Assembly: GCA_016938735.1 (NCBI GenBank)
Contig: JAFGUB010000011.1
Location: forward strand, 1 to 40,696
Direction: 5' to 3'
Origin: Campylobacterales bacterium
GTDB taxonomy: Bacteria > Campylobacterota > Campylobacteria > Campylobacterales > Sulfurimonadaceae
Length of the DNA stretch: 40,696 nucleotides
Position numbers and translations under genes: made by a program. Shown one piece after another: positions 1-40,696 of this stretch; the first letter of the stretch is position 1; each line of letters begins with the position of its first letter. Under the pieces are notes generated by a model, which saw nothing but the letters and a program-made list of their open reading frames with translations, ran no database searches and was not told the DNA's origin.

Positions 1-189
1 CCACTGTTGTATCTACATAAGTATATCATTTCTTCTACTGTTGCGTTTGCAATACTTTGGCTTCAATCGCGATGGTATCATCCATCAACCTAATCACGTT
101 GACACAAGAAGGCTACAGATATTGGCGAGAGCAGTTGAGAACTACACATAAAAAAGACCAAAAACGTGGTGGAAAATGTGGCGTTCTCT

Positions 190-199
190 TTACATGTAA
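190..199. repeat. TTACATGTAA palindrome, perfect
   Basis: Perfect 10-mer in the AT-rich region at the window start, apparently noncoding. Confidence 0.85.
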
Positions 200-240
200 C
201 GAAAAAGTTGCCTTGTCGTCGTTTTATTTACGGTTTATTT

Positions 241-257
241 AAAGTAGCTATCCCCAT
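241..257 (-). repeat. degenerate inverted copy of REP-like repeat
   Basis: Read on the minus strand this is ATGGGGATAGCTACTTT. Compared with the repeat at 906-966 (ATGGGGACAGGCTACTTT type) it has one substitution and one deleted base. It is inverted relative to those copies, so the broken lipoprotein gene is bracketed by inverted repeat copies. Confidence 0.45.
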
Positions 258-289
258 TTCTTTCATTGGGTACAAGGAAGACTTGAAAC

Positions 290-838
290 CTATTTTCTAT
301 TATTGGCTAGATCATAAAGTGTTTTTAGTTCGGTACTAGGAAGCCTACATACACTTGATGCAGATTTGTCCATATTTTCTATTTTAAATGCTAAACCATT
401 TGATAGATGTTTTTCAATATAAGAACTATCAAGCATTAATTCATAATCTTCAAAGAACCCATGATTGCCAGTCCAATTTTTCCAAAAATTTCTATTTTCC
501 AAATATTTTATCGCATACTCATTACCAGCTTTATCATAAGCGTATATAAAATATGGTTAGCCACTTTCGAAATGCTGCTTTGCGACTAAACCTGCTCCTA
601 CATGATAAACTGGTTGGAATAGTACTCTATAGTCTGTTTTCGAGTCTTTTGTCGATGAGTAAAGGTTGAGCGTACAATTTCCATTTTCATCACTGTTGCT
701 GTAAGATGCTTTGTATTCAATTGTGCCTTTAAATTCATCTACTTTTCTAGTATTTTCAATTGAGCTTGGGTGGGGCTGAATGCACCCAGAAAGTAGCAAA
801 ATTAAACATGAAGGTATCGCTGATAGATAAAATCTCAT
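290..838 (-). pseudogene. lipoprotein gene interrupted by an in-frame TAA stop
   Basis: The reading frame starts at ATG 838 after a good Shine-Dalgarno (AAGGA). It encodes a signal peptide with a lipobox (LLLSGC, Cys about residue 18). It then meets a single TAA at 559-557 and continues in the same frame, without any shift, to a TAG/TAA-type stop at 290. Without the stop the product would be 182 residues. The 18 codons between the stop and the second visible open segment (TTG at 502) read as ordinary protein (PYFIYAYDKAGNEY...). The first part alone is a 93-residue secreted lipoprotein ending FESG. I do not recognise the family. An intact promoter lies upstream. It is either a recent pseudogene, a sequencing error or a read-through gene; the sequence alone cannot decide. 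Confidence 0.7.
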
Positions 839-866
839 AAGTGTCCTTTTTTTGAATAAACAAAAT

Positions 867-896
867 AGTATACAATACAACAAATAGCCTAGTCAA
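867..896 (-). promoter_or_regulatory. sigma-70-type promoter of the broken lipoprotein gene
   Basis: On the minus strand, -35 TTGACT (896-891) and -10 TATACT (872-867) are separated by 18 bases, each one mismatch from consensus. The start codon at 838 follows with its Shine-Dalgarno, so the expression signals of the broken gene are intact. Confidence 0.6.
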
Positions 897-905
897 GAGA
901 AAAAA

Positions 906-930
906 CGGGGACAGGCTACTTTACACCCAA
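906..930 (+). repeat. REP-like direct repeat, copy 1
   Basis: A 25-base unit containing GGGGACAGGCTACTTTACAC. It matches copy 2 (942-966) at 22 of 25 positions. GGGGACAGGCTAC-type units are commonly seen beside REP-associated tyrosine (Y1) transposases, but no transposase gene is present here. Confidence 0.6.
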
Positions 931-941
931 TTTCCCGAAAA

Positions 942-966
942 TGGGGACAGGCAACTTAACACCCAA
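942..966 (+). repeat. REP-like direct repeat, copy 2
   Basis: Second 25-base unit (TGGGGACAGGCAACTTAACA...), separated from copy 1 by 11 bases. It differs from copy 1 at three positions. It ends 18 bases before the stop of the ORF6N gene. Confidence 0.6.
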
Positions 967-983
967 GTCTCAATCTAATCTGC

Positions 984-1574
984 TCAATCATTTTTGCTTC
1001 CTCTCAAAAACCCGATAGCCTCAACCTCTTTGGCGGCTCCAATCTCCGAAACCACCTCTTTGAGCTCATCAAACGACTCTTCAAGCATAATGATGGCATC
1101 GGCAATGGCACCCATGCGCTCTTTTGTCCACTGTCTGTTTTGAGCAACTTCGTGTTTGAGCTCCTGAATCTGCCCAGCCAGATCAGTGTGTTGCAGCGCG
1201 TAATGGCGAAGCCTAGTAAAGGTGCGCATGATCGAGATGGTCACATCGGTGGCGCGTTGGCTTTTGAGTACGGTGGCAAGCATGTAAACGCCCTGTTCAG
1301 CAAAGGCTTTCGGGGCGTGTCTACGACCTCCCCAACTTGAGGTCGCATTTTGCGACCTCAAGATTTCCCACTCCTCTTCACTGCATTCAAACATAAAATC
1401 ATCTGGAAATTTTTCGGGATTCCTACGAACCGCTTCATTGATCCGTTTGGTGTCAACCTCATAAAGCTCCGCCAAATCCGAATCCAACATCACTTCAACA
1501 CCGCGAAGCACATAGATTTTTTCTCTAATGTGCGTTACATGTAAGCTGTTTACACTATTTTGCGTCTCACCCAT
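984..1574 (-). CDS. ORF6N-domain protein (phage antirepressor-like)
   Basis: The 196-residue product has an ORF6N/KilA-N-like DNA-binding domain in roughly residues 15-105: a start like IREKIYVLRGVEVMLDSDLA, then NEAVRRNPEKFPDDFMF and the WGGRRHAPKAFAEQGVYML segment typical of the family. The C-terminal third is helical and charged, probably a coiled coil. Such proteins derive from phage antirepressors and also occur singly in bacterial genomes, where their targets are mostly unknown. ATG at 1574 is preceded by AAGGG. The gene has its own promoter (1615-1644). It lies in the AT-richer accessory patch with REP-like repeats just downstream, which suggests transfer. A TTACATGTAA site near the start is read as Leu-His-Val. 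Confidence 0.85.
   Translation of the reverse strand: MGETQNSVNSLHVTHIREKIYVLRGVEVMLDSDLAELYEVDTKRINEAVRRNPEKFPDDFMFECSEEEWEILRSQNATSSWGGRRHAPKAFAEQGVYMLATVLKSQRATDVTISIMRTFTRLRHYALQHTDLAGQIQELKHEVAQNRQWTKERMGAIADAIIMLEESFDELKEVVSEIGAAKEVEAIGFLRGSKND
1535..1544. repeat. TTACATGTAA palindrome, perfect
   Basis: Near the start of the ORF6N gene, read as Leu-His-Val. Confidence 0.85.
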
Positions 1575-1614
1575 TATTCAACCCTTAAGCACACCGATCA
1601 AATGTATAAATTGG

Positions 1615-1644
1615 ATTATATCAGCAAACACCAAAAGATGTTAA
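1615..1644 (-). promoter_or_regulatory. sigma-70-type promoter of the ORF6N gene
   Basis: On the minus strand, -35 TTAACA (1644-1639) and -10 TATAAT (1620-1615) are 18 bases apart. The ATG at 1574 with AAGGG follows. It sits in the 91-base gap below the sbcC stop, so this gene need not depend on read-through from sbcDC. Confidence 0.6.
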
Positions 1645-1665
1645 CAATCTATCAAAAAGCAATCT

Positions 1666-4023
1666 TCACAACTCCACCACCCGCTCAAACATCTCTTTGA
1701 TCTCCGTCTCGTGGCTGATCAAAAAGATTTGCCGGTACGATTCGCTGATGGTGTGAAACGCCTCCATGATCTGGATGCGCCGTTCTTCGTCTTGTGACCC
1801 GAACACCTCATCAAAGGCCAAAAACCCGATATTGCCGCTGCCGCTCAGCTCTCCAAGCGTCTTGGAGATGGCGATGCGCAGGACGAGATTGGCGAGGTCG
1901 ATCTCGCCGCCGCTGAAGCGCTCGATGGGGTAGCGCTCGCCGTTGTCGTAGATATAGAAGTCAAACTCCGGGGAGACCTCGATGTGCCCGTAGCGCCCGT
2001 GTGTGATGCGGCTGTACATCTCGCTGGCGACTTCGCCGATGCGCGGGGCGACGCGGGCGTTGATGTGGGTTTTGAACTCCGCCATCACGGCTTTGAGCTT
2101 CTCATAGTCGTCGCGGTCGTTTTGGCGGGTTTTGAGGGTGGCGCGGTTGGTTTCGTCGCGCTTGATCTCCCGCTCGATGGCTTCGATGTCGCGGCGGATA
2201 TTGACCTGTTGCACGGTTAGGCGGTTGAGTTCTACGGCTTGAGCATCTTTGAGCGTTTCGGTTTGCTTCGCGTGAGTGATCGCATCGGTGTGGGTCTGCT
2301 CGCGGTAGGTGTCGGCGCTGATGAGCGCCTGATACGACGCGATGGCGGCCTCGTCGGTTGTGATCCGGGTTTGGAGTGCGTGCAATGCTTCGGTTTTTGC
2401 CGGGATCGTGGCGATCAGCGCTTCGAGTTTGATAAGGGCTTCTACTTGGGGTTTGAGCGTCTGATGCTCTGTTTTGAGGGCGTTGTGGACGTTTTCGTCG
2501 TAGGCGATGCTTCCGAGCTCCGCGAGGGCGGCTTTGTTGCTCATGCCGCGCTGTTCGATCTCACGCAACAGCGCTTGCGCTTTGGCGAGGTCTTTGGTGC
2601 GGGTCTGGAGGAGGGCGATCTGCTTGTCGGCGGCGGTGCATCGCTGCTGTGCCTCATCGTAGTGCTTTTGACGCTCGGATTTTTGGACGCTGAGGGCGTT
2701 TAGGCTCAGTTGAAGGGCATCGATCTGTTTTTGATACACCTCGTTGATTTCACTCTGGAGCGAGGAGAGGACGCTGTCGTACTGTTCTACGAGAGGGCGG
2801 GTGCAGGTCGGGCACGCCGAGTCGCGCCCCAGCGCGGTAATCGTCTCCACCTGGCGGGTGATCTTGGCAATGGCGGAGCGGTGGGCGGCGATTTGAGCGG
2901 TATGATCGGTGATCCGGGCATCGAGAGCACTCAAAGCGCTCTTATGCTCCGCAAGGGCGACTTGATCGGCAATGAGCTGTTTTTGCAAAGATTCGAGGGG
3001 TTCGATCTCTTTGGTGAGCACGGCTACCTCCTCTTTGCGGCTGACGAACGCTTTGCGCAGCTCCTCTTGCTCCCGCTCTAACCCCTCTTTTTTGAGGAAT
3101 TTCGCTTTGAGCTCTTCTTGGGCAACGAGCGATTGTTCGAGCGTTTCGAGCTGCGCTTTTAGGGGGAGCTCGGCGCTATAGTGGCTCTGCCGGGCATTGA
3201 GCGCTTTGAGCTCGGCGTCTTGTTCTATGAGCTGTTTTTGGTGCAGGGAGAGGGTCTGCTGCGCTTTTTCGAGCTGTTCTTGTTTCTTTTGGCGCTCCTC
3301 TTTGGCCCTCTGTTGGGCTTCGACGAGCGCTTTGGCGGTTTCGTGGGCGGCGCGGAGTTTGAGCGCTTCGTCGCTTTGGGTTTTGATCTGCACCTCAAGT
3401 GTTTTGGCGGCTTCGTTTTTGGCTTTGAGGTTTTCGGCGTGCTCTTTGCGCACGGCGTCACTCAGAAGATACGCCGCAGCGCTTTTGAGCTCGCGGTTTA
3501 GCTCGCGTAACTCTTCGCGGATCATCTCCTCGATCTTATCGATCTTCTCCAGCCCCAACAGTCGGCGCATCATCGCTTTGCGCTCGTCGTTTTTCATCGA
3601 GCTGAGCGCCGTCAGCTCCTTTTGCGAGGCAAAGACCGTGTGCAAAAAGGCCTCCTTCCCCATCCCCAGCAGTTTGGTGATGGCGGCGCTCACCTCCCGC
3701 GCTCCGCTTGCGACGGGTTCATCGGCCTCTTTGAGCGCGGCGTGTGCGCTGAGGGATTTGCCGCGAAATTCACGGATGACGGTGTAGCTTTTGCCCTCGA
3801 TCTCGAAGTTCAGCTCCACCTTGACGCCGCCGCTGCTGTGAGCGGTCGGGATCAGCTCTTTGGCACCTTTGTACTCGCCGTAAAGGGCGAAAAATACCCC
3901 CTCAAAGATGGTCGATTTGCCCCGACCGTTGCGTCCGAGAATGCCGCACAGACCACTTTCAAAGGTGATCTCATAATCGGTGTAGCGCTTGAAGTTGTTA
4001 AGGCGCAGCGATTCAAGCGTCAT
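1666..4023 (-). CDS. sbcC: SbcC/Rad50-type exonuclease ATPase subunit
   Basis: This is the SMC-like ATPase of the SbcCD (Mre11-Rad50-like) nuclease, which opens and trims DNA hairpins and blocked double-strand ends. The 785-residue product has Walker A GRNGRGKS at residues 30-37. Long coiled coils (about 170-390 and 420-650) flank a zinc hook CPTC at 404-407. The ABC signature RFSGGE is near 701 and Walker B (FLAFDE) near 735. It is shorter than E. coli SbcC (1048 residues) because the coiled-coil arms are shorter. ATG 4023 overlaps the end of sbcD by 11 bases, so the two subunits are translationally coupled. Confidence 0.93.
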   Translation of the reverse strand: MTLESLRLNNFKRYTDYEITFESGLCGILGRNGRGKSTIFEGVFFALYGEYKGAKELIPTAHSSGGVKVELNFEIEGKSYTVIREFRGKSLSAHAALKEADEPVASGAREVSAAITKLLGMGKEAFLHTVFASQKELTALSSMKNDERKAMMRRLLGLEKIDKIEEMIREELRELNRELKSAAAYLLSDAVRKEHAENLKAKNEAAKTLEVQIKTQSDEALKLRAAHETAKALVEAQQRAKEERQKKQEQLEKAQQTLSLHQKQLIEQDAELKALNARQSHYSAELPLKAQLETLEQSLVAQEELKAKFLKKEGLEREQEELRKAFVSRKEEVAVLTKEIEPLESLQKQLIADQVALAEHKSALSALDARITDHTAQIAAHRSAIAKITRQVETITALGRDSACPTCTRPLVEQYDSVLSSLQSEINEVYQKQIDALQLSLNALSVQKSERQKHYDEAQQRCTAADKQIALLQTRTKDLAKAQALLREIEQRGMSNKAALAELGSIAYDENVHNALKTEHQTLKPQVEALIKLEALIATIPAKTEALHALQTRITTDEAAIASYQALISADTYREQTHTDAITHAKQTETLKDAQAVELNRLTVQQVNIRRDIEAIEREIKRDETNRATLKTRQNDRDDYEKLKAVMAEFKTHINARVAPRIGEVASEMYSRITHGRYGHIEVSPEFDFYIYDNGERYPIERFSGGEIDLANLVLRIAISKTLGELSGSGNIGFLAFDEVFGSQDEERRIQIMEAFHTISESYRQIFLISHETEIKEMFERVVEL

Positions 4024-5140
4024 GGTTCAGCTCGTCATAGCGTGCGAAGAGCGCCGCTACTTTGGCGCTTAGCCGCGCGGCTTCTTGCGGCGTGGTGCTC
4101 TGCTCTTGCAAAAACGCGCCGAAATACTCCTGCAAGGATGCGGCACTGACCGATTCGGCGGCGGAAGATTCGCTGCGGCGGAACTTGCGCTGAATCTGTA
4201 CATGTAAAGCATCGGGAAAGCACGCTTCGATATCGCGGTTGGCAATGTCGATGGATTGGGTCGCGCTGAGGTTTTCAAGGGTGATAAAGAGCAGCGCCCC
4301 CGTCGTCTCCAGAGCTGCGCCAAGGCTACGCAGCTCATCGAAGATATCTGTCGCGCACTGCGCATCGACACGCAGCTGGTGGCTGGGGCGCAGGGCGATG
4401 GGATGAAAAGCGACATCGACCACGTCGCCCAAGCCGATCAGCACATACCCTTTATCGCTGCGCACATCGGCGCTGCTGGTGCGCTCACTCGATCCGGCGT
4501 AGTAGACGTTGGGATGCTTGCCCACCTTGCCAAAACCGTGCCAGTGCCCCAGCGCGACGTAGTCCATCTGCGCAAACAACGCTTCTTTCTCCTTGGGATA
4601 GACCCGCTCGCCGTACTCTTCCATCATGTAGTGCGCCCCCACGGAGCAGTGCAGCAGCATAATGTTGCGTTTGTGGGCCTCTATCGAGGCTTCGCACGCC
4701 TCGATGGCCGCGAGATTGGCCGCTTCGTCGTTGATGTGGGGGATGCAGTGAAAAGCGACCGCACCCAATACGATCTTTTCATAACGCTCTTCAAAGACGG
4801 GGTAGATATGATCAAGGGTGCGCAGCGCCGCAAGAATGGGGGAGGAGGAGCGGGTGCGCGGGGTGGAGTGGTTGCCCGCGATGATGATGGTGGGGATCTG
4901 CGCGACGCTGAGGCGTTTGAGCTGGCTTAGCGCAAAACTGATCGCACGGTTGGAGGGGTGGGGACGGTGAAACAGATCCCCGGTATGGATGACGTAATCG
5001 GGTTTGATGGACAAGGCGGCATCGATCACCTGGGTAAAGGCGTCGTAAAAATCGGCTTCACGTTGGTTGATACCGGCTTCGTTAATGAGCTCAAGATCGC
5101 TAAAGCCTAGATGGGTGTCGGAGAAGTGCAGGATTTTCAA
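4013..5140 (-). CDS. sbcD: SbcD/Mre11-type nuclease subunit
   Basis: This is the metallophosphoesterase nuclease partner of SbcC. Two-metal motifs are visible in order: DTHLG (8-12), GDLFH (54-58), GNH (89-91), and later LLHCSVGAH and ALGHWHGFG, which supply metal-binding histidines. The length, 375 residues, is usual. The start is TTG at 5140 (TTG AAA ATC CTG CAC TTC), supported by AAAAAGG a few bases upstream; no better ATG exists close by. The gene overlaps sbcC downstream. The C-terminal part after about residue 270 is the variable capping region. A GTACATGTAA site lies in the gene, read as Leu-His-Val. Confidence 0.93.
   Translation of the reverse strand: MKILHFSDTHLGFSDLELINEAGINQREADFYDAFTQVIDAALSIKPDYVIHTGDLFHRPHPSNRAISFALSQLKRLSVAQIPTIIIAGNHSTPRTRSSSPILAALRTLDHIYPVFEERYEKIVLGAVAFHCIPHINDEAANLAAIEACEASIEAHKRNIMLLHCSVGAHYMMEEYGERVYPKEKEALFAQMDYVALGHWHGFGKVGKHPNVYYAGSSERTSSADVRSDKGYVLIGLGDVVDVAFHPIALRPSHQLRVDAQCATDIFDELRSLGAALETTGALLFITLENLSATQSIDIANRDIEACFPDALHVQIQRKFRRSESSAAESVSAASLQEYFGAFLQEQSTTPQEAARLSAKVAALFARYDELNHDA
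4198..4207. repeat. TTACATGTAA family, one mismatch
   Basis: GTACATGTAA in sbcD, read as Leu-His-Val. Confidence 0.8.
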
Positions 5141-5173
5141 GGTATGCCTTTTTGTAAACTTATTGCAAAGCGG

Positions 5174-6706
5174 TTATACGCTCTCCCACTCCATTTTGCT
5201 GATATTTCTTTTGTGAGAATCAAACTCTATTCCTATGAGAAAAATCGGTAGATCGGCGCTTAAATATTTCTCTTGGTATCGTTTTGATTTGATTTGAGAG
5301 AGGGCGTCTTTGGCGTCTACTTTGAACTCGAAAATATAAATAGCGTGATCCATTTTGATGCTCAAATCGATTCTGCCTTTGTTGGTAATATCTTCAGCGA
5401 TCAGATCGACCCCAAGACTCGCCAGATAAGCATAGATCACGCTAGCGTAAAATCCCTCATAATGATCGATTTGGTTTTTGGTGAAGTTGTGATGAGATAT
5501 AGAGGCGTAAAGGGCAATAAGATTGGTTTTAAGCGCTTCGAGGTCGCATGAAGAGAGTGCTTTATAGATGCCGCTTTGATGTTTTGTTTTGGTGTGTTGA
5601 TTGGGCTCTATGTACTTTAATAGATGGTCATTAAGTGACGTTTGCACCTCTATATTGGGAACTTTCAAGCGGTACATGTAAAGCGCCCCGATTCTATGTT
5701 TCTCTTTGATCGTCAAATACCCGGCCTGAAACAGGATTGCTTCTACGTCCAAATCCTCTATATCAAAACTATTAATCAGTGAATCTCCCGCTTCAAGGTC
5801 TGCTAGATTGGGGAGAAAGTACTGCTTCTCCTTCATCAGTTTGATCAAAAATGTAGGCGTTCCCGTCTCAAACCAGTAGTTTTTAAATTCACACCTATTT
5901 TGGATAAAAAGCAGAATATCAAAAGGGTTGTAGACGGCTTCTCCAAGCCATGAATAGCCGTTGTACCATCGTTTGATTTCATCCATATCCGCATCTTTTA
6001 AATGCGCTTTGAAACTGCGCTCAAGATCCTCTTGGGTATACCCACAGATGGTGGCGTAGTCTGTGTCTAGGGAGATGTCATAAAGGTTGTTAAGGCCGCT
6101 AAAAATGGAAGCCTTGGCGAATTTTGAGACACCTGTAAGAAATGCAAATCTAAGATCGGCGTCAGCACCTTTGATAATGGTGTAAAACCCTCTTAGAATC
6201 TCTCTCATCTCTTTGGCTAGGGGGATATCTTCGATGTTGTCCAATATGGGTTTGTCATACTCATCGATCAGGATGACGACTTTTTGGTTGTATTTTTCTT
6301 GGAGGTTTGTGATGAGCTCTTTGAAGATCTCATAATACTCTTCTCTGTTTATCTCTACATCATAGTGTTGTGCGATATCAAATAATCTGTTTTTGATATA
6401 CAGCGCTAGCTTCTCCGGCGTCTTTGCCTTTTGATTGCCAAAGTCCATCCGAATGACTGGATAGCGCTTGCTCCAATCATACTTATCATGGATATGCAGC
6501 TGCTCAAACAGCTCTTGTTTCCCATCAAATATATTATGCAGCGTGTCAATGAAGAGCGACTTGCCGAATCGTCTAGGGCGGGAAAGAAAGAAGTATTGAT
6601 GCCCGGAATGGATGAGTTTCAACGCTTCGGGTGTCTTATCGATGTAGACATAATCATCACTTCTGATTTTTTGAAATGTTTGGATTCCTATGGGCAACAT
6701 CTGCAT
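5174..6706 (-). CDS. AAA-ATPase-like / PD-(D/E)XK nuclease family protein
   Basis: The 510-residue product combines an N-terminal AAA-ATPase-like domain (the PF09820 type) with a C-terminal PD-(D/E)XK nuclease-like domain (the PF08011/DUF1703 type). Visible motifs are the opening IGIQTFQKIR...YVYIDKT, a P-loop-like SRPRRFGKS at 42-50, VVILIDEYDKP near 143-153, and a nuclease-like core GRIDLS...FEFK with Asp447, Glu460 and Lys462. This family is widespread in bacteria, often in several copies, and its role is not established. The gene is visibly AT-richer than sbcDC and the glycan genes, which suggests later arrival. ATG at 6706 was chosen; an in-frame ATG at 6700 is also possible. It ends 33 bases before sbcD. 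Confidence 0.85.
   Translation of the reverse strand: MQMLPIGIQTFQKIRSDDYVYIDKTPEALKLIHSGHQYFFLSRPRRFGKSLFIDTLHNIFDGKQELFEQLHIHDKYDWSKRYPVIRMDFGNQKAKTPEKLALYIKNRLFDIAQHYDVEINREEYYEIFKELITNLQEKYNQKVVILIDEYDKPILDNIEDIPLAKEMREILRGFYTIIKGADADLRFAFLTGVSKFAKASIFSGLNNLYDISLDTDYATICGYTQEDLERSFKAHLKDADMDEIKRWYNGYSWLGEAVYNPFDILLFIQNRCEFKNYWFETGTPTFLIKLMKEKQYFLPNLADLEAGDSLINSFDIEDLDVEAILFQAGYLTIKEKHRIGALYMYRLKVPNIEVQTSLNDHLLKYIEPNQHTKTKHQSGIYKALSSCDLEALKTNLIALYASISHHNFTKNQIDHYEGFYASVIYAYLASLGVDLIAEDITNKGRIDLSIKMDHAIYIFEFKVDAKDALSQIKSKRYQEKYLSADLPIFLIGIEFDSHKRNISKMEWESV
5672..5681. repeat. TTACATGTAA family, one mismatch
   Basis: In the AAA-like gene in the Tyr-Met-Tyr frame. The mismatch turns a would-be TAA stop into TAC. 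Confidence 0.8.
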
Positions 6707-6733
6707 AACGGGTCTCTTTTTTTGATTTTTTTC

Positions 6734-6739
6734 ATTATA
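6734..6739 (-). promoter_or_regulatory. -10 box for the AAA-like gene
   Basis: A perfect TATAAT on the minus strand, 28 bases above ATG 6706. No clear -35 hexamer is seen at 16-18 bases because the spacer region is occupied by the hairpin at 6742-6759. Confidence 0.35.
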
Positions 6740-6741
6740 GC

Positions 6742-6759
6742 AAAAGCCGATCGGCTCTT
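6742..6759 (-). terminator. putative terminator after the glycosyltransferase gene
   Basis: On the minus strand AAGAGCC-GATC-GGCTTTT can form a seven-pair stem with one G-U and a GATC loop, ending in TTTT. It lies 20 bases after the stop of the GT4 gene and directly upstream of the -10 box of the next gene. This would separate glycan transcription from the AAA-like gene. Confidence 0.4.
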
Positions 6760-6778
6760 TGGATCAAGGCCAAAAAGG

Positions 6779-7822
6779 TTACCGCGAGAGGTCGATCACA
6801 TCCCCATAAAGCCGCACATACGCCTGCGTCATCGCCTCTACGCTAAAGGCATCAAGCCCCTTTTTGGCCGCTTTGGCAAGCGCAGCGCGTTCATCGGCGT
6901 TTTGATAGAGCCGCTCAATCGCCTCCGCAAGCGCCGTAGCGTCGCGCGGCTTTACCAGCAGGCCGCTGTGCTCATGCTCTATCAGATCGACGATGCCGCC
7001 CACGCGGCTCGCCACAATCGCCACCTCCCCATCCATCACATCCAGCAGCGTGGAGCCCAAGCCTTCATTGTTGGAGGGAAAGGCAAACAGATCAAAAGCG
7101 CCGATGTAATCGCCGACATTCTCCACAAAGCCCTCGAAATGGATACATGGTAGACCCTCCGCGCGTTGTCGCAACATCGCTTCATCCGCGCCGCGCCCCA
7201 ACAGTAAAAGCTGCATCTGCGGGTATTTGGGGGTGAGCAGCCGCATCGCTTCGATCAGCGTACTTTGCCCCTTGTGGGCGTCATCAAGCGCTCCGATATG
7301 ACCGATGAGAAACTTCCCTTCAAAACGCGCTTTGATGGCTTGGACGTTTTGGGCCTTACATGTAAAGCCGCTGTAGGCGCTGGGGATGCGCAGTACGCGG
7401 GCTTTGGGGGCCAGAGTAATGATCTGCAATTCAATGGCGCTTGAGAGTGCGACGCAGCGCGCGGCGTGGGTGTAGAGGGCGCGGTTGAAGGCGTTGGGGC
7501 TGATGGGGTTATCGACGCGGCGCGTGACGATATAGGGCACGCCCAAAAAGAGTTTGGCAAAAAAAGCGAACTGCAGGGCTTTGGTCTCGTGGGCGTGGAT
7601 GCAATCAAAGCCGCGCACATGGCTTACATGTAAGGCATAAGGTTTGGAGATCTCGATGATCTCAAGCCCCGCAATCGCCTTGGCCCGCGCTCCCAGCTCA
7701 CTGCCAGGGCGCACCAGCAGACGCTGCGCGTAGCCGCGCCGTGCGAGTGCTTCGATCAGCAGCAGTGTCTGGCGCTCGCCGCCGCGAAAACCGCGTGCGA
7801 AGTTGGCATGAACAAGGCGCAC
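6779..7822 (-). CDS. GT4-family glycosyltransferase
   Basis: A GT-B fold retaining glycosyltransferase of family 4, likely adding a sugar to LPS or a related surface glycan. The N-terminal glycine-rich loop is FARGFRGGERQ. The C-terminal half has LIGHIGALDDAHKGQ and the donor-binding FPSNNEGLGSTLLDVM. The usual EX7E pair appears as E...D. I prefer GTG 7822 (product 347 residues): its context TAGTG overlaps the stop of the preceding gene and GGGAG lies five bases upstream. GTG 7834 has no Shine-Dalgarno. Two perfect TTACATGTAA sites lie within it (7356 and 7624), read in different frames. Confidence 0.85.
   Translation of the reverse strand: MRLVHANFARGFRGGERQTLLLIEALARRGYAQRLLVRPGSELGARAKAIAGLEIIEISKPYALHVSHVRGFDCIHAHETKALQFAFFAKLFLGVPYIVTRRVDNPISPNAFNRALYTHAARCVALSSAIELQIITLAPKARVLRIPSAYSGFTCKAQNVQAIKARFEGKFLIGHIGALDDAHKGQSTLIEAMRLLTPKYPQMQLLLLGRGADEAMLRQRAEGLPCIHFEGFVENVGDYIGAFDLFAFPSNNEGLGSTLLDVMDGEVAIVASRVGGIVDLIEHEHSGLLVKPRDATALAEAIERLYQNADERAALAKAAKKGLDAFSVEAMTQAYVRLYGDVIDLSR
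7356..7365. repeat. TTACATGTAA palindrome, perfect
   Basis: In the GT4 gene, read as Thr-Cys-Lys. Flanks extend the palindrome (GGCC...AGCC). Confidence 0.85.
7624..7633. repeat. TTACATGTAA palindrome, perfect
   Basis: Second site in the GT4 gene, read as Leu-His-Val. Flanks are GGC and GGC. Confidence 0.85.
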
Positions 7823-8592
7823 TACTGCTCCCACAGCGACGCGCTCTCGCTGCCCTCGCGGCGCATCTCCAGCAGTTTGGCGTACTTCATATAGGCGTTG
7901 ATGGAGGCGGTAAGCGCGATGGTGAGCCCGTCAAGCCCCTGCAAAAAGCCGCGCTGCAAAAAGTACTTGCGCACAAAGGCGCTGGCTCCGTGCACAAAAG
8001 GGGAAAAACCGTTGGCCTTTTTACCCTTTTGCAGCAGCATCTTGGCCCCGCGCGTGCTGAAGCGGTTGGTTTTGTGCAGCAGCTCATGGTAGTTTCGGTA
8101 GGAGTAGTGGATGATATGACCGCCAAGACGCTTTACATGTAAGGCTTCCACCCCCGAATGCCCCTGCGTGTCGCGAAAACGGGCGCGCTCTTTGTGATAG
8201 AGCCGGATCGCGTAGTCGGGATACCAGCCGCAATGGCGAATCCAGCGGCTGCCGATGTAGTTTTTACGTGCAAAAGCGTAGGCGTCGATGGCGTCATCCT
8301 CTTTCAGCGCCTTGATCTGCGCGACCATCTCCTCATCCAAGCGCTCATCGGCGTCGATGCTCAAAATCCACGCATGCGCGGCGTGCGCACTAGCGACATT
8401 TTTTTGCGGCCCGTCGCCCAGATAGCTCTGCAAAACCACCCGCGCCCCCATCGCCTCAGCGCGTTCACGCGTATCGTCGCTGCTGTGTGAATCCACCACG
8501 ATGATCTCGTCGCACACCGATTGTAGCGACGCGATGCACGCTTCGATATGGCGCGACTCGTTGAGGGTGATGATGTTGCCGGTGATTTTCAC
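7822..8592 (-). CDS. GT2-family glycosyltransferase, WaaE/KdtX-like
   Basis: An inverting GT-A glycosyltransferase of family 2, resembling the LPS-core WaaE/KdtX group. It opens with GNIITLNESRHIE, then IVVDSHSSDDT (about 31-41), and has the metal-binding DAD at 80-82 in WILSIDADERLDEE. The acceptor-side region contains CGWYPDYAIRLYHKERARF and GHSGVEALHV. Length, 256 residues, is typical. GTG 8592 overlaps the preceding stop as GTGA. It lies in a tight minus-strand run with the GT4 gene and the pyruvyl-transferase-like gene. Its acceptor is inferred to be an LPS core or oligosaccharide. Confidence 0.85.
   Translation of the reverse strand: MKITGNIITLNESRHIEACIASLQSVCDEIIVVDSHSSDDTRERAEAMGARVVLQSYLGDGPQKNVASAHAAHAWILSIDADERLDEEMVAQIKALKEDDAIDAYAFARKNYIGSRWIRHCGWYPDYAIRLYHKERARFRDTQGHSGVEALHVKRLGGHIIHYSYRNYHELLHKTNRFSTRGAKMLLQKGKKANGFSPFVHGASAFVRKYFLQRGFLQGLDGLTIALTASINAYMKYAKLLEMRREGSESASLWEQ
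8133..8142. repeat. TTACATGTAA palindrome, perfect
   Basis: In the GT2 gene, read as Leu-His-Val. Confidence 0.85.
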
Positions 8593-9722
8593 GGTAGTTG
8601 CGCGATGAAGCGCTGCATCAGCGGAAAGTGGCGGTCGATTTCGCTGCGCGGCTGAGCGAGTTTGATGCCGTGCTCCTGCTCATAAATGAGCGCATCTTCA
8701 AGGTCGCGTAGGAGGTGACGGTTGGGGGTGTGGCGGCTGATGCGGGTGGAGAGGCGCGAGAGACTTTTGATGATTTTAGAATCACTGATCGCATCATACG
8801 CCGCAAAACTCACCCCGCCGATGACCTTTTCAAGCGCCTTGCCCCGACCGTCTTCATTGATCAGTACGGAACGCTTGGAGATCGAGTTCATAAAGATGTG
8901 CGCATGGACGCGGTAGCCTACATGTAAGTCCACTTCGCTGTAGTACTCAATGAGCGCCTCGGCACTCCCGGAGATATCGACATACCCAAACCCCTCACGC
9001 TCCAACCACGCCACAAAGTGCTGCTGGACGGCCCTAATCTTGTTGGCAACCTGTGCTTTTTGCGGCTCTAGCGAATGGTGAAACACCGTTTCGATCTGCG
9101 CTTTGGGAAAGAGTCGGCGCAGTAAAAGCGCCACCTCTTGCATCTGCACGAACATGCTGTGCGAGTGGCGCATACTCACCCCCAGCGAAAAGCCGATCCG
9201 TTTGATCTCGTCGCGCTCGACGCTGCTTTGCGCAACGTGCTCTAGGCTATAGAGTGCCGGACAGCCCGTCATCAGGGTGTTTTTGTAGCCGTTTGAGAGG
9301 AGTACATGTAAGCTGTGGTAATCCCGCACGCTCGACATGATCCCGTGCTCTTGCATCTGAGAGAGCAGCGCGTGCGTCTGGGGGGTGAGGGTGTAGTCGT
9401 GAATGTCGCGCCACTCGCCCCGTTCGCAGCTCCAGCCGATCCCCATAGAGACAATGGGGGTTTTGATGGCGCGAAGATCGCTAGAAAGCTTGTATTTGCC
9501 GGGGTACATGTTCTTTTGCAGGGCCGGACCGCCGGTGAGAATCAGGGCGCGCGATGCGTTGACGATAGAGAGTTTTTCCTCGTCAAAAGGCTCCCAGACG
9601 TTCCAGTCCAGAATCTCCCGATCGCTGCGCAGAGTGGAGAGCAGCTTTTTGGCGCGGTGTTTGATGAGAAAGTCTCCGGCGTTGTTTTTGCTGCCGGTAA
9701 GCAGAATGTAGCGATCCTTCAT
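8589..9722 (-). CDS. polysaccharide pyruvyl transferase family protein
   Basis: A member of the PF04230 family, which adds ketal pyruvate to sugars; some relatives act as glycosyltransferases. Features are an N-terminal LLTGSKNNAGDFLIKHRA segment, ALILTGGPALQKNMYPGKYK, IVSMGIGWSCERGEW, the conserved SVRDYHS, and the C-terminal VDLHVGYRVHAHIF followed by SVLINEDGRG. The product is 377 residues from ATG 9722, which overlaps the stop of the synthase gene as ATGA; the frame is open to a GTG at 9737, but coupling favours the ATG. Its acceptor cannot be predicted. It contains two near-perfect TTACATGTAA sites. Confidence 0.82.
   Translation of the reverse strand: MKDRYILLTGSKNNAGDFLIKHRAKKLLSTLRSDREILDWNVWEPFDEEKLSIVNASRALILTGGPALQKNMYPGKYKLSSDLRAIKTPIVSMGIGWSCERGEWRDIHDYTLTPQTHALLSQMQEHGIMSSVRDYHSLHVLLSNGYKNTLMTGCPALYSLEHVAQSSVERDEIKRIGFSLGVSMRHSHSMFVQMQEVALLLRRLFPKAQIETVFHHSLEPQKAQVANKIRAVQQHFVAWLEREGFGYVDISGSAEALIEYYSEVDLHVGYRVHAHIFMNSISKRSVLINEDGRGKALEKVIGGVSFAAYDAISDSKIIKSLSRLSTRISRHTPNRHLLRDLEDALIYEQEHGIKLAQPRSEIDRHFPLMQRFIAQLP
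8918..8927. repeat. TTACATGTAA family, one mismatch
   Basis: CTACATGTAA in the pyruvyl-transferase-like gene, read as Leu-His-Val. Confidence 0.8.
9302..9311. repeat. TTACATGTAA family, one mismatch
   Basis: GTACATGTAA in the pyruvyl-transferase-like gene, read as Leu-His-Val. Confidence 0.8.
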
Positions 9723-10777
9723 GCAAACATGTTCCACTGGATGACGGCATCTTCCTCGATGGCGATGCGCGCGTTTTTGCCGACGATTTCATCGATAAAC
9801 TTGGGGCTTACCCCGTGCGCGGGACGCTTGAAGGTGAGATCCTCTTTGCTGATAACGGCACCCTGCGCAATAGGGCGCGCGGCTACCAAAGAGCGGCGGG
9901 CATGAGCGCGGGCGGGGGCCTCATCATCCAGCGCGGCGACCTTGAAGCTGCCCAGAATCTCAAAGGTGCGTTCCAGATTAGTGCGAAAACGCTTGAGGTC
10001 TTCCTTGTCCATCGCGTGGTAGTGGTCGTTGCCGGGAAGGCTCTTGTCGTGGGTGAAGTGCTTTTCGATAATGACCGAACCCAGCATCACGGCCATCTCA
10101 CACACCTTCATGTCGCGGGGCAAAGTGTGGTCACTGTAGCCGATGATGTGATGGGGGAATTTGGCTTTAAGCTCCATGATCATCCCCAGATTGGCGTTGT
10201 GATCGGGGGTAGGGTAGTTGAGCACGCAGTGCAGCAGGGCAAGCGGCACCCCAAAAGGCTCGATCCAGCCCACCGCCTCCTCGATCTCATGCAGGGCGCT
10301 CGCACCCGTGGAGAGGATGATGGGCTTGCCAAAACCGCACATGTACTCGATAAAGGGCTTGTTGGTGATATCTGAGGAGGAGATTTTATAGACCTCCATC
10401 ATCTCGTTCAAAAAGGTCGCGCTCTCGACATCAAAAGGGGTGCTGAGAAACTCGATCCCCACGGCGTCGCTGTAGCGCCTCAGCTCGCGCATTTCATCAA
10501 TCCAGAAGCCTTCGTGTTTGGTAAATAGGGCGTGCTGGGAGGTGGTAGGCTCTTTGGTGGTGTCCCAGTAGGCCGGAGAGTCTTTGGAGGCGATGGTGTC
10601 GGCGCGATAGGTCTGAAACTTCACGGCGTCCGCGCCCCCCTCTTTGGCCTCGTCGATGAGCCGTTTGGCCAGCTCCATGCTCCCTTCGTGGTTGACGCCG
10701 ATCTCGGCGATGACGTAGGGTTTGTAGAGGCGCAGCGCGTAGGGGTTGTGCGTTGCAAAAAGTTCGCGTAGGGTCAT
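9719..10777 (-). CDS. nonulosonate (NeuB/PseI/LegI-type) synthase
   Basis: Condenses phosphoenolpyruvate with an N-acyl amino sugar to give a nine-carbon nonulosonic acid (sialic, legionaminic or pseudaminic type). The NeuB domain covers about residues 20-270, with IAEIGVNHEGS, GADAVKFQTYRAD, FLSTPFD, KISSSDITN, ILSTGAS, LLHCVLNYPTP, GYSDHT and IEKHFTHDKSLPGNDH. A C-terminal SAF (antifreeze-like) domain with ARRSLVAARPIAQG follows to about residue 345. The sequence looks more like the NeuB/LegI branch than PseI, but the partner gene carries a PseG-like domain, so the exact product is left open. ATG 10777 follows AAAGG and lies 13 bases after the fused cytidylyltransferase gene. Confidence 0.88.
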   Translation of the reverse strand: MTLRELFATHNPYALRLYKPYVIAEIGVNHEGSMELAKRLIDEAKEGGADAVKFQTYRADTIASKDSPAYWDTTKEPTTSQHALFTKHEGFWIDEMRELRRYSDAVGIEFLSTPFDVESATFLNEMMEVYKISSSDITNKPFIEYMCGFGKPIILSTGASALHEIEEAVGWIEPFGVPLALLHCVLNYPTPDHNANLGMIMELKAKFPHHIIGYSDHTLPRDMKVCEMAVMLGSVIIEKHFTHDKSLPGNDHYHAMDKEDLKRFRTNLERTFEILGSFKVAALDDEAPARAHARRSLVAARPIAQGAVISKEDLTFKRPAHGVSPKFIDEIVGKNARIAIEEDAVIQWNMFA

Positions 10778-10790
10778 GTTTAGCCTTTGT

Positions 10791-12410
10791 TTAAAGTAGA
10801 TTTTGCAGCAGGCGGTTGACCCGCTTGCGGCCTTCGTGCAGTTTGGTTTTAAGCATCAGCTCGTTCATGTAGCGCCGACTCTGCTCATCGCTGCACAGGG
10901 CGTTGAAGGTGCGCAGAATCTGCGCCGCATCCACGGCGCTTCCCAGCCCCAGATGCACAAAGCCAAATTCGCTTGAGGCGAAAAAGTGGGTCAGTTCGCG
11001 CTCGTTTTGCGCCAGTACGATGGAGGGGACGCCGAGGCTGGCCACCTCATAGGTGGTGCGCCCTGCGGAGGTGAAGATCAGATCGGCTCTGGCGATGTAG
11101 TGGGAGATATTCGAGACGCTGCGGCAGATCTCGACCCCCTCAAAGCCTTCGATGGACTCATACGCGCGGTAGCCGAATCCCGCCACAACGGTGATCTTGA
11201 CCTTACGCTCACGGCAGGTGTCATAGATCGCTTCGATGCACTTTTGGGTGTAGTTGTTGGGATCGACCCCACCGAAGGTGATGAGCACTTCGCGCACCTT
11301 GGGTGTGATCGTTTTGGGCGGGGTGTAGAGAAATTCATCGCGCAAGATAAAGTAGTCGTGCCCGAAGTAGTGGTTGGGCAGCACCCTTTTTTCGGGGTAG
11401 ATGGCGTTGATGACCAGATCGGCTTCCGCCGCGCCGCTGCCGAGATCTTCAAAGTTGGCGACCTTGATGCCGAGCTTTTTGATCCCCTGCACATACTCAG
11501 CGCCGGTATCGAGGCGGTCGTTGATCACGAGATCGGGTGAGAGCGCTTCGATCTCCTCTGAGAGTGTGCGTTCGCCCTGCATCAAAACGGGGTAGTTTTT
11601 GGAGGCGATCTTCTCAAAAGCGAGCGCACTCTCACGATCGACGAGAAAGGTGATCTGGTGGTTGAGGATGTCGTTGGCAACGATGAGGGTGTTGTAGACG
11701 TGACCTAGCCCCACCTGCGCGTTACCGGTGACGACAAAGAGGATCTTTTTGCGGCGCAGATGGTACTCGCAGAGATTCCAGTCCTCATAGGTGTCGATGT
11801 CGATCTCCTCTCCGCCGCCAAGCAGATAGAGCTCTACCGCGCTTCCGATACGACTCGTCGGGGTGACGATGGGTGCGCGGCTGATGAAAAAGGCCCCCGT
11901 TTCGGTATAGGTAGGAGTGAGGTACTGGCGGTTGACGCGCGCGCTGTAGTTGGGGATAAAGCGCCCCTCCTCCTTGCGCCAGCTCAGATGGGTGGCGTCT
12001 TTGGCCGCGATGAGGGTTTCGATCTGCGGCTTCTCGATCATCATCGCAATCGCGTTTTGAAGCGAATGGGCCTTGAGCAGCGGCGAGGTGGGCTGCATGG
12101 TGACGATGAGGTCATACTCTTTGCCCTCACTCTCTTTGGCGTACATGTACGCGGCGTAGATGACCGGATCAAGCGTCGTGCGATCATCGCTGATGGAGGG
12201 GTCGCGGCGGTGGATCTTGGCGCCAAACTGCGCGGCGATGGAGAGGATCTCATCATCGTCGCTGGAGACGTAGACGTCGATGCCGTAAGAGAGCGAGCGC
12301 GCCGTCGTGATTGCGTAGTAGATGAGCGGCTTGTCGCCCAGTAGCCGAAGATTTTTGCGGGGAATCCCTTTGGAACCCCCGCGTGCGGGAATGACGGCGA
12401 GTATCTGCAT
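10791..12410 (-). CDS. fused acylneuraminate cytidylyltransferase / PseG-like hydrolase
   Basis: A two-domain fusion. Residues 1-220 are a CMP-nonulosonate synthetase (NeuA/PseF/LegF type) with the signature IPARGGSKGIPRKN, then VSSDDDEI and TMQPTSPLL. Residues about 222-539 match PseG, the UDP-sugar hydrolase of pseudaminate synthesis: GLGHV near 232 with the conserved His, GHDYFILRDEF, ITFGGVDPNNYT and FTSAGRTTYEVASLGVPSIV. The fusion would join a step before and a step after the adjacent synthase. The start is ATG 12410, where the cytidylyltransferase motif begins; the frame is open 30 codons further upstream, but AAGGCG precedes 12410. It is divergent from the gene at 12491. A GTACATGTAC site is read as Tyr-Met-Tyr. 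Confidence 0.85.
   Translation of the reverse strand: MQILAVIPARGGSKGIPRKNLRLLGDKPLIYYAITTARSLSYGIDVYVSSDDDEILSIAAQFGAKIHRRDPSISDDRTTLDPVIYAAYMYAKESEGKEYDLIVTMQPTSPLLKAHSLQNAIAMMIEKPQIETLIAAKDATHLSWRKEEGRFIPNYSARVNRQYLTPTYTETGAFFISRAPIVTPTSRIGSAVELYLLGGGEEIDIDTYEDWNLCEYHLRRKKILFVVTGNAQVGLGHVYNTLIVANDILNHQITFLVDRESALAFEKIASKNYPVLMQGERTLSEEIEALSPDLVINDRLDTGAEYVQGIKKLGIKVANFEDLGSGAAEADLVINAIYPEKRVLPNHYFGHDYFILRDEFLYTPPKTITPKVREVLITFGGVDPNNYTQKCIEAIYDTCRERKVKITVVAGFGYRAYESIEGFEGVEICRSVSNISHYIARADLIFTSAGRTTYEVASLGVPSIVLAQNERELTHFFASSEFGFVHLGLGSAVDAAQILRTFNALCSDEQSRRYMNELMLKTKLHEGRKRVNRLLQNLL
12141..12150. repeat. TTACATGTAA family, GTACATGTAC variant
   Basis: In the cytidylyltransferase domain, read as Tyr-Met-Tyr. 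TAC again replaces TAA. Confidence 0.7.
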
Positions 12411-12490
12411 TGGGTGCGCCTTGTGTGGGCAAAAAGTACAAAATTCTAGCAAAAAAGGGTTTTTAATCTTCTTTTGATTAAGATTGCCCC
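12411..12490. promoter_or_regulatory. divergent intergenic region of the nonulosonate locus
   Basis: This 80-base AT-rich gap separates two divergent genes. On the minus strand TAGAAT (12448-12443) could be a -10 box for the fusion gene. On the plus side no convincing promoter or Shine-Dalgarno was found before ATG 12491. A weak inverted repeat AATCTT...AAGATT lies just upstream of that start. Confidence 0.3.
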
Positions 12491-13492
12491 ATGAATTCAA
12501 GCCTTTACATCGTCCGCTCGCCGCTTCAACTGCTCAATGCCATCGAAGCCAAACACCACTTCAAGACTCAGCGCAATATTTTGGTCGTGCTGTATAACAA
12601 AAACTCCAATGCGACCGACCTCAACAACATTCAGCTCACCCAACTGCTTGAAGTTGATTCATGGGATGAAATCATTGAGTATAACAAGGGTGAGCGCAAA
12701 AGTGCCGGCGGTCTACGCGCGCAGGTGCGCATTATCAAGAAACTACGCCAAGAGCATTTTGACTTCCTCTTTAGCGGCGACTATGCCGTTTTGCATCAGA
12801 TCATGATCGCCAACATTCCCTGCAAATCGCTCTATCTGCTTGATGACGGCACTCTGACGCTCACCATCTACAAAAACGGGCTCGATCCCAATTACAAAGA
12901 GAGGGGGTTCGCACGACGCTTCAAGCTTTTTCGCTACCGCCTCTTCAATCTCAAAACAGACCACGACAAGCCGGTCAACTTTTTCACCTGTTTTCATCTC
13001 GATCCCGTTGAGGGCAAAACGATTGTTTTCAATCATTACGATTTTCTAAAAACCCGTTTTCTACCCCATACGATCCGCGACGATGAAACCCTTTATTTTC
13101 TGGGATCATCGCTGCTCAATACAGGCAAAATTACAGAAGAGACCTATATACGTACCCTACGCGCCTGCATCGACTATTTTGACAGACCGATGGTCTATAT
13201 TCCCCACCGCGCAGAAATCGTTGGTGATGCTTTGAAGGCACTGCAAAGCGACCGCTTTCGCCTCGATGCCTCCACGGGACCTATTGAGCTACGTTTTTTA
13301 CTTGAACGCCGTTATCCCATGCATATCGCCTCGTTTTTTTCGACGGCGCTCTATACCCTTAACCATATCTTTCCTGAGAGCGCCATCGTCTCTATCCGCT
13401 TCAAAGACGAAGAGATCCTTGGAAAACGCGACATTATTCAAAATAAATACGACTTTTTCGATACCACGACCGTAAAAGTGATCACCCTATAG
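12491..13492 (+). CDS. sialyltransferase / polysialyltransferase-like glycosyltransferase
   Basis: The 333-residue product resembles the GT52 and alpha-2,8-polysialyltransferase superfamily, which transfers nonulosonic acids from CMP donors. The opening SLYIVRSPLQLLNAIEA is typical of that group. The two hallmark regions have plausible counterparts: YIPHRAE near 236-242 (HP-type motif) and SFFSTALY near 280 (S-S/T motif). This call rests on pattern memory, so the exact family is uncertain, but a CMP-nonulosonate transferase beside the CMP-nonulosonate synthase fits well. Its composition is AT-richer than its neighbours. Its last two codons (CTA TAG) also supply the stop of the convergent gene, leaving no room for a terminator. 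Confidence 0.65.
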   Translation: MNSSLYIVRSPLQLLNAIEAKHHFKTQRNILVVLYNKNSNATDLNNIQLTQLLEVDSWDEIIEYNKGERKSAGGLRAQVRIIKKLRQEHFDFLFSGDYAVLHQIMIANIPCKSLYLLDDGTLTLTIYKNGLDPNYKERGFARRFKLFRYRLFNLKTDHDKPVNFFTCFHLDPVEGKTIVFNHYDFLKTRFLPHTIRDDETLYFLGSSLLNTGKITEETYIRTLRACIDYFDRPMVYIPHRAEIVGDALKALQSDRFRLDASTGPIELRFLLERRYPMHIASFFSTALYTLNHIFPESAIVSIRFKDEEILGKRDIIQNKYDFFDTTTVKVITL

Positions 13493-15226
13493 GCTACGGC
13501 GCCAATCGAGCCAACACAGCACCTGCAGTACATTGCGTGAACGTCGTGAGCTCAGTTTTTTTTGGGCATTCGTATTGTCAATCAGGGCTTCTAAATCACG
13601 ATAACCCGCACCATACGCATCAAAAGCATCCTTCCATCGGCTATCGCTTTTGACGGCGCGACGGCGCATCCACGGAGTTTCCTCTTTGTGCCAATACGCC
13701 TTAAGAGTGGCTACGCTTGTTGTTAATAGTTGACTCAACTTTTGCCAAAGCACCAGAGGCGCATTGGCCCAAAATGAGCAATAAGGCAGTCGTCCGTCTG
13801 CATGTGCGATGTGACGGCTTGGTCTTAAAAAGGGGCGTACCACACGGTGGAACAGGCGTCGGTTGAGTTTCCATCGCACTGCAACGCCTGCCGCGATTTT
13901 GACCGAAGCGTTGCAGAAAAAGGGCTCATAACTGCAAAAGAGCCGGCGGGTGGTGTGAAAATTAACTATGGTCATACGCATCGTGGCGGGCCAAAATGCG
14001 AACCACTCATGCGCACTTGTCGGCCGTAGCGCCTCAAGACGTGCGAAATGTTCCCGCCGCCGCCGGTCGATCTCTTGCAGAATTTCGGGCTTGATGTAGT
14101 TGCTTCGCAGCGCTTGGGTGCGGTTCTCCCCTTTGCGCTCAAATTCCGGCAAAAACCTCAAAAGACCATACGCTTTGAATTTGCGGGCATATACCCCTTT
14201 GTGCAGGGAGTCTGCAAGGTAGCCTCCAAAAACCGCGCGGTATTTTTGAAGATCCCAATCACGGTGCAATCCCAAAACATGAGCATGCGAATACTGATGC
14301 ATACTGCCGATTAAGCGCGTCGCTTCGGGCAAAATGTCCAGATAAAAATAGGCATCGCGCTCAAGCACGTTGAGATGAGCGCCATAAGCGGCGCAAACCT
14401 CACGCACAATCCCCTCTTCTCTGGGAATACCCCGCCCATAATGAAATCCTTCTATCAATACATGAGAAGGCAGCATCCCCAAAACAGCCCTTGAGTCTTC
14501 GCCGGGACTGACAAAAGCGCCCACCTGATCCATCCCTGCGCATACTGCTTCGACGTACTGTTTCAGCGCTTTGCGTAGGGCTTCTGCCGCCCCATCCAGC
14601 GACCCAAACATCTCTGTTTCGAGAGGTTGCCAATAGTGAAAAAAATCAGCTCCGTAGTAGTGCGCAGCCGGCTCGCTTTGGCGTATAGAGGCGTAGGTGG
14701 TGTAGGGAAACGTCACCACATGATTGAGGATAAAATCACCCACCGACACCCAATCGATCTGCTCTGTGCACTCCGCCGCCCTAGCCAAAGCATCCACATG
14801 TGTGCCGATCATTTCCCCCTCGCCATAACGATAAACGGGAATGAAAAGCATCAAATCAGTGACATAAACCAGCGTTTGCGCCGCTTTGTCGATCAACACA
14901 AAGACAAACGGTCCGCTTACCTCTTCATCCCAATACAACGCTCCTTCCAGATAACGCCGCATCAGCGCTTGGGTTCCTTCATTGCCCCCTTCAGTACCTA
15001 AAAAAGCATTGGAGCGCCACTCCAGCAAAGGGGCGCCGATCACCGCGCAAAGATGGTGCGCATCCTCATAATGGGCAAATCCGCCGTAGCGGTTCGCGCC
15101 TAGCGCCAAAGCCCCCCAAGCACCGCTAAAAGTTGCTATGGCAGGGATATCGTGCGTGTAGATTGAGGAGAGTGCATCGTGCAGCGTTTGGGTGTCGGCA
15201 TAACGTGCATAGAGAAAATCGCTCAC
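13487..15226 (-). CDS. asparagine-synthetase-like protein lacking the glutaminase cysteine
   Basis: The 579-residue product has asparagine synthetase B architecture: an N-terminal Ntn-like domain (about 1-190) and a C-terminal ATP-pyrophosphatase-like domain. It begins MSDF, so the Cys2 nucleophile that releases ammonia from glutamine is missing. The PP-loop SGGxDS appears as SPGEDS near residue 239. Other segments include FSGAWGALALGANRYGGFAHY, LIEGFHYGRG and IVREVCAAYGAH. Such proteins occur in glycan clusters, where an amidation or ligation of a sugar acid is conceivable, but no reaction can be assigned. GTG 15226 overlaps the kinase stop as GTGA. It converges with the sialyltransferase-like gene. 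Confidence 0.72.
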   Translation of the reverse strand: MSDFLYARYADTQTLHDALSSIYTHDIPAIATFSGAWGALALGANRYGGFAHYEDAHHLCAVIGAPLLEWRSNAFLGTEGGNEGTQALMRRYLEGALYWDEEVSGPFVFVLIDKAAQTLVYVTDLMLFIPVYRYGEGEMIGTHVDALARAAECTEQIDWVSVGDFILNHVVTFPYTTYASIRQSEPAAHYYGADFFHYWQPLETEMFGSLDGAAEALRKALKQYVEAVCAGMDQVGAFVSPGEDSRAVLGMLPSHVLIEGFHYGRGIPREEGIVREVCAAYGAHLNVLERDAYFYLDILPEATRLIGSMHQYSHAHVLGLHRDWDLQKYRAVFGGYLADSLHKGVYARKFKAYGLLRFLPEFERKGENRTQALRSNYIKPEILQEIDRRRREHFARLEALRPTSAHEWFAFWPATMRMTIVNFHTTRRLFCSYEPFFCNASVKIAAGVAVRWKLNRRLFHRVVRPFLRPSRHIAHADGRLPYCSFWANAPLVLWQKLSQLLTTSVATLKAYWHKEETPWMRRRAVKSDSRWKDAFDAYGAGYRDLEALIDNTNAQKKLSSRRSRNVLQVLCWLDWRRSL

Positions 15227-15963
15227 GCTTTTCCTTTAAGCATTTTTTTGAACTTTTTGAGTGATACCACCCTTTGGGCGTATCGGCGCATCAGCTCCAG
15301 TGTGGTGTGCGGATTCATGGATGAGAGCTCGGCGTAGAGCTGCGCCATGCGCTCTAGATCTTCAGGCCGCGCCCACAACTTGGCAAAATGGGCGCATCCT
15401 TGCTTGGGGGTCACGACACCAAAACGCATACGGTTGATATCCACTAACATAAAGCGATATCCTCCCTCCTCACGGCGGATCAAAATATTGCCCGGTGAAT
15501 AGTCCTCGTGCCAGATTCCCTTTACATGTAAGCCGTAAGTAAAGCGTACAAACGCATCGAGTAGCGCTGCACTATCGTCTACTTTGTGATGCAGGACTTC
15601 TCGGATCGTCATATCGTAAGGCTCATAACACGAAACATAATAACTGCGCCCAAAAAGTCCTTCGGATTGCTCTTGCACATAAGCAATCGGTGCAGGCGTA
15701 TCAACGCCAAGTTCACGCAGGCGTAATGCGTTGGCATAGGATTTGGCGGCTTTGGAGGGGCGCAACCACGCATAAGCGATGCGGTTGAGCAGGTTGGGGA
15801 CGCGAAAGGCTTTAATCACGATTCGCTGCGTTCCAAGCGTCGCGAGTCGTAGCTCGTTACGTGCTTTGTGGATCGATTCGGCGCTGGCGTCAAAAAGTGT
15901 GTCGATCGTCTCAAGCTCACTGCGGTAGCGCTCAAAATCGGCGTGAATCACCACTTTTATCAT
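15223..15963 (-). CDS. LPS kinase-like protein (Kdo/WaaP superfamily)
   Basis: A small protein-kinase-fold enzyme of the Kdo kinase/WaaP type, predicted to phosphorylate an inner-core sugar of LPS. It has a VAIK-like Lys in QRIVIKAF, the catalytic loop HEDYSPGN near 151-158, and a DFG-equivalent LVDINRM near 170. I start it at ATG 15963 (246 residues): AAGGC lies upstream and the -10 box TATAAT at 15994-15989 overlaps the other candidate ATG (15990), which would therefore lie at or before the transcription start. The frame is open up to 16062, but that part would run into the msbA promoter. It is coupled to the asparagine-synthetase-like gene downstream. Confidence 0.8.
   Translation of the reverse strand: MIKVVIHADFERYRSELETIDTLFDASAESIHKARNELRLATLGTQRIVIKAFRVPNLLNRIAYAWLRPSKAAKSYANALRLRELGVDTPAPIAYVQEQSEGLFGRSYYVSCYEPYDMTIREVLHHKVDDSAALLDAFVRFTYGLHVKGIWHEDYSPGNILIRREEGGYRFMLVDINRMRFGVVTPKQGCAHFAKLWARPEDLERMAQLYAELSSMNPHTTLELMRRYAQRVVSLKKFKKMLKGKA
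15522..15531. repeat. TTACATGTAA palindrome, perfect
   Basis: In the LPS kinase gene, just before its catalytic loop, read as Leu-His-Val. Confidence 0.85.
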
Positions 15964-15988
15964 CTTTTTGCCTTGTTTTGGATGTGCC

Positions 15989-15994
15989 ATTATA
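15989..15994 (-). promoter_or_regulatory. -10 box of the LPS kinase operon
   Basis: TATAAT on the minus strand, 26 bases above ATG 15963. It helps to fix the kinase start, since it overlaps the alternative ATG at 15990. No clear -35 box was seen. Confidence 0.45.
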
Positions 15995-16002
15995 GCGAGT
16001 GG

Positions 16003-16008
16003 TATAAT
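16003..16008 (+). promoter_or_regulatory. -10 box of the msbA operon
   Basis: TATAAT on the plus strand, 24 bases before ATG 16032, which is preceded by AGGAG. It is arranged back to back with the kinase -10 box only eight bases away, so the two divergent operons probably share regulation. No strong -35 hexamer is visible. Confidence 0.45.
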
Positions 16009-16031
16009 TCGGTTCTGATTATAGGAGTGAC

Positions 16032-17729
16032 ATGCGATCCGTTTTTCTACGCTATTGGCCATATCTGAAAGAGTATAAGCGCTACTACCTCCTTGTCATT
16101 TTGGGCATCATCCTCACCGTCGGTGCGACCACCGCCACGGCGCACATCATGAAGCCGCTGATGGATGAGATGTTCATCAACAAAGACGAAGCGATGCTTT
16201 TGCTGATTCCGCTGGGGATCGTGGGGATCTACTTCGTCAAATCAGTCGGGCGCTATTTGCAAAGTGTCTTTACCAAGTACATCGGGCTGCATATCGTCTC
16301 GCGCTTTCGAGAAAAATTACTTGACAAGCTGCTGCACGCCGACATGGGTTTTTTGTATGCCAACCGCAGCGGGGAGCTGATCTCGCGGCTTACCAACGAC
16401 ATCAACCGCATCCAATACTTCGTCTCCGACATGCTGCCCGATCTGATCCGCGAGACGCTGACGGTGGTGGCGCTGGTGGGGTATGTGGTCTATCTCAACC
16501 CTTCGCTCAGCTTCTACGCCTTTATCGTCATTCCGCTGATTGTCATTCCGCTGCTGCGCATTGCCAGACGCCTCAAGCGCCTCTCGCACAAATCTCAGGC
16601 CAAAAATGCCGACGTGGTAACCCGCCTCACGGAGGTCTTCAACAACTCCGAGGTGATCAAGGCCAACGCCACCGAAGCGTATGAGCTGGGTCGCTTCGCC
16701 AAAGAGAACAACCACTTTTTTAGGCTCAATATGAAGTCGGTTTATACCGCCGAGCTCGTCTCGCCCATTATGGAGATTCTGGGCGCTTCGGCGCTTGCGG
16801 CGATCATCTTTGTGGGCGGGCGTGAGGTGTATGAGGGGCGCATGAGCGTGGGGGAGTTTACCGCCTTTATCACCGCCGTGGGGCTGGCGTTTCAGCCGAT
16901 TCGGCGCATCGGCTCCATCTACGGCAAGATTCAAGATGCGGTGGCGGCGAGCGAGCGGGTTTTTGCGATGCTCGATCATGAGGTGCGCATTACCGACGGC
17001 GCACAGACGCTTGAGCGCGACATTACATGTATCGATTTTGAAGGGGTTGATCTACATTACGGCGACAAGCAGGCGCTGTGCGGAATCGATCTGAGCCTTC
17101 GCGCGGGCGAGACGGTGGCGCTGGTCGGCGATAGCGGCGGCGGCAAGAGTTCGCTGATTAATCTACTGTTGCGTTTTTATGACGCTTCAAGCGGGGAGAT
17201 CCGCATCAACGGTACGCCGCTCAAAGCCTTTACCCAGCACTCACTCCGGTCGCATATTGCGATTGTGACCCAGCGGGTGTATATTTTTCAAGACACCTTG
17301 GCAGCCAACGTGGCCTATGGCGAAACCGTCGATGAGGCGCGGGTGATCGAAGCCCTGCGTCAAGCCGATGCGCTGGAGTTTGCCCAGAATATGGCGCAGG
17401 GGATTCATACGATGATGGAAGAGTTCGGCGCCAACCTCTCCGGCGGGCAGCGCCAGCGCATCGCCATCGCTAGGGCCATCTACAAACACGCATCGGTGCT
17501 GATCCTCGATGAGGCCACCAGTGCGCTCGATAACGCCAGCGAGATGCGCATCCAAAAGGCTTTGGAGGCGTACTCTAAAGACAAAATCACCCTTATTATC
17601 GCCCATCGGCTCGACACCATCAAACACGCGGATACCATCTTGGTCTTTGAAGCGGGGCGGATTGTGGATCGGGGCAGTTATGAGGAGCTTGTCGCGCGCT
17701 CGGCAACCTTTGCGCGGCTGATGCGCTAA
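16032..17729 (+). CDS. msbA: MsbA-type lipid A/LPS export ABC transporter
   Basis: An inner-membrane half-transporter that flips lipid A-core from the cytoplasmic to the periplasmic leaflet. The 565-residue product has an N-terminal six-helix transmembrane domain (about 1-310) and a C-terminal nucleotide-binding domain. Walker A GDSGGGKSS is near 366, the signature LSGGQRQR near 467, Walker B LILDEATSALD near 490, and the switch His is in IIAHRLDTI. Length and layout fit MsbA. The surrounding LPS-modifying genes support a lipid A/LPS role over a drug or peptide exporter. ATG 16032 has AGGAG eight bases upstream. It begins a plus-strand operon with the phosphatase and GT90 genes. Confidence 0.85.
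   Translation: MRSVFLRYWPYLKEYKRYYLLVILGIILTVGATTATAHIMKPLMDEMFINKDEAMLLLIPLGIVGIYFVKSVGRYLQSVFTKYIGLHIVSRFREKLLDKLLHADMGFLYANRSGELISRLTNDINRIQYFVSDMLPDLIRETLTVVALVGYVVYLNPSLSFYAFIVIPLIVIPLLRIARRLKRLSHKSQAKNADVVTRLTEVFNNSEVIKANATEAYELGRFAKENNHFFRLNMKSVYTAELVSPIMEILGASALAAIIFVGGREVYEGRMSVGEFTAFITAVGLAFQPIRRIGSIYGKIQDAVAASERVFAMLDHEVRITDGAQTLERDITCIDFEGVDLHYGDKQALCGIDLSLRAGETVALVGDSGGGKSSLINLLLRFYDASSGEIRINGTPLKAFTQHSLRSHIAIVTQRVYIFQDTLAANVAYGETVDEARVIEALRQADALEFAQNMAQGIHTMMEEFGANLSGGQRQRIAIARAIYKHASVLILDEATSALDNASEMRIQKALEAYSKDKITLIIAHRLDTIKHADTILVFEAGRIVDRGSYEELVARSATFARLMR
17023..17032. repeat. TTACATGTAA family, one mismatch
   Basis: TTACATGTAT in msbA, read as Thr-Cys-Ile. Confidence 0.8.
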
Positions 17730-17741
17730 AAAAGGAGATGA

Positions 17742-18335
17742 ATGAAACGTCTGTTGAAACCCTTTGGTGCGGCCGTTTTGGCTTTGGCGCTGCTGATTGG
17801 GGGCTATTTTCTCTACATGGGGATGACCTATCAGTTTGAGACGATCACGCCCGGAAAGGTCTATAAATCGGGCGCTATGCCCACAGAGCGTCTGATCGAA
17901 ACCGTCCAAAAGTACGGCATCAAAACTGTGATCGATCTGCGCCATCAGGGCCTTCGCGACGATCTGCACCCCGAGCTGCCAACCGATATCGCCAAAGAGC
18001 GCGACGCCCTTTCTGCCTTGGAAGGGGTGCGTCATGTGCATATTCCCTCGCGTCAGGTGCCCACGCGCGAATCGCTTGAGGCCTTTTTAACAACGCTTGA
18101 TGATCCGAGCGTCTATCCGGTGCTGATTCACTGCTACCACGGCACGGGGCGGGCCATGATCTACTCCTCGCTCTACCGCGCCGAGTATGAAGGGCTCAGC
18201 GGTGAAGCGGCGCGTGATAAGACCCATTGGATCATTTATGGCAGCAACTTTGCCGACGGTACGGGCAAAGGGGATTTTTTGCGCCGCTACCAAAACCGCG
18301 CTTCGGGGCGGTTTGAGGAGAACTTCGCGCGATGA
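17742..18335 (+). CDS. membrane-anchored dual-specificity phosphatase-like protein
   Basis: The 197-residue product has one N-terminal transmembrane segment (about 8-27) and an exported cysteine-phosphatase domain. The CX5R active-site loop HCYHGTGRA is at about 130-138, with Cys131 as nucleophile. Upstream, TVIDLRHQG and HIPSRQVPTRE fit the DSP fold. Members of this group in LPS operons may dephosphorylate lipid A, core sugars or polyprenyl phosphates; the substrate here is unknown. The start follows AAAGGAG 12 bases after the msbA stop. The stop overlaps the GT90 start as ATGA, so all three genes form one operon. Confidence 0.78.
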   Translation: MKRLLKPFGAAVLALALLIGGYFLYMGMTYQFETITPGKVYKSGAMPTERLIETVQKYGIKTVIDLRHQGLRDDLHPELPTDIAKERDALSALEGVRHVHIPSRQVPTRESLEAFLTTLDDPSVYPVLIHCYHGTGRAMIYSSLYRAEYEGLSGEAARDKTHWIIYGSNFADGTGKGDFLRRYQNRASGRFEENFAR

Positions 18336-19273
18336 AGCTGCGCTTTGATCCCAACAAAAACAGTAAATTCAGCTTCTATCTGCGTAGCCTTGCCTCGATG
18401 CTGATCCCTGCCCAATATGATCGTGCCAAACGCGATGCCCTGCTGCGGATCCCTTTGGATGAAGCGCTGACGCGGCGGCTGGAGTACTACAACCGCCTCA
18501 AAGCCCCCTTTACCCTCCCGCCGCAAGCGTCCACCATCGCACGTTTTGTGCGTGAAGCCCCCAAAAAGACCTACTTTTTCGATCTTTTAGAGCATCTGCG
18601 CTACTTTGAGCCGAGTGAGCGCTTTTGCTACCTCTTTGGTGACATTACGACGATTCCCGACCACCCCTCTTTTCTTAAAAGCCGCCCTATCGAAGGGGAT
18701 AATGCCCACTCCGTACTGCTCAACCTCAACAAGGTGCGCCACTTTATTTTTGTCAACGACACCCTCCCGTTTGAAGCAAAAAAAGATAAGGCGGTATGGC
18801 GCGGTAAAGCGTATCGGCCCCACCGCAAAGCCTTTGTGGAGCGTTTTTGCAACCATCCGCTTTGCGATATCGGCCAAACCAACACCAAAGGGGATCTCCG
18901 TGTACCCTGGCAAAAAGGGCGGCTCAGCCTCAAGCAGCAGCTTGAATATAAGTTTATCCTCTCCATCGAAGGCAACGACGTGGCATCGAACCTGAAGTGG
19001 ATCATGTCCTCAAACTCGCTGACCCTGATGGCGCGGCCCAAATTCGAGACGTGGTTTATGGAGGGCACGCTGATTCCCGATCACCACTATGTGCTCTTGC
19101 AAGATGATTACGGCGATCTTGAAGAGAAGATTGAGTACTACAGCCACCACAGCGACGAAGCCAAAGCGATCATACGAAATGCCAACGCCTACGTCGCGCA
19201 GTTTCAAAACCCTCTGCATGAGCGCTTATTGAGCTTACATGTACTGCGCCGCTACTTCGATCTGGCGCACTAG
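18332..19273 (+). CDS. GT90/CAP10-family LPS glycosyltransferase
   Basis: The 313-residue product resembles family GT90 (CAP10-like, LpsA-type), whose bacterial members add xylose or glucose to LPS cores. Family-typical segments are FCYLFGDITTIPDHPSFLK, AVWRGKAYRPHRKAFV, QQLEYKFILSIEGNDVASNL and LMARPKFETWFMEG. No signal peptide is seen; it probably acts at the cytoplasmic face. Its stop TAG directly abuts the stop of the convergent sulfatase gene with zero bases between, so no terminator fits. A TTACATGTAC site near the end is read as Leu-His-Val. Confidence 0.82.
   Translation: MKLRFDPNKNSKFSFYLRSLASMLIPAQYDRAKRDALLRIPLDEALTRRLEYYNRLKAPFTLPPQASTIARFVREAPKKTYFFDLLEHLRYFEPSERFCYLFGDITTIPDHPSFLKSRPIEGDNAHSVLLNLNKVRHFIFVNDTLPFEAKKDKAVWRGKAYRPHRKAFVERFCNHPLCDIGQTNTKGDLRVPWQKGRLSLKQQLEYKFILSIEGNDVASNLKWIMSSNSLTLMARPKFETWFMEGTLIPDHHYVLLQDDYGDLEEKIEYYSHHSDEAKAIIRNANAYVAQFQNPLHERLLSLHVLRRYFDLAH
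19235..19244. repeat. TTACATGTAA family, one mismatch
   Basis: TTACATGTAC near the 3' end of the GT90 gene, read as Leu-His-Val. Confidence 0.8.
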
Positions 19274-21175
19274 CTACTCTTTGGTCCAGCGGTTTTCCAG
19301 CAGTAGGGTGCTGAGCGTCGCATCAAGTGTGCGTAAGGCCTTGGCGTAGTGCTCTTCTTGAGATTCTTCTAGTGCCTTAGCCGCGTCACGACCGTCTTGC
19401 ATCGTCAAATACCCTGCTTCTCCGATCAGCCCCACGCTGTTTCCCTCACGCACAAAGGCGTGGGGAAAGAGCGGCGTATCAAAAAGCGACTGCCCCAGCG
19501 ACGCAAACGGTTCACTCCAGCCAAGCAGATCAACCACTGTGGGGAATAGGTCGTTTTGTGAGGCGATGCGCTCATCCGTACGCGGCGCAAGCAAGGCGGG
19601 GGCGTAGAGCAGCAGGGGGATATGGTGCTTTTCTAAAACGCCCTCACCCTTGCCGATCTCTTTATACCCTAGCGTATGATCGGCGGTAAAGATAAAGAGT
19701 GTGCGCTCGAACCACGGCTCCTCTCTTGCTTTGCGCATAAATTCGCCTAGCATCGCATCGGCATAGTAAAGCGTGTTGAGAAAGCCTTCTGACTTGGTGT
19801 TGTCATGCGGATACTTCTCCCATGCGCCCCCCGGAGAGTGAAAAGGGGAGTGGGTCGAAGCGGTAAAGGTGAAGCCCAAAAAAGGCTCTTTGAGTTCGCC
19901 TAGCTTTACATGTAAGAGATCAAACATATTGCCATCCCATGTACCAAAACGCGGTGAATGCGTAGTGTCCTCACGGTTGCTGCGGTTCATATCCTCAGCG
20001 CCGTAGTAGTGCTCGAATCCGGCTAAGCGCATGATCGCATCAAGCCGAAACGAGCCTCGATCGGAGCTTTGCATCGCTAGGGTAGCGTAGCCGTTTTGCT
20101 TTGCCATACGGCCCAGATAGCTGAGGTGGTGCATCTCCAGACCCCAGCCCACATTGGGCAGGGCGCTGGGCTGGGTGATGCCGCAAAGCATCGAGCCGAT
20201 CCCTTCGATGGAGCGCTGGCCGTTGGCGTAGGCGCGCGTAAAGAGCACCCCGTCTTTTGCCAGAGCGTCGAAGTTGGGGGTGACCCCATAGTCGCCCCCG
20301 GCAATCGCATCAATATAGCGTGCACTCCAGCTCTCCAGCAGAACGATCACGACGTTGTAGGGCTTGGGCGTTCGCTCGTCGCTAAAGCGGCGTAGGGCGG
20401 GATAGTTTTTATCCACAAACGCCGTGCGCTTGGAGCGCAGCAGTGTTTGAAGGTGCTCGGGATCGACCGCCTGCTCATCCACCACCCCTTTGCCGCGCGG
20501 GGCGCGAAGGGTGGAGAAGAAGCCGTTGAGGGCCAGATTGCCCGAGGCGATTTTAGGAGAGGCAAAGGCGTGGGTGATGCCAAAGGGATGACCCGAGAGG
20601 TTTTGACGGATACCCAAAAACAGAAGGGCAACCGTCAGACCAAAGAGCAGATAGTCTCGCCATCTTGTGGCGCTATAATGCAAAGAGGCCCGAAAAAGCC
20701 ACCAAAAAAAGCCAACCGCGAAGGCCATCAAAAGAGTGCTCAGTAGCAGCTCTATGAGGTAAAACTCCAGCGCCATATCGATGATAAGGTTGAGGTCTTG
20801 TGCAATCACGAAGAGTTCATTCGAGAGGTGGCGGTGAACAAATCCGAAGTAGAGAATATCGCCGACGATCACACCGACGATGATGCACAAAATAAGCGCC
20901 CAGAGTAGCCCCATGATCTGCCGGAAGCGCTGATGCAGCGCCCCTTTAAAGGGAGCAAGCAGCAAAAGCGTAGGGAGGGCTAGGGCGGTAAAGAGTGTGG
21001 CTATATCGACGCGAAAGCCCATCCAAAAAGCCATCACTACTTCTAAGGGTTCTAAAGAGGCAAACTCTTGAGCGTAGCGTAGATAGAGCCACAAACGCAG
21101 CCCAAAAAGCAGCAGCAAACTGACACCAAAACCCAGCAGAACCTGACGATACGGAGTGTGTCTCAAAACCGCCAC
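19274..21175 (-). CDS. LtaS/MdoB-like sulfatase-family transferase
   Basis: A membrane phosphoglycerol- or phosphoethanolamine-transferase-type enzyme of the alkaline phosphatase/sulfatase fold. About five transmembrane helices occupy the first 210 residues and an extracytoplasmic catalytic domain follows. Catalytic markers are NVVIVLLESWSARY (metal-binding Glu) near 275, NGQRSIEGIGSML where the nucleophile position is Ser in RSIEG instead of the usual Thr, and FTADHTLGY near 515. Substrate is unknown; with LPS genes around it, lipid A, core or periplasmic glucan are candidates. The start is uncertain: GTG 21175, TTG 21166 (overlapping the upstream stop as TTGA) and TTG 21199 are all possible. 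Confidence 0.8.
   Translation of the reverse strand: MAVLRHTPYRQVLLGFGVSLLLLFGLRLWLYLRYAQEFASLEPLEVVMAFWMGFRVDIATLFTALALPTLLLLAPFKGALHQRFRQIMGLLWALILCIIVGVIVGDILYFGFVHRHLSNELFVIAQDLNLIIDMALEFYLIELLLSTLLMAFAVGFFWWLFRASLHYSATRWRDYLLFGLTVALLFLGIRQNLSGHPFGITHAFASPKIASGNLALNGFFSTLRAPRGKGVVDEQAVDPEHLQTLLRSKRTAFVDKNYPALRRFSDERTPKPYNVVIVLLESWSARYIDAIAGGDYGVTPNFDALAKDGVLFTRAYANGQRSIEGIGSMLCGITQPSALPNVGWGLEMHHLSYLGRMAKQNGYATLAMQSSDRGSFRLDAIMRLAGFEHYYGAEDMNRSNREDTTHSPRFGTWDGNMFDLLHVKLGELKEPFLGFTFTASTHSPFHSPGGAWEKYPHDNTKSEGFLNTLYYADAMLGEFMRKAREEPWFERTLFIFTADHTLGYKEIGKGEGVLEKHHIPLLLYAPALLAPRTDERIASQNDLFPTVVDLLGWSEPFASLGQSLFDTPLFPHAFVREGNSVGLIGEAGYLTMQDGRDAAKALEESQEEHYAKALRTLDATLSTLLLENRWTKE
19906..19915. 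repeat. TTACATGTAA palindrome, perfect
   Basis: In the sulfatase-family gene, read as Leu-His-Val. Confidence 0.85.
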
Positions 21176-21716
21176 CCCAGAGCCAGCAGCGGCCGCCAAT
21201 GCGTCTCTTCACGCTCTAGCATCCGCTTGAGGGTCTCGTCACTGCGCGATCCATGTGCATCGACGAAGCTACGCCAAGGTACGACATGCGAAAAGTGCAG
21301 CCCGAGTGCCACGGTAGCGCCGCGTTTGAAGTGCCACCGATAACCGCTCCATAAAGTAGAGATGTGCCCGTAGGCAACCCCTTTGGCATAGGTGTTGACC
21401 TCGTAGAGATCCTCTTGCTGTAGTTGTAGCGTCGCTGCGATAAAGAGGCCGTCACGAAACACGCCGCCGTGTGCATAGAGCAGCCCACCGCCGAGTGCCA
21501 AGGTTTACGCAAAAAGCGTGATTTGCCCTCATAGAGGTCACAGTAGCCCAGAGTGCCGATCCAGCCTAAGCGCTCTTCATCGCCCAAGGGGGCATCAAAG
21601 CCTAGATGGTAGCAGGTCGGCTCCCACATAAAAGAGGCGTCCAGTGTCGAGCCTATATAGGGTTCATCGCCGTGCAGCACGCCTAGTAGGGCAAGAAGCG
21701 AAAGAAAGAGTCTCAA
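21163..21716 (-). pseudogene. outer-membrane-type protein gene with a frameshift
   Basis: Two frames together make one protein. The first, from TTG 21716, encodes a signal peptide (LFLSLLALLGVLHGDEP) and runs sensibly to FLRK near 21505, after which it turns into unlikely protein. The second runs from about 21501 to the stop at 21163 (LALGGGLLYAHGGVF... to LLALGWRF). Restoring one base to the AAA run at 21506-21504 joins them into about 184 residues with alternating hydrophobic strands and an aromatic C-terminus, as in outer-membrane barrels. It may be a genuine mutation or a sequencing error. TTG 21716 overlaps the previous stop as TTGA. No family is recognised. Confidence 0.65.
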
Positions 21717-22252
21717 AGTTTGATCCTTAAGCCCACGCCAAGTGAGAAGATGTCATCGAGGCCGAGTGAGCCTTTGCTGCTTGCATAGACGCTAAAGTAG
21801 CTATCAATCGTCATTGCTTCGACGTAAACGCCCCAATCGCTGCGCTCAAATACGGCGCCGAAGTGGGCGCTAAAGTGCCAGATATCCTGATAGTAGTACT
21901 CATCGGGCAGTTCGTCGCGCCACTGCGGGTCGTAGCGGTGGTTGAGCGCACTGAGTAGTCCCAGCCCCGCATACGGCTTGAAGCGGTACTCGCTTACATG
22001 TAAACTAAAGGGGATGAGGTTGTTTTTCATCGCCACCGCCGCGACGCTCGCTTCGGAGTGGGTGCGCGGGGTAAGTCCCAGATAGAACTCCATCTCATAG
22101 TGCCCCTCTAAAAAGGTGTTGCCGCCGCCAAGCGCGATAATGCCGACATTGCCCGCGTGCTGGATGTTGAGGTAGTCAAAAGGGGGCGGATTGATCGGCT
22201 CGGCGCGCAGCGTAGCGAGCAGAGCGAGCGCTATCACAAGGGATTTAAACAT
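21713..22252 (-). CDS. predicted outer-membrane beta-barrel protein
   Basis: A 179-residue protein of unknown function. It starts with a Sec signal peptide (MFKSLVIALALLATLRAEP, cleavage near residue 18). The rest has alternating aromatic/hydrophobic strands (GHYEMEFYLGL, YRFKPYAGLGLLSAL, FSAHFGAVF, SLGVGLRIKL). It looks like a small eight-stranded barrel, perhaps related to lipid A deacylase/PagL-like folds, but I cannot show that. ATG 22252 overlaps the upstream metallophosphoesterase gene by eight bases and its stop overlaps the next gene, so it is within a coupled operon ending in the sulfatase. It carries one perfect TTACATGTAA read as Leu-His-Val. Confidence 0.7.
   Translation of the reverse strand: MFKSLVIALALLATLRAEPINPPPFDYLNIQHAGNVGIIALGGGNTFLEGHYEMEFYLGLTPRTHSEASVAAVAMKNNLIPFSLHVSEYRFKPYAGLGLLSALNHRYDPQWRDELPDEYYYQDIWHFSAHFGAVFERSDWGVYVEAMTIDSYFSVYASSKGSLGLDDIFSLGVGLRIKL
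21994..22003. repeat. TTACATGTAA palindrome, perfect
   Basis: In the outer-membrane protein gene at 21713-22252, read as Leu-His-Val. Confidence 0.85.
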
Positions 22253-23066
22253 CGATTTTTCTCAGCATAAAGTCGCCGCGTCCAAAGCCGGTGATGATGA
22301 GCTCCACATAGGCCTCTTTGGAGACGCTGCCGACAACCACCTGTGTCACCGAGCCGATGGTTTCGATGCGGTGGGCGTGGTCGTGTCCGCAGATGATCAG
22401 TGAGACCTCATAGCGCTCCAGCAGCGCTTTGTAGGCGGTCATACGTGCCTTGTCGAAGCGGAAATCTTCGGTGGGGATATGGTTGATGAGGATGATATTG
22501 CCTCCCGCCGCGCGCGCCTCTTGCAGCTCTGATTCGAGCCATGTTAGATCATACGCGGCGTTGCCGAACTCCCAGGTGTTGTTGTTGAAGACGATAAAGT
22601 GGGTCTGCGCGACACGAAAGGAGAAGTCGAAAAGACCGTAGCGGTTGCGAAAGACGGCCATACCGTTGGTGAGCGCGTCGTGGTTGCCTACGGCGTGGAC
22701 AAAGGGAATTGAGAGCTTTTTGCGATAGTCGTCGTAGAGATCATACTCCTTTTGCAGCCCCGCATCGGTGATGTCGCCGGCATGGAGGACAAAATCGAAG
22801 CGGTCGTGTTTGATCGACGATAAGACCTCTTCTAGTCCGTGATAGTAGCTGTGGGTGTCGGAGATGAGCGCGATACGCAGCGGATAGGCGAGCTGCTGCG
22901 CCTCGATACGCGCGATGTTTTTGGTGTTTTGGCCCTCGCGCCCGGGTTCGGCCAGATAGGGTGAATATTCAAAACCGCAACCCCAAAAGAGCAATACGGT
23001 AAGCAACGGCAGGAAAATGCGTAGAGGATTCAAGAGGTGAAGATTCCGTTTTTTAATGCGAATCAT
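22245..23066 (-). CDS. metallophosphoesterase lipoprotein
   Basis: The 273-residue product has a signal peptide with lipobox-like LLFWGC (Cys about 30), so it is probably a periplasm-facing lipoprotein. The calcineurin-like phosphoesterase domain shows the full metal set in order: DTHS near 70, GDITDA near 97, GNHD near 127, INH near 195 and GHDH near 226. Substrate is unknown; its operon with envelope proteins and an LtaS-like enzyme suggests an envelope phosphate ester. ATG 23066 lies 25 bases downstream of an intergenic TTACATGTAA palindrome (23091-23100). It is the first gene of a four-gene minus-strand operon. Confidence 0.82.
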   Translation of the reverse strand: MIRIKKRNLHLLNPLRIFLPLLTVLLFWGCGFEYSPYLAEPGREGQNTKNIARIEAQQLAYPLRIALISDTHSYYHGLEEVLSSIKHDRFDFVLHAGDITDAGLQKEYDLYDDYRKKLSIPFVHAVGNHDALTNGMAVFRNRYGLFDFSFRVAQTHFIVFNNNTWEFGNAAYDLTWLESELQEARAAGGNIILINHIPTEDFRFDKARMTAYKALLERYEVSLIICGHDHAHRIETIGSVTQVVVGSVSKEAYVELIITGFGRGDFMLRKIDV

Positions 23067-23090
23067 AAGTGCCGATAGGTTAAAGCAAGG

Positions 23091-23100
23091 TTACATGTAA
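23091..23100. repeat. TTACATGTAA palindrome, perfect, intergenic
   Basis: Between hemE and the metallophosphoesterase gene, ten bases from the post-hemE hairpin. Confidence 0.85.
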
Positions 23101-23110
23101 CGCTTAAAGT

Positions 23111-23127
23111 GCCAAGCGGAGCTTGGC
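23111..23127 (-). terminator. hairpin immediately after hemE
   Basis: GCCAAGC-GGA-GCTTGGC is a perfect seven-pair stem starting right after the hemE stop, with additional outer pairing CGCT/AGCG. No T tract follows on the minus strand, so it may be a weak terminator or an mRNA 3'-end stabiliser. Confidence 0.45.
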
Positions 23128-24159
23128 TTAGCGTTTGGAGAGCGAATGGACCAGATCCACCAGATAAGCGGCGTTTTCAGGCTCCAGATCGGGCAGCATT
23201 CCGTGGCCGAGGTTGAAGATATGCCCTTCGTTATTCATGACATGTAAGATATGCTCCACCCCTTTGCGGGTGGCCTCTTTGGAGTAGAGGCGGGTGGGCT
23301 CCATATTGCCTTGCAAGACGTAGCGATCACCGAGTTTGGCTTTAGCCAGCTCGATGGGGGTGGACCAATCCACGCCGAAGACGTCGAAATTGCCGCCGAT
23401 TGCGCGTACGCGTTCCAGGTAGCCGCTAATCCCTTTGGGAAAGAGGATGACCGGGATGTGTGGATATTTGGCTTTGATGTACTCGCTGATCTCAAGGATA
23501 TAGCGCCAGCTAAACTCGAAAAAAGCCTCCTCTTCGAGCGCCGAAGCCCATGAATCGAAGATCTGCACCGCATTGACCCCCGCTTCGATCTGGCGCTCAA
23601 GGTAGCCCTTGATCACGTGGGTGAGCTTTTCAAGCAGAGCGTGCATGAACTGCGGTTGGGTAGCGATCATCTTTTTCACCACCGCGTAGGTTTTGGTGCC
23701 GTGCCCCTCGATCATATAGGTCGCCAGCGTCCACGGCGCACCCGTAAAGCCGATCAGCGCCGTTTGGGACTCCAGATCGGCGCGTACGAGGCGAATCGTC
23801 TCGTAGACATACTCCAGCTTCTCCGCCGCACTCTCTACATGTAAGGCGTCCAGATCGGCCTGAGTGGTGATCGGAGAAGGGAAATTCGGGCCTTCACCTT
23901 TGATAAACTCCAGCTCCATCCCCATCTCGTTGGGTACCACCAAAATATCGCTAAAGAGAATCGCCGCGTCCATGCCGAAGCGGCGGATGGGCTGAAGGGT
24001 CACTTCGGCAGCCAGCACGGGATTGTGGCAGAGATTTAGAAAGTTCCCCGCTTGCGCGCGCACTTCCATATACTCCGGCAGATAGCGTCCGGCCTGACGC
24101 ATCATCCAGATGGGGGTATAGGGAGTGGGTCTACGAAAACAGGCGTCGATAAATACCAT
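23128..24159 (-). CDS. hemE: uroporphyrinogen decarboxylase
   Basis: Converts uroporphyrinogen III to coproporphyrinogen III in haem biosynthesis, in the cytosol. The 343-residue product has the N-terminal signature [15 protein letters not shown], then [12 protein letters not shown] with the catalytic Asp, [22 protein letters not shown] and the C-terminal [10 protein letters not shown]. Length and motifs are standard. The ATG overlaps the stop of the upstream YqhA-like gene as TAATG, so haem gene expression is coupled to that operon. Two TTACATGTAA-type sites (23238 and 23835) are read as Leu-His-Val. Confidence 0.96.
23238..23247. repeat. TTACATGTAA family, core mismatch
   Basis: TGACATGTAA in hemE, read as Leu-His-Val. 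This is the only listed site without an intact TACATGTA core. Confidence 0.5.
23835..23844. repeat. TTACATGTAA family, one mismatch
   Basis: CTACATGTAA in hemE, read as Leu-His-Val. Confidence 0.8.
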
Positions 24160-24668
24160 TAGTGGTCTCCCTTATGCAAAAAGTAGAGCGCGAGGGCGAG
24201 CAGCAAGATGGAGCCGGCAAAGTAGAGCATCTCCAGCGGCCCGGAGTAGGTCGTGTGCAGCACACGCTGGAAAAAGCTCACCACCAGCACCATGATGATC
24301 ACTTTAGCGATCTTGTCTTTGAGCTGGTCGAGCGAGTGGATCTTGAGTACTTCTGAGCTGTTGCCTGACTGCTCGGCTTCATCGATTTTGGAGATGAAGA
24401 GCTCGTAAATCCCCATCGAGAAGATCATCATGACGATGGCGATCAAAAAGAGATCGACCGCGCCGATAATATTGGCGACCACCTCTTCGTGCAGATGCTC
24501 GGGATGGGCATGGTTCACCAGCATATCCCAGATCATGACCACGACACCCCAAATATCGAGGCTTGCCACAACAAAAAGAATCATGGAACCGATGATGCTA
24601 AAGACAACCGCAAAAAGGGTAAAAAAACGGCTGCGCCAAAGCGCCGATTCAAAGACTTTTTCAAACAT
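24159..24668 (-). CDS. YqhA-family (UPF0114) inner-membrane protein
   Basis: A 169-residue membrane protein with four predicted helices: about 12-38, 60-80 (after a His-rich loop [11 protein letters not shown]), 105-125 and 140-160. It resembles the YqhA/UPF0114 family, whose function is not known. ATG 24668 ([11 protein letters not shown]) shares one base with the asd stop as TAATG. The frame is open eight codons further up, but that extension would overlap asd and lacks support. A membrane protein gene next to asd also occurs in C. jejuni (Cj1022c), in my recollection. Confidence 0.78.
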
Positions 24669-25696
24669 TACGCCTGCTCCATTTCGATCCACTTAAGCGC
24701 AATGCGCACGGCGTTGGTGGCCGCGCCCACGCGCAGGTTGTCGGCAACGACCCACACGTGCAGCACATTGTCGCGGTAAACGTCGCGGCGGATGCGGCCT
24801 ACGTAGGTTTCATTCTGGTCCGTAGCGATTTTGGGCATGGGGTAGATGCCCTCGTTGGGCTTGTCCATCACGACGATGTTGGGGGCATTTTCGAGCAGGG
24901 CGCGCGCTTCGTCGGCATCGACCGCACCGTCAAAGGTGAGTGTCAAAGATTCGGAGTGGCCGCGTAAGATGGGCACACGCACGCAGGTTGCGGAGACTTC
25001 GATGTTTTTGTGCATGATCTTGACGGTCTCGTTGACCATCTTCATCTCCTCTTTGGTGTAGCCGTTGTCGGTAAAGGAGTCGATCTGGGGGATGAGGTTG
25101 AGCGCGATCTGATGAGGAAACTTTTTGTGTTCACTCTGCTCAAGTTTGAAGGCGAAGAAGTCTTGCATCTGGCGCACCAGCTCCTCCATGGCGCTCATGC
25201 CCGCGCCCGAAGTGGCCTGATAGGTGCTCACATCCACGCGCAGCAGATCATAGGCGTCATCAAGCGGTTTGAGGGTCTGCACCATCTGAATGGTGGAGCA
25301 GTTGGGGTTGGCGATGATGCCCGTGTTTTTCCACAGGGCGATGTCTTTGGGGTTGACCTCGGGGACGACCAGCGGCACGTCGGCGTGCATCCGAAAGTGG
25401 CTGGTGTTGTCGATGACCACCGCGCCCGCACTGGCTGCGATGGGGGCGTACTGGGCTGAAACGCTGCCGCCGGCGCTAAAGAGGGCGATCTGGATCTGCT
25501 CCTCTTCAAAAATGGTGTCGGTGAGCTCCTGGATCACCACCTCTTTGCCCCTAAACGTGACGGTAGTACCCGCCGAGCGCGCGCTGGCGAGCGGCACCAG
25601 TTTGGCCAGAGGAAAATCGACCTCCTCGAGTACGCGTAAAATCTCTTCTCCGACGGCGCCGCTGGCACCGACGACGGCAACGTTGTATTGTTTCAT
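24668..25696 (-). CDS. asd: aspartate-semialdehyde dehydrogenase
   Basis: Makes aspartate semialdehyde from aspartyl phosphate for lysine/diaminopimelate, threonine and methionine synthesis. The 342-residue product begins with the NADP-binding VVGASGAVGEEIL. The catalytic Cys lies in ANPNCSTIQMV (about residue 129), followed by STYQATSGAGM and the substrate-binding RVPILRGHSESL. ATG 25696 overlaps the flgR stop as ATGA. The flgR-asd pairing is conserved in C. jejuni and is not functionally obvious; it may reflect shared transcription only. Confidence 0.96.
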   Translation of the reverse strand: MKQYNVAVVGASGAVGEEILRVLEEVDFPLAKLVPLASARSAGTTVTFRGKEVVIQELTDTIFEEEQIQIALFSAGGSVSAQYAPIAASAGAVVIDNTSHFRMHADVPLVVPEVNPKDIALWKNTGIIANPNCSTIQMVQTLKPLDDAYDLLRVDVSTYQATSGAGMSAMEELVRQMQDFFAFKLEQSEHKKFPHQIALNLIPQIDSFTDNGYTKEEMKMVNETVKIMHKNIEVSATCVRVPILRGHSESLTLTFDGAVDADEARALLENAPNIVVMDKPNEGIYPMPKIATDQNETYVGRIRRDVYRDNVLHVWVVADNLRVGAATNAVRIALKWIEMEQA

Positions 25697-27000
25697 GGGT
25701 TTGCTCCTTGTAGATTGTAAAGTTTTATTTTGTTTTTTAGGGCTTCGGGACTAAGTCCCAGCATCGCCGCCGCCTCCGTCGTATCGCCCTTACATGTACG
25801 CAGCAGCTCCTCGATCAGCTCCTGCTCCATGGTGGCGATAGAACGTTTGGGGCGCAGCCCCCGGCTCTCCAAAAAGAGCGCTTCGGCGTTGATCTGCTCG
25901 CCATCGCTTAAAATCACCGCGCGCTCGACGACGGAGATGAGCTCGCGGATATTGCCCGGCCATGCGTACTCCAGCAGTGACTCTTGGGCTTCAATGCTGA
26001 ACTGTTTGGGTGCAAAGCCGTATTGCGCGCTGTGGTGCTGTAGCGTCGCTTCGGCAATAGGAAGAATCTCGTCGCGGCGCTCACGCAGCGGAGGGATAAC
26101 GACAGGGATGGTGTTGAGGCGGTAGTAGAGGTCTTCGCGAAATGCTCCCTCTTGGATCTTTTGGGGCAGATCGGCATTGGTGGCGCAGACGATGCGCACG
26201 TCGATCTTGATGCTCTTGGATGCCCCCAAGCGGCGAATTTCACGCTCTTGCAGGGCGCGCAGCAGTTTGGCCTGAACGCCATAAGGCATCTCGGCGATCT
26301 CATCAAGAAAAAGCGTGCCCCCTTGCGCCAGCTCAAACTGCCCCGCGCGCGCTTCGGTAGCATCGGTAAAGGCCCCCTTTTCAAAGCCGAAGAGTTCGCT
26401 TTCGATGAGGTTGTCGGGGATGGCGGCCATATTGATCGCCACAAAGGGTTTAGCGGCGCGCGGCGAGTGTTCGTGCACGAAGCGGGCAAAGAGCTCTTTG
26501 CCCACGCCGCTCTCTCCAAGCAGCAAGATGCTGGCATCGGTAGCGGCGGCTTTTTGGGTTACATGTAAGGCCTTGTCAAGTGCCTCTGAGTGGCCCAAAA
26601 AGGCGTTTTGCGGTTTTTGGGGTGTTTTTTGCGGATGGCTTTTGACACTCTTTTGCACTTGATCGGAGCGTTTGATCGCCTTGATAAGGGTTTCGATCTC
26701 GAAGGGTTTAAGTAAAAAGTCTTTGACGCCGAGCTGGATCGATTCGATGGCGCGGCCCAGCGTGGCGTTGCCCGTGATGAGGATCACCTCGAAGCGACCG
26801 CCCAGCTCTTTGACAAACTCGATGCCGTCCATGCCGGGCATGTTGATGTCGGAGATGACAAGCTCAAAGCTCTCGTCGAGTTTTTTGAGCGCGTCGCGGG
26901 CGTTTTTGAAGGTGAGCACTTCAAACTCAGGGTGGTCGCCCATAGCGATTTCTAGGGATTTGCGCATGTTGATATCGTCTTCGACGATGGCAATTTTCAC
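25693..27000 (-). CDS. flgR: FlgR-type sigma-54 response regulator
   Basis: An NtrC-family activator that, in Campylobacter and Helicobacter, turns on sigma-54-dependent rod, hook and minor flagellin genes after phosphorylation by FlgS. The 435-residue product has a receiver domain (1-115, phospho-acceptor Asp51). Its AAA+ domain has Walker A GESGVGKE at 162-169 and the sigma-54 loop GAFTDA at 209-214 instead of GAFTGA. A C-terminal Fis-type helix-turn-helix (about 400-430, TEAAAMLGLSPEALKNKI) follows; the H. pylori protein lacks such a domain. GTG 27000 follows AAGGGA. Identification rests on domain order plus its position after flgP/flgQ and before asd. Two sites of the palindrome family lie inside. 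Confidence 0.88.
   Translation of the reverse strand: MKIAIVEDDINMRKSLEIAMGDHPEFEVLTFKNARDALKKLDESFELVISDINMPGMDGIEFVKELGGRFEVILITGNATLGRAIESIQLGVKDFLLKPFEIETLIKAIKRSDQVQKSVKSHPQKTPQKPQNAFLGHSEALDKALHVTQKAAATDASILLLGESGVGKELFARFVHEHSPRAAKPFVAINMAAIPDNLIESELFGFEKGAFTDATEARAGQFELAQGGTLFLDEIAEMPYGVQAKLLRALQEREIRRLGASKSIKIDVRIVCATNADLPQKIQEGAFREDLYYRLNTIPVVIPPLRERRDEILPIAEATLQHHSAQYGFAPKQFSIEAQESLLEYAWPGNIRELISVVERAVILSDGEQINAEALFLESRGLRPKRSIATMEQELIEELLRTCKGDTTEAAAMLGLSPEALKNKIKLYNLQGANP
25790..25799. repeat. TTACATGTAA family, one mismatch
   Basis: TTACATGTAC at the helix-turn-helix end of flgR, read as Thr-Cys-Lys. Confidence 0.8.
26559..26568. repeat. TTACATGTAA palindrome, perfect
   Basis: In flgR between the receiver and AAA+ domains, read as Leu-His-Val. 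Confidence 0.85.
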
Positions 27001-27012
27001 ATGGTCCCTTTG

Positions 27013-27411
27013 CTATTTGATGAGCGCGATTGTAGCAAAGCCCGCTTTAAACTCGACTTCAAAGCAGGCGGTGGGAAAGGTGAGGTCGGTACGGCTTTGG
27101 GTAGCATGGTTGATACTGCGTTCGCGGTGGGTTACATGGTAGGCGTGTCGGCGTAGATAGGCATCAAAATCGTCGCGGCGGCGCTCTAAAAGCGTCGGCA
27201 GATCGCCCTCGCCCTCAAGGATCAAAGCGGGTTCTTTGTTGCCCTTGCACGGTTGCATGGCGCGGCTTACATGTAAGCGCTCCTCTGCCACGGCAGCGCT
27301 TTGCGTGATGAGGCGATACCCTATGAGGTACTCATCGCCATGCAGCGACGCGCAAAGCGCTAGAGCACTACCGAAGCATAGGAGAGAATGATCTCCATTT
27401 CGACTTCGCAC
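27013..27411 (-). CDS. flgQ: FlgQ-like secreted motility protein
   Basis: A 132-residue protein with a signal peptide (SLLCFGSALALCASLHG, cleavage before DEYLIGYR). No domain is recognised from sequence. It lies exactly between flgP and flgR, which is where C. jejuni carries flgQ, required there for motility; the name is given on position and signal peptide, not on proven similarity. GTG 27411 follows AGAGGG at good spacing and overlaps the end of flgP by 52 bases. A perfect TTACATGTAA (27267) is read as Leu-His-Val. Confidence 0.55.
   Translation of the reverse strand: MRSRNGDHSLLCFGSALALCASLHGDEYLIGYRLITQSAAVAEERLHVSRAMQPCKGNKEPALILEGEGDLPTLLERRRDDFDAYLRRHAYHVTHRERSINHATQSRTDLTFPTACFEVEFKAGFATIALIK
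27267..27276. repeat. TTACATGTAA palindrome, extended 14-base form
   Basis: In the flgQ-like gene, read as Leu-His-Val. Flanks make the perfect 14-base palindrome GCTTACATGTAAGC. Confidence 0.88.
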
Positions 27412-27890
27412 AGACCCTCTTTGTAGCTGGTTTCGATCACATTGGCGTGGCGGATCATCGCATTGACGCTGGTGCGCACTTCTGAGCGCTGAACCATCAT
27501 GTTTTTGATGTAGTCATGACCCTCTACATGTACCCCTGCAACCCGCTCGGCGATGGAGCGGTAGCCATCGGCAATGGCCGCGCGTTTGGCCAGCGCAAAG
27601 GCTTGAGAGGGGGAGATGGTGTTGGTAGGCGAAACCCCTTGACCGATCACTTTGATGCTGATCGATTCGCACGGGGTGATCTGATTGGGAAGGCCTTCAA
27701 CCACGGCGCAATCGTCGGTGCAGTAGGTTTTGATTTTTTTGCTTTCGCACTGTGTACTTTGGTTGGGCAGCGCAGTAGTATTTACGGTCGGATCGCTTGC
27801 AGTAAGGGTGCTAGGTTCAGATTCCATCGGGGCGCAGCCTACGAGCATGTAGGCGGCAACCAGTGAGGTGGCGAGAGAAAAGAGGCGCAT
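27360..27890 (-). CDS. flgP: FlgP-like outer-membrane lipoprotein
   Basis: In C. jejuni FlgP is an outer-membrane lipoprotein that builds the basal disk of the flagellar motor. The 176-residue product has a lipobox (LVGC, Cys19), a Cys-containing low-complexity stretch (about 20-75), then an LPP20-type domain (about 80-176) with QAFALAKRAAIADGYRSIAE, GVHVEGHDYIKNMMVQ and VEMEIILSY. ATG 27890 is chosen for its lipoprotein signal and the AAGGA upstream; the frame is open to 27929, across the promoter. A sigma-54 promoter lies 34 bases upstream. The flgP-flgQ-flgR-asd order supports the call. Confidence 0.82.
   Translation of the reverse strand: MRLFSLATSLVAAYMLVGCAPMESEPSTLTASDPTVNTTALPNQSTQCESKKIKTYCTDDCAVVEGLPNQITPCESISIKVIGQGVSPTNTISPSQAFALAKRAAIADGYRSIAERVAGVHVEGHDYIKNMMVQRSEVRTSVNAMIRHANVIETSYKEGLCEVEMEIILSYASVVL
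27524..27533. repeat. TTACATGTAA family, CTACATGTAC variant
   Basis: In flgP, read as Val-His-Val. Confidence 0.7.
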
Positions 27891-27923
27891 ATCGTTTCCT
27901 TGGCGGGAGGTGTTTGTTGGTTT

Positions 27924-27940
27924 AAGCAATCAGTGTTCCA
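27924..27940 (-). promoter_or_regulatory. sigma-54 promoter of flgP-flgQ-flgR
   Basis: On the minus strand TGGAAC-ACTGA-TTGCTT gives GG-N10-GC exactly, close to the TGGCAC-N5-TTGCW consensus. It starts four bases below the stop of the upstream outer-membrane gene and ends 34 bases before ATG 27890. Because flgR lies in the same transcript, this implies positive autoregulation. Confidence 0.8.
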
Positions 27941-27943
27941 CTT

Positions 27944-28717
27944 TTAAAAGTAGTAGCGCACGCTGCCAAAAGCGCCGCTGGCTTTAAAGGTGACTTCATC
28001 TTTTTTCTCGGTGGCCTCGAAGGATTCGTACATGTAGCCTCCGCGCAGGGCGATGCCGCCGTAGACACGGTACTCCAAAGCGAGCTTGTAGCTGTTGGCT
28101 TTAACCTCGCCGAAGGCCAGACCGCTGATATCGCCGCCAAGATTGAAGCGACCCACGCGGTAGCTGATCCCAAAATAGGGCATCAGCACCTCCGAATCGA
28201 CGGTGATGAAGTCTTTTTCCAAAACGGGCCCGTTTTGGCGAACGTCGAAACGGTAGGCGATCTTTTTGAGGTTGAGTCCCAGATCAAAGATGAGATCACC
28301 CGTGTAGAGCGGTACGCCAAAGAGATCGATATAGCTGCCCTTGCGGTAGAAATCTTTGGCGATTACGGCATTGATCACCGTGTAGTCGGTCCATGTAGTG
28401 ACGCTGCCGTTGTAGTCCCAACTGACGAACTCTTTGGTCTGCGTCAAAACGGCATTTTTGGAGTCGCTCATGTTGAAGTAGCCAAGCCGCAGCGTGGGGA
28501 GATACCAGCTCTCAAAATTGACCTCTGCGCCGAAATAGCTGATGGGTTCGGCTGCATCGTAAAGCAGATCTTTATCGTAGGTGGTGATGGTGGAGGGATT
28601 TTCAATGGTTCCGTCGAAATGGGGCATGTAAGCACCCAGCTCCACACTAAACGAAGCGGCCATCAGCGCGCTCATCCCAAAAGGCATACATAAAATAAAA
28701 AAGAACATGCGAATCAA
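27944..28717 (-). CDS. outer-membrane beta-barrel protein
   Basis: A 257-residue protein with a signal peptide (FFFILCMPFGMSALMAA) and many amphipathic strands ending in RYYF, the aromatic end typical of barrels inserted by BamA. Strand-like segments include YLPTLRLGYFNM, YFGISYRVGRFNLGGDIS and YKLALEYRVYGGIALRGGY. It may belong to the TIGR04219-like barrels, but this is not certain. The start is TTG 28717, with AAGGGAG at correct spacing; ATG 28708 is too far from it. It is 12 bases after the next barrel gene, so the two form an operon. Its GTACATGTAG site is read as Tyr-Met-Tyr. Confidence 0.75.
   Translation of the reverse strand: MIRMFFFILCMPFGMSALMAASFSVELGAYMPHFDGTIENPSTITTYDKDLLYDAAEPISYFGAEVNFESWYLPTLRLGYFNMSDSKNAVLTQTKEFVSWDYNGSVTTWTDYTVINAVIAKDFYRKGSYIDLFGVPLYTGDLIFDLGLNLKKIAYRFDVRQNGPVLEKDFITVDSEVLMPYFGISYRVGRFNLGGDISGLAFGEVKANSYKLALEYRVYGGIALRGGYMYESFEATEKKDEVTFKASGAFGSVRYYF
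28028..28037. repeat. TTACATGTAA family, GTACATGTAG variant
   Basis: In the outer-membrane gene at 27944-28717, read as Tyr-Met-Tyr with TAC in place of TAA. Confidence 0.7.
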
Positions 28718-28729
28718 GAAAGACTCCCT

Positions 28730-29272
28730 TTAGTAGAGTGAAAAGCGGAAGTTAAGCCCAAGCGAAGCGTGTATCAGGGCCGTGTCATCAAGCATCGTAA
28801 CATCGGCGATTAGATCGAGTACGGGACTAAGGCGTACACCCACGCCAAGCCCTACGCCCAATCCGACGCCTGCCTCTTTGACTTTGACGGTGTAGTGCTT
28901 GGTTTGACCTGAGAGAGCGGCATCGTAGTGGTGATAGACGGCGCCGATACGGGGCTTGAGGTAGAGCCGCTGCGTCACGTGGGTCATAGCGGCTGCGTAA
29001 AGACCGAAGCTGCTGGCAGTCACATCGACATCCAGATCGTCGCCTGAGTCGGTGGTGGGGACGATCGAGCGTGTAGCTTCAGCCTCTAAGGCGGCGTACA
29101 TGTAAGGAGTCTTGTAAACCACGCTGCCTACGCGCGTAGCCGCAGCAATGCCTGGGTCTTGGTCGCTGCTGTATTCGTAAGCGGCGGCTATCGTCACATA
29201 CGCATCACGCGCGGGCGCGGCGTGAAGAACACAGAGACAAAGCGGCAAGATAAGAAGATGTGATGGTTTCAT
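28730..29272 (-). CDS. outer-membrane beta-barrel protein under sigma-54 promoter
   Basis: A 180-residue protein with a signal peptide (LLILPLCLCVLHAAP) and barrel-like strands ending NFRFSLY. I recognise no family; it resembles small OmpA-like or OprG-like barrels in size. ATG 29272 has no Shine-Dalgarno, and the sigma-54 promoter at 29283-29299 would place the transcript start within about one base of the ATG, which implies a leaderless mRNA. The next barrel gene follows after 12 bases. A GTACATGTAA site is read as Tyr-Met-Tyr. Confidence 0.72.
   Translation of the reverse strand: MKPSHLLILPLCLCVLHAAPARDAYVTIAAAYEYSSDQDPGIAAATRVGSVVYKTPYMYAALEAEATRSIVPTTDSGDDLDVDVTASSFGLYAAAMTHVTQRLYLKPRIGAVYHHYDAALSGQTKHYTVKVKEAGVGLGVGLGVGVRLSPVLDLIADVTMLDDTALIHASLGLNFRFSLY
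29096..29105. repeat. TTACATGTAA family, one mismatch
   Basis: GTACATGTAA in the outer-membrane gene at 28730-29272, read as Tyr-Met-Tyr with TAC in place of TAA. Confidence 0.8.
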
Positions 29273-29282
29273 AAAAAATTCA

Positions 29283-29299
29283 TAGCAAAAAATGTGCCA
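29283..29299 (-). promoter_or_regulatory. sigma-54 promoter abutting the outer-membrane gene start
   Basis: On the minus strand TGGCAC-ATTTT-TTGCTA matches the -24/-12 consensus with exact GG-N10-GC spacing. The predicted start point, about 12 bases after the GC, is near 29273, directly before ATG 29272. It should drive the two outer-membrane barrel genes, perhaps through FlgR. Confidence 0.8.
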
Positions 29300-29319
29300 A
29301 ATATTGAGCTGTAATGCCT

Positions 29320-29329
29320 TTACATGTAC
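29320..29329. repeat. TTACATGTAA family, one mismatch, intergenic
   Basis: TTACATGTAC, 21 bases upstream of the sigma-54 promoter at 29283-29299. Confidence 0.8.
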
Positions 29330-29360
29330 AAGGACTATTGGATGAAACCCTTTAAAAGCA

Positions 29361-30239
29361 TTACTTCAGCACTTTGAGCGTGCCAAAAGGGGGAACTTTT
29401 TTAGAAGGGAAGACGCCGATGTAGCAGCGGCGTTGCATGAAGTCGTATATGTAAAAGCTCTTTTCTGCATATTGCGGGGCATAACGGATGTGGGTAGCAG
29501 GGTCGGCGGGGGCGTATTTGAGCGTTGCTGCGGCATCTGTTTTGATTTTTGGGTATATAAGCATCTGGCGAGAATCGGAGTAGATGCCGCGTCGGTAGTG
29601 GCTGAGATAGCGAGATTGTAGGGCGATAGCATCTTTGGGGTTTTCGGTCGCATCGGCATCCATACCGCTGTCGGTGAGGGTGGCATAGTCGCTTTGGCGT
29701 GCAAATTCAAGACATTGTTCGCTTACATGTAAGGGTACGCTCTTGTGCTCCATGGCTTTTTCAGCGTAGATGAAGAGACCTACTTCGGGCTCTATGGCGC
29801 GCAGCAGTAAGATACGGGTCTGATTGATCGCTTCGAGAATGTCGCGCTTTGGGCTGTATCCCGCCCATATACCGCTTTGCGGGTCATAGACAAAGACAAA
29901 GCGGATCTGCGCTTGCGCTTCAAAAGTCGCAAGCACGTCGATTCCTTCGCGCGGCGCGGCGATGTGGTTCCATCCTGCTTGAAGCTTTAGGGTATCGCCT
30001 GACATCTTAGGCGCTTTTTTGGGTGCGATGGGAGCAAGGATGAAGTCGTTTGGGCCTACATGTAAGGTCTGCAGCGCGGAAAGTTCAAGCGGCAGTGAGG
30101 CACTCCATGAGCCGTTGGATTCGCTCCAGAGAATCGTCGATTCAGGTAGCGTCACATTGGTATCAAAAGTATGAAACGTCGGGAGTACGAGCGCGGCATG
30201 AAGCCAAGAAAAATGTAAGAACAGAAGAATAAAGTGCAT
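29361..30239 (-). CDS. secreted protein of unknown function with a GWN motif
   Basis: The 292-residue product begins with a signal peptide (FILLFLHFSWLHAALV). It contains LKLQAGWNHIAAPREG near 90, followed by FVFVYDPQSGIWAGYSP near 115. This GWN...YD...W.GYSP arrangement also appears in part in the 1212-residue surface protein upstream (EGWNLIALNDG), suggesting a shared surface module. The C-terminal part has no recognised domain. ATG 30239 follows AAGGTTG, but that Shine-Dalgarno lies inside a strong hairpin (30243-30265). It is 43 bases downstream of the large surface protein gene. It has two sites of the palindrome family. Confidence 0.65.
   Translation of the reverse strand: MHFILLFLHFSWLHAALVLPTFHTFDTNVTLPESTILWSESNGSWSASLPLELSALQTLHVGPNDFILAPIAPKKAPKMSGDTLKLQAGWNHIAAPREGIDVLATFEAQAQIRFVFVYDPQSGIWAGYSPKRDILEAINQTRILLLRAIEPEVGLFIYAEKAMEHKSVPLHVSEQCLEFARQSDYATLTDSGMDADATENPKDAIALQSRYLSHYRRGIYSDSRQMLIYPKIKTDAAATLKYAPADPATHIRYAPQYAEKSFYIYDFMQRRCYIGVFPSKKVPPFGTLKVLK
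29723..29732. repeat. TTACATGTAA palindrome, perfect
   Basis: In the secreted GWN-motif gene, read as Leu-His-Val. Confidence 0.85.
30056..30065. repeat. TTACATGTAA family, one mismatch
   Basis: CTACATGTAA in the secreted GWN-motif gene, read as Leu-His-Val. It is the last site before a 7.4 kb site-free stretch. Confidence 0.8.
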
Positions 30240-30242
30240 GCA

Positions 30243-30265
30243 CAACCTTCTTTTTAAGAAGATTG
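30243..30265 (-). promoter_or_regulatory. intercistronic hairpin covering the Shine-Dalgarno
   Basis: On the minus strand CAATCTTCTT-AAA-AAGAAGGTTG forms a ten-pair stem with one G-U and a three-base loop. Its 3' arm contains the AAGG that serves ATG 30239. No T tract follows, so it is more likely translational control or an mRNA end than a terminator. Confidence 0.55.
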
Positions 30266-30282
30266 TAGCATATCTTAAAGTA

Positions 30283-33200
30283 TTAGAGATCCATCTCGAG
30301 CACTTTGTTGGCTATAAGCTCAACAGGACTTTCTGTGCTGTCATTGGCTCCGGCAACAGGGAACTGGAAGTCATAGACATTGCCTTGAAGCTTGATGTAG
30401 GCCCGTTTACCAACGTAGGCCTCGTTGTAGGCAATTTCAGCGACGACATTGCCATCGGTGACATAAGCGATCAGCGGTGCACTGTTGATCAAGTTGTTGT
30501 CGATGAGCGGATTGTAGGCGATTTTGACCTCTTGGGCTTCATTGAGCGAAGCGATAGTGATACCGGTATTGACTGTTTGAACACCTTGGCTTTCGCAGTC
30601 GTTGTTGTAGTAGGTGCCTGAGGTGGTTGGGTTTTTGACACCGTTGTAGGTGTTGGCCATCAAGATGGCATCTTTGAGTACAGGTTTGTAATCAAACTCT
30701 ACCGCATCCGAAGCGTTGCCTCCACCTATGGTTCCGGCCTCATCGACGGCAATGGCGGCGATGGTGTATGGCGCGGCATTGTAGGCTTTTACGGCAAGCA
30801 CCTTACAAAGGTTGTAGTTAGCGGCTGCAGCTTTTTTGATCTCGGCTTCTCCGATTGAAGCTTCGATGGTTGCGGTTTCGGGAATGTAGGTAGTTGAGAC
30901 ATCAAAGAGATAAAACGCTGCCGCATCGGCACTCGCAGAAGCAAGCGCTACGGTCGCACCGCTATTGAGTGTGACGGTAGGTTTGGCAGGTTTTTGATAA
31001 TCGACGATCATGTTGACATTTTGTTTGAGCAAGTGATTGCCGAGACCGTCACTCACATAGGCCTCGACGGAGTAGTTCTCGCCAGCGATCATGTTGGCGA
31101 TCTCATAAGAGCTCATTTTGCCGCTAAAGACGGTTGGAGCTGTGGTAGAGTTGGCCAGCTCGATGCTGTCACCGTTGATGACTACTTTGACCATATTGGA
31201 CTTCCAGTCATCGGTGGTGTCAAAGCCGTCAATTTTGAGCTCGATGTTGCCCGAGTAGTGGTTGTAGGTACTATTGTCGCTTACGTTGAAGTGGCTGGTA
31301 TAGACCTGCGTAGTGATATTGGCTTCGCTGATGCTTAGCGGATTTTCGCCGCCGCTCTCTACAAACGCCCAGTATCCGGCGACATAATCGGAGCTAAAGA
31401 GGCTGTAGTCTTGAGAGCTGAGCCACTGCGCGGGTGAGCGGGTGAGGTCGAGACTGGTCCATGAAACTAGCCCATCGGTCAGGTCAGTAGAGCCGGAAAC
31501 CAGCGCTTTGGTGGTGTAGCCCGCGTTTTTGAGCGTAAAGATCGGACCGTCATAGACATAGTTGGGGGTATAGACAGCGTTGTATTTGAGATCTTCAGTG
31601 AGATCAGGGCTGAAGGCAGCGAGGAAGCCTTTGTTGACGGCTCCGATGACAGGTGACGTAGTAAAGGCTGCAACCACTGCTCCATCTGTTTCTGCATATG
31701 CAGCAGAAACTATGTCTGGTCCACTGATTGTAATTGAAGCTTCGGTGATACCAGACATGGCAGCAGTATAGTTGTGTGATACAGTTGAAGAGAGTCCAAG
31801 TTCGCCTAGTTGAATGCGAATTTGTGCAACTAATGCATCCAAAAACGCTGCGTTTTCAGCATCGCCACCGGCAGTAAGGTCGCCAGGAGTAATGCCGGTA
31901 CCTGCCGTACCATTGATGGTGATAGTGATGATATCGTCAGCATCAGAAAGGTCTGCATCATCACCTGGAGTGAGCACTACTTTGGTTTCCAGCGGCACTT
32001 TGACCAAAGCGTGAAGCGAGTAGACTCCTTTGATCGCGCCTTTGGCGATATCGTCGTTGGTGGTGGTGTCGACGATGTTTTCGCCGGTGGTTTCGATGAC
32101 ATCGAATTCATTGCTGTCCACTTCGTCTGAGACAACGACCAATTTTGTTGCTTCGCTAGGCACTACGGCTGAAGAGACGAGGGTGGTGCCGATATTATTG
32201 ATGGCGGTTGCGGCCTCTGTTGTCGTATCGTCAGTGGTTGCAATAGAAGCGGTATTGGTTGTGTCGTCTGCACTGTTGATGATATCGATGGTACCGGTTC
32301 CATTGTCTGTGTTATCAAATGCAAACACCCGCGTAAAGGTATGATCGCGGATATAGAAAGGCTCCGTAGAGGCCAGAAGGATATGATCGGTGGTGCCATC
32401 ATAATCTAAAAGATCGATTTCGGTAGATGTTATATCTGGATGCGCTTCAAGGAGTACTTCTGTGGCTGTCAGTGTTGCGCCCATTGCGATGGGTGTGTCG
32501 CCTGCCGCAGTTGCCCCTTTGATCTGTACGCTTGAGCCATTAGTAAGCGCTTGCGCACTGCCTGCGCCGGTTAGCGGCTTGACGATCGTGACATATTCGC
32601 CGTATTTGGACATAACACCGATTGTCGTAAGGTTAGTAGCTTCAGTGGTTGCATCGCCTTTGGTAGTAGGATCAAGCGGTGCAGCACCCGTAAGCGTAGT
32701 AACAGCACTAACACTATTAGCTGTAGCTTCATCTTTAAGAATAAACTGCTTATTGGAGATGATCGCTATTTGGGTTGCTGAAACTGCAAAAGCGCGGATA
32801 TGAAAGCTCATTGGAAGGGTACCAGCAAGCTTAGCCGCTTCAACAGCAGCATTGATGGTGCGCGCATCATCGGATGTATTTGCATTATTAACATCACCCA
32901 TAATCGTTACTGAATAGTTATCAGACGGGTCGCTGATGATGATTCCGTGTGTAGCAAGCGATAGTGCCATTGTTGCAATCAACCCCGTAGAAGCATGACG
33001 TACCACGCCGTCATTAAGGGCGATGAGATTCCACCCCTCTACTAGATTCTCTTCATACGTGGCTGCAGAGAGACTGGAGGTGCCTACCAGCAGGCCGCCG
33101 GCAGTGGCTGTAACAGCCGTCGTCTCCATTTTACCCCAGTAGCCTTTGCCCGGCTCGATGGTGGTGAAGTCGTTGGCCGTTTCTCTGTTGCGTGAGTCGT

Positions 33201-33921
33201 AGATTTCCCAGCGCTCTTGCTGGGCGTTGTAGTTGTAGATACGGTGGAAGTCGCCGGCATCGGGCTGATCTTTGTGGGTGTTTTCTACATACTGATGGGC
33301 CAAAACAGGATTGTCAGAAAAGTCGTAGTCCACCACGGAGTTGTCTTCGTTCACCTTTAGGTTCCATAGAGTGGTTGCGAGAGTAGGGGGAACGGCGACG
33401 TTGTAGACCCCAACGGCAGGATTGGAGTAGGTGTTGGCAGCGGAAATGGTCACGGAGTAGACATCGCCTGAGCCGATACGGTACTCTAGCTTTTTGCCCT
33501 CAAACGAAGCTTTGTACTGTAGGGCAAACTGTGGCGTACCGCCTTCTGTACTTGTGATGTACATCGTGCGCACGGGTTCGGTTTCGTTGTAAGCCATACC
33601 GGTGGTATTGACGCGGGCTTCAACTTGGGTGATGGTATCTAAGGCTTTGAGCCAGCCAAAGTATTCGCCTGAAACCAAAAAGCCTGCGCTGTAAGCTGCG
33701 TCCGGACCGGTATCGACTGCTTTGAAGCTGACAATATCGGGGATGGAAAATTGCCCGTCGATCCCTGCGTTGGCACCGGTGCCTTTGAGGCCCGTGACCC
33801 CGAACATCACCCATTTGTCATCACTTGCCGTAGTGGAGAGCGGGAGGTAATCGGCGGTTGCGATGGTCGAGGCAAGCACTGCAATAGCAGCAGTGCTCAA
33901 CATAATTTTTTTTTGAAACAT
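30283..33921 (-). CDS. large secreted cell-surface protein
   Basis: A 1212-residue protein with a clear signal peptide (STAAIAVLASTIATADY, cleavage near 23). It is poor in Cys, rich in Thr, Ala, Asp and Val, with many short beta-strand-like segments and a Thr/Asp-rich low-complexity stretch around residues 540-620 (such as ADDTTNTASIATTDDTTTEA). It contains KGYWGKMET and EGWNLIALNDG near 265-310 and a comparable GYWAFVESGG near 855, hinting at repeated surface modules. There is no visible sortase, PEP-CTERM or autotransporter anchor. S-layer or adhesin-type function is an inference. ATG 33921 follows AAAGGAG and the two lipoprotein genes upstream read into it. No copy of the TTACATGTAA family occurs in it. 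Confidence 0.75.
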   Translation of the reverse strand: MFQKKIMLSTAAIAVLASTIATADYLPLSTTASDDKWVMFGVTGLKGTGANAGIDGQFSIPDIVSFKAVDTGPDAAYSAGFLVSGEYFGWLKALDTITQVEARVNTTGMAYNETEPVRTMYITSTEGGTPQFALQYKASFEGKKLEYRIGSGDVYSVTISAANTYSNPAVGVYNVAVPPTLATTLWNLKVNEDNSVVDYDFSDNPVLAHQYVENTHKDQPDAGDFHRIYNYNAQQERWEIYDSRNRETANDFTTIEPGKGYWGKMETTAVTATAGGLLVGTSSLSAATYEENLVEGWNLIALNDGVVRHASTGLIATMALSLATHGIIISDPSDNYSVTIMGDVNNANTSDDARTINAAVEAAKLAGTLPMSFHIRAFAVSATQIAIISNKQFILKDEATANSVSAVTTLTGAAPLDPTTKGDATTEATNLTTIGVMSKYGEYVTIVKPLTGAGSAQALTNGSSVQIKGATAAGDTPIAMGATLTATEVLLEAHPDITSTEIDLLDYDGTTDHILLASTEPFYIRDHTFTRVFAFDNTDNGTGTIDIINSADDTTNTASIATTDDTTTEAATAINNIGTTLVSSAVVPSEATKLVVVSDEVDSNEFDVIETTGENIVDTTTNDDIAKGAIKGVYSLHALVKVPLETKVVLTPGDDADLSDADDIITITINGTAGTGITPGDLTAGGDAENAAFLDALVAQIRIQLGELGLSSTVSHNYTAAMSGITEASITISGPDIVSAAYAETDGAVVAAFTTSPVIGAVNKGFLAAFSPDLTEDLKYNAVYTPNYVYDGPIFTLKNAGYTTKALVSGSTDLTDGLVSWTSLDLTRSPAQWLSSQDYSLFSSDYVAGYWAFVESGGENPLSISEANITTQVYTSHFNVSDNSTYNHYSGNIELKIDGFDTTDDWKSNMVKVVINGDSIELANSTTAPTVFSGKMSSYEIANMIAGENYSVEAYVSDGLGNHLLKQNVNMIVDYQKPAKPTVTLNSGATVALASASADAAAFYLFDVSTTYIPETATIEASIGEAEIKKAAAANYNLCKVLAVKAYNAAPYTIAAIAVDEAGTIGGGNASDAVEFDYKPVLKDAILMANTYNGVKNPTTSGTYYNNDCESQGVQTVNTGITIASLNEAQEVKIAYNPLIDNNLINSAPLIAYVTDGNVVAEIAYNEAYVGKRAYIKLQGNVYDFQFPVAGANDSTESPVELIANKVLEMDL

Positions 33922-33937
33922 AAGAGACTCCTTTTGT

Positions 33938-34540
33938 CTAGTTTAATCTGTACACTTTGGTTTTTGTCAAACTATTATCTACTGCCGAGTTGATCTCATA
34001 GCGGTAGCAACTGTATTTTCCGTTGCTGTCTTGGGGTGTGCGGACATAGACCGTTTTGGGCACGTTGTATAACCAAGCAGCATTATAGGTAAAACGATAG
34101 AGCGTTTCGGATTGATTGACAAATGTGCTTTGCAGCGTCTGTGTCAAATCGGGATAGTAAAGAATCACTTGCGTCATCTCCACCTTCGCGTTGTATGCCA
34201 TTCGAGAACTGATCTCGACACCGTTGGGTTCATCTGCCGTACCTAGTGGATCAAAGCTGCTGTCGATGAGGGCATTGAACAAGCCGCTTGCCATACAGGC
34301 GTTGGGATCTTCGATGGCCTCATTGGCATCAAAAATCGTGTCTAAACTGCTGACACTGCTACTGGCCCCACTGCTTGATGATGTACTCATGCTTGAGAGG
34401 CTGCTTGAAGCATCAGATGTGCTTGACGTAGTTGATGCAGAACTGTCACTTTGATAATCACGTACGCTAGAATCAGTTTCGACGCAACCTATCGTCACGA
34501 TAGCCACCATACAAGCACCCAATACTTTTTTGTAGATCAT
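33938..34540 (-). CDS. Ser-rich lipoprotein
   Basis: A 200-residue lipoprotein with lipobox VTIGC (Cys19). A Ser/Thr-rich linker follows (about 25-70, long runs of Ser with Thr, Ala and Asp), then a folded C-terminal domain (about 80-200) with FTYNAAWLYNVPKTVYVRTP and KYSCYRYEIN. No family is recognised. ATG 34540 is chosen because the signal peptide begins there; the frame is open further to 34684, but that part overlaps the small lipoprotein gene. The Shine-Dalgarno is weak, so it may be translated by coupling to the gene ending at 34551. It lies 16 bases upstream of the large surface protein gene and may help anchor it. Confidence 0.72.
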   Translation of the reverse strand: MIYKKVLGACMVAIVTIGCVETDSSVRDYQSDSSASTTSSTSDASSSLSSMSTSSSSGASSSVSSLDTIFDANEAIEDPNACMASGLFNALIDSSFDPLGTADEPNGVEISSRMAYNAKVEMTQVILYYPDLTQTLQSTFVNQSETLYRFTYNAAWLYNVPKTVYVRTPQDSNGKYSCYRYEINSAVDNSLTKTKVYRLN

Positions 34541-34550
34541 CAGCTGTCGC

Positions 34551-34733
34551 TTACTCTTCCGGAATCTGTGGAATCGGAGGGTAAGAGGCGCTAAGGGTGA
34601 CCTCATCAGCTTTGATTGTTGGAGGCGTAACTGTCTCTTCTGTAATGGACGAAGAGACACTACTGCCACCCCCCCCACAGGCACTAAGCATGACTGCTAC
34701 TGCTATAGCTACTGCAATGACTTTTGTGTTCAT
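34551..34733 (-). CDS. small lipoprotein
   Basis: A 60-residue lipoprotein: signal peptide KVIAVAIAVAVMLSAC with the lipid-carrying Cys near residue 19. Gly/Ser residues follow, then a short Pro-rich tail ending PPIPQIPEE. ATG 34733 has GAGGAG seven bases upstream. It is the first gene of the surface-protein operon running 34733 to 29361. Its job is unknown; small lipoproteins of this kind often accompany secreted surface proteins. Confidence 0.68.
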   Translation of the reverse strand: MNTKVIAVAIAVAVMLSACGGGGSSVSSSITEETVTPPTIKADEVTLSASYPPIPQIPEE

Positions 34734-34989
34734 AATCACTCCTCATTTAGTATTCATAGCCGCAGGGCTATCTTACGATGTAGATCGACCTAAATTTGAT
34801 TCGACTTTAATCTTGAGATCATTTTAGTTGCGGATAGGCAAATATCACCCACTATAAGCTACAAACTATGGATTAGTGTTACCTATTGAAACGATATGTG
34901 CTTGTGCAGATAAAATAATACGAACTTATAGGAATGAAGCCTTAGAGTTTCAAAAAAAACGACGATTCTGCTGGGCGAGCAAGGATTTA
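34734..34989. promoter_or_regulatory. intergenic region between flagellin and surface-protein operon
   Basis: 256 AT-rich bases with no gene. It holds a short perfect hairpin (ATAGCC-GCAG-GGCTAT, 34756-34771) in the leader of the small lipoprotein gene and a possible minus-strand -10 TATAGT (34856-34851) without a good -35. An eight-base T run on the minus strand (34959-34952) follows the flagellin stop, but no clear stem precedes it. Confidence 0.35.
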
Positions 34990-36537
34990 TTAGTTTTCAA
35001 AATCACCCAAAAGCCGCATGACATCGCCTTGGCGGATATTGGCTTGAGCAAGAGCGAAGCTACCGGCTTTTGTGAGGATATCTTGCTTGGAGAAGTTGGC
35101 CATTTCTTGGGCAAAGTCGATGTCACGAATGGAAGATTCGGCAGCTTTGGTCACGATGCTCATGTAGTCGGCGTTGTTCAAAGAGGATTGAAGCTGGTTT
35201 TGCATCGAGCCTATTTCGCTATGGATGGCGGTGAGCTGTTCGCGCGCGGCGTCGATGATGTCGATGCTGTCCATGATGGCCGAGAGCGGCGAATTAAAGA
35301 TGCGGCCAAGGGTAGCGCCGGAGATGTCGAGATTGTCATTAAGGTCACGGCTACCGGTGAGGTCGATCAAGTTAAGATTGCGAAGATAGTCCATACTGCT
35401 GCCTGCGCCCCGCCCGCTGTTGACTTCGGCATTGGCTCCGATATTGAGGCTATTTAAGCTGTTTTGCATAGCACTGCTGAGCGTGATGGGCAGGCCGTGT
35501 ACGTTGCGCAATTTTAAGTTGCCCATGAAGTTGTCGATATCGCCGATGATTTTCGTGTTGGCGTGGTGAGGTGTGACGCTAATAGCGCGTCCTTCAGGGC
35601 TGTTGAGGAGTAGTTGGCCTTGGGAGGTCAGTGAGGCGTATACGCCTGTTTGCTCCGAGACGGCGTTGATGGCGTTGACGAGGGTACCGTCACTGTCGTT
35701 GTCTTGAACGGTAAGTGCGCCGATCGTGACACCGTTGATGCTGAAGGTATCAGGTAGGGTGCCCGCTTGGATGTTGTTGAGATAATTTTGGCTGAGATCG
35801 ACATAGCCGACATACTCCACCTCTGCGGTAGCTTTGATACCGGTGCGGTCGCTGTAGCGGTTGATGATATCGGCAACCGCACCCAACCCTTCACCCGGGC
35901 CATATCCGACAACTGCGCTTTGAAGTTTTACCTCTTTGCCATTGACCATGAAGCCGATCTGCATCGTTTGAGAGAGGGTAGCATCGTTGTGGTAAATTTG
36001 AGAGTTGTGGACTTGGAACTGGACTTGGCCGATCTTGCTCGATTGGGTGGCGCCGATGGTGAGGGTATTGGTTTGGTCGGCGTAGGCGCCGATTTGAAAC
36101 TCTTTGTTGGTAAAGGTGCCTTGGAGCAGCGGGATATTGTTGAAACTGGTGGTGCTTGCGATGGTATTCATCGATTCGATTATTTTAAAGGCACTTTTTT
36201 GGAGGAGATCTCGGCTGCTGAGGGTTTGCCCATCTTGAGCAGCTTGAATGGCCAATACTTTGAGCGAATCGGCAAGATTGATTTGTGAGGAGAGTGCTTT
36301 GTCTGCCATTTGAAGCAGGCTAATACCGATATTGGCATTTTTTGTGGCTTCTGCAAAGCCGGCAGATTGCATGCGTAGGCTGTCGGCTATCATCATTCCG
36401 GCTGCATCATCTTTTGCACTGTTGATGCGTAAGCCTGAACTTATTTTTTCAAGTGAGGAGTTTAAAAGATCTTGATTTTTTTGGTAGTTGACGTAGGTTT
36501 TGAGGGCTGTGGTATAAGATGAAATGTTTGATGACAC
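34990..36537 (-). CDS. flagellin, Campylobacterota type
   Basis: A 515-residue filament protein, close in length to H. pylori FlaB. The N-terminal D0/D1 region has SLEKISSGLRINSAKDDAAGM, and AIQAAQDGQTLSS and TSFNNIPLLQGTFTNKEFQIGAY follow. The central variable part contains FSINGVTIGAL, and the C-terminal D0/D1 region has IRDIDFAQEMANFSKQDIL and GSFALAQANIRQGDVMRLL. The very N-terminus (SSNISSYTTAL) lacks the usual FRINTN, so export or capping interactions may differ. The start is GTG 36537 with GGAGG upstream. Whether it is the major or a minor flagellin cannot be told. No palindrome-family site lies in it. Confidence 0.92.
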   Translation of the reverse strand: MSSNISSYTTALKTYVNYQKNQDLLNSSLEKISSGLRINSAKDDAAGMMIADSLRMQSAGFAEATKNANIGISLLQMADKALSSQINLADSLKVLAIQAAQDGQTLSSRDLLQKSAFKIIESMNTIASTTSFNNIPLLQGTFTNKEFQIGAYADQTNTLTIGATQSSKIGQVQFQVHNSQIYHNDATLSQTMQIGFMVNGKEVKLQSAVVGYGPGEGLGAVADIINRYSDRTGIKATAEVEYVGYVDLSQNYLNNIQAGTLPDTFSINGVTIGALTVQDNDSDGTLVNAINAVSEQTGVYASLTSQGQLLLNSPEGRAISVTPHHANTKIIGDIDNFMGNLKLRNVHGLPITLSSAMQNSLNSLNIGANAEVNSGRGAGSSMDYLRNLNLIDLTGSRDLNDNLDISGATLGRIFNSPLSAIMDSIDIIDAAREQLTAIHSEIGSMQNQLQSSLNNADYMSIVTKAAESSIRDIDFAQEMANFSKQDILTKAGSFALAQANIRQGDVMRLLGDFEN

Positions 36538-36569
36538 CGTATACTCCCTCCCGTTGTAGTAAGTAGACT

Positions 36570-36597
36570 ATTCTAATACACAAAAACTTTAAAGCAA
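36570..36597 (-). promoter_or_regulatory. possible sigma-70-type promoter of the flagellin gene
   Basis: On the minus strand TTGCTT (36597-36592) and TAGAAT (36575-36570) are 16 bases apart, some 33 bases above GTG 36537. The -10 is good and the -35 is weak. No sigma-54 spacing and no clear sigma-28 site were found here. Confidence 0.3.
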
Positions 36598-36620
36598 GGA
36601 TATAAGGGCGACATCTTACG

Positions 36621-36646
36621 CCTTGAGAGCGCTGAGCAGCTCAAGG
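36621..36646 (-). terminator. hairpin after gyrA
   Basis: CCTTGAG and CTCAAGG form a seven-pair stem around a 12-base loop, starting two bases after the gyrA stop. There is no T tract, so termination would need another factor. It stands between gyrA and the flagellin promoter. Confidence 0.4.
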
Positions 36647-36648
36647 GG

Positions 36649-39132
36649 CTAAAACAGTGCTTTTTCGTCTGCATCTGTGGCAGTTTCGCCATCCTCTTCC
36701 TCATCCGTTTTGGGACAACGCGAAATGCCGGCCACGTCATCACCTTTAACAATATAGACGCCGCTGGTGTTGCGAGACGACTTGGAGATACTTTGCATAT
36801 CGACGCGGATCATCTTGCCCTCTTTGGTAAGCGCCATGAGATCCATGTTTTCATCGACCATCACGCAGCCGATGACGTTTTGGCCTGTTTTGTGGTTGAG
36901 TTTCATGGCGATCACGCCGGTTCCGGCGCGGTTGGTGAGGCGGTATTCTTCAGCGGTGGTGCGCTTACCGATCCCTTTCTCGCTGACCATCAAGATCTCT
37001 TCGTCGTCGCTTTTGATAATGTTGGCATCGACCACTTCGTCGCCGTCATATTTGAATTTGATCCCCGTCACGCCGCGCGTAGAACGGCCTTGTTCACGGG
37101 TCTTTTCGATCTCGAATTTGATACATTGCGCTTTTTTGGTGACCATAAAGAGCCATTTGGTCTCAACCGTGGTGATGTGCGCCGTGACCAGCGTGTCGTC
37201 ATCATCAAGCACAATCGCACGTACGCCCGTGGAGCGGACATTGCTAAATTCGCTGAGGTTGGTGCGCTTGACGATGCCGTTGCGGGTAAAGAAGGCGAGT
37301 GACTTGGCTTCGTTAAAATCGGTGGTGGGGATGATAGAGCGGATCTTCTCATCGGTTTCAAGGTTGATGAGGTTAACGACCGCTTTGCCTTTGGCGGTAC
37401 GGCTGCCCTCGGGGATGCGGTAGACTTTGAGCCAGTGCAGTTGGCCGCGATCGGTGACGAACATCAAGGTGTCATGGGTGTTACATGTATAGAACTTTTC
37501 GATGAAATCATCTTCATAAGTGGTAGCGGCCACTTTGCCTTTGCCGCCGCGCCGCTGCTTCTCATACGCCGCAAGCGGGACGCGCTTGATGTAGCCGCGA
37601 TGCGAGATGGTGACGACCATCGGCTCGTTGGGGATCAGATCTTCGATATCGATGTCGTCGTAGTTGTCTTCGATGTCGGTGCGGCGCTCTTCACTGTACT
37701 GCTCAAGTGCCGTAGAGAGCTCCTCTTTGATGATGTTCATGAGCACCTCTTCGCTGCGCAGGATGCTCTCGAGATAGTCGATGAGCTTGAGGATTTCGGC
37801 CAGTTCATTTTCGATCTTTTCGCGCTCAAGACCCGTAAGGCGTCCAAGACGCATATCGACGATGGCTTGGGCTTGAATCTCACTAAACTCAAAACGCTCA
37901 ATGAGGTTTTCGCGGGCGTTTTCGATGCTGGCGCTGGCTTTGATGATGGCGATGATCTCGTCAATGTGATCGAGCGCCTTTTTCAAGCCTTCTAAAATGT
38001 GCGCCCGCGCTTTGGCTTTTTCCAGATCGAAGATGGTGCGGCGGATGATGACCGTTTTGCGGTGGTTGATGAAGTGGCGCAGCATCTCCAGCAGCGTGAA
38101 GACGCGCGGCTCTTGGTTGTGAATGGCCAGCATGATGATCCCAAAGGTGGTCTCCATGCTGGTGGATTTAAAGAGGTTGTTGAGCACGATCTCGCTCATG
38201 GCGTCGCGTTTGAGCTCAATGACCACGCGGATCCCTTCACGGTCCGATTCGTCACGGATCTCGCTGATCCCTTCGATCACCTTCTCTTTGACCAGATCGG
38301 CGATATTTTCGATCAGGCGCGCTTTGTTGACCATGTAGGGAAGCTCGTCGATCACGATGACGTCTTTGTTGCTCTTCTTCTCGATGTGGGTTTTGGCACG
38401 CACCTTGATGCGACCGCGACCGCTCTCGTACGCCTCTAAAATCCCTTTTTTACCGAAGATGGTGCCGCCGGTGGGAAAGTCGGGGGCTTTGATGAACTCC
38501 ATGATCTCCATCAGGTTGGCTTGCGGATTATCGATCAGATAGACCAGGCCGCGCAGCACCTCGGCAGGATTGTGCGGGGGGATGTTGGTGGCCATACCGA
38601 CGGCGATTCCGTTGGAGCCGTTGATGAGTAGGTTGGGGACACGGGTGGGGAGTACTGAGGGTTCAAAGGTGGTACCGTCGTAGTTTTCGATCATATTGAC
38701 GGTATTTTTGTCCAGATCCTGCAGTAGCTCTCCGGCGTAGCGGGTCATACGCGCTTCGGTATAACGCATCGCCGCCGCGTTGTCGCCGTCGATGGAGCCG
38801 AAGTTGCCCTGGCCGTCCACCAGCGTCATGCGCATGCTAAAGGGCTGCGCCATACGTACCAGTGCGTCATAGACCGCCGTGTCGCCGTGCGGGTGGTACT
38901 GACCGATGACATCCCCGACGATACGGGCCGATTTTTTGTATTTGGCTCCGGCGGAGAGGCTAAGCTTGTCCATGGCGTAGAGAATGCGGCGGTGTACCGG
39001 CTTGAGACCGTCGCGCACATCGGGCAGCGCGCGTCCGATGATGACGCTCATGGAGTAGTCGAGGTAGCTGCTTTTGAGACTCTCTTCTATATTGACGTTT
39101 TCGATTGCGCTGTTGTCAAGCAGATCGTTCAT
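36649..39132 (-). CDS. gyrA: DNA gyrase subunit A
   Basis: The breakage-reunion subunit of DNA gyrase, which introduces negative supercoils. The 827-residue product has the conserved [18 protein letters not shown] near 25-42. The quinolone region [17 protein letters not shown] starts at about residue 80, with Thr85 and Asp89 at the resistance positions; Thr is also the wild-type residue in C. jejuni. The catalytic Tyr lies in AMRYTEARM near 124. The C-terminal beta-pinwheel has repeated units and a GyrA-box-like QRRGGKG near 538. The acidic tail ([14 protein letters not shown]) is short. ATG 39132 follows GGGGA. A perfect TTACATGTAA is in its leader, 18 bases upstream of the ATG. Confidence 0.97.
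37481..37490. repeat. TTACATGTAA family, one mismatch
   Basis: TTACATGTAT in gyrA, read as Thr-Cys-Asn. Confidence 0.8.
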
Positions 39133-39149
39133 GCTGTGTCCCCAATTCT

Positions 39150-39159
39150 TTACATGTAA
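39150..39159. repeat. TTACATGTAA palindrome, perfect, intergenic
   Basis: In the gyrA leader, 18 bases upstream of its start codon. Confidence 0.85.
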
Positions 39160-39278
39160 AATAGGCTCAATTCTACCGAAACGGTGCTTAATAACAAAAA
39201 TAGAGCCAAATGAAGAGGATTTGTAGCTATGATCAAAAAATAATCAATCAATATACAAAAATGTAGCACTCATGAGTT

Positions 39279-39284
39279 TATAAT
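39279..39284 (+). promoter_or_regulatory. -10 box of amtB
   Basis: TATAAT, 34 bases before ATG 39318, which is preceded by AAGGGAG. No convincing -35 was seen. A sigma-54-like TGGCAT nearby lacks the GC at the -12 position. Confidence 0.4.
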
Positions 39285-39317
39285 TTTGGCATCTTCAATT
39301 CAATCAAGGGAGAACCA

Positions 39318-40515
39318 ATGGAAAACTTCGCTGACGTACAGTACATTCTCACCAGTTTTTTGTTTCTGTTCGCAGGAGCGCTGGTAATGTGGATGGCTGC
39401 AGGCTTTGCAATGCTTGAGGCGGGTCTGACCCGAACCAAAAATAATGTGGTCATATTGACCAAAAATATCGCGCTCTATTCGATCGCTTGTATCATGTAC
39501 TATGTCGTGGGCTACAACCTGATGTATGGGGGCGACGGGGCGTTTATGGGCGATATCGCGTTTGCGCTTGACGGTATCAGTTACGACGACCGCGCCGTGA
39601 TGTCGGACTTCTTTTTTCAGGTGGTCTTTGTGGCGACGGCGGCTTCGGTGATTTCGGGCGTCGTGGCGGAGCGTATGAGACTATGGCCGTTTCTGATCTT
39701 CGTTGTCGTGCTTACGGCGGTGATCTATCCGATTCAGGGGCACTGGTCGTGGGGCGGTAGCGCACTGGGAGGCTTTATGGAAGGCTTTAGCGACTTCGCC
39801 GGATCAACCATTGTACACTCAGTAGGCGGATGGGCAGCGCTGGCGGGCGTACTGTTGCTGGGTGCGCGCAAGGGCAAATACACCAAAGAAGGCAACGTCA
39901 GACCGATTCCCGGCTCCAACCTGCCGCTGGCGACGCTGGGAACCTTCATTCTCTGGCTTGGATGGTTTGGATTCAACGGCGGCTCCGTGCTGACGATGGG
40001 AACCAAAAGCGATATCGACACGATGGCACTTGTCTTTGCCGATACCAATATGGCAGCGGCAACCGGCGCGGTGACTGCGGCGATCCTGACACAGCTCATC
40101 TACAAAAAAGTGGACCTTACCATGGTGCTTAACGGTGCGCTTGGCGGTCTGGTAGCGGTGACTGCAGGGCCCGACCTGGGTATGATGGTGGCGTTTATCG
40201 ACGGTGCGGTTGCTGCGGCTCTGGTGGTCTTCGCGGTTCCGTTTTTTGACAAACTCCGCATCGACGATCCGGTGGGTGCGCTTTCGGTACACCTTGTCAA
40301 CGGTATCTGGGGTACTTTGGCCGTCGGTATCTTCAATCCTGAAGTGACCTTGATGGCGCAAATTAAGGGGATTGTAGCGGTAGGCCTCTTCACCTTTGTC
40401 GCTTCGTTCATCGTATGGTATGTGCTGAAAATGGTGATGGGAATCCGTGTCGCAGAGGAAGAGGAGTATGACGGTGAAGACCTGCATGAGACGGGTCTTG
40501 AGGCGTATCCAGAGT

Positions 40516-40535
<20 letters not shown>
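39318..40535 (+). CDS. amtB: ammonium transporter AmtB
   Basis: An inner-membrane ammonium channel of the Amt/Rh family, working as a trimer. The 405-residue product has about 11 membrane helices. Family-typical segments are AAGFAMLEAGLTRTKN, HWSWGGSALGGFMEG, DFAGSTIVHSVGGWAAL (with a pore His), WLGWFGFNGGS and the C-terminal VHLVNGIWGTLAVGIF (second pore His). Unlike longer precursors it has no long signal peptide. The cytoplasmic C-terminal tail (about 375-405) is the region that PII proteins bind, and a PII gene follows 74 bases downstream. ATG 39318 follows AAGGGAG. Confidence 0.96.

Positions 40536-40696
<161 letters not shown>

Follow-up and report, generated by a model that had tools for sequence, protein, structure and literature searches.

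A gene cassette for a giant exported protein beside flagellar genes of Campylobacterales: a candidate flagellar accessory

The window analysed here, meaning the whole stretch of 40,696 nucleotides from contig JAFGUB010000011.1 of a Campylobacterales bacterium (assembly GCA_016938735.1), contains at 29361-34733 a small lipoprotein gene, a Ser-rich lipoprotein gene, a gene for a giant exported protein and a gene for an exported partner with a GWN motif (Table 1). The original prediction had described these four open reading frames as one run, and they are indeed all on the minus strand, at the sizes described, with intergenic gaps of 10, 16 and 43 bases. The Ser-rich lipoprotein has a C-terminal domain (CTD) with two conserved Cys residues and a final KVYR motif. 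Signal peptides and lipoboxes were judged by eye throughout. Giant, partner and lipoproteins matched no Pfam or NCBIfam family above its cut-off, and no known anchor was recognised in the giant set with these collections, in line with the earlier remark that no standard anchor is visible. The proposed four-gene operon stands as a gene set, which is real and conserved, and falls as to its boundary: the unit does not end at 29361 and extends in relatives into genes for an outer-membrane protein (OMP) and FlgP, and in the window to 27360.

The cassette of the window is located between gyrA and flgP-flgR, with a flagellin gene and gyrA (the latter recognised by eye) upstream. The window FlgP reached 23.7 bits against PF02169, for which the cut-off is 25.9, and this copy adjoining the cassette is the single FlgP found in the genome. 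The gene order in C. jejuni is gyrA-flgP-flgQ-flgR, and from this order we presume that the neighbouring reading frame encodes FlgQ; a sequence search with its product gave no match. The adjoining flagellin gene has a GTG start in the list of open reading frames and an E-value of 7.5e-35, compared with 6.5e-46 for another flagellin of the same genome, and it may encode a specialised minor flagellin.

Table 1. Features of the window (positions on the 40,696-nucleotide stretch)
Feature	Position	Strand	Remarks
Small lipoprotein	34551-34733	-	60 aa; lipobox LSAC by eye; Pro-rich C-terminal end PPIPQIPEE
Ser-rich lipoprotein	33938-34540	-	200 aa from ATG
Giant exported protein	30283-33921	-	1212 aa; Sec-type signal peptide by eye
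GWN partner, exported	29361-30239	-	292 aa from ATG, 294 from TTG
GWN motif of giant	33028-33036	-	residues 296-298
GWN motif of partner	29967-29975	-	
Flagellin-hook-IN-like domain a of giant	32677-32955	-	PF07196 in 4/24 homologous segments, best E 8.8e-4
Flagellin-hook-IN-like domain b of giant	32053-32340	-	PF07196 in 6/32 segments, best E 1.6e-5
Possible third IN-like domain of giant, weak	31609-31947	-	secondary structure pattern; against domain b E 0.013
Fn3/Ig-like domain pair of giant	30685-31350	-	model residues 835-1056; Z 6-6.8, common arrangement
C-terminal segment of giant, common to GWN partner	30349-30456	-	profile comparison
OMP, beta-barrel-like	28730-29272	-	180 aa; PF13505 E 4e-4, below cut-off
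OMP, counterpart of relatives' cassette OMP	27944-28717	-	TIGR04219 E 7e-11, below cut-off; relatives' profile E 1.3e-70
FlgP, LPP20-type basal disk protein	27360-27890	-	PDB 9hmf_C, C. jejuni periplasmic scaffold, E 1.5e-22
Probable FlgQ	27013-27411	-	position only
FlgR, sigma-54 activator of flagellar regulon	25693-27000	-	NF049963 E 3.6e-196, 652 bits, cut-off 750
Flagellin gene adjoining cassette	34990-36537	-	Pfam, NCBIfam matches
Sigma-54-type promoter TGGCACATTTTTTGCT	29284-29299	-	before OMP 28730-29272
Sigma-54-type promoter TGGAACACTGATTGCT	27925-27940	-	before flgP
Sigma-28-like site TAAAGT-N16-CGAT	34784-34809	-	about 50 bases before small lipoprotein gene

The giant was modelled by AlphaFold from a 38-row alignment as a chain of beta domains (mean pLDDT 83.9, pTM 0.75). 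Its GWN segment and that of the partner match with a profile E-value of 7e-5 over 17 columns only, so what had been described as a segment occurring in both secreted products is confirmed as a short conserved motif. The C-terminal segments of the two proteins provide a stronger link (E 7.7e-7; partner segment against the whole giant profile, E 2.9e-5). The partner and the CTD lipoprotein are more weakly related in their C-terminal segments (E 0.0012), and direct profile comparison of the Ser-rich lipoprotein's CTD with the giant detected no similarity, so these comparisons do not establish that a C-terminal segment is shared by all three products. A possible second occurrence of the partner's motif lies close to the N-terminus of the giant (E 1.8e-4). 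The model of the partner (pLDDT 84.1) found no fold match with Foldseek (E above 0.1) or VIA (best Z 2.5), which is not evidence of a new fold, and profile matches of the partner to ADP-ribosyltransferase (E 0.024-0.72) were set aside as chance.

Two domains of the giant, a and b, resemble each other (profile E 2e-4) and are flagellin-hook-IN-like, as judged from PF07196 matches in some of their homologues; the window copies themselves do not match. No Pfam family other than PF07196 has matches in more than two of the 38 giants, and the 24 Pfam families matched across their alignment do not include Flagellin_N or Flagellin_C. Against the PDB, the profile of domain b found flagellin 6x80 with an E-value of 7.4e-5 (Flagellin A in the PDB table, which we take to be that of C. 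jejuni) and a second flagellin at 0.2, while that of domain a gave nothing credible (E 0.2 and worse). Structural alignment of the IN-like region with VIA gave the filament assembly complex 9u4r (88 residues at rmsd 2.5, Z 7.2) and H. pylori FliD 6iwy (172 residues at rmsd 19.3, Z 6.2); these Z-scores, like those of the Fn3-like pair, are below 8, a range in which they can reflect a common arrangement. A PDB sequence search with the giant alone found no match, and its whole profile had no credible one (E 0.23 and worse). Foldseek listed muscle and receptor Fn3 proteins with a TM-score of at most 0.12 by query length, and this list reflects chains of beta domains only.

The original prediction had been staked on co-occurrence of its genes in other genomes, and this was borne out. 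Out of 228 genomes of the same family, 18 had a match to the giant, and 16 with full-length or contig-split giants were counted as carriers, G472 and G499 being set aside for matches of about 60 residues. The small lipoprotein beside the giant set and the Ser-rich/CTD lipoprotein were each present in 16/16 carriers and the GWN partner in 15/16 (it is missing in G001), and a homologous gene set in 15 other genomes of the family, one of them without the partner, is more than chance. The conserved unit is larger still, since the OMP was found in 15/16 carriers (the contig of G512 instead goes on with other lipoproteins and then ends) and an adjacent FlgP in 14/16 (all except G020 and G512). Many cassettes have in addition a large extra lipoprotein with the same CTD. 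In or beside the cassette of two relatives (L113:12650-17578 and L120:1620-6002) there are very large lipoproteins with 14 FG-GAP repeats and cadherin or bacterial Ig domains, which are an adhesin-like, variable part of the cassette.

Beyond this family, giants were found in 13 of the 14 genomes of family f15, one of these 13 (G195) having only a fragment at a contig end, and in all five genomes of family f23, with several giants per genome. The order-wide sample had giants in 19 of 398 genomes and the phylum-wide sample in six of 397 at E 1e-10, all within the same order. At four f15 loci (L063, L066, L067 and L058) there is a related operon in which the giant follows lipoproteins of 650 and 300 residues and precedes small Pro-rich proteins, and several of the same genomes have a separate, stand-alone giant that is sigma-54-driven. 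The presence of the cassette in only 16/228 family genomes implies that it is not needed for motility. Flagellin presence was rejected as a proof of flagellar linkage: at E <= 1e-30 flagellin was found in 14/16 carriers and 156/212 others, which is no clear enrichment and does not discriminate, and at E 1e-3 all 36 of 36 genomes matched, including the giant-less G205. As to the flagellins themselves, the complete, giant-carrying genome G469 has five tandem short flagellin genes (272-281 aa) far from its cassette (L192:7139-11934), and contig C105 of G510, the genome of L122 and L123, encodes flagellins of 813-817 residues, compared with about 280-500 in other carriers.

Control signals of the flagellar type accompany the cassette. 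The two perfect sigma-54-type sites of the window compare with 0.08 expected, and none of 100 shuffles had two. They precede the adjacent OMP and flgP, while the four-gene operon itself has only a sigma-28-like site, which is not significant alone (three matches in the window, 1.33 expected) and whose -10 element CGATCT departs from the CGATwt given in PMC4626219, where C. jejuni flgP is described as sigma-54-dependent. Across 51 loci (651 kb) there were 71 sigma-54-type sites, 39 of them 5-170 bases before an open reading frame, and these frames are almost all giants, cassette heads, OMPs, lipoproteins, FliK and FlgP. With related sequences counted several times, as in all our promoter tallies, the pattern at the right spacing preceded 22/61 giants and cassette heads (11/42 giants and 11/19 heads) and 16/458 other reading frames (Fisher p 4.5e-13, ignoring relatedness), and at four wrong spacings it preceded 0/61. 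The sigma-28-like scan was less clean: several other giants have such sites, and with spacers N15-17 they preceded 8/42 giants, 2/19 heads and 10/458 others, but the control spacing N13 gave 3/19 heads.

The cassette can be seen as a unit in another genus, g2, where it ends with the OMP and a second FlgP (FlgP2) and lies directly upstream of fliK-flgD-flgE; at loci L188 and L193, FlgP2 is followed by fliK, flgD and two hook-type proteins (flgD named by an NCBIfam match, fliK and the hook proteins partly by eye). The site was empty in 6/6 giant-less g2 genomes examined, with no profile match to giant, partner, CTD lipoprotein, FlgP or OMP and the order dnaG, other genes, a 139-residue gene, a short gene and fliK, which indicates that the unit, including FlgP2 and OMP, is gained or lost together. 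Two FlgP were found in 4/4 g2 carriers searched, a canonical copy beside gyrA and FlgR and another in the cassette, and one in 7/7 non-carriers. FlgP2, whose L113 copy exceeds the PF02169 cut-off (28.4 bits), retains a complete LPP20-type core; its N-terminal part is short, and a lipobox could not be seen by eye. The 139-residue gene near fliK (L207:9107-9526 and homologues, with a MAGVHFSFDNF-type start) is itself conserved at the insertion site. A second complete flagellar system in the carriers was considered and rejected: FlhA was single in carriers and non-carriers alike where it was found (33/36 genomes with a match; the two rows of G020 are two partial pieces), so the cassette is not a second flagellum.

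Membership of the cassette in the flagellar regulon and its functional coupling to FlgP are well supported at the level of sequence, where the gene set, its gain and loss as a unit, its flagellar location, the sigma-54 sites, the FlgP paralogue and the IN-like domains can be read directly. In some sulfur-oxidising relatives of Campylobacter the cassette moves as a unit beside flagellar genes and carries flagellar control signals, and we consider that its products probably build a so far unrecognised component of the flagellum, or something attached around it, and not a general surface coat. More specifically, the chances seem to us evenly balanced that the cassette encodes an envelope or surface accessory of the flagellar regulon built around a FlgP-type disk. 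According to this proposal, the Sec-exported giant, the GWN partner, the two lipoproteins and the OMP would be made under flagellar sigma factors and would work together with the FlgP-type outer-membrane disk protein. FlgP, or the second FlgP borne by the cassette, would form or extend a disk that surrounds the flagellum beneath the outer membrane. This disk would carry the lipoproteins and the OMP, to which the giant would be docked, possibly by way of the C-terminal segment common to it and the partner, and the giant would encircle the base of the flagellum as a collar, a ring or a fibre layer. Linkage and joint regulation do not by themselves prove physical association with the flagellum, and we infer this association of the giant, its docking and the side of the outer membrane on which it lies. 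Several findings weigh against this proposal: the cassette is present in few genomes of the family, carriers show no clear enrichment of flagellin, the cadherin and FG-GAP lipoproteins of some relatives fit adhesion better than a motor component, the giant of the window matches no Pfam family, the Z-scores are no higher than common arrangements can give, and the window's sigma-28-like site has no significance alone. We entertain more tentatively, and with somewhat less confidence than the accessory role as such, a structure so far unrecognised in Campylobacterota, in which giants with FliD/flagellin-like domains would surround the flagellar base with an outer collar or a ring at the surface, assembled on an additional FlgP disk reserved for them, and which would have spread between species as a cassette of about ten kilobases that plugs into the hook locus.

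The main alternative, possible though in our view rather unlikely, is a surface adhesin of the flagellar regulon: the giant would reach the cell surface, where the lipoproteins and the OMP would keep it in place and where it would fasten the cell to particles, sulfur or other cells, having only its regulation in common with the flagellum, like FrhA in Vibrio cholerae. The beta-domain architecture with its Fn3-like pair, the large and variable lipoproteins within or next to the cassettes of relatives, with their cadherin, Big and FG-GAP repeats, the patchy presence within the family (16/228) and the several giants per genome in f23 would all suit an adhesin, which nevertheless leaves unexplained the FlgP paralogue in the cassette, its repeated placement beside flgP or fliK and the flagellin-IN-like domains. 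We find it improbable that the cassette encodes an accessory confined to the periplasm, where it would bear load or serve as a stator scaffold like the Pfl proteins, with nothing outside the outer membrane. The Sec-type signal peptides (by eye), the lack of an outer-membrane secretion signal or anchor recognised by Pfam or NCBIfam and the dedicated FlgP paralogue agree with such a role, but the outer membrane and the surface are suggested by the OMPs, by the spacer of the Ser-rich lipoprotein and by the large lipoproteins of adhesin-like type, and no likeness to Pfl proteins, which were not a direct query, turned up. Of the S-layer-like or adhesin system originally proposed, the adhesin half has the modest probability given above, whereas the S-layer half, to which a large secreted beta-rich protein with lipoproteins might have pointed, is very hard to uphold and was rejected as unsupported, because no S-layer homology or other known S-layer anchor domain was found in the giant with Pfam and NCBIfam or across the 38-giant alignment with Pfam, and because linkage, promoters and the FlgP paralogue point to the flagellum.

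Campylobacterota serve as a model for flagellar motors of elaborate build and high torque, equipped with additional disks and scaffolds. If the accessory built around a FlgP-type disk is real, a cassette with its own FlgP copy and a giant with flagellin-like domains would add a type of part not described before to such motors and would show how flagellar parts can be gained as whole units. This can be tested directly, since among close relatives some have the site empty and others filled. The nearest known structure is the FlgP/FlgQ basal disk of C. jejuni, which the cassette recalls in ending with a FlgP gene and, in the window, with a FlgP that matches 9hmf_C; FlgP2 differs from the C. jejuni protein in being an additional copy whose N-terminal part is short and in which no lipobox was seen by eye, and the available text of PMC12222027 describes no giant, GWN partner or CTD lipoproteins with that disk. 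Two domains of the giant have a beta-beta-alpha-beta arrangement and appear related to the IN motif (PF07196) of flagellin, FliD and hook-associated proteins. The axial proteins flagellin, FliD, FlgK and FlgL, however, have the D0/D1 helices of PF00669 and PF00700, and the giant, which matches neither family and carries a Sec-type signal peptide, is therefore not one of the axial proteins that leave the cell through the flagellum. In Helicobacter pylori the lipoprotein HP0838 is encoded in an operon with flgP, an arrangement for which no giant protein is named in the accessible part of PMC11756786. The hemagglutinin FrhA is likewise a large exported protein under flagellar regulation, but according to PMC10865825 it is a repeats-in-toxin adhesin, whereas the signal peptide of the giant is of the Sec type, and Pfam and NCBIfam searches at E up to 1 found neither RTX repeats nor a C-terminal translocator barrel in it. 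The Campylobacterota flagellar parts covered in the available sections of PMC9321776 include no giant exported protein, and a literature search at the level of titles and the beginnings of abstracts returned nothing on such a cassette. Flagellar accessory proteins as such are known, and the giant family and its cassette look like a new form among them.
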